A stretch of DNA of 64,000 nucleotides from an uncultured Photobacterium sp. Lineage in GTDB: Bacteria; Pseudomonadota; Gammaproteobacteria; Enterobacterales; Vibrionaceae. The stretch covers positions 103,064-167,063 of the forward strand of contig NZ_CAMRAN010000002.1 of the NCBI RefSeq assembly GCF_947039875.1, read 5' to 3'. Below, in pieces: positions 1 to 64,000 of this stretch (positions are counted from its first letter, which is position 1; each line of letters begins with the position of its first letter). The notes below the pieces were generated by a model. It saw nothing but the letters and a program-made list of their open reading frames with translations. It searched no databases and was not told where the DNA came from. Position numbers and translations under genes: made by a program.

Positions 1-523
1 CAAACAAGCAGGTTATGACAATGCGCAAGTACTAACAATGTGGGTACCTTTAGAATCACGACCTTATAATCCAAGCCCACAAAAAACAGCCGAGCTTATT
101 CAAGCTAACCTTAAAGCCATTGGCATTAATGTGATTATTTATCATCAAGATAACGTTGGTCGTCTGGGTGTGAATGATATGAATAAATACGATATGATGC
201 TGGCAGGTTGGATTGCTGATAATGGTGATCCCGATAACTTTTTACGGCCATTATTGTCATGTAATGCTAAACATGCAGGACTCAATGTCGCGAATTGGTG
301 TGATGTTCAATTTGATAATTTAATTGAATTAGCATTGCGTACCAATAAAACTCAACAGCGAGTTACCTATTATCAACATGCACAAGATATTCTTGATCAG
401 CAAGTGCCGATCATTCCTCTTGCTCATGGTGTGCATTTCCAAGCGCATAACAAAACACTCGGTGGGCTGCAAATGAGTCCTTTTGGCTCACGCTCATTTT
501 CTAGTGTCTATCGGACTGAGTAA
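1..523 (+). CDS. sapA: SapA, peptide-binding protein, C-terminal part only
   Basis: The reading frame is open to the left edge of the window (codons run from base 2), so the ATG at 38 in the ORF track is internal and the gene is truncated by the window. About 173 residues remain. They match the C-terminal lobe of family-5 solute-binding proteins, in particular SapA, the periplasmic component that binds peptides for the SapBCDF importer. Visible family features are the segment with NGDPDNF and a C-terminal run of PIIPLAHG. The stop is followed three bases later by the sapB start, so it is the first gene of the same transcript. Confidence 0.9.
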   Translation, partial: KQAGYDNAQVLTMWVPLESRPYNPSPQKTAELIQANLKAIGINVIIYHQDNVGRLGVNDMNKYDMMLAGWIADNGDPDNFLRPLLSCNAKHAGLNVANWCDVQFDNLIELALRTNKTQQRVTYYQHAQDILDQQVPIIPLAHGVHFQAHNKTLGGLQMSPFGSRSFSSVYRTE

Positions 524-526
524 AGT

Positions 527-1489
527 ATGTTTATTTACACTATGCGTCGCTTAAATCTGTTTGTTATTACTCTACTCATTTTGACGATAGTGAGTTTTAG
601 CATTTTAAGACTTGATACTCAATTGCAATGGGCAAATGAACCCTTTTGGAAAGGCTGGCTCATTTATTTACAAAACTTGATTTCTGGTAACTTAGGTATT
701 AGTCCGACGGGCATTCCAATGAGTACAGAAATACTCAAAGTTTTTCCAGCCACATTAGAGTTGTGCTTTTTTGCATTTATGTTGTCTTTAGTAATAGGTA
801 TTCCTTTAGGCACCATTGCGGGTGTCCGCCGTGGTTACCCGATTGATACAGTTATCACTTCAATTACATTATTAGGCTATTCGATTCCATTGTTCTGGTT
901 AGCCATGCTACTTATCTTATTGTTTTCATTACATCTAGGATGGTTGCCAGTTTCTGGACGCTATAGCCTGTTATACCAATTTAATCATATAACTGGTTTT
1001 GCGTTGATTGATATTTTGCTCTCCGATAAGCCTTACCGCATGGAAGCCTTCTTTGATGCCATTGAACATTTAGTCTTACCAACTATTGTGCTGGCAATGG
1101 CACCAACCACGGAAGTTATTCGTTTAACGCGAGCTTCAATTGCCGAAGTGATGACTAAAAACTACATTAAAGTCGCACAAACTAAAGGCTTATCAACCTT
1201 TGAAATTGTTCGTCGCCACGGAATGAAAAATGCGCTACCTCCCATCATTCCTAAATTAGGTATGCAGTTTGCCGCCATGATGACTTTTGCAATGTTGACG
1301 GAGTCTATTTTTAACTGGCCGGGCATTGGCCGCTGGTTACTCAATGCAATTACCGCTCAAAACTATGTTGCCATTCAAGCCGGTGTGATTACTGTGGGTG
1401 GATTTATTTTATTAGCCAACATTCTGTCTGATCTTGTTGGCGCCATTATTAACCCATTAGTCAGGAAGGAATGGTATGCCATCAAATAG
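527..1489 (+). CDS. sapB: SapB, peptide ABC transporter inner-membrane permease
   Basis: 320 residues, matching the usual length of SapB (about 321). It has an N-terminal membrane segment (MRRLNLFVITLLILTIVSF), further hydrophobic helices, and the cytoplasmic coupling loop with the EAA-type motif around FEIVRRHGMKNALPPIIPKLG. It pairs with SapC to form the membrane channel of an importer for antimicrobial and other peptides, implicated in peptide resistance and potassium uptake in enterobacteria. It starts 3 bases after the sapA stop and overlaps sapC by 14 bases, which points to translational coupling. There is little recognisable ribosome binding site. Confidence 0.93.
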   Translation: MFIYTMRRLNLFVITLLILTIVSFSILRLDTQLQWANEPFWKGWLIYLQNLISGNLGISPTGIPMSTEILKVFPATLELCFFAFMLSLVIGIPLGTIAGVRRGYPIDTVITSITLLGYSIPLFWLAMLLILLFSLHLGWLPVSGRYSLLYQFNHITGFALIDILLSDKPYRMEAFFDAIEHLVLPTIVLAMAPTTEVIRLTRASIAEVMTKNYIKVAQTKGLSTFEIVRRHGMKNALPPIIPKLGMQFAAMMTFAMLTESIFNWPGIGRWLLNAITAQNYVAIQAGVITVGGFILLANILSDLVGAIINPLVRKEWYAIK

Positions 1490-2363
1490 TGTTTACCAAG
1501 AAGTCACCATCCCGACACAATGGGAACGTTCATGGCAAAATTTTCGCGCCAATTCATTAGCCATGTTTGGCTTATGGTGTTTATTGGCACTGCTATTAAT
1601 TACCTTTAATGCCCGTTGGCTAGCCCCCTATTCTGCGATGGAGCAAGTGGGCGAATTATTGATGCCACCATCATGGGATAACTCAGGCCATGTCTCATTC
1701 TTTTTTGGTACTGACGATCTAGGGCGAGATATTCTGTCACGACTGTTAATCGGTAGCCAATTAACCTTTGGTTATGCATTATTAGTTGCGATTGCATCCA
1801 GTATCATTGGCCTGCTGATTGGTATTTTAGCGGGAATGAGTAATGGCCTTAAATCAAGTTTTCTTAACCATATCTTAGACACAGTTTTATCTATTCCATC
1901 ATTGCTACTGGCGATCATTGTCGTTGCATATATGGGGCCGGGCGAAACACACATATTACTCGCTATTTGGCTCGCATTAATTCCACGCTTCATTCGCGCT
2001 GTGTATACCGCTGTGCACATTGAAGTCGCCAAAGATTACATTATTGCAGCGCGCCTTGATGGTGCAAATAACTTTTATTTGCTTTATAACTCGATATTAC
2101 CAAACATTCTGACCACTATAACCACTGAAATGACACGGGCTATTTCTGTCGCGATTATGGATATTGCAGCACTTGGTTTCCTTGGTTTAGGTGCACAAGC
2201 GCCACAGCCAGAATGGGGAGCGATGCTTGGGGATTCAATCGATCTTATTTACCTTGCGCCATGGACAGTTACTCTACCTGGGCTTGCAATTATGTTTAGC
2301 GTATTAGTTGTTAACTTAGTCGGTGATGGTATGCGCCAAGCACTTAACGCGGGAATTGATTAA
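1476..2363 (+). CDS. sapC: SapC, peptide ABC transporter inner-membrane permease
   Basis: 295 residues, the expected length for SapC. The N-terminus has a cytoplasmic tail then a hydrophobic helix ([17 protein letters not shown]). The binding-protein-dependent transport domain occupies roughly residues 90-290, with a coupling loop near [21 protein letters not shown]. The start ATG lies inside the end of sapB and is preceded by AGGAAGG, a good ribosome binding site. It forms the heterodimeric channel with SapB. The sapD start follows one base after its stop. Confidence 0.93.
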
Positions 2364-2364
2364 C

Positions 2365-3363
2365 ATGCCATTACTCGATATACGTAACCTCACCATAGAA
2401 ATTGACACGCCGCAAGGGATGGTCAAAGCAGTTGATCGCATGAGTCTGACTATTAACGAAAGTGAAATTCGTGGTTTAGTAGGAGAATCTGGCTCAGGTA
2501 AAAGCTTAGTCGCTAAAGCCATTGCCGGTGTATGTAAAGATAACTGGCGAGTTAATGCTGATCGTATGCGTCTAGGCGATGTAGATTTACTCGCATTATC
2601 ACCTCGCCAACGTCGTAAGGTTGTTAGCCGTGAAATTGCGATGATTTTTCAAGAGCCTTCAACTTGCCTTGATCCCTCTGAACGTATTGGTGAACAGTTA
2701 GAAGAAGCTATCCCATCATCATCGTTTAACGGCCGTATTTGGCAGCGCTTCCATTGGCGTCAAAAACAAGCGATTGCACTACTGCATAAAGTCGGTATTA
2801 AAGAACATAAGCGGATCATGCGTAGCTATCCCTATGAATTAACCGATGGCGAATGCCAAAAAGTGATGATTGCAATGGCGATTGCGAACCGCCCTCGCCT
2901 ACTAATTGCTGATGAACCAACCAACGATCTTGATCCTATCACTCAAGCACAAATTTTTCGCCTACTCAGTCGTATGAACCAATTAGGTAACACTACTATT
3001 CTACTTGTTAGTCATGATCTTAATACCGTGACTCAATGGGCAGACAGGATAACCGTGATGTATTGCGGCCAATCGGTAGAATCCGGTACATCAAAACAAC
3101 TACTTGAATTACCGCACCATCCTTATACTTCTGCACTAATGCGTGCAATGCCTGATTTTTCACTTGGCATCAATCATAAATGTAAATTAGAAACCCTACC
3201 GGGCTCAATCCCTCCCCTACAACATTTACCAATAGGCTGTCGATTAGGGCCTCGTTGCCCTTACGCACAACGAAAGTGTGTTGAAGTACCTAAGCGCCAG
3301 AAAATTAAAGGCCATAAATTTAGCTGTCATTTTCCGCTAAATATGAAGGATGACAACCAATGA
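2365..3363 (+). CDS. sapD: SapD, peptide transporter ATP-binding subunit
   Basis: I place the start at 2365 ([12 protein letters not shown], as in E. coli SapD) rather than the upstream ATG of the ORF track, giving 332 residues. Walker A is GESGSGKS at residues 40-47, Walker B is [10 protein letters not shown], and the signature segment is LTDGECQK, which departs from LSGGQ but is normal for SapD. The C-terminus carries the oligopeptide-transporter C-terminal domain with [14 protein letters not shown], four cysteines typical of Dpp/Opp ATPases. The stop overlaps the sapF start as ATGA. Confidence 0.94.
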
Positions 3364-4184
3364 GCTCATTACTTGAAGTTGTAAATCTAAAGAAAGATTA
3401 TCATTATCGTTCAGGTCTCTTTCGTCGCCGCACAATAGAAGCAGTAAAACCGGTTTCATTTCAATTAAATGCTGGTGAAACAATCGCATTATTAGGTGAG
3501 AATGGCTCAGGAAAGTCGACATTAGCAAAAATGCTTGCGGGTGTTATCACGCCAACAGAAGGTATTGTAAGAGTGAATGGTGAACAACTTCACCATCATG
3601 ATTATCAAACCCGCTGTAAACTGATTCGAATGATTTTCCAAGATCCAAATACTGCGCTAAATCCTCGCATTCAAATTGGACGTATTCTTGAAGGACCATT
3701 AAAGCGAAATACTAATATGACCCCACAAGCCCGTGAGCGACGTATTATGGACACACTTAAACGGGTTGGTTTACTACCAGAGCATGCCTATTTTTACCCT
3801 CAAATGCTCGCGACAGGACAAAAGCAACGGGTATCTCTCGCTCGTGCATTGATTTTACAGCCTTGTATTATTGTCGCTGATGAAGCACTAAATGGTTTGG
3901 ACATGTCAATGCGTTCGCAGATGATAAACCTGCTACTTGAATTACAAGAAGAAATGGGGCTGTCTTATGTTTATGTGTCACAACATATGGGGGTTGTAAA
4001 ACATTTCAGTGATAAGGTCATGGTTATGCAAGATGGCGAAGTGGTTGAAAAAGGACGAACCGCTAACGTGTTTGATAATCCCAAGCATTCATTAACACAA
4101 AAACTCCTCGATAGTCATTTTAGCTCATTAACACGAGAAAAAAGTACTCGAATACTCAATAGTACCCCTAAAATCAACTATTAG
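3360..4184 (+). CDS. sapF: SapF, peptide transporter ATP-binding subunit
   Basis: 274 residues, close to the usual 268. Walker [10 protein letters not shown] lies near residue 47, the signature is [15 protein letters not shown], and Walker B is CIIVADEAL with the D-loop NGLDMS. This is the second ATPase of the Sap importer and forms the nucleotide-binding pair with SapD. It is translationally coupled to sapD through an ATGA overlap and closes the operon, followed by a hairpin shared with the convergent pyrF. Confidence 0.93.
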
Positions 4185-4245
4185 TTATAAAAATAACGCC
4201 AGTATTAGCCCGTTATTAACGTGAAAAATACTGGCGTTATCGTTT
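4185..4245 (-). terminator. Terminator between convergent sapF and pyrF
   Basis: A perfect 14-bp inverted repeat, ATAACGCCAGTATT at 4193-4206 and its complement at 4227-4240. On the minus strand the stem is followed by ATTTTTATAAC, so it fits best as the pyrF terminator. On the plus strand it lacks a clean T tract. Confidence 0.75.
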
Positions 4246-4261
4246 GCTTAATAAGTTAAAT

Positions 4262-4972
4262 TTATACCAATGTCTTATTGATTGCAGCTAATACTGCTGC
4301 AGGCTCACTTGCTTGAGTTATAGGACGACCAATCACTAAATAATCAGATCCTGCGGCAATCGCTTCAACGGGTGTCATCACACGACGCTGATCACCCGCG
4401 TTACTTCCTACAGGTCGAATACCAGGTGTTACCAACTTAAATTGCTGACCAAGTTGAGCTTTTAATAAACTTGCTTCTTGTGCAGAACAAACAACACCGT
4501 CAAGGCCACTATTTTTAGTCAATGTCGCTAAATTTAATACTTGCTGTTGCGGCTGACATGTAATGCCAATACCCGCTAAATCACTGGCTTCCATGCTGGT
4601 TAACACTGTAACACCGATTAACAATGGACGGTCTTTACCATACGGCTCAAGGATTTCACGCGCTGCCGTCATCATGCGCTCACCACCACTTGCATGCACA
4701 TTAACCATCCACACCCCTAATTCAGCCGCAGCTCTTACTGCTTTTGAACAGGTGTTTGGAATATCATGAAATTTTAAATCCAGAAATACAGAATGGCCCC
4801 GATCATGCAACTGACGCACGAAATCAGGACCAAAAAAAGTAAACATTTCTTTGCCAACTTTTAAACGACAACTTCCCGGCTCAATACGATCGACAAAAGC
4901 GAGTGCCTCATTATGATTATCATAGTCGAGGGCAACGATTACTTTAGGGTCTGTTACTTTAGCGTCTAGCAT
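4262..4972 (-). CDS. pyrF: Orotidine 5'-phosphate decarboxylase
   Basis: 236 residues. It catalyses the last step of UMP synthesis, decarboxylating OMP. The catalytic block [11 protein letters not shown] carries the Lys-Asp catalytic network, the N-terminus has VALDYDN, and the phosphate-binding motif VTPGIRPVG is intact near the C-terminus. The start MLDAKVTD is preceded by GGAGCCTC. It lies downstream of lapB on the same strand, the same neighbour as in E. coli, but a terminator hairpin at 5069-5099 separates them, so it probably has its own promoter. Confidence 0.96.
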
Positions 4973-5068
4973 TGAGGCTCCTATTATATCTAAATATATC
5001 CACTGAGCGGTTATCCCACCGCCGGCAGGATTTTACATCAATTGATTAAATTTGATAGCTACAACTAC

Positions 5069-5099
5069 AAAAAAACCAGTACATTACTGCACTGGTTTT
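5069..5099 (-). terminator. Terminator after lapB
   Basis: Inverted repeat AAAACCAGT (5072-5080) with ACTGGTTTT (5091-5099). On the minus strand it is followed by TTTTTTGTAGTTG, a good T tract. Confidence 0.75.
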
Positions 5100-5125
5100 A
5101 ATAATATAAAAACATACGGTGACAA

Positions 5126-6295
5126 TCATGCACCATCAAGCCCTCGAATTGGCTTTATTTGTCCCCAACTTTTACAAGAAGGGCATTGCCAATACAAAGC
5201 ATGCGTTGCAAAGCCACATTGACGACAACGGTAACGAGGTTTTTCTTTAAGTTGCTCACCCACTAGGTGACGCAAACTAGTCAAACTCTCTTTTGCACGA
5301 CCTTCTTCAGCTTCATCAAGATGGTATTCCATCAACTGATAAAAACCCCTCATGGTTGGATTTTTTTGAAGCTGTCGCGTCATAAAAGATTGCGCCGTTA
5401 CAGCACCATCATGTTTTGCTATTTCATCAGCAAGCATGAGTTCTGCACTTGCCCCTGCTTTTTGATCAACACAATGCTGTAAATACTTCAGCCATGCGGT
5501 TTGATTATTCATCGCCTCATAGCACTCAAGCAAAAGCGGTAAAGCTTCACCAACAAACTCAATATCTTGCTCTGAGATCCGTTCTAATGTTTTTGCCGCT
5601 TGCTTATATTCTTGTTGTTTAACTTGAATTTTGGCGACAGAGATAGATGCGCGTACACAATGTTTATCTACTGATAGTGCTTTTTTTAAGTACTGAATAG
5701 CTTTATCTTGATTTTGAGCGCTCAGCTCAAGCATCGCAAGTTCACACCAGTAATGAGCAATATCATGCTTTAATTTAGTTTTACCTAATTTCACCAACTG
5801 AGTAGCCATTTCAATAGCTTTTTCCCATTCACGTGTTTGTTGGTAAATCGCTAATAATTGTTGTAAGGCTGGCTTACGATAGTCTGGTTCATCCAACAAT
5901 TGCTCAAAAATACGCTCCGCGCGATCAAAAAAACCAGCAACCATATAATCTTTAGCTAACTGCTGTAATGATAAGTTACGTTGTTCAATCGATAAATTCG
6001 GCCTTGCTATCAAATTCTGGTGAATACGAATGGCGCGATCAACCTCTCCTCTGCTACGGAATAAATTCCCTAAAGCAAGATGAGTATCAATAGTTTCACT
6101 GTCAACCTGAAGCAATTCAATGAACAGGTCTACTGCTTTATCAGATTGATCTGATAACAGCATATTAAGACCTGTTACATACTGGCGAGATAAGTGGTCA
6201 GACTTTTCTTGCTTTTGGTTACTTGCGCTCCTGTTACCCATATACCAACCGTAAGCGGCAGCAATGGGTAAAAGTAGGAACAACAATTCAAGCAT
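5126..6295 (-). CDS. lapB: LapB, lipopolysaccharide assembly TPR protein
   Basis: 389 residues, the family length. It begins with a membrane anchor (MLELLFLLLPIAAAYGWYMG), followed by tandem tetratricopeptide repeats over roughly residues 35-330 (for example DKAVDLFIELLQVDSETIDTHLALGNLF). It ends in a rubredoxin-like zinc knuckle, CRQCGF and CPSC. LapB (YciM) is an inner-membrane protein that faces the cytoplasm and controls turnover of LpxC by FtsH, thereby setting the LPS level. It is 6 bases downstream of lapA and must be cotranscribed with it. Confidence 0.94.
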   Translation of the reverse strand: MLELLFLLLPIAAAYGWYMGNRSASNQKQEKSDHLSRQYVTGLNMLLSDQSDKAVDLFIELLQVDSETIDTHLALGNLFRSRGEVDRAIRIHQNLIARPNLSIEQRNLSLQQLAKDYMVAGFFDRAERIFEQLLDEPDYRKPALQQLLAIYQQTREWEKAIEMATQLVKLGKTKLKHDIAHYWCELAMLELSAQNQDKAIQYLKKALSVDKHCVRASISVAKIQVKQQEYKQAAKTLERISEQDIEFVGEALPLLLECYEAMNNQTAWLKYLQHCVDQKAGASAELMLADEIAKHDGAVTAQSFMTRQLQKNPTMRGFYQLMEYHLDEAEEGRAKESLTSLRHLVGEQLKEKPRYRCRQCGFATHALYWQCPSCKSWGQIKPIRGLDGA

Positions 6296-6301
6296 TAATT
6301 C

Positions 6302-6586
6302 TTATTCCTTAATCGGTTGAGCACGAAGCTGATCAAGTTCTTGTTGCTGCTTCGTTACTTTCTTCATTAGACGATTTTTAGCAAATCGAGCTTTCAGATA
6401 TAAAGTACCACAAATTACCCAACCAATGACAAAACCGGCACCAAATGCTGTTCCTAATAATGTAGAAAGCTGAAATTCACCCTGAGCAACTAAATAATCA
6501 AAATTAACCATTATTTGATTTTGCGCACCAAGAGCCAGAGTGATCAAAAAGGCTGCTACTAGAACAATAATTCCTAAAATCTTCAT
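6302..6586 (-). CDS. lapA: LapA, lipopolysaccharide assembly membrane protein (DUF1049)
   Basis: 94 residues from the ATG at 6586 (MKILGIIVLV). I prefer this to the longer ORF-track start because AGAGGATTCACG lies just upstream and because the family begins here. It has two hydrophobic helices (residues about 4-20 and 42-62), the motif LGAQNQ between them, and a basic cytoplasmic coiled coil at the C-terminus. LapA partners LapB in LPS assembly. The pair is found in the same order in E. coli. Confidence 0.92.
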   Translation of the reverse strand: MKILGIIVLVAAFLITLALGAQNQIMVNFDYLVAQGEFQLSTLLGTAFGAGFVIGWVICGTLYLKARFAKNRLMKKVTKQQQELDQLRAQPIKE

Positions 6587-6666
6587 CGTGAATCCTCTCA
6601 CTAAATCTAAATTATAATTACTGATTATGCAGTAATTTTACCGATCAAACCATGATCTATAGATAT

Positions 6667-6701
6667 AAAAAAACGGCATACAGAGTGTATGCCGTTTTTT
6701 T
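6667..6701. terminator. Terminator between ihfB and lapA
   Basis: Long inverted repeat AAAAAAACGGCATAC / GTATGCCGTTTTTTT with a 5-base loop. T runs on both sides make it functional in either direction. On the minus strand it ends the ihfB transcript, so lapA should start from its own promoter in 6587-6666. Confidence 0.85.
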
Positions 6702-6715
6702 GTTCTATATCGCGG

Positions 6716-7006
6716 TTAAGCAGCTATCGATGCATTAACACGGTCACGTAATTCTTTTCCTGGCTTGAAGTGAGGAACGTACTTGCCGTCCAACTCAACT
6801 TTATCACCTGTCTTTGGATTACGACCAACGCGAGGAGCACGGTAATGCAAAGAGAAGCTACCAAAGCCACGGATCTCAATGCGATCACCTTCTGCAAGCG
6901 TGTTCGCCATACGTTCAAGAATATCCTTGATTGCATCTTCTACCTGTTTGGCAGAAAGATGTGTTTGTTGACTACACAGTCTTTCAATTAATTCAGACTT
7001 TGTCAT
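6716..7006 (-). CDS. ihfB: Integration host factor beta subunit
   Basis: 96 residues from the ATG at 7006 ([10 protein letters not shown]), chosen over the GTG two codons upstream because GGAG sits five bases before it and the family starts with MTKSEL. The HU/IHF fold is complete, with the DNA-intercalating arm around [26 protein letters not shown] is an alpha-beta heterodimer that bends DNA at specific sites. It follows rpsA, as in E. coli. Confidence 0.96.
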
Positions 7007-7049
7007 AAACACTCCGTTTTAGTAAGTTTCTCAATAGTATAGCCGTTTA

Positions 7050-7077
7050 GAGAGAAAAAGCTAAAGCGATTTCTCTC
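7050..7077 (-). terminator. Hairpin between rpsA and ihfB, possible partial terminator
   Basis: Inverted repeat GAGAGAAA (7050-7057) and TTTCTCTC (7070-7077). The pyrimidine run is inside the stem and no further T tract follows on the minus strand, so this may be an attenuating or processing hairpin rather than a full stop. Confidence 0.4.
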
Positions 7078-7086
7078 AACGCTCAA

Positions 7087-8757
7087 TTATTCGCCTTTAG
7101 CAGCTTTGAAAGCGTCAGCCATAGCGTTACCAAACGCAGCATCGTCTGCTTTGTTTAGTGTAGCCATTGCTTCTTGCTCTTCAGCAACGTCTTTAGCACG
7201 TACAGAAAGGTTGATTACGCGGTTCTTACGGTCAACGCCAGTGAACTTAGATTCAATAGCATCGCCAACTGCAAGAATTAGAGTTGCGTCTTCAACACGG
7301 TCTACAGATGCTTCAGAAGCGCGTAGGTAACCTTCAACACCTTCAGCTAGCTCAATAGTTGCGCCTTTAGCGTCAACTGCAATAACTTTACCAGTTATTA
7401 GAGTGCCTTTCTTAGTGTCAGCTACGAAGCTGTTGAATGGGTCTTCTTCGATTTGCTTAACGCCTAGAGAGATACGCTCACGCTCTGCGTCAACTGCAAG
7501 AACTACTGCAGAAATTTCGTCGCCTTTCTTGAAGTCACGAACTGCGTCTTCACCAGAAACATTCCAAGAAATGTCAGATAGGTGAACTAGACCGTCGATG
7601 CCGCCTTCAAGACCGATGAAGATACCGAAATCAGTGATTGACTTGATCTTACCAGTTACTTTGTCGCCCTTAGCTTGCATTTCTGCAAATGACTGCCATG
7701 GGTTAGCTTTACACTGCTTAAGACCTAGAGAGATACGACGACGTTCTTCGTCGATATCAAGAACCATAACTTCAACTTCGTCGCCCACGTTAACAACTTT
7801 AGATGGGTGGATGTTTTTGTTAGTCCAATCCATTTCAGAAACGTGAACAAGACCTTCAACGCCTTCTTCGATTTCAACGAAGCAGCCGTAGTCAGTAAGG
7901 TTAGTTACGCGACCAGTAAGCTTAGTGCTTTCTGGGTAACGCTTAGCGATTGCAACCCATGGATCTTCGCCAAGTTGCTTAAGACCTAGTGATACGCGAG
8001 TGCGCTCACGGTCAAACTTAAGAACTTTAACGTTGATTTCATCGCCAACATTAACGATTTCAGAAGGGTGCTTAACACGCTTCCAAGCCATGTCAGTGAT
8101 GTGTAGAAGACCGTCAACACCGCCAAGATCAACGAATGCGCCGTAGTCAGTAAGGTTCTTAACGATACCTTTAACTTCCATGCCTTCTTGTAGAGAAGCA
8201 AGTAGTTCATCACGCTCAACACTGTTCTCTGATTCGATAACAGCACGACGTGAAACAACAACGTTGTTACGCTTCTGGTCAAGCTTGATTACTTTGAACT
8301 CAAGTTCTTTGTTTTCTAGGTGAGCAGTGTCACGAACTGGACGTACGTCTACTAGTGAACCAGGTAGGAACGCACGGATGCCGTTAAGTTCAACTGTGAA
8401 GCCGCCCTTAACTTTACCGTTGATGATACCAACAACTGTTTCAGCATCTTCATAAGCTTTTTCAAGCTGGATCCAAGCTTCGTGACGCTTAGCTTTCTCA
8501 CGAGAAAGCTTAGTTTCACCAAAACCATCTTCGATCGCGTCAAGAGCAACGTCAACCTGAGCACCAACTTCGATTTCTAGTTCGCCAGCAGCGTTCTTGA
8601 ATTCTTCAGCAGGAATAGATGACTCAGATTTTAGACCAGCGTCAACTAGTACGTAACCGTTTTCGATAGCGATTACAGTACCTTTAACGATTGCACCTGG
8701 GCGAGTTTCAACTTGGTTTAGCGACTCTTCAAAGAGTTGAGCAAAAGATTCAGTCAT
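7087..8757 (-). CDS. rpsA: 30S ribosomal protein S1
   Basis: 556 residues, the length of the six-domain S1 of gammaproteobacteria. S1 repeats are visible as recurring blocks such as [25 protein letters not shown] and [26 protein letters not shown]. The first two domains bind the ribosome and the rest bind mRNA, allowing initiation on structured or SD-poor messages. The start [13 protein letters not shown] matches E. coli. Upstream lies a structured leader with no strong SD, as expected for autogenous control. It sits between cmk and ihfB, the conserved order. Confidence 0.97.
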
Positions 8758-8880
8758 TTAATTAATCTTCAATATGATAAACAACCATGGGTATCCTACC
8801 GCATGGGGTTGATAATAAAGTCAGTTGTCATCCATGACACCGACGTTATTTAGCCGCTTACGCGACTAAATATGGATTCG
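8758..8880 (-). promoter_or_regulatory. rpsA leader with hairpins, candidate S1 autoregulation region
   Basis: The leader holds a 9-bp stem with a ttac-type loop (8849-8857 with 8862-8870) and a second stem near the start codon built from CCATG and CATGG (about 8786-8815). Immediately before the rpsA ATG there is only GAAG, not AGGAGG. In E. coli the rpsA initiation region is a series of hairpins with a weak SD that S1 itself represses; the match here is by architecture, not sequence identity. The hairpin at 8849-8870 may instead serve cmk termination. Confidence 0.5.
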
Positions 8881-8881
8881 T

Positions 8882-9559
8882 TTATTTTAGCTTAGCATCA
8901 ACATATGCTAAGACTTTTTCAAGCACTTGTTCAATTGACATCTCAGTTGAGTCAAGCACTAAAGCGTCATCAGCAGGGCGTAAAGGCGCTACAGCACGAT
9001 TACGATCGCGGTAGTCTCGCTCCTGAATTTCGCTTAAAAGGCTGCTAAAACTAACATCTAAGCCTTGTTTTTGCAACTGATTCATACGACGAGTTGCGCG
9101 TTCTTCAGCACTAGCATCTAAGAAAATTTTTACTTCTGCCGATGTGAACACGACTGTACCCATATCACGGCCGTCGGCAACCAAACCCGGTTGCTCATTA
9201 AATGCACGCTGACGGCGTAACAACGCTTCTCGTACTCGTGGTAATGCTGCTACTTTTGATGCAGCATTGCCTACTTTTTCTGTACGAAGTGTATCAGAAA
9301 CATCTTCACCTTCAAGAATAACTCGAACCAATTCACCTTTAGCAACAAACTGAACATCAAGATGTGCAGCGAGAGGTACTAAAGCATCTTCAGATTCAGT
9401 ATCTACGCCATGATGAAGTGCTGCAAGTGCAAGAACACGATAAATAGCACCAGAATCGAGCAGATTCCAGCCAAGCTTTCCGGCTAACAACATACATAGT
9501 GTGCCTTTACCTGCACCACTAGGCCCATCAACAGTAATGACTGGAGCATGAGTAGACAT
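8882..9559 (-). CDS. cmk: Cytidylate kinase
   Basis: 225 residues from the ATG at 9559 ([12 protein letters not shown]), supported by GGAGAAAACTT upstream; the longer ORF-track start adds an unlikely 12-residue tail. It phosphorylates CMP and dCMP. The P-loop [10 protein letters not shown] is at residues 12-21, and [10 protein letters not shown] and YRDRNR form the lid and CMP site. The order cmk-rpsA-ihfB is conserved in gammaproteobacteria. Confidence 0.96.
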
Positions 9560-9736
9560 AAGTTTTCTCCGAATTGGTGTCCGTAATAACAGCAACTTAA
9601 CCTTGATTAAGGTTAGCCATCAAACGGTGGCACATTATACGGAAAAAAATCTTAGATTTATAGCGTTATTCCCTTTTCTATCATACCTTTTTACACTAAT
9701 TAAAAACGTTAAGTAAACCTATAAGGCAACTATAGA

Positions 9737-9776
9737 TGTAAACTTAGAAATTAATAATTAATCATTCAAGTTTACA
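9737..9776. repeat. Inverted repeat overlapping the aroA stop codon
   Basis: Perfect 9-bp arms TGTAAACTT (9737-9745) and AAGTTTACA (9768-9776). The arm includes the aroA stop. No T tract follows on the minus strand. It could be a weak terminator or an mRNA 3' end stabiliser for aroA. Confidence 0.4.
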
Positions 9777-11052
9777 CTCTTAGGCCTTGAAGCCGAGCAA
9801 AGTAGTCAGGGAATGTTTTTGAGGTACATTTAGGATCATTAATGGTGACGGCAGTATTACTTAATGCCACCAGCGAAAAACACATTGCCATTCGATGATC
9901 ATCATACGTATCAATCTCAGCATGTTTTAATTGTGCTGGCGGAGTGATCACAATGTAATCCTCGCCCTCTTCCACTTCTGCCCCTACTTTGCGTAATTCT
10001 GTTGCCATCGCAGCAAGACGGTCGGTCTCTTTTACACGCCAATTATAGACATTACGAATTGACGTTGTACCTTTAGCAAACAACGCAGTAGTTGCAATAG
10101 TCATTGCAGCGTCAGGAATATGATTAAAATCCATATCAATTGCTTTTAATTCACCACAACGAGCAATGACATAATCATCGCCCCACTCAATATTCGCCCC
10201 CATGTTGGCAAGCGCATCTGCAAATTGAATGTCACCTTGAATACTGTTTTTACCAATACCGGTTACTTTTATCGCGCCACCTTTAATCGCAGCAGCAGCT
10301 AAAAAATAAGATGCCGATGATGCATCTCCTTCAACCAGAAATGCACCTGGCGATTGATATTGTTGAGCCCCTTTAACCACAAACTGTTGGTAATCACGGT
10401 TCTCAATTTGAACACCAAATTGCGCCATAATATGCAATGTAATATCAATATAAGGCTTTGAAACTAAATCACCTTTAATATTAATCACGGTATCGGCTTG
10501 TGCCAAAGGCGCTGCCATCAAAAATGCCGTGAGAAATTGACTTGAAATAGAACCATCAATTTCAACTTCACCACCAGATAACCCTGAGCCTACAATTTTC
10601 AGTGGTGGGTAATGGTCATTTTCTAAATATTCAACACTAGCACCTGCACTGCGTAATGCATCAACAAGATGGCCAATCGGACGTTCTTTCATTCTTGGCT
10701 CACCCGTCAGCGTATACTCTCCCGCACCTAAGCACAGTGCGGCAGTCAATGGGCGCATCGCTGTTCCAGCATTACCTAAATATAATTCAAGTGGTTGTAT
10801 TGTAGTAAAAGCATGACCTAACCCGTCAACTTCACATTCGGTCTTATCTGCCGATAAACGGTAATTAACACCAAGTTGCTGTAATCCATTCAGCATATGG
10901 CGAATATCATCACTGTCTAACAAATTAGTTAACCGAGTTGTTCCCTTTGCTAACGCTGCTAATAACAGTGCGCGATTTGAAACACTTTTAGAGCCAGGGA
11001 GATTGACTTCACCATTCACTTTTACAATCGGCTGTAAGGTTAAACTTTCCAT
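9772..11052 (-). CDS. aroA: 3-phosphoshikimate 1-carboxyvinyltransferase (EPSP synthase)
   Basis: 426 residues, one fewer than E. coli AroA. It joins shikimate 3-phosphate and phosphoenolpyruvate in the sixth step of chorismate synthesis. The substrate motifs [30 protein letters not shown] and [14 protein letters not shown] are intact and of the glyphosate-sensitive class I type. In E. coli aroA is directly downstream of serC; here serC lies 6.8 kb further upstream with seven other genes between, so aroA probably has its own promoter. Confidence 0.97.
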
Positions 11053-11223
11053 TGATTATTCTTCCAATCCTAATTTTTTCTTGTCTAGCAGAGTACCCAA
11101 TAATGTCACAGTTATCTAGCAGCAGTTTTTTAATTTTGTCGCTGCTATTGAATATTATGCCAGTATCTATACCACAATTACGGTAAAGTACTTGTATATA
11201 GCAGCAATGATATTGAGGTCATA

Positions 11224-11652
11224 ATGAGTGCAATAACCCCCATGGTTGGAATCGGAATTATTATCGTTAATCAACATGGTCAAATCTTAATTGGTAAACG
11301 TAAAAATAGTCATGCACCTTATTACTCTATACCTGGTGGCCATATGGAATTAGGTGAGACCTTTAGTCAATGCGCTATTCGTGAAGTGGAAGAAGAAACA
11401 GGACTCACCATCTATCAACCACAAGTGATTGCTGTAACCAATAATCTTGCTACCTATTCAGAATCAGGCAAGCATTATATTAGTATCGCCTTACTGGTTA
11501 CTGAGTTCAGCGGTCAATTAACGTTAAAAGAACCAGATAAATGTGAAGGATGGCAGTGGGTAGATCCAACTCAAGTGCCTTCGCCACAATTTGATGCCAG
11601 TGAGCAGTCAATTCGATGTTACTTAGAACAACGATTTTGTATCAATGACTAG
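11224..11652 (+). CDS. NUDIX hydrolase, NUDT15-like
   Basis: 142 residues. The NUDIX box GX5EX7REUXEEXGU is complete: GGHMELGETFSQCAIREVEEETGL at about residues 39-61. The surrounding sequence LIGKRKNSHAPYYSIPGGH and the later CEGWQWV match the NUDT15 group of nucleoside triphosphate diphosphatases, which hydrolyse modified nucleotides. The substrate is not fixed by the sequence. It is monocistronic and ends at a strong terminator shared with the convergent DUF5666 gene. Confidence 0.85.
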   Translation: MSAITPMVGIGIIIVNQHGQILIGKRKNSHAPYYSIPGGHMELGETFSQCAIREVEEETGLTIYQPQVIAVTNNLATYSESGKHYISIALLVTEFSGQLTLKEPDKCEGWQWVDPTQVPSPQFDASEQSIRCYLEQRFCIND

Positions 11653-11685
11653 TCTGCATCAATAAAATCGAAACACTTAAACGCA

Positions 11686-11712
11686 AAAAGCGCCTTTATA
11701 ATAGGCGCTTTT
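11686..11712. terminator. Bidirectional terminator, NUDIX gene and DUF5666 gene
   Basis: AAAAGCGCCT and AGGCGCTTTT with a 7-base loop, flanked by A and T runs on both strands. Confidence 0.85.
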
Positions 11713-11734
11713 GTATCAAAAGATTCGAGGTTAT

Positions 11735-12868
11735 TTAATCACGGTCGATTTCACGAGCAACGTAACGAGTACCTATAATTACACCCTCAACTTCAACACG
11801 AGAACCATCAAGATCGACAAGCTTTTGGTTATCATCAATAATGGTTTGGCTATCAATTTCAATTTTAAAACCATTTACAGTAAAACTAGTTGCTGTAATA
11901 TTCGCGAGAATGCCTTTTTTCTCAAATTCACGCCAAGTATCACCAAAATCACCATCGAAATCATTTTCAAATTCAATTTCTTGAGCAATACCATTTACAG
12001 CAGTGACTTCAACCACCACCCCAATATTTAAATTAGCTTTAGTGCCATCTTCAAAATAAGTTGAGCTGGTTACCATAAAACGACCACGTGCGTTTAATTC
12101 AAACTGAGACTTATCATTACTGACCCAGGTTACAACACCTTCGATTTCATTATCATTATCAGATGCATCATAAGTTTCAACGTCCACTTCAGAGGCATCA
12201 AAGGTATCACCGATCATTTGGCCTTTAACTTCAACCCACTGACCATTTTGTAATGTTGCATTATCTTCAATAATATTATCGGTATAACGCACTTGAGTAG
12301 CAGCACCAAGCTTAAAAGTTTTATTATTCTCATTTAACGAAGATAAACGACCTTCAACCTCATACTGACCCACAATACCTTCATGCTCAAATTTCACCAC
12401 TGAAAGTACTTTATAGCCCAAACCAGTTTCAGTCGCTTGAGGTAATGATGACACCATCACCCAATCACCAACTTCAATGTTTTGCTCAAGACTAAATGTC
12501 AATGTCGCGCCATTAATGACAAATGTAGAGTTAGCAGAATCAATATGAGTAACCATACCCACCATAGTCGGTTCTAATTGCACTAAAGCACCCGCTTTTG
12601 ATGAAGTAGAAACAGCAACCATCATATTTTTTTGAAGATCTTTAATAGAATACTGAGTATCTTTACCATACGCGATAGATGCGACATCGTAGCTATAACC
12701 ATTAACTTCAATGGTGTTAGCTGGAACATTCACGGCATTAATTGTACCTTGAACGGCTAGAGGCTTTATTTCAATCGGCGGTTCAGGTGCTGTACTATCA
12801 TCACCGCCGCCACCACCACAACCCGTAAGAATTAGACCAATCAGTGCCGTCAGTGTGATTTTGTTCAT
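11735..12868 (-). CDS. DUF5666 lipoprotein
   Basis: 377 residues. The N-terminus is a lipoprotein signal, MNKITLTALIGLILTGC, with the lipobox LTGC followed by a GGGGG linker and an acidic, proline-rich spacer. The rest is a series of about four similar beta-rich repeats of the DUF5666 type, each with a VEVxG-like strand (for example GQWVEVKGQMIGDTFDASEVDV). Its function is unknown. It is transcribed divergently from the two-component system over a 100-bp gap, so a regulatory link is likely but inferred. Asp after the Cys+1 glycines does not indicate inner-membrane retention, so the outer membrane is the probable location. Confidence 0.8.
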   Translation of the reverse strand: MNKITLTALIGLILTGCGGGGGDDSTAPEPPIEIKPLAVQGTINAVNVPANTIEVNGYSYDVASIAYGKDTQYSIKDLQKNMMVAVSTSSKAGALVQLEPTMVGMVTHIDSANSTFVINGATLTFSLEQNIEVGDWVMVSSLPQATETGLGYKVLSVVKFEHEGIVGQYEVEGRLSSLNENNKTFKLGAATQVRYTDNIIEDNATLQNGQWVEVKGQMIGDTFDASEVDVETYDASDNDNEIEGVVTWVSNDKSQFELNARGRFMVTSSTYFEDGTKANLNIGVVVEVTAVNGIAQEIEFENDFDGDFGDTWREFEKKGILANITATSFTVNGFKIEIDSQTIIDDNQKLVDLDGSRVEVEGVIIGTRYVAREIDRD

Positions 12869-12968
12869 GAATGTAGACCTTTTTATTAATAAATTATAAA
12901 TATTGTTTTATTGGTAAGTATACTAAAACGCCAAACGTGAAATATTCGTGAAGAGTCTAACTAGATAG

Positions 12969-13640
12969 ATGAAAATTCTTATTGTTGATGATAACCATCA
13001 AATTGTTGAAACGATTGCTGATTACTTAGAGCTAGAAGGAATGACAGCAGATTGTGCCTATCATGGCCAAGCTGCATTAACTTTTATTGAAAATAACCAT
13101 TATGACGTCATCATCATGGATATTATGATGCCCAAAATAGATGGTATTGCTGCCGTTCAAAAAATTCGTACCGATCTGTATTGTGGCACCCCGATTCTCT
13201 TTCTAACTGCAAAAGATACCCTTGACGATAAAGTTGCCGCTTTTAAAGCTGGCGGCGATGACTATTTATTAAAGCCCTTTGCAATGGAAGAACTGTGCTT
13301 ACGACTGCACGCTTTAGCCAATCGTGGGCCTCGGCAAGATATTGGATTATTAAAATACGCCGATCTAGTAATGAATAATCGCAGTGATGAAGTCAGTCGT
13401 GATGGAAAAACGATTAAACTTAGCCGCATTCAATTTAAAATTCTTAAAGTTTTATTACACCACGCTCCTAATATTGTAACTCGTCAACAAGTCATTGACG
13501 CTGTTTGGGGTGAAGAATCCCCCTCTAGTGATGCCCTTCGCAGCCATATTTATGGTTTACGTAATGCCATTGATAAAAATTTCACTACTTCACGATTAGA
13601 GACTATTCATGGACAAGGTTACCGCATCAAAACTGCTTAG
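12969..13640 (+). CDS. OmpR-family response regulator
   Basis: 223 residues. The receiver domain (1-120) has the acidic pair D7-D8, the phospho-acceptor D51 in IIMDIMMPKIDG and the conserved Lys in FLTAKD. The C-terminal winged helix (about 128-222) has LSRIQFKILKVLLHHAPNIVTRQQVIDAVWG and ends with the usual GQGYRIK. There is no clear SD before the ATG. It overlaps the sensor-kinase gene by 32 bases. The target genes are unknown; the divergent DUF5666 lipoprotein is the obvious candidate. Confidence 0.9.
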   Translation: MKILIVDDNHQIVETIADYLELEGMTADCAYHGQAALTFIENNHYDVIIMDIMMPKIDGIAAVQKIRTDLYCGTPILFLTAKDTLDDKVAAFKAGGDDYLLKPFAMEELCLRLHALANRGPRQDIGLLKYADLVMNNRSDEVSRDGKTIKLSRIQFKILKVLLHHAPNIVTRQQVIDAVWGEESPSSDALRSHIYGLRNAIDKNFTTSRLETIHGQGYRIKTA

Positions 13641-14856
13641 TTTTCCTAGTATTTACCGTAAAGTCAGTTTAAGTTTTGGGTTAATGGCTTTTGGTATGTT
13701 TATCTTATTCTGGGCCGTGATTTATATTGCAGAGAACCAACTAGAAGTGATCAGTCTTCATCATTGGTTAGACAAAGAATCAAGCCAATATGTTATCGAC
13801 TATAAAACAATGGGTAATGAGGCACCGCTGCCAAACAATAGTGAATTTAAGAGCTATTGGAGTGAACGTTCGTTACCTGATTGGCTAAAAAGGTATAACC
13901 AACCCGGTTTTTTTGAACATTTACGAGGTACTGAAGATAAGCATTTTTTAGTGTTTGATCATCCTTCAGGTCGTGGACTAATGTACGTTGTCTATCAAGA
14001 TGATGCCGATGATTACCTTGATGATTATGAAGATAACCTCCATTACTTCACTTTTATATTTGGCTTATTATTATCATTAGTCATGGGAAGCTATAGTTTT
14101 TATTTTGTACGTTCACTATCACAACCATTAGCAAAAATAGATCAAAAAATTCGCCAAATGCCCCCTGACCAACCCAGTTTCGAGATTGAAACTCAATTTC
14201 GTGAAACGCGAAAGATTGAACAAGCATTACTTGATAGTAAAAATAACATTGCTGGTTTTTTCCAACGTGAAAAAGAATTCAGCCGTTTTGCATCCCATGA
14301 GCTAAGAACTCCGATAATGATCATTCAAGGCTCTGCAGATCTACTCAATAAAGTTCCGAACCAACCTAATGTCGCCAAAAAAGCCATCAATAGATTACAT
14401 CAAGCCAGCGCTGATATGCGGATCTTAACCGAAACGTTCTTATTGTTAGGCAAAGAATCGATTGAAAGCCATCATTTTAGTCGCTGTGATCTAGCACATG
14501 AACTCCGCCAACAATTATTGATAATGGAACCCTTATTTGCCAAGCAGGATGCCAGTTACTATCTTGAGATCAATCACTCAGCCACAATTAGTGCACCGTC
14601 GAGTTTTATCACTATTATTATTAATAATCTGATAAAAAATGCTTTTAGCTATAGTATTGGCAACATCGAAATAAAATTGGCACATGATAGCCTTACTATT
14701 ATCAACCGCCATGATGGCAATGAGATTTATAATCAGGGCTATGGCTGTGGATTAGTGATAGTGCAGAGAATTTGTGAGCGTATGCAATGGGCATTTACAG
14801 TGACAGATAATGAGGTAACATTTACCGCTGAAGTGGTTTTTTTAGCTTCAAAATAA
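13609..14856 (+). CDS. Sensor histidine kinase with acidic periplasmic patch
   Basis: 415 residues. Membrane helix 1 is about 20-40 and helix 2 about 147-168, enclosing a periplasmic sensor of about 105 residues. The H-box FSRFASHELRTP places the phosphorylated His at residue 230. The N-box is INNLIKNAF and the G2 box GYGCGLVIVQRI; the G1 motif (usually DxGxG) is reduced to INRHDGN. The periplasmic domain ends in DDADDYLDDYED (131-142), eight acidic residues in twelve, directly before helix 2. That resembles in position the cation-binding patch of PhoQ. The ATG overlaps the regulator gene and lacks a good SD, which suggests coupling. Confidence 0.88.
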   Translation: MDKVTASKLLSFPSIYRKVSLSFGLMAFGMFILFWAVIYIAENQLEVISLHHWLDKESSQYVIDYKTMGNEAPLPNNSEFKSYWSERSLPDWLKRYNQPGFFEHLRGTEDKHFLVFDHPSGRGLMYVVYQDDADDYLDDYEDNLHYFTFIFGLLLSLVMGSYSFYFVRSLSQPLAKIDQKIRQMPPDQPSFEIETQFRETRKIEQALLDSKNNIAGFFQREKEFSRFASHELRTPIMIIQGSADLLNKVPNQPNVAKKAINRLHQASADMRILTETFLLLGKESIESHHFSRCDLAHELRQQLLIMEPLFAKQDASYYLEINHSATISAPSSFITIIINNLIKNAFSYSIGNIEIKLAHDSLTIINRHDGNEIYNQGYGCGLVIVQRICERMQWAFTVTDNEVTFTAEVVFLASK

Positions 14857-14874
14857 TCAAATAAGGAGGAAGGG

Positions 14875-15399
14875 ATGTTTACTTATATCAAATGGGGTTG
14901 CAGTGTTATTTTACTCAGTTTAACTATGGGCTGTACAACGGGTAAACCCAATAATGTGCAACCAGTAACTAATTTTGATATTAATCGTTATTTAGGACAA
15001 TGGTATGAAATAGCAAGATTAGACCATAGTTTTGAACGGGGCTTAGATCGTGTTACCGCCACTTACAGCTTAGAGGCTAATAATACAATTAAAGTGATCA
15101 ATAAAGGTTTTAATCGTAGTGATCAACAATGGCAGCAGGCACAAGGCAAAGCTAAATTTGTTGACCAGCCAAATCTTGGCCATCTTAAAGTGTCTTTCTT
15201 TGGCCCTTTTTATGGCAGCTATATTATCTTTGCACTTGAAGATGATTATTCAGCCGCATTAGTCAGTAGCTATAATTACGACTATTTATGGATATTATCA
15301 CGCAACAAAAAACTCGATCCTGTGGTACTCGATCGTTATCTTAATCGCGCTAAACTTGCAGGATTTGATACAGAGAAACTCATTTACCCACAACAATAA
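14875..15399 (+). CDS. blc: Outer-membrane lipocalin lipoprotein (Blc-like)
   Basis: 174 residues. The signal MFTYIKWGCSVILLSLTMGC ends in the lipobox LTMGC. The lipocalin signature is YLGQWYEIARLDHSFERGL near residue 42, and the third conserved region ends in WILSRN. Bacterial lipocalins bind lysophospholipids or fatty acids in the periplasm and respond to envelope stress. The start has an excellent SD, AAGGAGGAAGGG. It follows the sensor kinase by 18 bases and is probably in the same transcript, which would tie this two-component system to the envelope. Confidence 0.9.
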   Translation: MFTYIKWGCSVILLSLTMGCTTGKPNNVQPVTNFDINRYLGQWYEIARLDHSFERGLDRVTATYSLEANNTIKVINKGFNRSDQQWQQAQGKAKFVDQPNLGHLKVSFFGPFYGSYIIFALEDDYSAALVSSYNYDYLWILSRNKKLDPVVLDRYLNRAKLAGFDTEKLIYPQQ

Positions 15400-15716
15400 C
15401 AAAGAAATCAATAACGATTAATATGCATCAATAAATTAAGTATTACTGCGCGAATGCCTAATTAAAAAATGAAAACCTTGTGATAATGCAACAACAGCAG
15501 ATAACGAGCATAGCCTTAACACACCATGTTACATTGCTTGTTTTTAACTTTATTATGCACCCACCAATAAGGACCAGCAAGTAAATCAATGGATCCATAA
15601 TATTGTTCGATAATAAAAAGTTTTGTTTAATCCTGTACTTTATTTTTATTTATAAATTACAATTATAAGATGCCAGCTTAGATTGATAAGCACCATCATT
15701 ACTTTAAAGCTTGAGC
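15400..15716. other. Gene-free stretch between blc and the EIIC-EAL gene
   Basis: 317 bases between convergent genes, AT-rich, without an ORF that has a ribosome binding site. A short inverted repeat (TTTAAAGCTTGAGCTTAAA) near 15702-15720 overlaps the stop of the EIIC-EAL gene. I see nothing else. Confidence 0.5.
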
Positions 15717-17723
15717 TTAAACTGTTTTAATCCACGCTAAGGCATCATTAAATGCCATTGGCTTGGCAAAATAAAAACCTTGGCAGATATTAATACCACA
15801 CTGCTGCACAAACTGTTTGTCTGCTTCTGTTTCAGCGCCTTCTGCAACCAAGATACAACCTGTCACTTCACTTATTTTAGCAAGTAGTTGATATAAGTTC
15901 TTTTCACGGTCATGTTCAATATTACGCAATAAAGCGCGATCTAACTTGACTTTGTCAAAGTTAAACTTCAATAAATGAGGAAAGGACGCATAACCCGAAC
16001 CAAAATCATCAATAGCAACCGTTACTCCTAATCCTTGTAATACTGCAATGTTCTCAGAAACTAGTTTATCATCATCAAGTATGGCTTCTTCTGTGATCTC
16101 TATTTCTAAATTTAATGGTGAAATAGCATAGAAGCTTAATCGTTCTACAATATAGGGCACAATGTGTTTATCTGAAATCGTTTCAGTAGAAACATTAATC
16201 GCAATTTTACAGCTATTATCAAGTGGCATTTTTTGCATGTCTTTTAGCACTAAATCAATTACCATCTGATCCAGCTGCTTCATCGCCCCTACTTGTTGAA
16301 AATCTTGAATAAATAACGGTGGCAATATTTTACCATCGGCATCTTTATAACGAATTAGCGATTCAAACGATAATCCTTTATTCTGATTTAAATTAATTTG
16401 AGGTTGGTAGAACATCACAAATTCACCATGACTCAACATACGACTAACACGGCGGCTAATATCATGCTTACTTACATAGCTCGCCATGGCTTGATTCACA
16501 TCACCTAAAAACGATTTAAGCGTGCTACGTCCAAGCTCATATTGCTGGCTTATCGATGTATTATTAGATCGACTTTTTCCTGCATAATGCAGATAAAATG
16601 GTCGGTAAATAATAATCCCAATAACAACCACAATTACCTGTAATATCACGCCAGAGACACTGTGTTGAGTGGCGACATAGCCACTAAGGAAAGGAGGTGT
16701 CATCCAATCCACAATAGTCGTCACTGGATGCACTAATCCAGATGATATCGCACCATATACCACCACAAAACTTACCAAAGGCACGCAAACAAAAGGTACA
16801 ATTAATATTGGATTAAAAATAATCGGCAAACCAAACAATAATAGTTCATTGATATTAAAAATCACCAATGGTAATGCTGATAGTGCTAATGTGATATGTC
16901 GTCTTTCTTTTGAAAATAATAAAATACAAAACAACAGACTGATCATATTTCCAGAGCCGCCCATCGATAAGAAAGCATCATAAAACCCTTGCCCTAGCAC
17001 ATTTAAAGGGGCTTCTCCTGCTTGCCAATCAGCAATGTTTTGTTGAGTAACTTCAAATAATTGTTGCTTTGTTCTAAAAAGAAAATTATGTCCATTAATA
17101 CCAATTGCACCTAATAACCCTAAAATAAATTGATAGGCTAAGCCGCCATAAAACGTCAGTGGATTCGGAGCAATATAATTATGTAAATTTTGACTAAACG
17201 AGATCACAATCTTAGTTAATTCCTCTAACCCTACGGTTAATAAAAGAAAACAAAAAAAATGTAATACATGCTTATACAGCGTACTAACAAAATCTAATCG
17301 AGAAGGATCGAGCGGAAAAAGACGAAAGGAAATACAGCATGATGCAGAAATAATAGCAGAAAGCAGTGCCACAAGTGGATTATTAGGTAATCCATTATGA
17401 TCAGAAACTAAACCATTAGGAACCGAGACGACAATTAATAACAATAATGAATATGGCACAACCACCATAGCATTAACACCATGCTTAGTCGCAAGGTAAT
17501 AACTAGTAACTAAACACAGCGCAATCGGATAGATTCCAATTAATAAATTAGATAAATAAAAAAAATGGTTTGCTAATTCACTAAAATCAAGCCACTTGAA
17601 TGTATACCCTACAAATAATGTAATTGCATTACAAATAATCAACGGCAGTAACAATAAAAAAACAATAGAAATATCACGGATATAGTCGTTGTAATATGAT
17701 TTTAATATTGATTTTTTGTTCAT
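15717..17723 (-). CDS. PTS EIIC-like membrane domain fused to an EAL domain
   Basis: 668 residues from the ATG at 17723; a GTG 27 bases upstream gives the ORF-track start and neither has a good SD. Residues about 10-370 form a multi-helix PTS permease of the lactose/cellobiose EIIC type, with the marker segment INELLLFGLPIIFNP. Residues about 420-665 form a c-di-GMP phosphodiesterase domain. In it EAL reads ESL (FESLIRY), but the catalytic Glu, IDDFGSGYASF, VKLDRALL and AEGAET are present, so activity is plausible. There are no EIIA or EIIB domains, so this is more likely a sugar sensor than a transporter. Confidence 0.85.
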   Translation of the reverse strand: MNKKSILKSYYNDYIRDISIVFLLLLPLIICNAITLFVGYTFKWLDFSELANHFFYLSNLLIGIYPIALCLVTSYYLATKHGVNAMVVVPYSLLLLIVVSVPNGLVSDHNGLPNNPLVALLSAIISASCCISFRLFPLDPSRLDFVSTLYKHVLHFFCFLLLTVGLEELTKIVISFSQNLHNYIAPNPLTFYGGLAYQFILGLLGAIGINGHNFLFRTKQQLFEVTQQNIADWQAGEAPLNVLGQGFYDAFLSMGGSGNMISLLFCILLFSKERRHITLALSALPLVIFNINELLLFGLPIIFNPILIVPFVCVPLVSFVVVYGAISSGLVHPVTTIVDWMTPPFLSGYVATQHSVSGVILQVIVVVIGIIIYRPFYLHYAGKSRSNNTSISQQYELGRSTLKSFLGDVNQAMASYVSKHDISRRVSRMLSHGEFVMFYQPQINLNQNKGLSFESLIRYKDADGKILPPLFIQDFQQVGAMKQLDQMVIDLVLKDMQKMPLDNSCKIAINVSTETISDKHIVPYIVERLSFYAISPLNLEIEITEEAILDDDKLVSENIAVLQGLGVTVAIDDFGSGYASFPHLLKFNFDKVKLDRALLRNIEHDREKNLYQLLAKISEVTGCILVAEGAETEADKQFVQQCGINICQGFYFAKPMAFNDALAWIKTV

Positions 17724-17875
17724 ACATTCACAGTGGTAAGAAAAAGGCACTGGATTATATAGAGCAATTATAAATGCTCAAGCTAAAATATTGTAACGAG
17801 TTATTACGTCTTTAAAGTAGCGCTAAAAAATACACACATAATGTGTGTATTCTACTTAGCAATAGCTTTTAGCAC

Positions 17876-18958
17876 TTATGCATTATTTTTTTCAAACTTC
17901 CGCATAAAATCAACCAATGCTTGTACCCCCTCTAAAGGCATCGCATTATAAATTGAAGCACGCATACCGCCAACAACACGGTGGCCTTTCAATGCTTTTA
18001 ATCCTGCGGCATCCGCCTGAGATAAAAACACTTCATCAAGATTCGAATTTTTCAACTGAAATGGTACATTCATGACTGAGCGATTATCCGCATGAACATT
18101 ATTAATGTAGAAATTAGAGTTATCGATAAAATCATACAGTAATTTTGCTTTCGCAAGGTTGCGCTGCTCCATTGCGGCAACACCACCTACACTTTTCAGC
18201 CATTTAAATACTTCACCCGCTAAATACCATGCGAATGTCGGTGGTGTATTAAACATCGATTCTTTATCAACCAATACCGTGTAATCTAAAATACTCGGTA
18301 AAATTGATTTAGCTTTGCCTAATAAATCATCACGCACAATAACAATGGTTAATCCTGCTGGGCCAATGTTCTTTTGGGCACCAGCATAAATAACACCATA
18401 TTTAGAGACATCAATTTGGCGAGATAAAATAGTGGATGACATATCAGCGACAATCGGCTTATTCGTTATCGGTAAATCACGAATTTCTATACCATCGATA
18501 GTTTCATTTGGACAATAATGTACAAACGCAGCGTCATCAGAAAGTGGCCATTCTGTTGCTGGTAAAATGGCTTTTTTACCCTCTTTTACACAAGTAATAT
18601 CAACATTATTAGGCTGACAATATTTCACAGCTTCTTCAACAGCACTGTGAGCCCAAAAGCCACCATCCATATAATCTGCGGTGGTTGCATCACCTAATAG
18701 ATTAAGAGGCACAGCGGCAAATTGACCACGAGCGCCACCATGACAAAATAAAACATGGTAATTGGCAGGAATATTCAGTAAATCCCGTAAATCTTGTTCT
18801 GATTGAGCGGCAACCGCAAGAAATTCTTTACTACGATGGCTGATTTCCATAACGGAAGTGCCTAAGCCCTGCCAATTAATTAATTCTTGCTGGGCTTGCG
18901 CCATAACATCAGCGGGGATCATTGCCGGACCGGCACAAAAGTTATAAACCTTATCCAT
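17876..18958 (-). CDS. serC: Phosphoserine aminotransferase
   Basis: 360 residues, the typical length. It converts 3-phosphohydroxypyruvate to phosphoserine in serine synthesis, and acts also in pyridoxine synthesis. The PLP lysine lies in [12 protein letters not shown], and [14 protein letters not shown] and [20 protein letters not shown] are conserved blocks. An AGGAG sits 14 bases before the ATG, rather far. aroA, its usual partner, is not adjacent. Confidence 0.96.
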
Positions 18959-19170
18959 AATGTGGTACTTGCTCCTGCTCGAGTTACAAAATAAAAATTT
19001 ACTGCTTCATAAAGCTAATAGCATCACAATCAGTACTACTTTTAGCATTACAAAACAGACAGTAAAGATAAATCCCAACATTGTGACAAATATCATTTAT
19101 TTATTTTTACACCTTTATTGCGCAACTTTAAAGTGTTAATTAGTGATTCGTTGTTTATAAATATGTGTGC

Positions 19171-19203
19171 AAAAAAAAACGCAGCCATTTGGCTGCGTCT
19201 TAT
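19171..19203 (-). terminator. gyrA terminator
   Basis: ACGCAGCC (19179-19186) and GGCTGCGT (19191-19198), followed on the minus strand by nine T residues. Confidence 0.88.
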
Positions 19204-19225
19204 TCAGAATAAAGCACTATAATGC

Positions 19226-21892
19226 TTACTCTTGCTCGGTTGAATCGCCTGGTTTTGCATCTGCTGCTGGTAGTTCTGTATTTTCAACAGTCTCACCATC
19301 AACTAATTCAGCATCTTCGATTAATTCAACTTCTGCTGGCTCATCAATACGCTGTAAGCCAACAACTTTTTCGTCTTCGGCAGTACGGATAAGTGTAACA
19401 CCTTGAGTGTTACGACCAACACGACTTACTTCAGCAACACGAGTTCGAACTAATGTACCACCATTGGTGATCATCATAAATTCGTCGCCGTCTTCAGCTT
19501 GAACAGCACCAACAACGCTACCGTTACGTTCAGAGACTTTAATTGAAACAACACCCTGAGTGGCACGGCTCTTCGCCGGGTACTCAGCAAGGCCAGTACG
19601 CTTACCATAACCATTTTCAGTTACTGTAAGAATATCACCTTCGTTGTGTGGCACAATTAGCGAAACAACTTTGTCGCCTTCAGCAAGTTTGATACCACGC
19701 ACACCAGCCGCAGTACGACCCATGCCGCGAACACCGCCTTTCGCATTGCCTTCAGCATCAATCACTGGGCTTTCGTAGAAACGTACTACTTTACCGTATG
19801 CTGAGAACAGCATGATATCGCAGTCACCATCAGTAACATCAACACCGATCAATGAATCGCCTTCACGTAGGTTAACGGCAATAATACCGGCACTACGAGG
19901 GCGACTAAAGTCAGTTAATGGTGTTTTCTTCACAGTACCGTCAGCGGTTGCCATGAAGACAAACTTGTCTTCTGTGTATTCACGCACAGGAAGAATCGCA
20001 GTAATACGCTCATCTTCATCTAGTGGTAAAATGTTCACAATTGGCTTACCACGAGCAGTACGGCTCGCTAATGGTAATTGGTATACTTTCAGCCAGTACA
20101 TACGGCCGCGGCTAGAGAAACATAAAATCGTGTCATGAGTATTAGCAACCAACAAGCGCTCAATGAAGTCTTCTTGCTTCATGCGCGTTGCTGCTTTACC
20201 TTTACCACCACGACGCTGTGCTTCGTAATCGCTTAGAATTTGGTACTTAACGTAACCTTCGTGAGAAAGCGTTACAACAACATCTTCTTTAGTGATCAGA
20301 TCTTCTAAATCAATATCATTGCTTGCAGCTGTGATTTCAGTACGACGTTCATCGTTAAACTGTTCTTTCACTAGCTCTAATTCTTCACGGATCACTTCCA
20401 TCAAACGCTCAGAGCTTGATAGAATGAACATTAATTCAGCAATTTCTTCAAGAAGTTGCTTATATTCTTCAAGAATTTTTCCGTGCTCAAGACCCGTTAG
20501 CTTATGTAAGCGAAGGTCAAGAATAGCTTGCGCTTGTTGTTCAGTTAAGTGGTATAGATTATCACGAATACCAAACTGCTCTTCTAGCCAATCTGGACGC
20601 GCAGCATCTGTACCTGCACGCTCAAGCATTGCAGCAACATTACCCAACTGCCAGCCACGAGCAACTAATGCAGCTTTAGCTTCTGCTGGTGTATTTTCCT
20701 GACGAATTAACTCAATAATTTCGTCGATATTTGCAAGAGCAAGAGCTAAACCTTCAAGAATATGAGCACGATCACGCGCTTTACGCAATTCGAAAATAGT
20801 ACGACGCGTCACCACTTCACGGCGGTGATTAACGAAGCACTTAATCATTTCTTTAAGGTTAAAGATCTTTGGTTGGCCATTATCAAGCGCAACCATGTTG
20901 ATACCAAATGTTGTTTGCAACTGCGTTTGAGCATAAAGATTGTTCAGAACAACTTCACCAACCGCATCACGCTTACACTCGATAACAATACGCATGCCGT
21001 CTTTATCAGACTCATCACGTAGTGCGCTAATGCCTTCAACTTTTTTATCTTTAACAAGCTCAGCAATTTTTTCAATCAAACGCGCTTTGTTAACTTGATA
21101 AGGAATCTCATGAACAATAATGGTTTCACGACCATTCTTTTCAGTTTCGATTTCAGCTTTGGCGCGCATGTAAACTTTACCGCGACCAGTATGGTAAGCA
21201 TCAACAATACCTTTACGGCCATTGATCATCGCAGCAGTTGGGAAGTCAGGGCCTGGAATATATTCCATTAGCTGATCAATAGTGATGCTCTCATCATTGA
21301 TATACGCTAAACAGCCGTCAATCACTTCGCCAAGGTTATGAGGTGGTATGTTCGTTGCCATACCTACCGCAATACCAGAAGAACCGTTCACTAATAAGTT
21401 AGGGATCTTTGTTGGTAAAACCGCTGGTATTTGCTCGGTTCCATCATAGTTAGGAACGTAATCAACCGTTTCTTTGTCTAAATCAGCCAATAATTCATGG
21501 GCAATTTTAGACATACGGACTTCGGTATAACGCATCGCAGCGGCAGAGTCGCCATCGATTGAACCGAAGTTTCCTTGACCATCTACGAGCATGTAGCGTA
21601 GTGAGAACGGCTGTGCCATACGTACGATTGTATCGTATACAGCACTATCACCGTGTGGGTGATACTTACCGATAACATCACCTACCACACGGGCAGATTT
21701 CTTATATGCTTTATTCCAGTCATTGCCTAGCACATTCATCGCGAATAAAACGCGGCGGTGCACAGGCTTAAGGCCATCACGCACATCAGGAAGAGCACGA
21801 CCAACGATAACTGACATCGCATAGTCGAGATAAGAGCTTTTCAGCTCATCTTCAATATTTATGGGCGTGATCTCTTTTGCAAGATCGCTCAT
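19226..21892 (-). CDS. gyrA: DNA gyrase subunit A
   Basis: 888 residues. The N-terminus [47 protein letters not shown] aligns position by position with E. coli GyrA. The catalytic Tyr is in [11 protein letters not shown]. The quinolone region reads [10 protein letters not shown], so Ser83 and Asp87 are both wild type. The C-terminal beta-pinwheel contains the GyrA-box QRRGGKG and ends in an acidic tail of about 35 residues. It is divergent from ubiG, as in E. coli. Confidence 0.98.
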
Positions 21893-22299
21893 GGAGCCAA
21901 TATCCCTCAGGTAATTTCTGTCGTATTTTTATACGTGCAAGGTGCAATAATGTAGCATATTTCAGCCCTAATAGGCACACCTTTCACGACTTATGTTATG
22001 AGTAATTTAGCGGAATTTACAGAAAACAGAAACAAACATCGTCACATCTGTGGATTAACCACATATCATTGTTTATTTATTGTCCATTATACCAACTATC
22101 TTAAACTACTCTTTTTAGCTTATAGAGTATGTAACCACTTGTAAAAACAAGATATAACACAGCTTTATATATGGGATAGCTTAAAATTAACAAAATAAAA
22201 TCAAAAATGCGACATTTGACCATTTATTAATCATTAATATTACGCACACTCTGTGGTGGCTGCATAAATACCGAAAATAGATTTACTGAGGATAAAGTC
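21893..22299. other. Intergenic region upstream of gyrA
   Basis: About 400 AT-rich bases that must hold the gyrA promoter on the minus strand and the promoter of the small ORF on the plus strand. A small hairpin (GTGG-attaa-CCAC near 22051) is visible. I cannot assign promoters with confidence. Confidence 0.4.
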
Positions 22300-22425
22300 A
22301 TGGGGACAGCAACTAATATGATTGGTAAATACATTTTAATGCTCATCCTTACTATTACCACTTTATTTGATGGTATTTTCTCACCTGAACTCATTCCAGC
22401 CACAATCAATAGCTTTGATGAGTAA
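22300..22425 (+). CDS. Small hydrophobic protein, 41 residues, unknown
   Basis: An ORF below the cutoff of the supplied track: MGTATNMIGKYILMLILTITTLFDGIFSPELIPATINSFDE in outline. It has a near-ideal ribosome binding site (GAGG eight bases before the ATG), one predicted membrane helix at about residues 9-27, and a short polar acidic tail. It is followed ten bases later by a 9-bp perfect hairpin. This combination of SD, single helix and terminator is what a real small membrane protein gene looks like. I do not recognise a family. It lies between divergent gyrA and ubiG. Confidence 0.55.
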   Translation: MGTATNMIGKYILMLILTITTLFDGIFSPELIPATINSFDE

Positions 22426-22434
22426 TTCGTAATA

Positions 22435-22467
22435 TCGCCAAGTGACACTGTTGTACTTGGCGAGTTT
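22435..22467 (+). terminator. Hairpin after the small membrane ORF
   Basis: TCGCCAAGT (22435-22443) with ACTTGGCGA (22455-22463), then GTTTC. The T tract is weak. Confidence 0.55.
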
Positions 22468-22587
22468 CATCCTAACGATGATAGCAATCAAATTTTTCTA
22501 TTTGTGTTTGTCGTAGTTATTCTTTGCAACAACGCGTTTATTTCGCATAATAGCCATTACCAATATAAGGAAAATGGCACCACTAAA

Positions 22588-23298
22588 ATGACAAAATCAC
22601 GTAATGTTGACCTTGCAGAAATCGAAAAGTTTGAACAAATAGCTTCACGTTGGTGGGATCTTGAAGGTGAATTTAAGCCGCTTCACCAAATTAACCCGTT
22701 ACGTTTAAATTATATCATTGACCATGCTAATGGCTTATTTGGTAAAAAAATCCTCGACGTGGGTTGTGGTGGTGGCATTTTAGCTGAAAGTATGGCGATT
22801 GAAGGTGCTCATGTAACTGGGCTTGATATGGGTAAAGAACCATTAATAGTTGCTAAACTACATGCATTAGAAACAGGTGTAAAACTCGACTATGTTCAAT
22901 GCACGGCAGAAGAACATGCTGAACATCATCATGACGCTTATGACGTAGTAACCTGTATGGAAATGCTTGAACATGTACCAGATCCAGCATCGGTTATTGC
23001 TTCATGTGCAAAAATGGTCAAGCCTGGCGGACATGTTTTCTTCTCAACATTAAATCGTAATATTAAATCATATTTATTTGCGATTGTTGGCGCTGAGCAT
23101 GTAATGAAATTAGTACCAAAAGGCACCCATGACCATCAAAAGTTTATTCGCCCATCAGAACTAATAACAATGATAGATCAAACGCCATTGCAAGATCGCC
23201 ATATTATTGGGCTTCACTACAATCCCCTCACCAACACCTATAGTCTAGGTAATAACGTTGATGTGAATTATATCGTTCATACGATTAAACCATTGTAA
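22588..23298 (+). CDS. ubiG: Ubiquinone biosynthesis O-methyltransferase
   Basis: 236 residues from MTKSRNVDL at 22588, which aligns with the E. coli protein; the ORF-track start adds 28 implausible residues. UbiG performs both O-methylations of ubiquinone synthesis. The SAM-binding motif is [16 protein letters not shown], and EMLEHVPDP and the C-terminal GLHYNP are conserved. The start codon overlaps the stop of a five-codon ORF (ATGGCACCACTAAAATGA), so initiation may be coupled. Confidence 0.95.
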
Positions 23299-23596
23299 TT
23301 AATCCCGACTAATGCCCCTATCAATATTAAAGGAGAGCACTTTTCTCCTTTAGCTACATTTCGCTAACAAACACAACAATTTAACAATCAAAAAAAAACA
23401 GTAAGATCAAGGACTATTAACATTTTATTTTGCTAAAAACACTCTTTTAATGACTCAAATTCAAGTATAAAAAGCAATAAAAATAAATTTTATTTATCTG
23501 AAAAAACACCTGAAAAAGCATTGATTTTTACTATCTATTTGATGCTATTCGCTACATCAGTGAGTTGGCACTAACTTTTTTATTGAAATCCCCATG

Positions 23597-23605
23597 TTAT
23601 CCACA
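23597..23605 (+). promoter_or_regulatory. DnaA box upstream of nrdA
   Basis: TTATCCACA is a perfect match to the consensus DnaA box. DnaA boxes upstream of nrdAB are known in E. coli, where they tie ribonucleotide reductase expression to replication initiation. Confidence 0.6.
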
Positions 23606-23642
23606 GCTGCTCAAAAAATACCATCTTGCAAAACCACGCATT

Positions 23643-23690
23643 CACCACTATCTTGTAAGCACTTTCGCTCAACACCCCAACATGTAGTGT
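23643..23690 (+). promoter_or_regulatory. Candidate pair of NrdR boxes at the nrdA promoter
   Basis: The downstream site CCCCAACATGTAGTGT (23675-23690) matches the NrdR consensus acaCwAtATaTwGtgt at about 12 of 16 positions. A weaker site (CACCACTATCTTGTAA, 23643-23658) lies 32 bases upstream, the three-turn spacing typical of NrdR pairs. TATAAT at 23711-23716 is a candidate -10, so the sites would overlap the -35 region as expected for repression. Confidence 0.45.
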
Positions 23691-23797
23691 TTTTGCTGAA
23701 TAACGATATTTATAATAAAGATCACATTCTTTGCTAATCTAATAGATAAATTGCAAAAAAATATCATCTGCAAGGAAAACTGGGAAAATAATAACAA

Positions 23798-26065
23798 ATG
23801 ACTCAACAACTAACAGTTACCAAGCGCAACGGTCGTAAAGAACTTATCGATCTCGACAAGATCCACCGTGTTATAGACTGGGCTGCAGAAGGCTTAGAAA
23901 ATGTATCGGTATCCCAAGTCGAACTCAAGTCACACATCCAGTTTTATGACGGTATTCGTACTGATGATATTCACGAAACTATCATTAAGGCTGCGGCAGA
24001 TCTGATCTCAGAAGAAACGCCAGACTACCAATACCTTGCTGCTCGATTGGCAATTTTCCACCTTCGTAAAAAAGCCTATGGTCAATTTGAGCCACCAACA
24101 TTGTTTAGCCACGTAAAAAACTTAGTTGAAAAAGGTAAGTACGATAGTCATCTACTTGACGATTACACCGAAGAAGAATTTGCAGTGATGGATACATTTA
24201 TCGATCACTGGCGCGACATGAATTTCTCTTATGCGGCGGTTAAGCAACTTGAAGGAAAATACCTCGTTCAAAACCGTGTATCTGGTGAAATTTTCGAAAG
24301 CGCACAGTTCCTTTATGTATTAATCGCAGCTGCATTATTTAATAAATACCCAAAAGAAACGCGCCTTGATTACATTAAGCGTTTTTATGATGCTTCATCA
24401 ACATTCAAAATTTCATTACCGACACCAATTATGTCTGGTGTACGTACGCCTACTCGTCAATTTAGCTCATGTGTGTTGATCGAATGTGATGACAGCCTTG
24501 ACTCAATTAACGCAACAGCAAGCTCTATTGTACGTTATGTATCACAACGAGCAGGTATTGGTATTAACGCTGGTCGAATTCGTGCATTAGGTTCTGAAAT
24601 TCGTGGTGGTGAAGCATTCCACACCGGTTGTATCCCTTTCTACAAATACTTTCAAACAGCGGTTAAATGCTGCTCTCAAGGTGGTGTTCGTGGTGGCGCA
24701 GCAACATTATTCTACCCTATTTGGCACCGCGAAGTTGAATCACTATTAGTATTAAAGAATAACCGTGGTGTTGAAGAAAACCGTGTTCGTCATATGGACT
24801 ACGGTGTACAAATCAACCGCCTAATGTATACCCGTTTAATCAAAGGCCAGAACATTTCATTGTTCTCTCCTTCTGATGTTCCAGGGCTATACGATGCGTT
24901 TTTTGCAGACCAAGTTGAATTTGAACGCTTATATAACTTGTATGAACAAGACGACAGCATCAAAAAACAGTCGATCAAAGCAATCGAACTATTTTCACTA
25001 TTGATGCAAGAGCGTGCTTCAACAGGCCGAATCTATATTCAAAACGTTGACCACTGTAATACGCACAGTCCATTTGATCCTGCAGTAGCGCCAATTCGTC
25101 AATCAAACTTATGTCTTGAGATTGCATTACCAACCAAGCCATTGAAAAATGTTGAAGACGAAAATGGTGAAATCGCGTTATGTACATTATCCGCATTTAA
25201 CTTAGGTGCGATTGATAGCTTAGATGATTTAGAAGAGCTTGCTGAACTAACAGTTCGTGCACTTGATGCTCTGTTAGATTATCAAGACTACCCATTACCT
25301 GCCGCACGTCGTTCAACCATGAACCGCCGTACATTGGGTGTTGGTGTGATTAACTTTGCTTACTACTTAGCAAAACACGGTGTTCGTTATTCCGATGGTA
25401 GTGCAAATAACCTAACTCATGAAGCTTTTGAAGCTATTCAATATTACCTATTGAAAGCATCAATGAACCTAGCTAAAGAATACGGTGCTTGTCCGTTATT
25501 TAACGAGACCACTTATTCGCAAGGTATTTTACCTATCGATACTTATAAAAAAGAAATCGATAATATTTGTAATGCTGAATTACATTATGATTGGGAAACA
25601 TTACGTGAAGAGATCAAAACTCATGGTCTACGTAACTCAACCCTTTCAGCACTGATGCCATCAGAAACATCATCGCAAATCTCAAATGCGACCAATGGTA
25701 TTGAGCCACCTCGAGGATACGTTTCCGTTAAAGCATCAAAAGATGGTATCCTCAAGCAAGTTGTTCCAGAGTTTGCAAAATACAAAGATAACTATGAGTT
25801 ACTTTGGAATATTGGCAGCAACGATGGCTACCTACAACTTGTTGGCATTATGCAGAAGTTTATTGATCAGGCTATCTCAGCAAATACGAACTATGATCCA
25901 AGTAAGCAACCTGGCGGCAGAGTTCCAATGAAACTGCTACTAAAAGATCTGCTAAATGCCTATAAATTAGGTGTTAAGACACTGTACTACCATAACACTC
26001 GCGATGGCGCAGCGGACAGCCAAAGCGATCTAAGTGACGATGATTGTACAAGTTGTAAAATTTAA
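23798..26065 (+). CDS. nrdA: Class Ia ribonucleotide reductase, alpha subunit
   Basis: 755 residues. It reduces ribonucleoside diphosphates to deoxynucleotides. An N-terminal ATP-cone (about 1-90, VTKRNGRKELIDLDKIHRVIDWAAEGL) provides dATP feedback. The active-site cysteines are in FSSCVLIECDDSLDS and SNLCLEIALP, and the radical-transfer tyrosines near the C-terminus are in GVKTLYYHNTRDG. The protein ends in CTSCKI, the redox-active swinging-arm cysteine pair. It is the first gene of nrdA-nrdB-yfaE. Confidence 0.98.
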   Translation: MTQQLTVTKRNGRKELIDLDKIHRVIDWAAEGLENVSVSQVELKSHIQFYDGIRTDDIHETIIKAAADLISEETPDYQYLAARLAIFHLRKKAYGQFEPPTLFSHVKNLVEKGKYDSHLLDDYTEEEFAVMDTFIDHWRDMNFSYAAVKQLEGKYLVQNRVSGEIFESAQFLYVLIAAALFNKYPKETRLDYIKRFYDASSTFKISLPTPIMSGVRTPTRQFSSCVLIECDDSLDSINATASSIVRYVSQRAGIGINAGRIRALGSEIRGGEAFHTGCIPFYKYFQTAVKCCSQGGVRGGAATLFYPIWHREVESLLVLKNNRGVEENRVRHMDYGVQINRLMYTRLIKGQNISLFSPSDVPGLYDAFFADQVEFERLYNLYEQDDSIKKQSIKAIELFSLLMQERASTGRIYIQNVDHCNTHSPFDPAVAPIRQSNLCLEIALPTKPLKNVEDENGEIALCTLSAFNLGAIDSLDDLEELAELTVRALDALLDYQDYPLPAARRSTMNRRTLGVGVINFAYYLAKHGVRYSDGSANNLTHEAFEAIQYYLLKASMNLAKEYGACPLFNETTYSQGILPIDTYKKEIDNICNAELHYDWETLREEIKTHGLRNSTLSALMPSETSSQISNATNGIEPPRGYVSVKASKDGILKQVVPEFAKYKDNYELLWNIGSNDGYLQLVGIMQKFIDQAISANTNYDPSKQPGGRVPMKLLLKDLLNAYKLGVKTLYYHNTRDGAADSQSDLSDDDCTSCKI

Positions 26066-26110
26066 GTATTAAAAGGGAGCCGCATGGCTCCCCTTTATTT
26101 TGAGGATATC

Positions 26111-27244
26111 ATGGCCTACAGTACTTTTTGTCAAACAAGCAACGATCAACTTAAAGAACCGATGTTCTTTGGGCAATCGGTCAATGTTGCGCGTTATGAC
26201 CAGCAAAAATTTGAAATTTTTGAAAGACTTATCGAAAAACAGTTAAGCTTCTTTTGGCGTCCAGAGGAAGTTGATGTATCGGGTGATCGCATTGATTACA
26301 ATAATTTACCCGATCATGAAAAACATATTTTCATCAGTAATTTAAAATACCAAACATTGCTTGATTCTATTCAAGGACGTAGTCCAAACGTAGCATTATT
26401 GCCGATCGTTTCACTGCCAGAATTAGAAACATGGATTGAAACATGGTCGTTTTCAGAAACGATCCATTCACGCTCTTATACGCACATTATTCGTAATATC
26501 ATCAATAATCCATCAATTATTTTTGATGATATTGTTAGAAATGAACATATCATTAAGCGTGCTGGCGATATTTCTAAGTACTACGATGATTTAATTACTG
26601 CAACCAATGATTATCACCGTTATGGTGAAGGCCAGCATTCTGCCGATGGTATTGCTTTCACTGTTGATCTCCATGAAATCAAAAAGAAACTGTACTTGTG
26701 CCTAATGTCAGTTAACGCACTAGAAGCGATCCGTTTCTATGTCAGTTTCGCATGTTCATTTGCTTTTGCTGAACGTGAATTAATGGAAGGCAATGCAAAA
26801 ATAATTAAGCTAATTGCACGTGATGAAGCATTACACTTAACGGGTACTCAACATATGTTGAACTTGTTACGTAATGGTCATGACGATCCACAAATGGCAA
26901 TTATTGCAGCGGAATGTGAAGAAGAATGTTTCAACATCTTTAAAGCTGCAGCAGAGCAAGAAAAAGAATGGGCTGAATACCTCTTTAAAGATGGTTCGAT
27001 GATTGGCTTAAACAAAGAAATTTTGTGTCAGTACGTTGAATACATTACAAATCTACGTATGACCGCAGTGGGTCTACGTCCAGCTTATGATGGTGCCAAC
27101 CAAAATCCAATTCCATGGATAAATTCTTGGTTATCATCAGATAACGTTCAAGTTGCGCCTCAAGAAGCTGAAATAAGCTCTTATCTTGTTGGTCAGATCG
27201 ACAATGATATTAGTGCCAATGATCTTGGTGACTTTGAATTGTGA
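26111..27244 (+). CDS. nrdB: Class Ia ribonucleotide reductase, beta subunit
   Basis: 377 residues from the ATG at 26111 ([22 protein letters not shown]), which has GAGG six bases upstream and aligns with E. coli NrdB; the ORF-track start adds nine residues. It houses the di-iron tyrosyl radical: [10 protein letters not shown] contains the metal ligands and radical tyrosine, and [13 protein letters not shown] the second ligand set. It ends in NDLGDFEL, the tail that docks on NrdA. The gene overlaps yfaE by 4 bases. Confidence 0.97.
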
Positions 27245-27534
27245 GTCAACTAACCATAACGGTTAACGGTATTAAGGTTTGTGGTAATCGCCACGAACCT
27301 TTATTAACCCAGTTAGAAAAAGCCGGTATTAAACCTGAATATCAATGTCGCAATGGCATATGTGGCATTTGTCGTTGCAAACTGGTTTCAGGCACTGTGA
27401 CTCAACCAGAAACGTTGGCTTTTGTTGGTCCAAATGAAATATTAAGTTGTTGCTCAATGCCACAGCAGAATATTGAAATTAATTTTAATTATCAATTAAA
27501 TATTCAACAACACCCCATTAAAATAGCCCTTTAA
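27241..27534 (+). CDS. yfaE: YfaE, 2Fe-2S ferredoxin maintaining NrdB
   Basis: 97 residues with a GTG start overlapping the nrdB stop. The cluster-binding cysteines are in [11 protein letters not shown] and the fourth in LSCCSMP. In E. coli YfaE supplies electrons to assemble and regenerate the NrdB diferric-tyrosyl cofactor. The overlap and operon position support the same role. Confidence 0.94.
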
Positions 27535-27581
27535 ATTATCCGATATCTTAGATCAGGATAAACAATAAAGGGCTGTTTTTT
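27525..27581 (+). terminator. Terminator of the nrdA-nrdB-yfaE operon
   Basis: AGCCCTTTA (27525-27533) pairs with TAAAGGGCT (27566-27574), followed by GTTTTTT. The stem overlaps the yfaE stop and the loop is long (32 bases). Confidence 0.6.
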
Positions 27582-27605
27582 ATTATCAGCTATAACTATA
27601 GATAA

Positions 27606-29903
27606 CTACTTCACACACATTACATGATAAACACCATCTTCAACTTCAGTCCCTTCAGTTTCATGCTCAAAACCTGGGAATTCTTTATCCCAAATTTCTA
27701 AACTATGTAAATAACCAATTTGAGGGCTATTTTCATCACCAAAGTTCTCACCAGACATCAGCATTGGAATACCCGGAGGATAAGGAATAACGGCATTTGC
27801 AGCTATTCGTCCTTGCAGTTTGTTAGATGGCACCATCTCAACATTATCATCCACTATCGCTTCAAACGCAGCACGTGGTGTAATATCCGCTTTTGGCAAC
27901 GTCGAATAAGCCGCATTTAACATTTCAGATGGTGTATGGGTTTTCAGATAAGTAAACATTTTATCACCCAAATCTTTTAGGCCTAAATCACCATAAACTT
28001 GAGGGTGACTTGCAGCGAGATCAGGTAATACTGATTTCAGTGGAGTATTATTATCATAATGGGTTTTAAAACTCAGTAAAGTGTTCACTAAGGTTGCCCA
28101 CTTACCTTTGGTTATCCCCATTGAGAACAAGAACATAACTTGAAAATCAGTAGTACGAGTTGGCACAATACCAAACCGAGTAAGATATTGAGTGACTAAC
28201 GCCGCAGGAACACCAGTATCAAGTAACTTACCATCATCTCCCATACCTGGTGCTAATATACTGACTTTAATAGGATCGAGCATACACCAATCTTTTGGAA
28301 TATCATCAAAGCCATGCCATTTATCACCCGGCTTCATGATCCAGAAATCTTGGTTAGTGGCTAAGAGTTCTGCAGGTGCATCTTCAAAGCCATATTCAAT
28401 CCCCGTTTCAGGATCAATAATAGATTCTGCATTCCATGGTTTAAAGAACCAATCACCATCAGCAACAAACTCTCGATGTAAACGTCCCATTGCTTGGCGG
28501 TAATCCACGGCTTCTTTTATGACTTCATTAGTTAATGATTCACCACGATTTCCCGCCATTTGTGATACTGCAATATCATTTGAAACACTTATTGCATATA
28601 ACGGCGATGTCGTCGCATGCATCATGTATGACTGATTAAAACGCTCAAAACTAATATGATCTTTACCATTACGAACGTGGATCCATGAGGCTTGAGACAA
28701 TGCATTTAATAATTTATGAGTTGAGTGCGTTGCAAATACTGTCGGCCCATCATCAGGAGTATCTTGTGGCTCGCCACGCATTGCAAAATGATCGGTATAA
28801 ATAGGGTTAAAACGTGCATAGCCATACCATGCTTCATCAAAGTGGATACGGTTACTACTCTCACTTAAAATATCTTGCGCACGCTTAGCGTTGTAACATA
28901 AACCATCATAAGTACAATTTGTAACAACAGCATATGTTGCCATTCCACCCGCAAGATCTTTTGTTAATTCACTACTTTGTGCCGATTTCTTTAACCCTTC
29001 TGGCGACATTTGATCAGGATAAATCGGTCCAATAATGCCATAACGATTTCGGGTTGGCACCATATAAACAGGTAATGCCCCGGTTAACATTAGTCCTTGT
29101 TCTATAGATTTATGACAATTTCGATCACAAATTGCGAGCGTATTTTCTCGCATACAAATTTGCATAATGGTACGGTTAGCACCTGAAGTACCCGTTACCA
29201 ATGAATAAGACTTATCGGCTCCAAATACTTTTGCAGCATAGTCCTCACTTTCACCAAAAGCACCGGTGTGATCAAGTAATGATCCTAAAGAACCTCGTTC
29301 AATCCCCATATCTGAACGGAACAGCCCTTCACCATAATAATTATAAAACCGCTGACCTTCTGGTGTTTTAAGAAAACCAACCCCACCTTGGTGACCTGGT
29401 GCTGCCCACGAATATTCATGAACACTGTCATATTTCATCATTGCATTAGCAAGTGGCGGTAATAACTGCTCACGATAACGTTGCATAGCCGCAATCGCTC
29501 GCCCAGCCATAAAATCAGAGGTGTCTTCTAAAATCCATGCAAACTCACTGACTAATGACATTAAATGGCGATCAACCGTTAAGGTCATTTTCTTCCGTTC
29601 TGCGAGTAAGAAAACTGGAACACCTTGCTGACGTTGATTTAATTTTTCAATGAGAGAAAAGAACATATCATTCTCTTCTTGTTGCTGACCGGTCATGCTT
29701 GAAGTCAACATAAAGCAATCAACAGCCATATTGACATTAAGCATTGAATAACAATCATCGTAAGTAGATGCTTTGACGACAATAATTGATTCATCTTCAA
29801 ATTGTTCAACTAAACGGTCAATGGCATTTGCAACCACCCCCGTAGCTTGAGAATTATCAAAAATTAATACTCTCATATGTTTACCATAATTCAACATATA
29901 CAA
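27606..29903 (-). CDS. adiA: Biodegradative arginine decarboxylase
   Basis: 765 residues, nearly collinear with E. coli AdiA. It decarboxylates arginine to agmatine, consuming a proton. The PLP lysine is in ATHSTHKLLNALSQ, and EYSWAAPGHQGGVGF and RNCHKSIEQGLMLTGA are subfamily signatures. The N-terminal wing domain covers about residues 10-135. AAGGGATTGT supports the start at 29903 or the ATG at 29897, although family alignment begins at MRVLIFD (29876). It lies 49 bases downstream of the antiporter gene on the same strand, so the two form one acid-resistance operon. Confidence 0.94.
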   Translation of the reverse strand: MYMLNYGKHMRVLIFDNSQATGVVANAIDRLVEQFEDESIIVVKASTYDDCYSMLNVNMAVDCFMLTSSMTGQQQEENDMFFSLIEKLNQRQQGVPVFLLAERKKMTLTVDRHLMSLVSEFAWILEDTSDFMAGRAIAAMQRYREQLLPPLANAMMKYDSVHEYSWAAPGHQGGVGFLKTPEGQRFYNYYGEGLFRSDMGIERGSLGSLLDHTGAFGESEDYAAKVFGADKSYSLVTGTSGANRTIMQICMRENTLAICDRNCHKSIEQGLMLTGALPVYMVPTRNRYGIIGPIYPDQMSPEGLKKSAQSSELTKDLAGGMATYAVVTNCTYDGLCYNAKRAQDILSESSNRIHFDEAWYGYARFNPIYTDHFAMRGEPQDTPDDGPTVFATHSTHKLLNALSQASWIHVRNGKDHISFERFNQSYMMHATTSPLYAISVSNDIAVSQMAGNRGESLTNEVIKEAVDYRQAMGRLHREFVADGDWFFKPWNAESIIDPETGIEYGFEDAPAELLATNQDFWIMKPGDKWHGFDDIPKDWCMLDPIKVSILAPGMGDDGKLLDTGVPAALVTQYLTRFGIVPTRTTDFQVMFLFSMGITKGKWATLVNTLLSFKTHYDNNTPLKSVLPDLAASHPQVYGDLGLKDLGDKMFTYLKTHTPSEMLNAAYSTLPKADITPRAAFEAIVDDNVEMVPSNKLQGRIAANAVIPYPPGIPMLMSGENFGDENSPQIGYLHSLEIWDKEFPGFEHETEGTEVEDGVYHVMCVK

Positions 29904-29952
29904 TCCCTTACTTTAAGATTAATAATTAAGATTTCGTTTAATACAATAAAAC

Positions 29953-31275
29953 CTACGATGACACTTTATTCTTTACCGCTTCACGACTAGCAATAAACCC
30001 ATAAAAGAAATAACCAAGTAATGTAATGATAGCGCCATAGAATACGGCTTCCTCACCAGTAGAATATGCACCATATATACTATATAGAACGGCAACAGAA
30101 CCAATAATAATACTGTTCTTATATTCTTTTTGATTAACATCTGCATTCTTCATAATAATACCGAGTGCAGTTAATGCTAATACATAAGGTACCATATTTA
30201 TAAATACGGCTAAGTTCACTAACACATTGAATTGTTTTAATAAGGTTGGAGAGATAGTCATGACGGCAAGAATTAACTCAAAGGCTAACATAATCATCAT
30301 GCCTTTAAATGGTGCATCATATTTATTTACATCGCCAAAAATTTTGGGAAATAAACGCATATCCGCAGCCACTTTAGAAACCTGAGCATTAGTAAATTGC
30401 CACCCAAGCAATGAACCTAAACAAGCCATGATTGCCATTGCGGTAATAATTTCACCCACTAATGGACTAAACATTTGCGCAAAAACAAGACCAAAAGGTG
30501 AATCCGATTTTGCTAAAATCTCGTTAGGAATAATACCTTGAATAACGGTCGTTGAAGCAATATAGGTTGCCGCAGAAAATACAGTCGCCAGCATACATGC
30601 TAATGGTACATTACGTTTTGGATTCTCAACTGTACCGGAGTTAGCACCAGCAGATTCAATGCCTAAAAAAGCCCACAATGTTAGCGCCATACCTGAATAA
30701 ATCGCACTACCAACCGAGATGTCATGCGGATTCCAAGCTTCTTCAAACACTTGAGCATCAAACCAAAACCAGCCAATAATCGATAAGCCCAACACTGGAA
30801 TAATAATACCCCATACCGTTATTGTGGATATTTGTCCGGTTATTTTAGCGCCCTTAACATTAGCAAACATGGTAATAATTAAAATAGAAATAACACCAAC
30901 AAAAGTATGTATTGGGGTTTCTTTTAACCACGGAATAAAATATTCCAAGTAGCCAACACATGACACAGCGATGGCTACAGCACTAATAACAAGACACACA
31001 TAGTAAGTATAAGAGGCAATAAAAAAACTGGATTTACCATGTGCTTTTTCAGCATAAGCTGACATCCCTCCATCATCGGTGCAATACATGCCACATTTAG
31101 CAAAAGCATAAGCAATCGCCAATGCACCAATGGCAGTAACAACCCATGCAAGTAACGCTATTCCCCCCGTAGCGGCTAAACTTGAGGGTAATAATATTAT
31201 CCCCGATCCCATCATATTAACGGTCACTATGGTTGTTAATCCCATAAGTCCCATTTTGTTATTATTTGAACTCAT
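29953..31275 (-). CDS. PotE-like arginine/agmatine (basic amino acid/polyamine) antiporter
   Basis: 440 residues, about 12 membrane helices, APC superfamily. The first helix has the MGSGIILLP substrate motif. Across its length it resembles E. coli PotE (for example ITGQISTITVWGIIIPVLGLSIIGWFWF and LLGWQFTNAQV) more than AdiC. Because the neighbour is arginine decarboxylase, arginine/agmatine exchange is the likely role; ornithine/putrescine exchange is the alternative. It is first in the operon, an order like cadBA rather than adiA-adiC. Confidence 0.88.
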   Translation of the reverse strand: MSSNNNKMGLMGLTTIVTVNMMGSGIILLPSSLAATGGIALLAWVVTAIGALAIAYAFAKCGMYCTDDGGMSAYAEKAHGKSSFFIASYTYYVCLVISAVAIAVSCVGYLEYFIPWLKETPIHTFVGVISILIITMFANVKGAKITGQISTITVWGIIIPVLGLSIIGWFWFDAQVFEEAWNPHDISVGSAIYSGMALTLWAFLGIESAGANSGTVENPKRNVPLACMLATVFSAATYIASTTVIQGIIPNEILAKSDSPFGLVFAQMFSPLVGEIITAMAIMACLGSLLGWQFTNAQVSKVAADMRLFPKIFGDVNKYDAPFKGMMIMLAFELILAVMTISPTLLKQFNVLVNLAVFINMVPYVLALTALGIIMKNADVNQKEYKNSIIIGSVAVLYSIYGAYSTGEEAVFYGAIITLLGYFFYGFIASREAVKNKVSS

Positions 31276-31512
31276 AACGTGAACTACCTTCTAGCTTATT
31301 TAATTACATTTAAACACTATTATTTATATGGAATTACCCATCGCTGTGTTATATCGAAATAAGTATAATTTAAAATATGAAGGTAGGTTTATTTGTTGAT
31401 GATATATTTTAATGTTTTGACTAATATATAATTAAATAAGTTTTTTTTGCGTATTTCACTTCTTTGAACTAAGTTACTTTGTCATTTATTTAATAATCAA
31501 CAATTAATATCC
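31276..31512. other. Upstream region of the adi operon
   Basis: A strongly AT-rich region that must hold the antiporter promoter. I see no clear activator site and no ORF with an SD. Confidence 0.4.
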
Positions 31513-31551
31513 ACAAAAAAAAGCGTATAAAAGAAATTTCCTTTTATACGC
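31513..31551 (-). terminator. Terminator after the YbaY/META lipoprotein gene
   Basis: GCGTATAAAAG (31523-31533) and CTTTTATACGC (31541-31551), with eight T residues following on the minus strand. Confidence 0.85.
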
Positions 31552-31575
31552 CATAATATATTATTAATTAAATCA

Positions 31576-32418
31576 CTATTTTATTTTAAATGTTGCAATA
31601 ATATCAGTATTCTTATTTTTAATACTTAATATATTATTATTAATACTATAAGTGGCAAATTCAGGTAGTGCCGCTAAAAATGCTTGTTCTAGCTCCATCC
31701 CTTCCATACACATTTTACGCGTTGACGCAGCTTGACCTACTGTTAGCGTTGTTGTCGTTTGTGCTTCTAATGCACCATGGAAATTATTACAGCCAGAGAA
31801 ACCACTCACGCTGTTGGTTGTTGCATCAAATTGAATGAAGGCATTATTGCCACCAGCACCAGGCTGTACAGTTTGACCAGATAATGTCACTAATTGCCAT
31901 TGTGGGCCAGCAAGTGTTGGTTGACTCGCTTGCGGAGTGGCATTTTGAGGTGGCGCAACACGATCTAATTTAACCTCTAATGGCTGTTTTGCATCAGACG
32001 CAAACGGATCCATAGCCGACGTTGAAGTCATGATTAATTTACCATCAACTTTTACAGTGGCGCGTACATTATAACGGTGATTCGCTTGTATTTTATTTGC
32101 GTCATAATTTAGCGTAACAGGATAAGGTGGCGCACCTGCAATATCCATTGATTCAGTACTCAACGTTACCGATGGCGCATCTGCAAGAGACACATCTTCA
32201 AGAGCAACGCTCAGCACCGCACCCGGTGATAACATACGACGATCTAAATAGATAACACTAACTTCTAATGGCTTCATATCGGCTTTCTCTGCTTTAATAA
32301 CAGCTGTTGGTTGCTGAGGTGCCTTTACTGTTGCTTCATTATCATTACATGCCTGTAGCATTAATGCTGATAATATAACTGATGTTGCTAATACTACTTT
32401 TTTTAGTTTGAAAGCCAT
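31576..32418 (-). CDS. Lipoprotein with YbaY-type and META (HslJ-like) domains
   Basis: 280 residues. The signal MAFKLKKVVLATSVILSALMLQAC ends in a lipobox. Residues about 50-160 match the YbaY/YscW lipoprotein-chaperone fold (SVIYLDRRMLSPGAVLSVALEDVS and YNVRATV). Residues about 175-280 are a META domain (WQLVTLSGQTV, SGFSGCNNFHGALE, CMEGMELEQAFLAAL), related to heat-inducible HslJ. Such proteins are envelope-stress associated with no fixed biochemical role. It is monocistronic. Confidence 0.85.
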   Translation of the reverse strand: MAFKLKKVVLATSVILSALMLQACNDNEATVKAPQQPTAVIKAEKADMKPLEVSVIYLDRRMLSPGAVLSVALEDVSLADAPSVTLSTESMDIAGAPPYPVTLNYDANKIQANHRYNVRATVKVDGKLIMTSTSAMDPFASDAKQPLEVKLDRVAPPQNATPQASQPTLAGPQWQLVTLSGQTVQPGAGGNNAFIQFDATTNSVSGFSGCNNFHGALEAQTTTTLTVGQAASTRKMCMEGMELEQAFLAALPEFATYSINNNILSIKNKNTDIIATFKIK

Positions 32419-32627
32419 TATTTTTCCTTAAATTTACATATGCTTATTTGAAGAAATTACGTTGCTTATTTTTAAGTAACTAATCATAAATATAAACTTA
32501 TTTTTAATAGTAAAAGCAATGATTAGCTACTAAGTTATTTGAATGTTATCATTTATTTTTCCAATAATACAGCATTCAAAATGACAATAGAGAATAAGTA
32601 TAAACGTAACAATGATAAAATCACGAA

Positions 32628-33845
32628 CTATAAGCTTTCACTTATAACGCGCTCTAATGACTCATAACACCCAAATATTTCTTTACCTTGTAGATAACGA
32701 CGTAGCATATCAAACAGAACCGTTGAGATAATCCAACGTCGATTATAATTACTATATTGACGCTTAAATATTAGCTGCTGACACCAACAGCCATCTGGCG
32801 TTGTAAGGCCTAACATAAACCCACCATCTACTAATGATGGCCCTGTTGTTAATGTATAAGTCGCAGGTGCATGCAAATGTAATCGCTGGGCACGTAATGC
32901 AATTAATGTTGATAATTCAGCAGCACCAGCATTATCGTCAACCTTGTCAGTCATAACCTCACTCACCGCTAAGCGAGTACTTAATGATGGCACGTCTTGA
33001 AGCCAATTAATTGCAAACCCACCAGAGCTTTGTTCTGATAATGCTAGCGTTGCATCATCAGCTAATAAGTCAGCAATGCTACTCAGTAAACCTCTCTCAT
33101 CACCGACAATATTATCACCAAGCAATTCAGCCATTTGTGCCAATAATGTCGATACCTGATTATCGTTTTGTGGTGCAAATAACTTTATTTCAATAAAAGG
33201 CAGCGATGAGCGATAACCTAAACTGCATGTTTTGGGTAATGTTAATGGTTGAAACAGATCACTAATACCCGATTCAGATAGCCCATAAGTGTAAAGACGA
33301 TGACAGACTTTATTATCCGTGACATTAAACATAGTTTTCAAACGCGGCAGAATTTGTTCACTCACCATAATCTTAAATTCACTCGGTACACCCGGAGTGA
33401 AAAATAACCATGCACGATTTAACTGCATCATAAACCCACATGCAGTACCAACAGGATTATCAATTAGCTCAGCACCTTCAGGTAACATCGCTTGTTTAAG
33501 ATTAGCCGCAGGCATCTCTCGTCCCACTTGTTGATATTTAGCTGTCATTTCATCGACCCAAGCATCTGATTGCTCAAGACCAACATTAGCAGCCATTGCC
33601 GCAGACGCTGCAGTAAGATCATCTGATGTTGGTCCTAAACCACCATTCACAATCACAATATCAGCGCTTAAACTGCACATTTCTATTTCTTTGGCTAATG
33701 CTTCATAGTTATCACCCACAGTAACTCGACGTGTCATCGCAAAGCCTTGCTCAAAAAACTGTGCCGATAACCATGCTGCATTAGTATCGGTAATATCGCC
33801 ATACAGTACTTCTTCACCCGTACTTATCATCACTACACTTAGCAT
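32628..33845 (-). CDS. yfaY: CinA-like protein YfaY
   Basis: 405 residues from MLSVVMISTGEE; AGGA lies about ten bases upstream, while the longer ORF start would be too close to it. The N-terminal molybdopterin-binding-like (MoCF) domain has NGGLGPTSDD and NPVGTACGFMMQLN. The C-terminal part matches YfaY along its length, but the CinA-C deamidase signature is degenerate. Related CinA proteins have NMN deamidase or ADP-ribose pyrophosphatase activity; YfaY itself is not well defined. Confidence 0.88.
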   Translation of the reverse strand: MLSVVMISTGEEVLYGDITDTNAAWLSAQFFEQGFAMTRRVTVGDNYEALAKEIEMCSLSADIVIVNGGLGPTSDDLTAASAAMAANVGLEQSDAWVDEMTAKYQQVGREMPAANLKQAMLPEGAELIDNPVGTACGFMMQLNRAWLFFTPGVPSEFKIMVSEQILPRLKTMFNVTDNKVCHRLYTYGLSESGISDLFQPLTLPKTCSLGYRSSLPFIEIKLFAPQNDNQVSTLLAQMAELLGDNIVGDERGLLSSIADLLADDATLALSEQSSGGFAINWLQDVPSLSTRLAVSEVMTDKVDDNAGAAELSTLIALRAQRLHLHAPATYTLTTGPSLVDGGFMLGLTTPDGCWCQQLIFKRQYSNYNRRWIISTVLFDMLRRYLQGKEIFGCYESLERVISESL

Positions 33846-33967
33846 GGCTATCATGTCCTATATAAAGATTATTAATTAATAACAGTCTATGCCGAACCTT
33901 ACGCCATGAACAGAATATTATGCATCATCATTATTATTGATTTCTTTTTTACTATGCCAGATTGAGT

Positions 33968-33985
33968 GTAAATAATAATTTACAC
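33968..33985 (+). promoter_or_regulatory. Perfect TyrR box in the yfaY-tyrP intergenic region
   Basis: TGTAAATAATAATTTACA is an exact match to the strong TyrR box TGTAAA-N6-TTTACA. TTGACA follows at 33999-34004 as a candidate -35. A degenerate second box (TGTAAACATTTTAAAACA) is at 34142-34159. TyrR controls tyrP in E. coli. Confidence 0.75.
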
Positions 33986-34029
33986 AATAAAGACACGTTG
34001 ACAGCCATAATCTCTATCGTTAAGGTAGC

Positions 34030-34270
34030 ACTTAGCAGCAAATTATCATTAATTTGTTATTATATTCAGCTTTGAGAGAGCAAACGTGCGAATAATCCGT
34101 CCTAACACAGCCTATCGATAGCCACAGTGGCTAAATCCAGGTGTAAACATTTTAAAACACTTCATCTTGATTATGCCATTGTGGCCTGCTTTACATAATA
34201 GGGAGCGACCACAGGTGTATTTATACCCCCTCCCAAGTTAAATTTTCATCTTTCAGGGAGCGACATAATC
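34030..34270 (+). promoter_or_regulatory. Long structured leader of tyrP
   Basis: If transcription starts just after the TTGACA at 33999, tyrP has an mRNA leader of about 240 bases. It contains the perfect hairpin TAGCCACAGTGGCTA (34119-34133), a similar GCCATTGTGGC (34175-34185), and AGGGAGCGAC repeated exactly at 34200-34209 and 34255-34264. CCCCCTCCC (34226-34234) lies between and can pair with either copy. The second copy is the tyrP SD. I do not recognise a known riboswitch class. Confidence 0.5.
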
Positions 34271-35485
34271 ATGTCTTTAAATAAAACATTCGGCAGTATG
34301 CTGATTATTGCTGGCACCACAATAGGTGCAGGTATGTTAGCCCTTCCCCTTGCATCAGCAGGGTTAGGTTTTACCACTGCAACCATTATTATGATTGGTA
34401 TTTGGGCATTAATGACTTACACCGCATTATTAATGCTGGAAGTCCATCAACACGCCGATCCCTCGGCAACATTAAACACGTTAGCCTACGAATTATTAGG
34501 CCGTAAAGGGCAAACCATCGCAACATTAGCAATGTTCTTCTTATTCTACGCATTATGTGCCGCTTACATTGCTGGCGGTGGTAGCCAATTAAGTGAAAAA
34601 ATATCGACTTGGACAGGCACAACCATCGCACCTCAAATTGGCGCTGTTATTTTTACAATTGTGATTGCAAGTGTGGTATCAATCGGCACACACAGTGTTG
34701 ATATGGTTAACCGTGTTCTATTCACAGCAAAAGTCATTGCCCTTGTAGTCATGTTGAGCTTATTACTACCGTATGTTCAAGGGCAACATCTGGTTGAGAT
34801 GCCAGTAGAAAAAGGATTAATTCTATCTGCCTTGCCTGTTATTTTTACCTCTTTTGGTTTTCATGGCAGTATTCCTTCCATTGTCCGTTACATTGGAATT
34901 GATATCAAAGCCTTAAAGAAAATCATGATCGTCGGATCGGCATTACCGCTAACCGTATATATTTTATGGCAATTAGCGAGCCAAGGTATTATGGGGCAAC
35001 CACAATTAATGACTAACAGTACGCTTGGTGCATTTATTGGTAGCTTAAGTGAATTACTTCATAATCCAATCGTCGGTCAATCCGTTTCTATCTTTGCCGA
35101 TCTTGCCTTGGCAACATCCTTCCTAGGTGTGAGCTTAGGGTTATTTGATTTTCTAGCAGATACGCTAAATCGCGGTAATCACCTGTCAGGTCGCGGACAA
35201 ACGGCGTTAATTACATTTTTACCACCACTCGCATTTGCTGTGTTCTACCCACAAGGGTTTATTATGGCATTAGGGTATGCTGCTATCTCTTTAGTGATTT
35301 TAGCCATATTCTTACCTGTAGCAATGGTTCGAGCACAACGAAAAGCGCAATATACGACAAACACCTCATCTGGCTATATTGTTAAAGGTGGCTCATTTTC
35401 TTTAGCTATTATAACTATCGTCGGTATTATTATCATCACCGCTCAGTTATTACAAATGGTTGGAATAATACCCACTGTTGGTTAA
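34271..35485 (+). CDS. tyrP: Tyrosine-specific permease
   Basis: 404 residues, the family length, with about 11 hydrophobic helices. The N-terminal AGTTIGAGMLALPLASAGLGF motif and IFTSFGFHGSIPSIVRYI identify the aromatic amino acid permease family (TyrP/Mtr/TnaB). The sequence is closest to TyrP, for example LFADLALATSFLGVSLGLFDFLAD with only minor changes. It is a proton symporter for tyrosine in the inner membrane. Upstream lies a TyrR box; downstream is a strong terminator. Confidence 0.9.
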   Translation: MSLNKTFGSMLIIAGTTIGAGMLALPLASAGLGFTTATIIMIGIWALMTYTALLMLEVHQHADPSATLNTLAYELLGRKGQTIATLAMFFLFYALCAAYIAGGGSQLSEKISTWTGTTIAPQIGAVIFTIVIASVVSIGTHSVDMVNRVLFTAKVIALVVMLSLLLPYVQGQHLVEMPVEKGLILSALPVIFTSFGFHGSIPSIVRYIGIDIKALKKIMIVGSALPLTVYILWQLASQGIMGQPQLMTNSTLGAFIGSLSELLHNPIVGQSVSIFADLALATSFLGVSLGLFDFLADTLNRGNHLSGRGQTALITFLPPLAFAVFYPQGFIMALGYAAISLVILAIFLPVAMVRAQRKAQYTTNTSSGYIVKGGSFSLAIITIVGIIIITAQLLQMVGIIPTVG

Positions 35486-35507
35486 TTATAGTGACACGTA
35501 TAAATAA

Positions 35508-35534
35508 ATGAGGTTATTAACAACCTCATTTTTT
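35508..35534 (+). terminator. tyrP terminator
   Basis: ATGAGGTT and AACCTCAT with a short loop, followed by TTTTTT. Confidence 0.88.
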
Positions 35535-35671
35535 AATCAAATTGGTTTAAAAACATATAATTCATATATAGAATCGTGGACTAATATCACGTAGTTATAA
35601 TATTATAATGCTTAACTCTTCTATTTCCGTTATTATTTTAAAATTAACACGTAAAAAGAAAGAAGTTGGAG

Positions 35672-37636
35672 ATGGATCCATTCTCACCTCTCTATTATCT
35701 CCAAAATCCAATATGGGTATTTGATGTTGATAATAAAAAAATCCTATGGGCAAATGATAAATCATTACGTTTATGGAAAGCGACATCTATTAAAGAACTT
35801 TTAAATCATGATTTTGATCAAGATATGTCTGCTGCAGCTGCTGCAACATTATTAGAATACCAACAAACATTTAAATTAAATAAAACAATTAAAACATGGT
35901 GGCGCTTCAGTCCTAAACAAATAACTAAAAATATGCTGTGCTTATTTTCAGGTATTCCGCTGATTGATGGCCGCATGGCTATGCTTGTAGAGGTCATTGC
36001 TGATGAATCCTCTTTACGTCGAGATTTGGCCTTTTCTGATTGTTCAAACTTAGCACTCCTATTTAACGGTGATGGTAAGTTCATTAGTGCAAACGCTGCA
36101 TTTTCAAGTGATTATGGAGAAAGTTTAATTGATCTTTCAGAGTTCATTGGTGATACTACCGTCGCACAACAATGGCTAGAAAATGCTAAAATAAATAACA
36201 ACTTTAAATGCAATCGCTTATGTTGGACAGGCCAACGCCACAATTGGTTTGATATTGAAGCTAAATGGTTAAATGATAATTCACAATTATTATTACAACT
36301 CGTGAATGTCACCAAAGATAAAGAAAAACTGAATAAAGAAAAATATAATGCTGAACATGACTTTCTAACAGGGTTAATGAACCGCCGTGGCGTTTCTGCT
36401 GCATTAAAAGCAAGTCATCACCATCGTTCCCATTATAATTTATTATTTCTTGATCTTGATGGTTTCAAACTTGTTAATGATTCTTATGGCCATGCAGCTG
36501 GCGATAAATTACTTCGAGCTGTCGCCATTCGCTTATTAAACGTCGTTAAAGATAAAGGTCTTGTCGCTCGTTTTGGAGGCGATGAATTTATTGTTCAAAT
36601 AGAGAAGCGTAATTATACCACCATTGCAAACTTTACCGACCAAATAATAAAAACATTAAGTCGCCCTTTCCATATTAAAGATATTGGTGAACTATCTATT
36701 AGCTGTAGTATTGGTACTGCAAATTACCCTGATGACGCTAATAATTTTGACACGCTTGTTACTCAAGCGGATATGGCAATGCATCGCGCTAAGCAACGAG
36801 GTCGTAATTGCTCTTATCCTTTTTTACAAGAAATGGCCGATGCACTATATCGTAAAATGACCTTGCGTCATCATTTATCCCAAGCTCTCGAAAACCATGA
36901 TTTTGAACTGTATTATCAACCTATTATCGATTTAAAGAGTCAGCGATTAAAAGGCTTTGAAGCATTAATCCGATGGCATGATGAATTACTCGGTCAAGTT
37001 TCACCTGCTGAATTTATTCCATTAGCAGAAGAAACTGGCCAAATAGTACCGTTGGGACTCTGGATTTTGCATAGTGCCTGTCAACAGCTAGCCCACTGGA
37101 ACCAACATTACGCACAACAATTTATTATTAGTATTAACCTCTCACGAGCACAATTACAGCCAAATATTGCCCAGACAATTGAACAGATCATTCGCCAATA
37201 TAATGTCAATCCGTCTCAGCTTGCCTTAGAGATTACTGAATCTACCATGCTACAAGATTATTGTGAAACCAAGCCCTGCTTAGATGCATTAGCTGCAATG
37301 GGAATTGAACTCTATTTAGATGATTTTGGTACCGGCTATTCTTCTTTATCACAATTGCATGAGTTACCAATTAGTACGGTGAAGCTTGATCAAAGTTTTG
37401 TTCAAGGTGAACACTCCAGCAATAAAGTGATCATTGAAGCAACTAAAGCTATTTGTGACAAACTCAATTTAAAAATAGTGGCCGAGGGGGTAGAAACGCA
37501 AGCACAACTTAATTATATCAACCAATGTGGTTTTGATTATTGTCAGGGCTATTTCTTTAGCAGACCGCTACCAGTTTATGAGCTTGAAGAAACGTATTTT
37601 CATGCCCCTGTAATGAGTATGGCTGCACAATTATAA
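35672..37636 (+). CDS. PAS-GGDEF-EAL cyclic-di-GMP protein
   Basis: 654 residues from the ATG at 35672; a TTG two codons upstream is the ORF-track start. No membrane helix is seen, so it is cytoplasmic. A PAS-like domain occupies about 5-110 (NPIWVFDVDNKKILWANDKSL), with a second PAS-like stretch at about 125-215. The GGDEF domain (about 225-385) has LDLDGFKLVND and an intact RFGGDEF without an RxxD inhibitory site. The EAL domain (about 400-645) has an intact FEALIRW, DDFGTGYSSL and AEGVET. Both activities look possible; which dominates cannot be told from sequence. Confidence 0.9.
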   Translation: MDPFSPLYYLQNPIWVFDVDNKKILWANDKSLRLWKATSIKELLNHDFDQDMSAAAAATLLEYQQTFKLNKTIKTWWRFSPKQITKNMLCLFSGIPLIDGRMAMLVEVIADESSLRRDLAFSDCSNLALLFNGDGKFISANAAFSSDYGESLIDLSEFIGDTTVAQQWLENAKINNNFKCNRLCWTGQRHNWFDIEAKWLNDNSQLLLQLVNVTKDKEKLNKEKYNAEHDFLTGLMNRRGVSAALKASHHHRSHYNLLFLDLDGFKLVNDSYGHAAGDKLLRAVAIRLLNVVKDKGLVARFGGDEFIVQIEKRNYTTIANFTDQIIKTLSRPFHIKDIGELSISCSIGTANYPDDANNFDTLVTQADMAMHRAKQRGRNCSYPFLQEMADALYRKMTLRHHLSQALENHDFELYYQPIIDLKSQRLKGFEALIRWHDELLGQVSPAEFIPLAEETGQIVPLGLWILHSACQQLAHWNQHYAQQFIISINLSRAQLQPNIAQTIEQIIRQYNVNPSQLALEITESTMLQDYCETKPCLDALAAMGIELYLDDFGTGYSSLSQLHELPISTVKLDQSFVQGEHSSNKVIIEATKAICDKLNLKIVAEGVETQAQLNYINQCGFDYCQGYFFSRPLPVYELEETYFHAPVMSMAAQL

Positions 37637-37686
37637 TAATATGCTATTCCCCTATCATTAATTTGATAGGGAACTTACTTAGTCTT

Positions 37687-38886
37687 TTAGACGATATCCC
37701 GTCGCTCAGCATGAATCAATAAATTACGCGGTGTTATTGGTTTATCACAAAAAGTACCTAACACAACCTCATATCCTTGTTCTTCAAGAAAACAAACACG
37801 ATCTAGTGCTAACCAAATTTCAAGCGGTCGTCGAAATAATTGTCGAACTAATTCCATTCGTTCAATAATAGCAAATCGTTTTTCACCTTGGCGCTGCCAC
37901 TTATCAAAATCAATATTCTCAGGTAACTGCAAACTTCTTCTTGCGGCAGCCCACGCACAAAAGGCTTCAAACCCTTGGTTAAGCAATGCTTTTTGTACAT
38001 TTGGTACAGAAAGATATGTTTCAGTTTGACTAACTTCTCGTTGTAATAAATCAAATCCTAATCGAAAGCTGACTTCTACAAATCGTAGCTGCTTAACTCG
38101 ATTGCCCGCAGTAACAGTTTCTTGCAAAGGGAGGCGTAAATCATGCTTAGATAACACTAACGTGCTTTTTTTCACAATTGTAGACATTGGTTGATAGTGT
38201 GATTGGCGAATGAGGTGATAACAGCAAGGTGAAATACTTACTGCCGCCGCTTTTTTCGCTGCGACCCGTTGCAATAATGATACGTGTAAATCACCGCAGG
38301 CATGTAATGCGACAGCATGTTGGTGAGTAGTGATCGCACTATCACTATCAGCACAAAATGCATCGGCATGAATAAAGTTAATAGCTAACCCTAATTGTTT
38401 AGCTGCTTGTTCACCCTCAATACATAATTGCGATTGCCATTCAAGGCTTGTTACTGGCTGTTGGTGTGAGGCTGCCAAGATACGTCCTAGATACCCCTTA
38501 CCCGCACACCACTCTAGCCATGGCAATCCTAATGGCGGTAACACTTCATTAAATGCGATAATTTGCTGCCATTTTCGTCCAGGGATCCCACTTTCAAATC
38601 CTTGAGGTATGGATGTTTTAGTGCGCGCTAATGGTTGTATTTCAGTTACAAGTTGAGTTAGCGCCTCAGCGTCTTCAATCCATGGCGTCAATGCTGCCGT
38701 TAATGCATGGATATCATCACCAAACAACTGTAACTGATTGTCATCTAAAGCCGTTAACCATTGGCAAAATGGCAAATTTTGATGCCAGACAAAGCCACGT
38801 TCAACAAAAGGCATAAACTGCCAAAATTGCCTGTTTTTTACCAATAAAGCATCGAGACGACGAAAAAGCTCAACGTAGTTAGACAT
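37687..38886 (-). CDS. SAM-dependent methyltransferase, unknown substrate
   Basis: 399 residues from the ATG at 38886 (MSNYVELFRR). The SAM-binding segment is LPWLEWCAGKGYLGRILA near residue 135, and ALHACGDLH and SPCCYHLI match the GSTCD-type methyltransferase domain (Methyltransf_32-like). The substrate is unknown. The gene lies downstream of cysB on the same strand but is separated by the cysB terminator. Confidence 0.75.
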   Translation of the reverse strand: MSNYVELFRRLDALLVKNRQFWQFMPFVERGFVWHQNLPFCQWLTALDDNQLQLFGDDIHALTAALTPWIEDAEALTQLVTEIQPLARTKTSIPQGFESGIPGRKWQQIIAFNEVLPPLGLPWLEWCAGKGYLGRILAASHQQPVTSLEWQSQLCIEGEQAAKQLGLAINFIHADAFCADSDSAITTHQHAVALHACGDLHVSLLQRVAAKKAAAVSISPCCYHLIRQSHYQPMSTIVKKSTLVLSKHDLRLPLQETVTAGNRVKQLRFVEVSFRLGFDLLQREVSQTETYLSVPNVQKALLNQGFEAFCAWAAARRSLQLPENIDFDKWQRQGEKRFAIIERMELVRQLFRRPLEIWLALDRVCFLEEQGYEVVLGTFCDKPITPRNLLIHAERRDIV

Positions 38887-38956
38887 AAACAACCATTAAT
38901 CGACCTAAAATTGGGGGTTAGTGTATATCAAGCTTACGTTTGACACATTAACCAAA

Positions 38957-38983
38957 TAAAAAAACCGCTATCACTAGCGGTTT
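38957..38983 (-). terminator. cysB terminator
   Basis: AAACCGCTA (38962-38970) and TAGCGGTTT (38975-38983); the minus-strand side ends in TTTTTTATTTGG. Confidence 0.82.
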
Positions 38984-39009
38984 CAATTATGTTAATAACA
39001 ACTCAGACG

Positions 39010-40410
<1,401 letters not shown>

Positions 40411-41172
40411 ATGAGTATCCCTCTCGTTATTGGCTTAATCAGTCTTCTGCTAGTTTTAGTTATTGGTTACAGCATTATCATTCAATACCGGCAGCGGCTA
40501 GAAAGTGCTAAACAGCAAGAATTAGCAAAACAAGTCGCAATCATTGATGCCACAGAAGAGCTCATTAGTAATGCCAGTCACTTACCTTATAGCAAAGAAC
40601 TCTTAGTTTGTCTCAATAAACGCATTCTTTACGCTCTTGAAACTATTGCTGAAGTTGACACTAAAGATCGTTCATTGAAACAACGCATCCATCATGTAAG
40701 CGAACAAATATCACATTTAGAAACACACTTTGATCAAACCAATGTTGTCCCTTTCCAAGTACCTAATTCAGATCGTCAAGCTATCGGTATGTTACAGCTC
40801 GTAAAGCGTTTAAAGAGTGTAATTAAAGGAGAGCATGGTAAAGGTCGTATTGCCACTCAAGCCTATGTGCTTGAAAATACACGCTTAGAAAACATGCAAT
40901 TAAGAATTAATATTGAAAACGTCGTTAAGCGCGCTAATGATGCTCGCTTAAAACGTCAATTTGGTACAGCCAAACAATTACTGAAGAAAGGGATTGATGT
41001 TCTATCTTCTCGTAATGATGAGTATGCAACAAAAGCTCAGCAGAAACTTCAATACATGCTGAGTGAAATTAATAATAATATGAGTGTCAGTAGTGAACAA
41101 GAACGACAACAATTACTCGACAAAGATAATGATGAATTAGATGTGTTATTTCAGCCAAAACGGAAATGGTGA
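40411..41172 (+). CDS. Membrane-anchored coiled-coil protein, unknown
   Basis: 253 residues. An N-terminal helix, IPLVIGLISLLLVLVIGYSIIIQY (3-26), anchors it in the inner membrane with the bulk in the cytoplasm. The rest is highly charged and helical, with heptad-like stretches around 30-115 and 150-245, and no catalytic motif. Similar proteins in Vibrionaceae are unnamed or loosely called DNA-repair proteins; nothing here supports that. The start has no nearby SD. A terminator follows before miaE. Confidence 0.7.
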   Translation: MSIPLVIGLISLLLVLVIGYSIIIQYRQRLESAKQQELAKQVAIIDATEELISNASHLPYSKELLVCLNKRILYALETIAEVDTKDRSLKQRIHHVSEQISHLETHFDQTNVVPFQVPNSDRQAIGMLQLVKRLKSVIKGEHGKGRIATQAYVLENTRLENMQLRINIENVVKRANDARLKRQFGTAKQLLKKGIDVLSSRNDEYATKAQQKLQYMLSEINNNMSVSSEQERQQLLDKDNDELDVLFQPKRKW

Positions 41173-41206
41173 TTTAATTCTCTTTGTCTTACACTAGCTC
41201 AACGAT

Positions 41207-41231
41207 AAAGGTCGCCATCGCGGCCTTTTTT
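41207..41231 (+). terminator. Terminator after the coiled-coil protein gene
   Basis: AAAGGTCGC (41207-41215) and GCGGCCTTT (41220-41228) with one wobble pair, then TTT. Confidence 0.8.
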
Positions 41232-41265
41232 ACGCCTTCGATAATAATAAATAAAGACATGCCTT

Positions 41266-42069
41266 ATGGATAACGACAACACTCAACAAATGGTCAAGGA
41301 ATTACTCAAGCCTATTAACCAATTTCTTCAATGTGAAACGCCAGATAGCTGGATCAATGAAGCCATTAAACCTGAGAATTTGATCCCATTATTAGTCGAT
41401 CACTGTAATTGTGAATTAAAAGCAAGTCAGACGGCCATGTTTATGGTGCGTAAATACGCTGTAGACAAACAGAGTGGTGAAGCACTAATGGCATGGTCAA
41501 AACCTTATGAAGATTTTGTTTACGGTGGCAATAACCGCTCAACCGCTCAGTTTCACAGTAAGAAAAATGGCCTACTCGCTCCACTAACGCCGCGCAGTGA
41601 TTTTTCTCATGGCCAAGAATTGATCGACAAAATGGTGCGATTAATTAAAGAAGAATTCCATCACTTTGAGCAAGTGTTAGAGATCATGGATAAGCGTGGT
41701 ATTCCTTATAGCAACCTTCATGCTGGACGTTATGCTAAAGGACTAATGAAAGCCGTCCGTACTCATGAACCTGCAACTTTGATCGATAAGTTAATTGTGG
41801 GTGCCTACATCGAAGCTCGTTCGTGTGAGCGATTTGCTAAACTTGCACCCTATTTAGATTCTGAACTAAAGAAATTCTATATTTCATTATTACGTTCAGA
41901 AGCGCGCCATTATCAAGATTACCTGACATTGGCTGAAAAAATTGCGGGAGCAAATATTGCCGATCGTATTCGCGCAATTGGTAGCAAAGAAGCGGAATTA
42001 ATTACCACCCCTGACGATACATTTCGGTTCCACAGCGGTGTTCCTATCACCACTATTGCTTGTGTTTAA
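41266..42069 (+). CDS. miaE: tRNA 2-methylthio-N6-isopentenyladenosine hydroxylase
   Basis: 267 residues. MiaE is a non-heme di-iron monooxygenase that hydroxylates ms2i6A37 of tRNA to ms2io6A. Di-iron ligands are visible in KEEFHHFEQVLE, EARSCERF and SEARHYQDYL. The family is missing from E. coli K-12 but occurs in Salmonella and many Vibrionaceae. It is convergent with topA and shares its terminator. Confidence 0.92.
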   Translation: MDNDNTQQMVKELLKPINQFLQCETPDSWINEAIKPENLIPLLVDHCNCELKASQTAMFMVRKYAVDKQSGEALMAWSKPYEDFVYGGNNRSTAQFHSKKNGLLAPLTPRSDFSHGQELIDKMVRLIKEEFHHFEQVLEIMDKRGIPYSNLHAGRYAKGLMKAVRTHEPATLIDKLIVGAYIEARSCERFAKLAPYLDSELKKFYISLLRSEARHYQDYLTLAEKIAGANIADRIRAIGSKEAELITTPDDTFRFHSGVPITTIACV

Positions 42070-42096
42070 ATCATAAGATCACGAACTAACACCTAC

Positions 42097-42127
42097 AAAA
42101 AAACCGCCAAATTTGGCGGTTTTTTTT
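42097..42127. terminator. Bidirectional terminator, miaE and topA
   Basis: A perfect palindrome, AAAAAAACCGCCAAA and its complement, with A and T runs on both sides. Confidence 0.9.
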
Positions 42128-42144
42128 AATCACAGAATAACGAA

Positions 42145-44796
42145 TTACTCTTCTTCTGCTGATTTTTCTTTTTTAGGCTTTTTACGCTTATCGGTAATTT
42201 CCCACTTACCATCCACAAATAGACCCGTCCAGCCTGTTGGCTTACCATCTACTTCTGAGCGCACGTAATTCTCTTTGGTTTTACGTGAGAAGCGAATCAC
42301 TGTTGGTAGACCATCAGGGTCAGCCACAGGCGCATCAGTTAAGTATAAGAACTTAGGTGATAAACGTTCTTTAAAGCGTACTAGCTCTTCCACTAACGGT
42401 GCACGTGTTTCACGTGATTTAGGGAAAGTACTCGCTGCCATGAATAAACCAGACGCACCATCACGTAATACAAAGTACGCATTAGTGTCTTGTGTACATG
42501 GAATTTCTGGTAAATGTACAGGATCTTCTTTTGGTGGCGCAACTTCGCCATTCTTGAGAATCTTACGGGTATTCTTACATTCTTCGTTAGTACACCCCAT
42601 GTACTTACCAAAGCGACCGTTCTTCAGTTCCATATCAGAACCACACTTGTCGCATTCAATCAGCGGGCCTTCATAGCCTTTAAGCTTGAACTCACCTTTT
42701 TCAACAATGTAACCATCACAGCTTGGGTTATTACCACAAACGTGCAGTTTACGATCTTGATCAATAAGGTAAGCATCCATTGCTGTGTTACAAATAGGAC
42801 AACGTTTTTTAGCACGTAATGCAGCTGTTTCAACGTCTTCCTCTAGAACATTAACAATGCCTTCTTCACTGCCTAAATTGATCGTTGTTTTACAACGCTC
42901 TTTAGGTGGCAATGCGTAGCCAGAACAACCAAGGAAAACACCCGTTGATGCCGTACGAATACCCATAGGTCGTGAACATGTCGGACATTGAATATCCGTT
43001 AGCACGATATTATTAGGCTGCATACCACCTTCTGCTTCATCTAACTCTGCTTTTTGAAGCTCGGCCGTGAAATCAGAGAAGAACTCATCCAGTACTTTCT
43101 TCCAGTTTTTCTCACCTTCTGCGATTTTATCGAGATTACCTTCCATACGGGCAGTAAAATCAAAATCCATCAAATCAGGAAAACTATTGTCTAAACGGTC
43201 AGAAACAATCTCGCCCATCTTTTCAGCATAGAAACGACGTTGTTCAACACGTACATAACCACGATCTTGAATGGTTGAAATGATCGACGCATACGTTGAT
43301 GGGCGACCAATGCCACGCTTTTCAAGTTCTTTAACCAATGCTGCTTCTGTAAAGCGTGCTGGCGGCTTAGTAAAGTGTTGCTTAGGCTCAAGTTGCTCTA
43401 ATTTCAGTACATCGCCTACGTTAACTTCAGGTAATGTTGTATCTTCATTTTTACCTGATGGGCGCTGTACTAATGTCCAACCAGCAAAACGCAAAGTACG
43501 GCCTTTCGCTTTCAGCAAGAAATCACCTGCTTTAACGTTGATCGTACTTGAATCATATTTTGCTGGCATCATCTGACAAGACACAAATTGACGCCAAATT
43601 AAGTCATACAACTTAACGGCATCTTGATCCATGCCTTCTAAATTTTCAGCTTTCACTTCTACGTTTGAAGGACGAATTGCTTCGTGCGCTTCTTGCGCAT
43701 TTTTCTTGCTGCCATAAACATTGGCATTTTCAGGTAAATACTCATTACCATACTCATTACCAATCAGTTCACGTGCTGCTTCAACCGCCTCTTTTGAAAG
43801 GTTGGTCGAGTCAGTACGCATGTAAGTAATATAACCCGCTTCATATAGGCGCTGTGCAAGGCCCATGGTGCGCTTAACACCATAACCTAGACGTGTACTT
43901 GCCGCCTGCTGAAGTGTCGAGGTAATATAAGGCGCAGAAGGCTTGCTGCTGGTTGGGCGATCTTCACGCTCAATCACTTCATACGCTGCTTTTTCAAGTA
44001 GCGCATGTGCCGCCATCGTATCGATTTTATTTTCAGGACGGAATGCTTTACCCGCCTGTTGTGCAACCATTAACCGTAAAGCGTCTTTGCCTACGGTTAG
44101 TGTATCTGCATGAATATCCCAGAACTCTTCTGGATCAAACGCGTTGATTTCATGTTCGCGTTCAACAATCAGTTTTACCGCAACAGACTGTACACGACCA
44201 GCAGATAGACCACGGGCAACCTTTTTCCATAATAATGGTGATACCATAAAGCCAACAACACGATCGAGGAATCGACGTGCTTGTTGCGCATTTACACCAT
44301 CAATATTCAATTCACCTGGTTGTTCAAATGCTTGTTGAATGGCATTTTTAGTGATTTCGTTAAATACAACTCGTTTATAGCGTGATTCATCGCCACCGAT
44401 GATCTCACGAAGGTGCCACGCAATGGCTTCTCCTTCGCGGTCTAAATCCGTTGCGAGATAGATACAATCAGCATCTTCAGCTAATTTTTGAAGCTCATTG
44501 ACAACTTTTTCTTTACCAGGAAGTATTTCATAATGCGCATTCCAATCATCATAGGGATCAACACCCATTTTGCTGATTAACGCTTTACGATCTTTCTTCT
44601 GTTTAATCGCTGCTTTCTCTTCAACACTCAACCCTTTAGTCGATGTTGCCACAGCTTTTTTACCGCCACTGCGGGCGCCCGTTGGCAAATCACGTACGTG
44701 ACCAACGCTTGATTTTACAATGAAATCCTTACCCAAGTACTTATTGATTGTTTTCGCCTTGGCTGGGGACTCCACAATAACGAGAGATTTACCCAT
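42145..44796 (-). CDS. topA: DNA topoisomerase I
   Basis: 883 residues. The type IA enzyme relaxes negative supercoils and counterbalances gyrase. The Toprim domain starts at [20 protein letters not shown] and has [17 protein letters not shown]. The catalytic tyrosine is in [14 protein letters not shown] near residue 327. Three C-terminal zinc ribbons are visible ([27 protein letters not shown]), followed by further zinc-free repeats and a Lys-rich tail. The topA-cysB neighbourhood is conserved with E. coli. Confidence 0.97.
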
Positions 44797-45413
44797 AATG
44801 ACCCTATTACGTCCTCGTGCTCGCTAATTTTAAAAATATAAATAACTGCTTAGCTAATCATTAGCGCCACAACATTCGACCAATCTCATTAAGTCACTAA
44901 TCGAAAAATTATAAGAGCAGTGAATTAATATGATGAGTTACAATTTGAGAATGATACATATTTGCAATTAATTATTGCACTTTATTTACGTAAAATACTC
45001 TTTACATATTGGGCTAGAAAACAAGAAGGTCAACTGCTTTTTAATTAATTTCGTCTATTTGGTTGTACCTTCCGCACTTGTTATTAGCTTGTAAATATTG
45101 AAAAGGCGACATTTATAACCCTTACAACAGACTGATAATCAAAGCGATAAATTTGAATTTTACCTTATAGGACAACCACTTTGATGATTTATAGTATTTG
45201 TAACACCATAAAACCGAAACATCATTATCATTGATATAGAATTATTTAATCAGCTTTACTAATTTTTTTTGCATTTAATCACAGTATTTGTTCTTTTTAA
45301 TATAATTTGTGCTCATATCTGAGTAAATATTAACCAATTGACAACCCTATTATTTGTTTTCTCATAGCAACTTACTTAGACTGTATTTATTCCACTATCA
45401 ATGAGTACTAAGC
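44797..45413. other. Gap between topA and yciN
   Basis: 617 AT-rich bases between divergent genes. TTGACA at about 45340 could be a -35 for yciN, but I see no good -10. No ORF with an SD, hairpin or repeat stands out. Confidence 0.4.
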
Positions 45414-45671
45414 ATGGCTAATAAAGCTGAAATTTCTATCAATGAGTTATTAATGATCGCGAATCAAATCATTCAAGATCACAAAGATTACGTTGAGGGT
45501 ATGCGTGCAACATCAGTAACAGAAAAAGATGGTGTACTAATCTTCAAAGGCGAATACTTCCTTGATAATGATGGCTTACCAACCGCAAAAACAACGGCTG
45601 TATTTAATATGTTTAAATTCTTAGCTCATAAATTATCACCCGAATTCACCCTAAATACGTTACTTGTTTAA
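45414..45671 (+). CDS. yciN: YciN, DUF2498 protein
   Basis: 85 residues, similar to E. coli YciN from the first third onward ([36 protein letters not shown]). It is a small soluble protein of unknown function and sits beside topA and sohB exactly as in E. coli. It has its own terminator. Confidence 0.88.
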
Positions 45672-45684
45672 GCAAAATTTAAAT

Positions 45685-45712
45685 AAAAAAAACCGCAATA
45701 ACTGCGGTTTTT
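45685..45712. terminator. Terminator between yciN and sohB
   Basis: AAAAACCGCA (45687-45696) and TGCGGTTTTT (45703-45712), flanked by A and T runs. Confidence 0.85.
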
Positions 45713-45736
45713 CTCATCTAGCCACGTTAATCATTA

Positions 45737-46798
45737 TTACATAAATGGACGCTGACCACGCGCAACCCACTTCATGAGTAATGTATCAGCAGCTTCACTT
45801 GACGCACCAGATAGCTTCTCAATTAACTTCTTACGACGTACATATTTCACTTGTAATACTTCACGTGCTTTACAAGCTTCGGTGATCAAATCATCACTGG
45901 TGCTAATCTGATCCACTAAGCCTAATTCAAGGGCTTGTTGACCAAACCAATGCTCACCTGTTGCCACTTTATTAAGATCAAGTTCAGGACGGTGAACAGC
46001 AATAAATTGTTTAAATAAACCGTGTGTTTCTTCAATCTCTTCTTTGAATTTTTCACGCGCTTTATCTGAGTTTTCACCAAACATAGTTAATGTACGCTTG
46101 AACTCACCAGCTGTGATTTGTTCAAACTCAATATCGTTTTTCTTCAATACTTTACTAAAGTTAGGTAGCTGTGCAATAACGCCAATAGAGCCCACAATAG
46201 CAAATGGTGCTGAGACAATTTTATCCGCAACACACGCCATCATATAGCCACCACTTGCCGCGACTTTATCAACGGCTATCGTTAACGTAATACCCGCGGC
46301 TTTTAAACGGTCAAGTTGTGATGATGCTAAACCATAAGCATGTACCATGCCGCCACCCGTTTCTAAACGTAGCAATACTTCATCACCTTCAATTGCAATG
46401 GCTAAAATAGCACTAATTTCTTGGCGTAATGACGATACTTCACGTGCATCGATACTGCCGTGAAAATCAATAACAAATAAACGAGGATCACGAGTTGTGG
46501 TTAAATTACCATTTTTTACCGCTTGTTTTACTTCATTTTGGCGCGCTTTATCTTGTTCTTTATCTGACTTTTTATCCGCTTTATCGCGTGCTTTTAATAA
46601 CGCTTTATCAAATAAATGTAATTCTAACTGCTCAACGGTCTCTTTATATTGTTCAGTCAAGTCGGTTACTTCTAGTTCACCTTTTTGAGAACCATGACGA
46701 CCATTTAACGCTTTTGTTAATACCAACACACCCACAATCGCAATAACAACTGTCGCTATTTTGGCGAAAAACAAACCATATTCAAACAAAAATTCCAA
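45737..46798 (-). CDS. sohB: SohB, S49-family periplasmic protease
   Basis: 353 residues, near the E. coli 349. One N-terminal helix (about 8-28) anchors it in the inner membrane, followed by a charged Lys-rich linker (70-92). The peptidase domain has the catalytic serine in VDKVAASGGYMMACVAD and the general-base lysine in TAGEFKRTLTMFG. SohB is a multicopy suppressor of htrA in E. coli. It is divergent from yciK. Confidence 0.93.
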   Translation of the reverse strand: MEFLFEYGLFFAKIATVVIAIVGVLVLTKALNGRHGSQKGELEVTDLTEQYKETVEQLELHLFDKALLKARDKADKKSDKEQDKARQNEVKQAVKNGNLTTTRDPRLFVIDFHGSIDAREVSSLRQEISAILAIAIEGDEVLLRLETGGGMVHAYGLASSQLDRLKAAGITLTIAVDKVAASGGYMMACVADKIVSAPFAIVGSIGVIAQLPNFSKVLKKNDIEFEQITAGEFKRTLTMFGENSDKAREKFKEEIEETHGLFKQFIAVHRPELDLNKVATGEHWFGQQALELGLVDQISTSDDLITEACKAREVLQVKYVRRKKLIEKLSGASSEAADTLLMKWVARGQRPFM

Positions 46799-47058
46799 GA
46801 TTCAATCCTCTATTAGGCAAAAATCGCCATAATTTATTATAAAAATGTAATAACTATCGCCACACTTAGTTTGATTTATCGTTAGAATAAATCAATATCA
46901 TCGACACGATATTCACATAAAACGACATTCTCTCAGAATATAAATTCTGATATGTTTTAGTAGTAATCGATATTACAGTCAAGCTCAAGACTTGATGCGT
47001 TCTTAGATGAAAAAACGCTCAAATAACGACAAAAAACACTATTTAAAAGGAAGCTACT

Positions 47059-47826
47059 GTGGATTATCAAATTGCTGCGGATAATTTAAAAGATCGCGTG
47101 ATATTAGTAACTGGGGCTGGTGATGGTATCGGCCGTGAAGCGGCAATTCAATATGCCGCTCACGGTGCAACCGTGATCCTGTTAGGCAGAACTGTCGCTA
47201 AGCTTGAAGCGGTTTATGATCAAATAGAAAAAAATGGCAGTAAGCAAGCCGCGATTATCCCGTTAGATTTAATGGGAGCAACTAAACAGCACTATATTGA
47301 TATGGCAAACACTATTCAGCAGCAATTTGGACGCTTAGATGGCGTACTACATAATGCGGGATTATTAGGTTCATTAAGCCCACTTGATCATATTGAAGAA
47401 TCTGTTTTTGACGATGTGATGCAAGTTAACGTAAAAGCACAGCTCTTACTTACCCAAGCAATTTTACCATTAATCAAACAATCAACAGATGGAAGAATTA
47501 TCTTTACCTCGTCCACCGTAGGTCACAGTGGCCGTGCTTTTTGGGGAACCTACGCAATATCTAAATTTGCCACAGAAGGCATGATGCAAGTCTTAGCTGA
47601 TGAACTAAGTGCTACACCAGTTAAGGTCAATGCCATCAATCCAGGTGGAACCCGTACTGGCATGCGAGCACAAGCCTTTCCTGCGGAAGATGCCCGTTTA
47701 CTCAAAACACCGTTAGATATTATGCCTCTTTACTTATATCTCATGGGACCTGAAAGCCGCCATGTTTCAGGGCAATGTATTGATGCTCAACCCAAGCGTA
47801 AGCCTGGTATTAGCAACGAACAATAA
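47059..47826 (+). CDS. yciK: YciK, SDR-family oxidoreductase
   Basis: 255 residues, GTG start with AAGGAAG correctly spaced. The NAD(P)-binding motif is TGAGDGIGREAA near residue 19. The catalytic Ser-Tyr-Lys are in FTSSTVGHSGRAFWGTYAISKFA. The substrate is not known. It is in the same place as in E. coli, between sohB and rluB. Confidence 0.92.
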   Translation: MDYQIAADNLKDRVILVTGAGDGIGREAAIQYAAHGATVILLGRTVAKLEAVYDQIEKNGSKQAAIIPLDLMGATKQHYIDMANTIQQQFGRLDGVLHNAGLLGSLSPLDHIEESVFDDVMQVNVKAQLLLTQAILPLIKQSTDGRIIFTSSTVGHSGRAFWGTYAISKFATEGMMQVLADELSATPVKVNAINPGGTRTGMRAQAFPAEDARLLKTPLDIMPLYLYLMGPESRHVSGQCIDAQPKRKPGISNEQ

Positions 47827-47835
47827 ATATATGTT

Positions 47836-47866
47836 ATAAAAAAGCCGACATCGCTGTCGGCTTTTT
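47836..47866. terminator. Bidirectional terminator, yciK and rluB
   Basis: AAAAAGCCGACA (47839-47850) and TGTCGGCTTTTT (47855-47866). Confidence 0.88.
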
Positions 47867-47912
47867 AATATCAGTAGCGTACTTTACACGTTAGTGGCAG
47901 TTGTTTGCACAC

Positions 47913-49091
47913 TTACTTACGAGTACGAGGCTTAGCTGGCTTATTTGCTAATGGGTTACGACGATTTGCCGCATTACCAGAAGGCTTACGCTTGCCAGAA
48001 CCATTTTGTGGCTTCTCTGATGAATTATAAGGCTTCTTCTCATCATCTCTTGGCTTACCTGCAATATGTACAGGTTTACCTTGAGCACGATCTGAACGAG
48101 GTTTAGCGTTATCGCGACCAGTTGGTGCTGGTTTAGCTCGGCCACGACCACCACGTTGCTCTTGTTGTTGTGAATCAACTTCAGCATTACGACTTGAGCT
48201 TGATGGTGCGCGACGATCATTATTACGACCGCGACGACCACCAGTACCTGTTGTTTCTACACGCTCTTCATGACGACGAACAGCACGACGAATTTGACGA
48301 ATACCTTTTTTACGCTTCTGACCTTCAACGGTTAATACTGTTTCAGTTTCAGGTGGTAACTCAACGGTAGCACGAAGTTCATTCACTTCTTTTAGTTCTA
48401 GCTCGCTCCAACCGCCACGAGGCATGTCTTTCGTTAAGTAAACATCACCATAACGAACACGTTTCAGACGGCTAACCGTTACACCCTGAGAATCCCATAA
48501 ACGACGAACTTCACGGTTACGACCTTCAGTGATTACTACGTAGAAAGTATGGTTCATACCTTCACCACCAGAATAAACAACATCTTCAAAGCGTGCTACG
48601 CCATCTTCCAGCTCAACGCCTTTAACGACATTCTTAATCATCTGCTCGTTTACTTCACCAAATACACGCACCATGTACTCACGTTCAACAGTACGGCTTG
48701 GATGCATTAACCGGTTAGCTAATTCACCATCAGTAGTGAAAAGTAATAAACCAGAGGTGTTAGCATCTAGACGACCAACAGAAACCCAACGGCCCGTTGT
48801 TAGACGTGGTAAACGATCAAAAACAGTACGACGACCTTCAGGATCATGACGAGTACATAACTCACCTTCTGGCTTGTTATAGGCCAAGATACGGCAGATT
48901 TCTTCATCTGACGAAATTAATGCAATATTGTGGCCGTCAATACGTACGCTAACACTAAGATCGTCAAGACGATCACCAAGTTTAGCAACAACACCATCAA
49001 CGCTCACACGGCCGTTTTGGATCATCAATTCGATTTCACGACGAGATCCTTGTCCTGCACGCGCTAATACTTTTTGTAATTTTTCGCTCAT
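47913..49091 (-). CDS. rluB: 23S rRNA pseudouridine 2605 synthase
   Basis: 392 residues from [19 protein letters not shown], which is where E. coli RluB begins; the 51-residue extension in the ORF track is rejected. The S4 RNA-binding domain covers about 1-60 and the RsuA-family catalytic Asp is in [14 protein letters not shown]. The tail beyond residue 270 is long, basic and of low complexity (Arg, Lys, Asn, Gly, Pro), about 100 residues longer than in E. coli, and probably an RNA-binding extension. Confidence 0.94.
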
Positions 49092-49314
49092 TGTAAACAA
49101 ACCTTTGTCGCCTTCACAGGCGTCGAAATTCTCATCAAACTCCCTTAACTCGACTCTTTTTATTGTTGCAATGATTGCGCAAAAAAAGAAAGTGAGGGGA
49201 AATAACGCGAATAGCAATAATTTGGATTCTAGCGCGATAATCAATTATCTATCATGCTAGATATGTAGCCGATTATTATCGCAAATATAACGGTTATTTA
49301 CCATAAAAATAGCG

Positions 49315-49350
49315 ATAAAAAAAACGCATCATAAACAATATGATACGTTT
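49315..49350 (-). terminator. Terminator after yciO
   Basis: AAACGCATCAT (49322-49332) and ATGATACGTTT (49340-49350) with one mismatch, then a run of eight T residues on the minus strand. The rest of the rluB-yciO gap (49092-49314) shows nothing further. Confidence 0.78.
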
Positions 49351-49399
49351 ATAAAAATGCATATAACAGCAATGCATTTACTGCGGAAATTAAACGATT

Positions 49400-50020
49400 T
49401 TATTCAAACGGCGTAATATCACCAGCACCGACACGTACAATCTCAATATTGCCGTCGCTGAAATCAATAACAGTCGTCGGTTGCTCACTGAGATAACCAC
49501 CGTGCATGATAAGATCGACAGCATGCTCTAATTGGTCACGAATCTCATCAGGATCCGCTTCTGTGGTCTCTTTACCCGGTAAAATCAAACTGGTCGACAT
49601 CATCGGTTCACCCAAAGCTTCAAGCAGCGCTAAAGCAATATTATTATCAGGAACACGAATACCAATCGTTTTACGCTTAGCGTTCATTAATCGACGTGGG
49701 ACTTCCTTGGTGCCTTTAAAGATAAAGGTATAAGCACCAGGGGTATTATTTCGCAATAAACGAAACGCAATATTGTCAACTCGGGTATAAAGCGATAGCT
49801 CAGATAAATCACGGCATAACAAGGTAAAATTATGCTTATCGTTTAAACGTCGTATTTGACAAATACGCTCCAGCGCTTGTTTGTTTTCCATTTGACAACC
49901 CAGGGCATAACCTGAGTCGGTAGGATAAACCACAACCCCACCATTTTTAATAATATCAACCGCTTGATTAATTAAACGCGTTTGAGGTGTTTCTGGATGA
50001 ACATAAAAAAACTGACTCAT
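49400..50020 (-). CDS. yciO: YciO, Sua5/YrdC-like protein
   Basis: 206 residues from [21 protein letters not shown]. This start has AGGAGG five bases upstream and matches E. coli; the longer ORF-track frame runs into rnm. The YrdC-like dsRNA-binding fold is clear ([36 protein letters not shown]). It is a paralogue of the threonylcarbamoyl-AMP synthase TsaC but is not itself proven to take part in t6A synthesis. It overlaps rnm by four bases. Confidence 0.93.
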
Positions 50021-50910
50021 TTTTCCTCCTTCGAGGCAGATAACACAGTGGTTATTTCTACCTCTACTCGCTTTTTCTCTACCGTCCAATCCTGCCATAA
50101 CGGCACTACATCTTTCGGTAACCACAAATTGCGGCCTAATTCGGTCCATGGGGATGGATAATGAAAATCAGACCCTTGTGAAGCGAGTAAATTATATTGG
50201 ATGGCGTAATCCCCAAAAGTACGTCGTTCTTGCGGTGCTTGTTGAGGTTGAGCAACTTCAATACCGTCGCCTTTCGCATCAATAAAGTGCTGAATTAAGC
50301 GCTTTATCCATTTAGCCGTCATTTGATAACGACCGGGGTGAGCAATAACAGCTTGGCCACCAGCGGCATGAATTACGGCTACAGCATCAGCAATTGAGCA
50401 CCAACTTGGTGGCACATAACCAGGATTACCACGGGTTAAGAATTTCTTAAACACCGCTTGCATAGTTTTGGCATAACCTTGTTCAACCAACCAACGAGCA
50501 AAATGCGCACGCGTAATCGACGCGTCGCCCGCTAATGCCATCGCGCCTTCAAAAGCACCTGGCATTTTATTTTTTTCTAACCGAGCACCAATCTCTTTTG
50601 CACGTTCAAGTCGATGTTCGGCTTGGGCGTTAATAAATGAAACTAACTCAGGATGATTGGGATCTATATTAAGCCCAACGATATGAATATCAAAGTTATG
50701 CCACACCGTTGATATCTCAATACCATTAATTAATGTAATCGGTAATTGTTCTTGTTCAATAACGGCATGCGCTTGTGCGAGCCCATCAATCGTATCGTGA
50801 TCGGTAATTGCCAACACATCAACTCGCATATCCACGGCGCGTCGAACAAGATCTTGCGGCGATAAGCGGCCGTCTGACGCTGTAGTATGACAATGTAAAT
50901 CAAACAACAT
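50017..50910 (-). CDS. rnm: RNase AM (YciV/TrpH), PHP-domain 5'-3' exonuclease
   Basis: 297 residues. The PHP metal site is intact: [11 protein letters not shown] at the N-terminus, ITDHDTIDG, the central AVIAHPGRY and C-terminal GSDFHYP. In E. coli this protein degrades short RNA and matures rRNA 5' ends. It is divergent from the trp operon and forms an operon with yciO, as in E. coli. Its start lies only 12 bases from the trp -35, so the two promoters overlap. Confidence 0.93.
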
Positions 50911-50921
50911 AACTTTACTTC

Positions 50922-50957
50922 TTGACTTTGTTTTTATGAACTAGTTTACTAGTACGC
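50922..50957 (+). promoter_or_regulatory. trp promoter and TrpR operator
   Basis: -35 TTGACT (50922-50927), 17-base spacer, -10 TTTACT (50945-50950). The operator GAACTAGTTTACTAGTACG overlaps the -10 and differs from the E. coli trp operator (GAACTAGTTAACTAGTACG) at a single base. TrpR with bound tryptophan should repress here. Confidence 0.92.
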
Positions 50958-51072
50958 AATTACTAAGGATGATATTGCTCTTATCACCACAACCTTTAGC
51001 TAGTTTAAACCAATTCACCGCTATACACCTTGGTAAACTTTGGCTATAGCAGCAGACAAATAGGATAGCGCC

Positions 51073-51150
51073 ATGTTACAGCAAATTAGTACGCAACGAC
51101 CGCCTTTCTTGATTATTTATGAGTGGCAAGTAATGTTATGGCAACGGTAA
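51073..51150 (+). CDS. trpL: trp leader peptide
   Basis: 25 residues, MLQQISTQRPPFLIIYEWQVMLWQR, below the cutoff of the ORF track. AGGA lies seven bases before the ATG. It has only two Trp codons, at positions 18 and 23, separated by four codons rather than in tandem. It is followed 28 bases later by the attenuator stem. The leader starts about 115 bases after the predicted transcription start, much further than in E. coli. It is identified by position and structure rather than by sequence similarity beyond the MLQ start. Confidence 0.75.
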   Translation: MLQQISTQRPPFLIIYEWQVMLWQR

Positions 51151-51206
51151 AATACAGTAACATTCTGTGTTTTTACTCAAGCCTACCGTTATAGAAGGCT
51201 TTTTTT
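51143..51206 (+). terminator. trp attenuator with antiterminator
   Basis: Terminator stem AAGCCT (51179-51184) with AGGCTT (51196-51201), then a T run to 51206. The competing stem pairs AACGGTA (51143-51149), at the end of trpL, with TACCGTT (51184-51190), which would open the terminator. Both are directly visible. Together they define a classical ribosome-mediated attenuator. Confidence 0.8.
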
Positions 51207-51400
51207 GGGTCATTCTAAGATTACTAATAACACCCCAATACATTGATTATTATAAATTAGACCAAAACAAAACATCGCAACATACTTTGTTAATAATTAT
51301 CGATAAAAGTAAAAAACTAGTCTTGCTCAAAGACTCAGTTTACGCCACTATCGAACAATGAAAGCAGGATCGCATTTGTACAAACGGCAGGGAGAACGCT

Positions 51401-52993
51401 GTGATAACTCACTCTATTGGATCGCATATCTATAACACAACACCTGAAAACCAACATCCAATTAAGGTATTGAACCTGGATGTACCCTATCTGGCAGACC
51501 CTACTGACGCCTATTTTACACTGTGTGGTGATAGCCCTTGCCATCTACTATTAGAATCAGCCGAAGTCGATTCGAAACAAGATCTTAAAAGCTTATTATT
51601 GATTGATGCTGCCGTACGTATTGTTTGTCGTGGCAAAGAGGTGGTATTAGAAGCTCAATCTGATAATGGTCAACGCATCCTCCATATTCTAAACAGCCAT
51701 CTCAAATCCGATATTAAAGCGACCTATAATACTGATACGCTGCGGTTACATTTTCCAACCCATATTGAAGCATTAGATGAAGACTCTCGCTTACGCCAAA
51801 CCTCATCTTTTGATGCATTACGACTGATTCAACATGCCTTTGATACCGAAAATCATCCTCGTGATGCTTTATTCATTGGTGGTTTATTTGCTTATGATTT
51901 AGTGGCTGACTTTGAACCGCTTATCGCCGTTGATGCGGATAATAGCTGTCCTGATTATATTTTCTATGTTGCTGAAACATTATTGATTATCGATCATCAA
52001 CATCAACAAGCACACTTACAAGCGACCCTGTTTGAGCATAATACCCCGGCAATTGCTGATGATCTTCAACAACGCTTAGTCACACTTAAAACCCGTTGTC
52101 TTAAGCCTCAGTCATTACCCGTTGCACCCGCTATCACTACTTGTGTCCCCGTTCCAACAATCACCGATCATGATTTCAATCAAACCGTTGCCGCTTTGAA
52201 GCAATTTGTTATTCGAGGTGATGTATTTCAAGTCGTGCCATCTCGACAATTTAAGCTGCCGTGCCCCTCGCCGCTTAACGCATATAAAGCATTGAAGATT
52301 GGTAACCCAAGTCCGTATATGTTTTATCTACATGATACTGAGTTTACCTTATTTGGTGCCTCACCAGAGAGTGCATTGAAATATTGTACCCAGTCTAACC
52401 AAGTTGAGATTTATCCGATTGCAGGTACACGTCAACGCGGTAAAAACAAGGATGGTTCAATTAATCTCGACCTTGATACTCGTATCGAACTAGAACTTCG
52501 TTGTGACACCAAAGAAAATGCTGAACATATGATGCTGGTTGATTTAGCCCGTAATGATGTTGCCCGTATTAGCCAAGCAGGAAGCCGCCACGTAGCTGAT
52601 TTATTACATGTTGATCGTTATAGCCATGTGATGCATTTAGTGTCGCGAGTCGTGGGTCAATTACGCCATGATCTTGATGCCCTGCACGCTTATCAAGCTT
52701 GCATGAACATGGGCACCTTAACGGGCGCACCTAAAATTAGAGCCATGCAACTTATTCGTGAAGTTGAGCAACGTCGCCGTGGCAGTTATGGCGGCGCTGT
52801 CGGCTATATCACCGGACATGGGGATATGGATACCTGCATTGTGATCCGTTCCGCTTATGTCGAAAACGGTATCGCCAGTGTTCAAGCGGGTGCGGGGGTG
52901 GTTTATGACTCCATACCACAAGCCGAAACAGATGAAACAAAATCAAAAGCACAAGCGGTAATCAATGCCATTCGTCACGCCCATCAAGGTTAA
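51401..52993 (+). CDS. trpE: Anthranilate synthase component I
   Basis: 530 residues, GTG start preceded by GGGAGA. It makes anthranilate from chorismate with ammonia supplied by TrpG. The Trp-feedback motif LLES is present (CHLLLESAEVDSK), so the enzyme should be inhibitable. The chorismate-binding core covers about 230-525, with IAGTRQRGKNKDG, DLARNDVARIS and GALTGAPKIRAM-type segments (here GTLTGAPKIRAMQLI). It is the first structural gene of the operon. Confidence 0.97.
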   Translation: MITHSIGSHIYNTTPENQHPIKVLNLDVPYLADPTDAYFTLCGDSPCHLLLESAEVDSKQDLKSLLLIDAAVRIVCRGKEVVLEAQSDNGQRILHILNSHLKSDIKATYNTDTLRLHFPTHIEALDEDSRLRQTSSFDALRLIQHAFDTENHPRDALFIGGLFAYDLVADFEPLIAVDADNSCPDYIFYVAETLLIIDHQHQQAHLQATLFEHNTPAIADDLQQRLVTLKTRCLKPQSLPVAPAITTCVPVPTITDHDFNQTVAALKQFVIRGDVFQVVPSRQFKLPCPSPLNAYKALKIGNPSPYMFYLHDTEFTLFGASPESALKYCTQSNQVEIYPIAGTRQRGKNKDGSINLDLDTRIELELRCDTKENAEHMMLVDLARNDVARISQAGSRHVADLLHVDRYSHVMHLVSRVVGQLRHDLDALHAYQACMNMGTLTGAPKIRAMQLIREVEQRRRGSYGGAVGYITGHGDMDTCIVIRSAYVENGIASVQAGAGVVYDSIPQAETDETKSKAQAVINAIRHAHQG

Positions 52994-53003
52994 GGAGCAC
53001 AAG

Positions 53004-53633
53004 ATGACCATCACGAAAAATCACCATAATGCCCATATTGTGCTATTAGATAACTTTGATTCTTTTACTTACAACCTTGTTGATCAATTTCGAAGTCTGG
53101 GTTTTCCGGTCACGATTTATCGTAATCATTTATCAGCGCAACAAATCGAACACGCATTGCTTGAACATAAAAATCCGGTATTAGTGTTATCACCAGGCCC
53201 TGGCGCACCAGCTGATGCCGGATGCATGCCTGAACTTATTCAACGAGTAAAAGGCAAAATCCCAATGTTGGGTATTTGCTTAGGACATCAAGCCATTGTT
53301 GAAGCTTATGGTGGTACCGTCGCTGGCGCTGGCGATATCGTCCATGGCAAAGCTGCGATGATAACTCACAATCAACACCCCGTTTTTGGTCAACTTGCCA
53401 GCCCACTCGCTGTTGCCCGTTATCATTCTTTGGTCGCAACTCATGTTCCAACGAGTCTTGAAACGATTGCTGATGTAAATGGATTAGTGATGGCGGTAGT
53501 TAATGAACACGACAAAGTCTGTGGCTTTCAATTTCACCCAGAATCTATCCTTACTACTCAAGGCGCAGAACTACTTACTCATACACTGGCTTGGGTTATG
53601 AAAGCACCCACTACATGCCTAAATACCCATTAA
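53004..53633 (+). CDS. trpG: Anthranilate synthase component II (glutamine amidotransferase)
   Basis: 209 residues from the ATG at 53004, with AAGGAG seven bases upstream. The class I amidotransferase triad is visible: the nucleophile Cys in MLGICLGHQAI and the His-Glu pair in FQFHPES. It hydrolyses glutamine and passes ammonia to TrpE. It is a free-standing gene, not fused to trpD as in enterobacteria. It lies 10 bases after trpE. Confidence 0.95.
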   Translation: MTITKNHHNAHIVLLDNFDSFTYNLVDQFRSLGFPVTIYRNHLSAQQIEHALLEHKNPVLVLSPGPGAPADAGCMPELIQRVKGKIPMLGICLGHQAIVEAYGGTVAGAGDIVHGKAAMITHNQHPVFGQLASPLAVARYHSLVATHVPTSLETIADVNGLVMAVVNEHDKVCGFQFHPESILTTQGAELLTHTLAWVMKAPTTCLNTH

Positions 53634-53641
53634 GGAAGATG

Positions 53642-54652
53642 ATGAACGCTACTATTGCTAAACTTGCCGATAAACTCTACGCCCAACACCCCTTGAGCGA
53701 AGAAGAAAGCCATTTTCTCTTTGATGCAATCATCAACGGTGAAGTTGAACCGATTGTATTATCAGCCGTATTAACAGCATTAAAAATTAAAGGCGAAACC
53801 CCCGCAGAAATTGCAGGTGCCGCCAAAGCATTGGTTAAAAATGCCAACCCGTTTCCACGTCCAAATTATGATTTCGCAGATATTGTTGGCACGGGTGGCG
53901 ATGGCGCGAATACCATCAACATTTCTACTACCGCCGCTTTTGTCGCTGCCGCCTGTGGGGTCAAAGTGGCTAAACATGGTAATCGTGGTGTATCAAGCAA
54001 ATCAGGCTCATCAGATTTATTAGATAAGTTTGGGATTAATTTAGCCATGCCAGCTCAAACGGCACGCCAAGCGTTAGATGATCTTGGGGTCTGTTTTTTA
54101 TTTGCGCCGGAATATCACGGAGGCGTACGTCATGCGATGCCAGTACGACAAACATTACAAACTCGCACGATTTTCAATGTGTTAGGACCATTAATTAACC
54201 CAGCCAAACCTAATATTCAATTAATGGGGGTTTATGATCTCGCTCTAGTTCGCCCTATTGCTGAAACCTTAGCAACAATGGGATTAAAACGTGCTGCGGT
54301 GGTACATGGTAGCGGACTTGATGAAGTTGCCATTCATGGTGAAACCCATGTGGCAGAAATTATTGATGGGGTCATTAGTGAATATACGCTTACTCCGGCT
54401 GATTTTGGACTTCAAAGCTACCCTTTAGAAGCCATTCGTGGCGGTGAGCCAGATGAAAACCGTACCATCATTGAACATATTCTGACGGGTAAAGGAACAC
54501 CCGCTCAAGAAGGTGCCGTTGCCGTCAATGTTGCACTTTTATTGCGCCTTTTTGGTCATCACGATCTTAAAGCCAATACTCAACGCGCAATCACCACCAT
54601 GCGTTCAGGTAACGCATATCAACTTGTAGAACAACTGGCAGCACGAGGTTAA
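53642..54652 (+). CDS. trpD: Anthranilate phosphoribosyltransferase
   Basis: 336 residues. Two adjacent ATGs occur at 53639 and 53642; AAGGA is better spaced to the second. The PRPP and metal motifs GTGGDGANTINISTT and KHGNRGVSSKSGSSDLL are complete, and VHGSGLDE is conserved. It transfers phosphoribose to anthranilate. Confidence 0.96.
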   Translation: MNATIAKLADKLYAQHPLSEEESHFLFDAIINGEVEPIVLSAVLTALKIKGETPAEIAGAAKALVKNANPFPRPNYDFADIVGTGGDGANTINISTTAAFVAAACGVKVAKHGNRGVSSKSGSSDLLDKFGINLAMPAQTARQALDDLGVCFLFAPEYHGGVRHAMPVRQTLQTRTIFNVLGPLINPAKPNIQLMGVYDLALVRPIAETLATMGLKRAAVVHGSGLDEVAIHGETHVAEIIDGVISEYTLTPADFGLQSYPLEAIRGGEPDENRTIIEHILTGKGTPAQEGAVAVNVALLLRLFGHHDLKANTQRAITTMRSGNAYQLVEQLAARG

Positions 54653-54654
54653 TC

Positions 54655-56055
54655 ATGGAAACAGTCCTTGCTAAAATTATCGCAGATAAAAAAATCTGGG
54701 TCGATGCACGTAAAGAAGCGCAACCTCTCGCCAGTTTTCGTCACCAGCTTACACCAAGTGATCGTGATTTCTACCACGCACTCGCCAATACTGACCGACA
54801 TGGATGCCATCGCCCAGCTTTCATTCTTGAATGTAAAAAGGCATCACCGTCAAAAGGCTTAATTAGAGAAGATTTCAATTTAGATGATATTGCAGCGATT
54901 TATAACCAATACGCCAGTGCAATTTCAGTGTTAACCGATGAGAAATATTTTCAAGGCAATGTTGAGTTCTTACCTAAGGTACGTAGCCAAGTTACCCAAC
55001 CAATATTATGCAAAGACTTTATGATTGATAGCTACCAAGTCTATTTGGCGCGTCATTATCAGGCAGATGCGATTTTATTGATGCTGTCGGTACTGGATGA
55101 TGAACAATACCAAACACTTGCCGCAGTGGCTGAATCACTTCAACTTGGCATTTTAACCGAAGTGAGTAATGAAGCCGAACTCACGCGCGCCATCAAACTC
55201 AAAGCAAAAGTTGTCGGGATTAACAACCGTAATTTACGTGATTTGAGTATTGATTTAAACCGTACCAAACAGCTTGCACCTGATTTACCTGAAGGTACGA
55301 TTATTATTTCTGAGTCAGGGATTTATACCCACCAGCAAGTACGTGAACTCTCACCTTATGCTAATGGTTTTTTAATTGGTAGTTCATTAATGGCGGCCGA
55401 CAACCTTGATTTAGCGGTTCGAAAAGTCTTATTTGGTGAACATAAAGTTTGCGGATTAACCTCAAATGAAGATGCCCACCAAGCTTACCTGCAAGGAGCA
55501 ACCTATGGTGGTTTGATTTTCGTACCATCATCACCGCGAGCTATTAACCTCGACCAAGCATTGGCCGTTACCGCATCAGTACCACTTAATTTTGTCGGCG
55601 TATTTCAGAACAGCCCGTTGACAGACATTGTGACTACAGCAACAACTTTAGCCTTAGTTGCAGTACAATTACACGGTAATGAATCACCACAATATATAGA
55701 GCAATTGCGTGAAGAACTGCCTGCTAACTGCCAAATCTGGAAGGCCCACGCCATTACCGATAGCGTACCGGATCTTACCCAATGGTCGGTCGACAAACAC
55801 CTGTTTGACAGTAAAGTCGAAGGCAAAAGTGGCGGTACAGGCGTCACCTTTGATTGGTCTTTAATTACATCCGAAAACAGATCAAACAGTTTACTTGCTG
55901 GTGGACTAAACCCAGATAATGTACACCATGCAGCCTCTCTCGGTTTTGGTGGTTTAGATTTAAATTCCGGTGTAGAAAGCGCACCGGGTAAAAAAGATCA
56001 TCATAAATTAGCGGCAGCCTTTGCGGCAATCAAACATATTAAGGACGATAAATAA
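54655..56055 (+). CDS. trpCF: Bifunctional indole-3-glycerol phosphate synthase / PRA isomerase
   Basis: 466 residues, a fusion as in E. coli TrpC. Residues about 1-257 are the synthase barrel ([40 protein letters not shown]). Residues about 260-460 are the isomerase ([46 protein letters not shown]). The two halves run steps three and four of the pathway. It begins two bases after the trpD stop. Confidence 0.96.
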
Positions 56056-56057
56056 TC

Positions 56058-57248
56058 ATGAGTAAATTGAATGCCTACTTTGGTGAATTTGGTGGTCAAT
56101 ATGTTCCTCAAATTCTAGTACCAGCCTTAGATCAACTTGAAAATGCTTTTATTGAAGCTCAACAAGACCCCGACTTTCAGCTGCAATTTATAACGTTATT
56201 AAAAGAATATGCGGGGCGACCAACGGCGTTAACGTTATGCCAAAACTTAACTCAAGGCACAAAAACCAAGCTTTATTTAAAGCGTGAAGATCTTCTTCAT
56301 GGTGGCGCACACAAAACTAACCAAGTATTAGGCCAAGCTTTACTTGCACAACGCATGGGAAAAACTGAAATCATTGCAGAAACTGGTGCAGGTCAACACG
56401 GTGTTGCAACAGCACTAGCATGTGCTTTACTCGGGTTAAAGTGCCGCATTTATATGGGCGCGAAAGATATTGAACGCCAAAGCCCTAATGTTTTTAGAAT
56501 GAAATTAATGGGCGCGACAGTTATCCCTGTAACCTCTGGCTCAGCAACATTAAAAGATGCGTGTAATGAAGCGATGCGCGATTGGTCTGCTAGCTATGAC
56601 AAAGCCCATTACCTATTAGGAACCGCTGCAGGCCCTCACCCGTTCCCAACCATCGTGCGTGAATTTCAAAAAATCATTGGTGAAGAAACGAAAACTCAAA
56701 TTATGGCTAAAGAAGGCCGGTTGCCTGATGCGGTTATTGCTTGTGTTGGCGGTGGCTCTAATGCAATTGGTATGTTCGCTGACTTTATCAAAGAAAGTCG
56801 TGTCCGTTTAATTGGCGTTGAGCCTGCGGGTAAAGGACTCGATACCGATATGCATGGCGCGCCATTGAAACACGGCAAGCTCGGTATTTTCTTTGGTATG
56901 AAAGCACCACTAATGCAAGATGAACATGGTCAAGTTGAAGAGTCATATTCGATTTCTGCAGGGTTGGATTTCCCTTCTGTCGGACCTCAACATGCTCACC
57001 TTAATGCGATTGGTCGCGCAGAATATGGCGCAGTTACCGATGATGAAGCATTAGAAGCGTTTCAACTATTAGCTCGAAAAGAAGGTATTATTCCGGCTCT
57101 TGAATCTGCGCATGCATTGGCTTACGCATTAAAAATGATTGCTGATGACCCCGAAAAAGAACAATTACTGGTAGTCAATCTTTCTGGTCGAGGCGATAAA
57201 GACATTTTCACGGTGCATGATATTTTAACGGAAAAAGGAATTTTATAA
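56058..57248 (+). CDS. trpB: Tryptophan synthase beta chain
   Basis: 396 residues. The PLP-binding lysine is in [12 protein letters not shown] and the phosphate loop in [24 protein letters not shown] is a signature segment. It condenses indole, channelled from TrpA, with serine. The stop overlaps the trpA start by one base (TAATG), indicating coupling for equal stoichiometry. Confidence 0.97.
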
Positions 57249-58054
57249 TGGATCGCTACTACAATTTATTTACTCAACTTAGTGCCCGTAATGAAGGTGC
57301 ATTTGTCCCTTTTGTTACTCTTGGTGATCCAACCCCGCAACGTTCAATGGATATTATTGATACTTTAGTTGCCGCTGGCGCTGATGCCTTAGAGCTAGGG
57401 ATCCCTTTTTCAGATCCATTGGCTGATGGTCCAACGATTCAAGGAGCCAATATTCGTGCTCTTGCCGCAGACACTACCCCGACCATTTGTTTTGAAATGC
57501 TAACTCAAATTCGTGCGAAATATCCTCAATTGCCAATTGGACTACTGATGTACGCTAATTTGGTTTTTGCTACAGGTATCGATCATTTTTATCGTCGCTG
57601 TGCGAATGCTGGTATTGATTCAGTATTAATTGCAGATGTGCCTGTAAATGCTTCACTTGAATTTAGAGAAGCAGCAGAAGCACATGGTATTCATCCTATT
57701 TTTATTGCACCACCTAATGCTGACGCTGCAACCTTAAAAGCAGTTTCAGAGCTTAGCGGTGGTTACACTTATCTCCTTTCACGCGCAGGTGTCACTGGTG
57801 CAGAAACGAAAGCAGAAATGCCAATTGAGCCATTGTTAGCCGCATTAAAAGCCCATAATGCGCCACCAGCATTACTCGGTTTTGGTATTTCAACCCCAGA
57901 GCAAGTGAGTAAAGCCATTACAGCAGGGGCGGCGGGGGCCATTTCAGGCTCAGCTATCGTTAAAATTATTGAGAACCATGTGGATGAGCATTCAACACTA
58001 CTCAATACATTAAGTGCATTTATAACCGATATGAAAGCTGCAACACGTCAATAA
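57248..58054 (+). CDS. trpA: Tryptophan synthase alpha chain
   Basis: 268 residues, the E. coli length. The catalytic Glu and Asp are in [18 protein letters not shown]. Loop 6 is RAGVTGAET, and the C-terminal phosphate site is GFGIS and ISGSAIV. It cleaves indole-3-glycerol phosphate to indole. It is the last trp gene. Confidence 0.97.
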
Positions 58055-58073
58055 CCTGCAATCAGCTATTAAT

Positions 58074-58104
58074 CGCTGTCATTGATAAAATATTGATGAC
58101 AGCG
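58074..58104 (+). terminator. Hairpin at the end of the trp operon
   Basis: CGCTGTCAT (58074-58082) and ATGACAGCG (58096-58104), perfect 9-bp stem but no immediate T tract; ATTTTTTC lies 27 bases further on. It may need Rho or mark an RNA end. Confidence 0.5.
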
Positions 58105-58193
58105 GCATCCCAACCCCCCATCGAAATCGATTTTTTCATTAATTCAGTGGAACAGGTATACTCCTGTTAATTATCTTTAATGAGTTGGAACCA

Positions 58194-58733
58194 ATGAAAC
58201 AAATTATAGAATTTATTCCGTTACTGATCTTTTTTGTATTATTTAAAACGAATGGTATTTTTGTCGCGACAGGCGCATTAATTATCACGACGGCAATCCA
58301 ATTGATCGTTACGTGGTTTATCTATAAAAAAATAGAAAAAATGCAGTTAATCACTTTTACAATGGTCACAATATTTGGTGGTTTAACGCTGTTTTTACAT
58401 GATGAAAACTTCATTAAATGGAAAGTAACCATCATTTATGGCCTATTTGCTCTCGCATTACTTATAAGCCAACTGATGAATAAGCCATTAATTAAATCGA
58501 TGCTCGGCAAAGAAATGACACTGCCAGAGAACGTTTGGTTGCGTATCAATCTAGCATGGACCATCTTTTTTGTTGTTTGTGCTATTGTAAACATTTATAT
58601 TGCATTCAATTTTCCGCTTGATGTCTGGGTGAATTTCAAAGTATTTGGTTTATTGGCGTTAACACTGCTATTTACCTTCGCGACAGGTGGCTATATTTAT
58701 CGCCACTTACCTAAAAGCCCTGATGATAAATAA
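58194..58733 (+). CDS. yciB: YciB, inner membrane-spanning septation protein
   Basis: 179 residues from [17 protein letters not shown], the E. coli length; the TTG three codons upstream is rejected. Five membrane helices are visible. YciB (IspZ family) affects envelope synthesis and cell division with partners such as DcrB and ZipA, but its biochemical role is uncertain. Downstream of trpA in the same orientation, possibly by read-through. Confidence 0.94.
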
Positions 58734-58746
58734 AGTTGTATAATCG

Positions 58747-59148
58747 ATGACTACTGAAAACAATATCCCTCGTGGACAGCTGTTACTGCGAACATTAGCG
58801 ATGCCTGCCGATACCAATGCAAATGGTGATATTTTTGGTGGTTGGATCATGTCGCAACTAGATCTTGCTGGTGCGATTTTAGCCAAAGAAATTTCTCGCG
58901 GCCGTGTCGTTACCGTTTCGGTTGATAAAATAGAATTTAAAGCCCCCGTTGGTGTTGGTGATGTGGTTTGTTGTCACGGTGAATGTAAGCGCATCGGTAA
59001 TACATCCATGAGTATAGGCTTAGAAGTATGGGTAAAACCCGTTGCTATTGATGGCATAGGTGAACGTTACCGCGTCTGTGAAGCGACATTTAATTATGTT
59101 GCTATTAACAGTGAAGGCCGTCCGCGTAAGATTGAAATTACTCAATAA
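58747..59148 (+). CDS. yciA: YciA, acyl-CoA thioesterase
   Basis: 133 residues. The hot-dog fold motif is LAMPADTNANGDIFGGWIMSQLDLAGAILA, with the catalytic Asp in DTNANGDIFGGW. YciA hydrolyses a broad range of short and medium acyl-CoAs. It follows yciB by 13 bases, probably cotranscribed. Confidence 0.95.
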   Translation: MTTENNIPRGQLLLRTLAMPADTNANGDIFGGWIMSQLDLAGAILAKEISRGRVVTVSVDKIEFKAPVGVGDVVCCHGECKRIGNTSMSIGLEVWVKPVAIDGIGERYRVCEATFNYVAINSEGRPRKIEITQ

Positions 59149-59181
59149 TCCTTATCAATAAAAAACACTTAATGAACACTA

Positions 59182-59208
59182 AGCACTAACTACGGTTGGT
59201 GCTTTTTA
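59182..59208 (+). terminator. Terminator after yciA
   Basis: AGCACTAAC (59182-59190) and GTTGGTGCT (59195-59203) with one G-T pair, then TTTTT. Confidence 0.82.
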
Positions 59209-59327
59209 TTATTTGCTCAAATGTACTTGTCCATGCTCAATTTTTAGTTAGTATGGTGGAATACTAAAAACAACGCGAAGAATAATTCGTTGTTTAAGCC
59301 ATAACTAAATAGGGAGTGCCGACAATA

Positions 59328-59627
59328 ATGTGGTATGTAATTTTTTCTCAAGATATTGAAAACAGTTTAGAACGTCGCATGAGCGTACGTGAACAACACT
59401 TAGCACGCTTAAAAGAACTTCAACAACAAGAACGTCTATTAGTCGCAGGGCCAATGCCAGCTATTGATAATGAAAACCCAGGCGAGGCAGGTTTTACTGG
59501 TTCAACGGTCATTGCTAAATTTGAATCACTAGAACAAGCACAGCAATGGGCAAATGCTGATCCGTATATTGATGCGGGTGTCTACGCTAATGTTATTGTT
59601 AAACCCTTTAAAAAAGTCTTACCATAA
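59328..59627 (+). CDS. yciI: YciI family protein
   Basis: 99 residues from MWYVIFSQD; the GTG four codons earlier abuts the SD AGGGA and is unlikely. It matches E. coli YciI along its length ([54 protein letters not shown]). The fold is ferredoxin-like with a conserved His-Asp pair. A dehalogenase-like or epimerase activity has been suggested for relatives; function here is open. Confidence 0.92.
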
Positions 59628-59646
59628 ATATATTCAGGATCAACTT

Positions 59647-60048
59647 GTGAATCTAACTACAACAAAAAAATGGCTAGTCGCCGCTGTCTGTCTGTTTATT
59701 CTAGGTGGCTGTGCTTCGCACGACCAACAAATGGTTGCAGAATCGCTAGCACAATCACGAGCAGCAGCTATTGGTAATAAAGCACCCTACCCACAAATAG
59801 ATGCTTACCAAATCACTCAAGCTTATGCGAGTAAAAACACGGTAAAAATCAACATTATCTATGGTGGTAATGGACGAGTAAAACCCACAACCGCAATAAA
59901 AACAGCCAGTGTCAATTACTGTAATAACAATGAATTAATGCCATTGTTTAAACAGGGGGTTAATTATCTCATTACTATCCGTGATGTCAGCGGTCGACAG
60001 TTAGTCTCACAAACTATCTCAGAAGAATATTGTGAATCACTAAAATAA
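59647..60048 (+). CDS. Small lipoprotein, unknown function
   Basis: 133 residues from a GTG at 59647, which has AGGA eight bases upstream. I reject the ORF-track start, since its first 31 residues overlap yciI. The signal TTTKKWLVAAVCLFILGGC ends in a lipobox. The mature part has two cysteines (NYCNNN and EEYCESLK) that could form a disulfide. No family is recognised. It follows yciI by 19 bases and ends at a strong terminator. Confidence 0.72.
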   Translation: MNLTTTKKWLVAAVCLFILGGCASHDQQMVAESLAQSRAAAIGNKAPYPQIDAYQITQAYASKNTVKINIIYGGNGRVKPTTAIKTASVNYCNNNELMPLFKQGVNYLITIRDVSGRQLVSQTISEEYCESLK

Positions 60049-60067
60049 TCTGCACCGTATACTATAA

Positions 60068-60126
60068 AAAATCCCTAACCAATGAATTGCTCCGATATAA
60101 TTGAGCATTGCTGGTTAGGGCTTTTT
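60068..60126. terminator. Bidirectional terminator between the lipoprotein gene and the SbmA-like gene
   Basis: CCCTAACCA (60073-60081) and TGGTTAGGG (60112-60120) enclose a second inner stem (GCTC/GAGC). T runs follow on both strands. Confidence 0.85.
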
Positions 60127-60146
60127 ATTTTTTCATCCCACCATAG

Positions 60147-61148
60147 CTACTCTACAGGGATACTTTCCACATCAATCGCATCATTAATCTGCACTTCAAA
60201 TGCGCGCAATCGCTTATAAATCGACATTAATTCAACAATTGTACTCCATGAGTGAACCAGAAATTGAAAAGACTCTTCTACTTTTCCAAACGCTCTGAGT
60301 ATCTGTTGTAATACACCCAGTGTTAATGCGCCTGAAATAATGGCTGGGCCCAGTGCAATATAAGGCACGATCACGGTATATTGAATATATGACCATTTTG
60401 CGATATCAAAATACAAATAATGACGATAAAGATTAAAGTAATTTTTACGAACATTAAAAAAGAGGTCTTTCACTGTTTCTGGCTTTGCTCGCTGTGGATT
60501 ATCTTCCCCAAAGACTAACTCTTTACGATAAGCGGCTTCTACTTTTTGATTTTTAAACTCTAAGCCAGGTAAGCGAATACCAACAATCGCCAATAATACC
60601 GTACCAAACAGTGCTGAAATAATAGCTAAATAAACCAATGATCGATCAACACTCCCTATCCATGGTAACTCAGTAACATTCTCACTTAACGTCCACAGAA
60701 TAGGTAAAAACGCAACTAGCGTCATTAAGGATCGCATAAAGCTCACCCCAAGGCTTTCAACTATACGAGCAAAACGCATCGTATCTTCTTGTACCCGCTG
60801 TGATGCTCCCTCAATGTGGCTAATTTTACTCCAATGCTTCATATAATAATCATTCATTGCGGTACGCCAACGAAAGACATAATGGCGAACGAAGAAATCA
60901 AGAATAACGGCAATAATAATATACACAGACACGATATTGAAAAACTCAATACAACCTGACAAAAATTCATCAAATGTCACACTATTGGGCTTAGCTAATG
61001 CCTTTTGAATAAGATCATAAAAACTACCAAACCATTCATTCACTTCTACGTCTATCTGCACTTTATACCAAGTAACGTATAAAATAATGGCACTACCCAA
61101 AATCGACCATAAAAACCAGCGACGATCAAGAAAGAACGATTTAAACAT
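60147..61148 (-). CDS. Short SbmA/BacA-family peptide transporter
   Basis: 333 residues. From FLWSILGSAIILYVTW onward it aligns well with E. coli SbmA (HYVFRWRTAMNDYYM, IEGASQRVQEDTMRFA, VGIRLPGLEFKNQKVEAAYRKELVFGED). SbmA-type proteins are proton-driven inner-membrane importers of microcins and proline-rich peptides. The E. coli protein has about 73 more residues near its N-terminus, including two helices. Here the same MFKSFF start is joined directly to the core, so the first helices are missing. Whether it still transports is unclear. Confidence 0.82.
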   Translation of the reverse strand: MFKSFFLDRRWFLWSILGSAIILYVTWYKVQIDVEVNEWFGSFYDLIQKALAKPNSVTFDEFLSGCIEFFNIVSVYIIIAVILDFFVRHYVFRWRTAMNDYYMKHWSKISHIEGASQRVQEDTMRFARIVESLGVSFMRSLMTLVAFLPILWTLSENVTELPWIGSVDRSLVYLAIISALFGTVLLAIVGIRLPGLEFKNQKVEAAYRKELVFGEDNPQRAKPETVKDLFFNVRKNYFNLYRHYLYFDIAKWSYIQYTVIVPYIALGPAIISGALTLGVLQQILRAFGKVEESFQFLVHSWSTIVELMSIYKRLRAFEVQINDAIDVESIPVE

Positions 61149-61414
61149 AACTACACATCCTTAATGTATTTAGATTGAGTGCACCCCTTGCACTACGAAT
61201 AGAATCGATTAATTTTATCGTTAATCACTTGTTGTAGTATTTGTCACCAAACAAGAAAACGCAACACACTCACCACAATAAAGGCAATATCATTTATTAT
61301 AATAAACAAATTACGGTTAATTTCAGACAAAAAATCCCTCATTTACGCTTAACTAAAAATAGTATAATCGATAAGGGACTCTTATTTTAGCAATCTATTT
61401 ATGATACTAAAAAC

Positions 61415-62356
61415 TTAACTTTGGCGCGTAAAAACTAAAGCTTTAAGCCCTGCTTCTAACTCAATATCTTTAAATTCAGTAGGGTTTTCTAAACGATGAG
61501 AGAACACCATATCTGGCGCTTCAGCAGCCATGCCATCAATTAAAAATTGACTGGTTAACGTCGGATCATTAACACAGGCTAAAACAACACCTTCGGCAGT
61601 TAATAATTCAGGCAAACGACGTAAAATCTTTTGGTAATCTTTAGTTAGTGCAAAACTGCCTTTCTGAAACGAAGGCGGATCAATAATGATTAAATCATAA
61701 GGACCCATCTTGCGTACTTTACCCCATGACTTAAATAACTCATGGCCTAAGAAACTCACTTTCTTTAAATCATGGTTGTTTAAATGATGGTTATCACGAC
61801 CACGACTTAATGCCGCTTTTGCCATATCAAGATTAACCACAAATTCTGCGCCACCAGCAATGGCTGCCACAGAAAAGCCACAAGTATAAGCAAATAAATT
61901 CAGTACTCGTTTGCCAGCAGCATGCTCACGCACCCAGTCACGGCCATAACGCATATCAAGAAATAGACCGTTATTTTGATTACGACCTAAATCTAATTTA
62001 TAGGTTAACCCACTTTCAATGACATCTTGATAATCGGAGCTTTGTCCCCACAAAACGTCCATTGGCGAACCTTGACGATCTCGATGTTGCAGTAATAAAG
62101 AACGCGCACCGCTTGCTTGCCAAACTTCTGTTTGCGTTAATGCAGCCAACAAATCCGTCAATGCTTGCATAAAATCAGCATCAGGCTCTTTAAATAAGGA
62201 AACCAGTACTTGCCCTTGAAGCCAATCAACCGTAATTTGTTCCAACCCTAGCCAACAGCGACCGCGGCCATGAAACAATCGGCGAACTTCTGACGGTGGT
62301 GTTGCTAAAGCTGTTAATAAATGGACTTCTAAAGTAGGTAACGCGCTAATTTCCAT
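61415..62356 (-). CDS. RlmI/RlmK-like class I methyltransferase
   Basis: 313 residues from the ATG at 62356; a TTG seven codons upstream gives the ORF-track start. The Rossmann core has RVLNLFAYTCGFSVAAIAGGAEFVVNLDMA (motifs I and II) and the catalytic-type IIIDPPSFQKG. It lacks the N-terminal PUA domain of RlmI. An rRNA methyltransferase of the YccW group is the likely role; the target nucleotide is unknown. Confidence 0.82.
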   Translation of the reverse strand: MEISALPTLEVHLLTALATPPSEVRRLFHGRGRCWLGLEQITVDWLQGQVLVSLFKEPDADFMQALTDLLAALTQTEVWQASGARSLLLQHRDRQGSPMDVLWGQSSDYQDVIESGLTYKLDLGRNQNNGLFLDMRYGRDWVREHAAGKRVLNLFAYTCGFSVAAIAGGAEFVVNLDMAKAALSRGRDNHHLNNHDLKKVSFLGHELFKSWGKVRKMGPYDLIIIDPPSFQKGSFALTKDYQKILRRLPELLTAEGVVLACVNDPTLTSQFLIDGMAAEAPDMVFSHRLENPTEFKDIELEAGLKALVFTRQS

Positions 62357-62440
62357 AACATCATTCAAAGTGGTCAATTAAGGCGGGCTATTCTATACGT
62401 TGCGCTCCAGAATACCAACTGCAGGATAAAATAGAATCAT

Positions 62441-62650
62441 TTACTCAGGTTTAGCGCGTAAAACATATTCAGCCGAATAATCAAGTAAACTCGTGGAATG
62501 TAGTGCCAATGTTGCTGATGATGAAAGGAAATGACGTGGGGTAGTTTCAGGTAATATCAAATATTGTTGAGCACGATTTCGACGATGATGGGATTGACGT
62601 TTTTGTTGAGAAACTCGCATTTTCAGCGTACGTGAATGAGCACTGCGCAT
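62441..62650 (-). CDS. Small basic ORF, hypothetical
   Basis: 69 residues, MRSAHSRTLKMRVSQQKRQSHHRRNRAQQ at the start, so strongly basic for the first 30 residues. AGAGG sits seven bases before the ATG. No family is recognised. It could be a nucleic-acid or ribosome-associated small protein; the SD is the main support. Confidence 0.5.
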   Translation of the reverse strand: MRSAHSRTLKMRVSQQKRQSHHRRNRAQQYLILPETTPRHFLSSSATLALHSTSLLDYSAEYVLRAKPE

Positions 62651-62788
62651 TGTAAACCTCTAACTAATACATTCTGCAATATAGTATAAATTATCAATAC
62701 CAAAAATAAATGCACATCCACGTTTTACCAATCGATTGCTGATAATATCATCAGTTACAGGTCAACGATTGATATTTAACTCACTCTA

Positions 62789-63475
62789 CTATTTTTTACA
62801 GGCTAATACTGGCCATGATAACGCCCAAGGTTGCTGCCATTCAGTTAATGCTAGCTCAGCTTCAGCGGTTGACCATAACTCTCCGATAGTAGGTGGACAT
62901 AAAAATTGTTGCAGCTCACCTAGATAAGGAAAACGTAAGCCATAAGCATGTAAATAGCCGCGATCTGCCGCTTCATTACCATAAATATCATCACCTGTAA
63001 TACCAGAACCAACGCTGCGCAATGCCACGCGAATTTGATGGGTTTTACCTGTATGGGGTTTACATAAAAAGATGCGCCGTCCTTCACCACCAGCAGTAGA
63101 AAAAAACTGAGTAATCGCAGGGTTAACTTTAGTGGTTTCTAATTTCCAACTACTTCGACGTGAACGGGTCATATCACCAATCACAACACCTTGTTTTTTC
63201 TTTGGCTTTTTCGTCGCAATCGCTACATAAAACTTTTCAACTCGACGCTCCGAAAAATTAGCACATAATGCAGCAGCTGCCGTTTTATTACGCCCAAGTA
63301 ATAGCAACCCTGACGTCATTTTATCAAGTCGATGAATGAGATACAGTTTTTTATCACCTGTTTGCTCAGCAACAGCGGCCAGTAATGGCTGATCATTATC
63401 ATCTTTATGAACACTGATCCCAGGGTGTTTATTAATAACTAAGAAATCAGAGTGCAGGTAAACAAGATCAAACAT
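62789..63475 (-). CDS. RluA-family pseudouridine synthase
   Basis: 228 residues from MFDLVYLHSDFLVINKHPG. The catalytic Asp is in LIHRLDKMTSGLLLLGRN, and KPHTGKTHQIRVALRSVG is the second family motif. No S4 domain. It resembles the short RluA subgroup modelled as TIGR01621 in gammaproteobacteria; the RNA target is not known. Confidence 0.88.
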   Translation of the reverse strand: MFDLVYLHSDFLVINKHPGISVHKDDNDQPLLAAVAEQTGDKKLYLIHRLDKMTSGLLLLGRNKTAAAALCANFSERRVEKFYVAIATKKPKKKQGVVIGDMTRSRRSSWKLETTKVNPAITQFFSTAGGEGRRIFLCKPHTGKTHQIRVALRSVGSGITGDDIYGNEAADRGYLHAYGLRFPYLGELQQFLCPPTIGELWSTAEAELALTEWQQPWALSWPVLACKK

Positions 63476-63611
63476 AATGCAAATAACGCCTTTACGGTAC
63501 AAAGATGGCGCGAGTATAACCAGCCACTCAAAAAAGAAAAGTCTTGATAATTATATTGTTCATTATCCTTGTGTATTATCAAGTCTTAGCCCTCTCAACA
63601 TTAAGATAAAT

Positions 63612-64000
63612 GCTTCTGTCGCAAAGTTTTCGTTAGATACAGACGTGTCAAATTGCAGATACCATTATGCAGCGAACGCGATAAATCGCTTCCAAACGGC
63701 AAACTTAAATTACCAACTTGCCCCCGTTTTATCTGAGTCCAAACTTCTTGGCCCGACATAGTGGCAGTTGCTCCTTCTACAGACTTCCAGCCCAACGGCA
63801 CGGTAGTAATACCACCATTCCCCTTTAATATTGATATATGTTTCATCCATTCTCCATGAAGGAGATACCGGACGTTTCAATTGCCTTGCTCTTATTTCTA
63901 ACAAAGGAGCAAATCTAATCACCCAAACGATTTAATGTGGAATGATCAACATTAATGCCTCGCTCAGCCAGAATTTCTTCAATTTCACGATAACTAAGCT
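63612..64000 (-). mobile_element. Decayed, internally deleted IS6-family insertion sequence (partial)
   Basis: The right edge of the window lies inside an IS6-family element. Its left end is the inverted repeat GCTTCTGTCGCAAAGTT at 63612-63628, close to the IS6-type terminus GGTTCTGTTGCAAAGTT. Transposase sequence on the minus strand runs from the edge inward. The other end and the direct repeats lie outside. Confidence 0.82.
63640..63998 (-). pseudogene. IS6-family transposase pseudogene
   Basis: From the edge the minus strand reads LSYREIEEILAERGINVDHSTLNR, then a one-base insertion near 63930 breaks the frame. In the next frame come VIRFAPLLEIRARQLKRP and WRMDETYINIKGEWWYYYRAV, containing the first catalytic Asp. 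After that the sequence jumps to the C-terminal segment GWKSVEGATATMSGQEVWTQIKRGQV in a third frame. The middle of the DDE domain, about 120 codons including the second Asp and Glu, is absent, so the protein cannot be active. Confidence 0.8.

Follow-up and report, generated by a model that had tools for sequence, protein, structure and literature searches.

The tyrP leader of an uncultured Photobacterium sp., analysed within a stretch of 64,000 nucleotides (hereafter the window), probably functions as a ribosome-mediated translational attenuator that reads tyrosine codon 10 of a short leader open reading frame (ORF), with a first copy of the tyrP Shine-Dalgarno (SD) decamer acting as a decoy, beneath the control exerted by TyrR. 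The leader ORF, a long-range stem and a set of conserved competing pairings have been established by sequence comparison, and the flip between these pairings is predicted by folding only. We infer that ribosome position serves as input, that the signal is Tyr-tRNA, and that tyrosine scarcity opens the tyrP SD. The attenuator reading is supported by the identity of the downstream gene, since tyrP encodes a tyrosine transporter.

The comparison covered the 500 bases upstream of tyrP in 49 other Photobacterium genomes, which together with the window gave 50 leaders. The gene and the control elements around its promoter are the following:

34271..35485, plus strand: tyrP, tyrosine transporter of 404 aa (NCBIfam equivalog NF011711 PRK15132; score 482.4 bits, cut-off 482)
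33967..33984, plus strand: perfect TyrR-type box TGTAAA-N6-TTTACA, upstream (sequence)
33998..34026, plus strand: sigma-70-type promoter TTGACA-17 nt-TAAGGT (conserved column block in the genus alignment)
34142..34159, plus strand: second, weak TyrR-like box TGTAAACATTTTAAAACA, in the loop of stem 1:2 described below (exact 18-bp spacing in all 50 leaders)

The ATG at 34271 is the tyrP start, and the closest TyrP among named genomes is that of P. piscicola (96%). A TyrR-type box with at most two mismatches occurs at the matching upstream place in 50/50 Photobacterium leaders, and the promoter block (TTGACA-17-TAAGGT/TAATGT), which directly follows the perfect box, is kept across the genus alignment and would place the transcription start near 34033. 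If this promoter is used, the leader is approximately 240 nt long and contains both decamers as well as the sequence complementary to them (anti-SD). A preliminary description of this region had proposed a translational layer on top of TyrR control, one that a transcription start downstream of 34200 would have contradicted; the leader does sit downstream of the conserved promoter, and its probable start lies upstream of that position. A promoter site between the weak TyrR box and GGGAG, another candidate, was rejected, given that no conserved -10 occurs there and that the conserved promoter sits upstream. The two TyrR-like boxes flank the promoter and the first part of the leader and are 175-189 bp apart in the genus, and in several Vibrio tyrP genes one box is found ~165 bp upstream and a second one reaches the start codon. 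Such pairs of boxes suggest DNA looping by TyrR. No intrinsic terminator was detected before tyrP, the sole terminator-like site lying within the gene (34290-34304), and for this reason the element is classed as a translational variant and not as a classical transcriptional attenuator. Some further features of the locus have been observed. The sequence GACATAATCATGTC at 34262-34275, which occurs only in the P. phosphoreum group, may fold into a small hairpin that includes the start codon of tyrP. A second TyrP-like gene with 37% identity is present at G000:C30:6928-8085 (L002), the match having been read through two stop codons; similar TyrP-like matches with one or two stops occur in many relatives, where the stops may mark the end of the gene.

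The leader contains a short ORF, which the preliminary description had missed and which ends in Tyr-Arg:

34086..34121, plus strand: leader ORF GTG CGA ATA ATC CGT CCT AAC ACA GCC TAT CGA TAG (MRIIRPNTAYR), 11 codons to Tyr-Arg in 50/50 leaders
34074..34080, plus strand: weak Shine-Dalgarno-like GAGAGAG of the leader ORF (sequence; weak anti-SD match)

The most conserved block of the leader, TATCGATAG, corresponds to the 3' end of this ORF. In 50/50 genomes a start codon (25 ATG and 25 GTG) precedes TAT by exactly 27 nt. When changes were counted as parsimony steps on a tyrP tree, its T and G were found to be invariant and its first base to vary only between A and G, next to neighbouring columns with about 10 steps. 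In-frame stops are absent from codons 2-9 (0 in 400 codons); the two alternative frames contain 12 and 24 stops, and the eight codons preceding the ORF contain 24. Tyr 10 is invariant in the 50/50 leaders and always encoded by TAT, the codon of Arg 11 has changed four times with the residue never changing, conservation of Thr 8 is partial (of 20 codon changes, 10 altered the residue) and codons 2-7 have drifted as neutral sequence would. As judged from the sequence, 50/50 genomes thus carry what is expected of an attenuator in this respect, a short leader ORF with a codon for the relevant amino acid. Tandem regulatory codons, which are usual but not universal in amino acid attenuators, are not a conserved feature here: one Tyr codon is present in 24 genomes, two in 23 and three or more in 3, with only one of them invariant. 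The SD of the leader ORF is weak in most genomes. In eight genomes (L027, L028, L032, L036-L038, L040 and L041) the stop after Tyr-Arg has been lost, and these ORFs run on to a later stop, with peptides ...YRWPQ, ...YRRPQ or ...YRQPQ. A second mini-ORF, GTG TAT TTA TAC CCC CTC CCA AGT TAA (34215-34241, after the first decamer), was also considered as a candidate leader peptide with two Tyr residues, and it was dropped when neither the Tyr codons nor the frame proved to be kept in relatives.

Downstream of Tyr codon 10, five segments take part in the pairings:

34121..34131, plus strand: segment 1, arm GCCACAGTGGC, whose first base is the final G of the leader stop (sequence, alignment)
34175..34185, plus strand: segment 2, arm GCCATTGTGGC, pairing with segment 1 (compensatory changes at 4 pairs, 0/500 shuffles)
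34200..34214, plus strand: segment 3, comprising the SD decoy GGGAG (34201-34205, partner segment 4) and CCACAG (34209-34214, partner segment 2) (sequence, pairing comparison, folding)
34230..34234, plus strand: segment 4, anti-SD CTCCC (sequence, pairing comparison)
34255..34264, plus strand: segment 5, second decamer, with the tyrP SD GGGAG at 34256-34260 (sequence, pairing comparison)

Where the preliminary description had seen two similar hairpins upstream of the decamers, GCCACAGTGGC and GCCATTGTGGC more plausibly form the arms of a single long-range stem. This stem 1:2 has 11 bp, with at least 9 of the 11 positions paired in 46/50 genomes, 97.6% of cells paired and four pairs changed on both sides, a pattern that 0/500 shuffles equalled; the local-hairpin alternative revealed no covariation, and 234-281/500 shuffles were as good. 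The distance between the Tyr codon and the stem is fixed at 8 nt, and the length of the loop varies from 25 to 55 nt.

Exactly two copies of the decamer AGGGAGCGAC are present in the 64 kb (34200-34209 and 34255-34264), the second supplying the SD of tyrP, and no one-mismatch copies were found elsewhere in the window. Between the two copies lies CCCCCTCCC (34226-34234), whose CTCCC at 34230-34234 can pair with the GGGAG of either decamer. These observations recover, at the same coordinates, the duplication and the anti-SD that had been described earlier, and they support the proposal that the first copy and the true SD compete: pairings 3:4 and 4:5 cannot form together, and most genomes retain them through compensated variants. 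The variants of 3:4 comprise GGGAG/CTCCC, GGAGAG/CTCTCC and AGGAAGT/ACTTCCT, and 4:5 becomes CCGAG/CTCGG where the SD has changed. The lack of covariation or of decamer conservation that would have spoken against the proposal was not encountered. Covariation is present. Identity of the whole decamers is limited to close relatives, and what is conserved more widely is GGGAG, or a compensated variant of it, in both copies. In L014 the first copy carries one change (GTGAG), which weakens the decoy:anti-SD pairing there. In most genomes segment 2 can also pair with CCACAG (2:3), other registers being found in some, and this pairing competes with 1:2 for segment 2 as well as with 3:4.

Folding, in which a ribosome was mimicked by hiding the leader up to a set edge, predicts that these pairings respond to ribosome position. 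For RNA ending before the SD, with the leader free, stem 1:2 is almost always formed and the median probability of 3:4 is 0.65 (42 genomes); with a ribosome over segment 1 in the same genomes, the probability of 2:3 rises from 0 to 0.65-0.81 and that of 3:4 falls to 0.11-0.21. The drop in 3:4 calculated for the window was matched by 0/100 shuffles that kept the GGGAG and CTCCC blocks, and several relatives agree. In L013, L027, L036, L039, L042 and L045 the switch was no better than in the genomes' own shuffles, and for this reason the 2:3 step is the weakest link of the chain. When the edge was slid base by base and averaged over 12 genomes picked for good switching, 3:4 yielded sharply to 2:3 at a first free base of TAT+11, counted from the first base of the Tyr codon. 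From known footprints, the ribosome's edge is estimated at 9-13 nt when the Tyr codon occupies the A site, near the flip point, and a ribosome which has moved on to Arg or to the stop extends past that point. This predicted placement of the flip at a single codon is what a tyrosine-codon attenuator would need. With the usual, longer toeprint edge, the SD was closed at every position tested in most genomes, even with the ribosome waiting at Tyr, so that the direction of the response hinges on a few bases and on co-transcriptional order. When the leader is folded in full, only a modest opening of the SD is predicted, with a median of 0.14 and a value of 0.30 for the window. Mutually exclusive pairings set by ribosome position are thus predicted by sequence and folding only, and not in every clade.

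In the proposed mechanism, a ribosome that stops short of passing Tyr codon 10 would leave segment 1 free and stem 1:2 would form. Segment 3 could then pair with the anti-SD (3:4), the first decamer serving as the decoy, and the SD of tyrP would remain open. Once Tyr has been read and the ribosome stands on the Arg or stop codon, segment 1 would be covered, segment 2 would pair with CCACAG (2:3) and the freed anti-SD would close the tyrP SD (4:5). Scarcity of tyrosine would in this way lead to more import and plentiful tyrosine to less. What speaks against an attenuator is the single invariant Tyr codon, the weak SD of the leader ORF and a footprint edge that is uncertain by a few bases, together with the four genomes without segments 2-4 and the four more without the GGGAG/CTCCC pair that are described below.

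The conservation of Arg 11 and the partial conservation of Thr 8 also count against plain codon sensing, because codon sensing needs neither. They raise the alternative of a minimal arrest peptide comparable to TnaC, in which free tyrosine would stall the ribosome after ...T-x-Y-R; the stalled ribosome would mask segment 1, 2:3 and 4:5 would form and tyrP would be turned off, by the same RNA switch with another sensor. A residue that stays invariant through four synonymous changes, next to a partly kept Thr 8 and free codons 2-7, fits such a peptide, and a ribosome with Arg in its P site would mask all of segment 1. Nonetheless, known arrest peptides usually need more residues than the unconstrained codons 2-7 allow for, the loss of the stop after Arg in eight genomes indicates that arrest at a stop codon is not general, and an exclusive use of TAT for Tyr is not required by peptide sensing. 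An arrest peptide, the chief rival of the attenuator reading, is considered unlikely. The lost-stop and shortened versions in sister species could serve as natural variants for telling codon sensing and nascent-peptide sensing apart.

A ligand-binding riboswitch, with stem 1:2 and its loop as the aptamer and no role for leader translation, would account for the covariation of the long-range stem, for the conserved loop bases TGTAA...ACA and for SD sequestration downstream of the stem. The ORF signature is, however, independent of RNA folding, the loop varies in length (25-55 nt), and the conserved loop bases match an 18-bp TyrR box of a kind that other Vibrionaceae also have near tyrP, where no such stem surrounds it. 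A search of Rfam 15 returned no match at gathering and only chance matches (E 1.6-3.2), in line with the earlier statement that no known riboswitch class could be recognised. The small-molecule aptamer suggested at that time is not favoured, the most conserved upstream part being the leader ORF ending in Tyr-Arg and the invariant stem bases fitting a TyrR box; a riboswitch of this kind is regarded as very improbable. The element could also be one of DNA only, with inverted repeats and boxes that are bound by TyrR and a further protein and with RNA pairings that are incidental. The DNA does carry regulator sites, in the form of the spaced boxes flanking the promoter, but the compensatory changes in 1:2, the exclusively synonymous changes at Arg and the conserved anti-SD pairings require both RNA and translation, which leaves this explanation very improbable too.

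The leader element appears to be restricted to Photobacterium. It was absent from 20 tyrP leaders of other genera inspected by eye, a model of stem 1:2 applied to 298 genomes of the family gave matches outside the genus at noise level (best E 0.0017), and nothing convincing was detected at 31 non-Photobacterium tyrP loci. Away from tyrP in the same genomes, matches to the pattern were scattered and about as frequent as those to a reversed control pattern, G032 and G037 being among the few genomes without any pattern match, and similar DNA was not found on plasmids. Within the genus, four genomes of the P. profundum/P. indicum group (L023, L025, L033 and L034) have kept the ORF ending in Tyr-Arg and segment 1, with segments 2-4 missing; in these genomes tyrP starts soon after. 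Four others, of the P. jeanii type (L020-L022 and L028), have kept 1:2 with strong compensatory changes but have no GGGAG/CTCCC decoy pair. A sequence similar to segment 2, CCTACTGA, is found further down in L020 and L021. A literature search, for which most subscription papers were beyond reach, returned no report of a tyrosine riboswitch or of a tyrP leader peptide. If the attenuator reading is right, the tyrP leader would represent a tyrosine-codon attenuator of a kind for which no report was found, with a five-segment chain and an SD copy as decoy controlling the translation of a transporter. It would place a second tyrosine sensor, acting at the level of RNA, below TyrR and would show a genus gaining such a sensor at a gene whose relatives lack it.

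Ribosome-mediated attenuation is itself classical, and the novelty of the proposed tyrP system would lie in its use of a tyrosine codon, a decoy SD and a chain of five segments. In the leaders of ermC and cat, the SD is opened when antibiotics stall the ribosome. The proposed tyrP mechanism is similar to these translational attenuators in that a ribosome on the leader ORF would decide the pairing of the downstream SD; unlike in ermC and cat, tyrosine is proposed as the signal, and the SD would close when segment 1 is masked. TnaC is longer than the tyrP leader peptide, stalls at its own stop codon and acts via Rho-dependent termination. This tryptophan-sensing arrest peptide (PMC8429421) shares with the tyrP leader a leader peptide, one key aromatic residue and the control of an aromatic amino acid gene, but the tyrP peptide has 11 residues, with codons 2-7 free and eight genomes without a stop after Arg. 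Amino-acid-linked leaders that sequester an SD are also known from actinobacterial ileS T-boxes and LEU elements, the latter having a leader ORF with codon runs; T-boxes differ in binding tRNA directly without translation, and LEU is a pseudoknot-type element with no resemblance to the tyrP leader (PMC1262725). In TrpL of the E. coli trp operon, the regulatory Trp codons are 10 and 11, and stalling on Arg codon 12 also counts (PMC1183508). The tyrP leader likewise has a short ORF with a regulatory codon at position 10 and Arg after it (Trp-Trp-Arg in TrpL), and alternative pairings 1:2, 2:3 and 3:4 that are here proposed to be set by ribosome position. Unlike in TrpL, the codon is one for Tyr and often single, the target is a transporter, and the terminator is replaced by the structural gene's SD as a fifth segment, making the chain one step longer.
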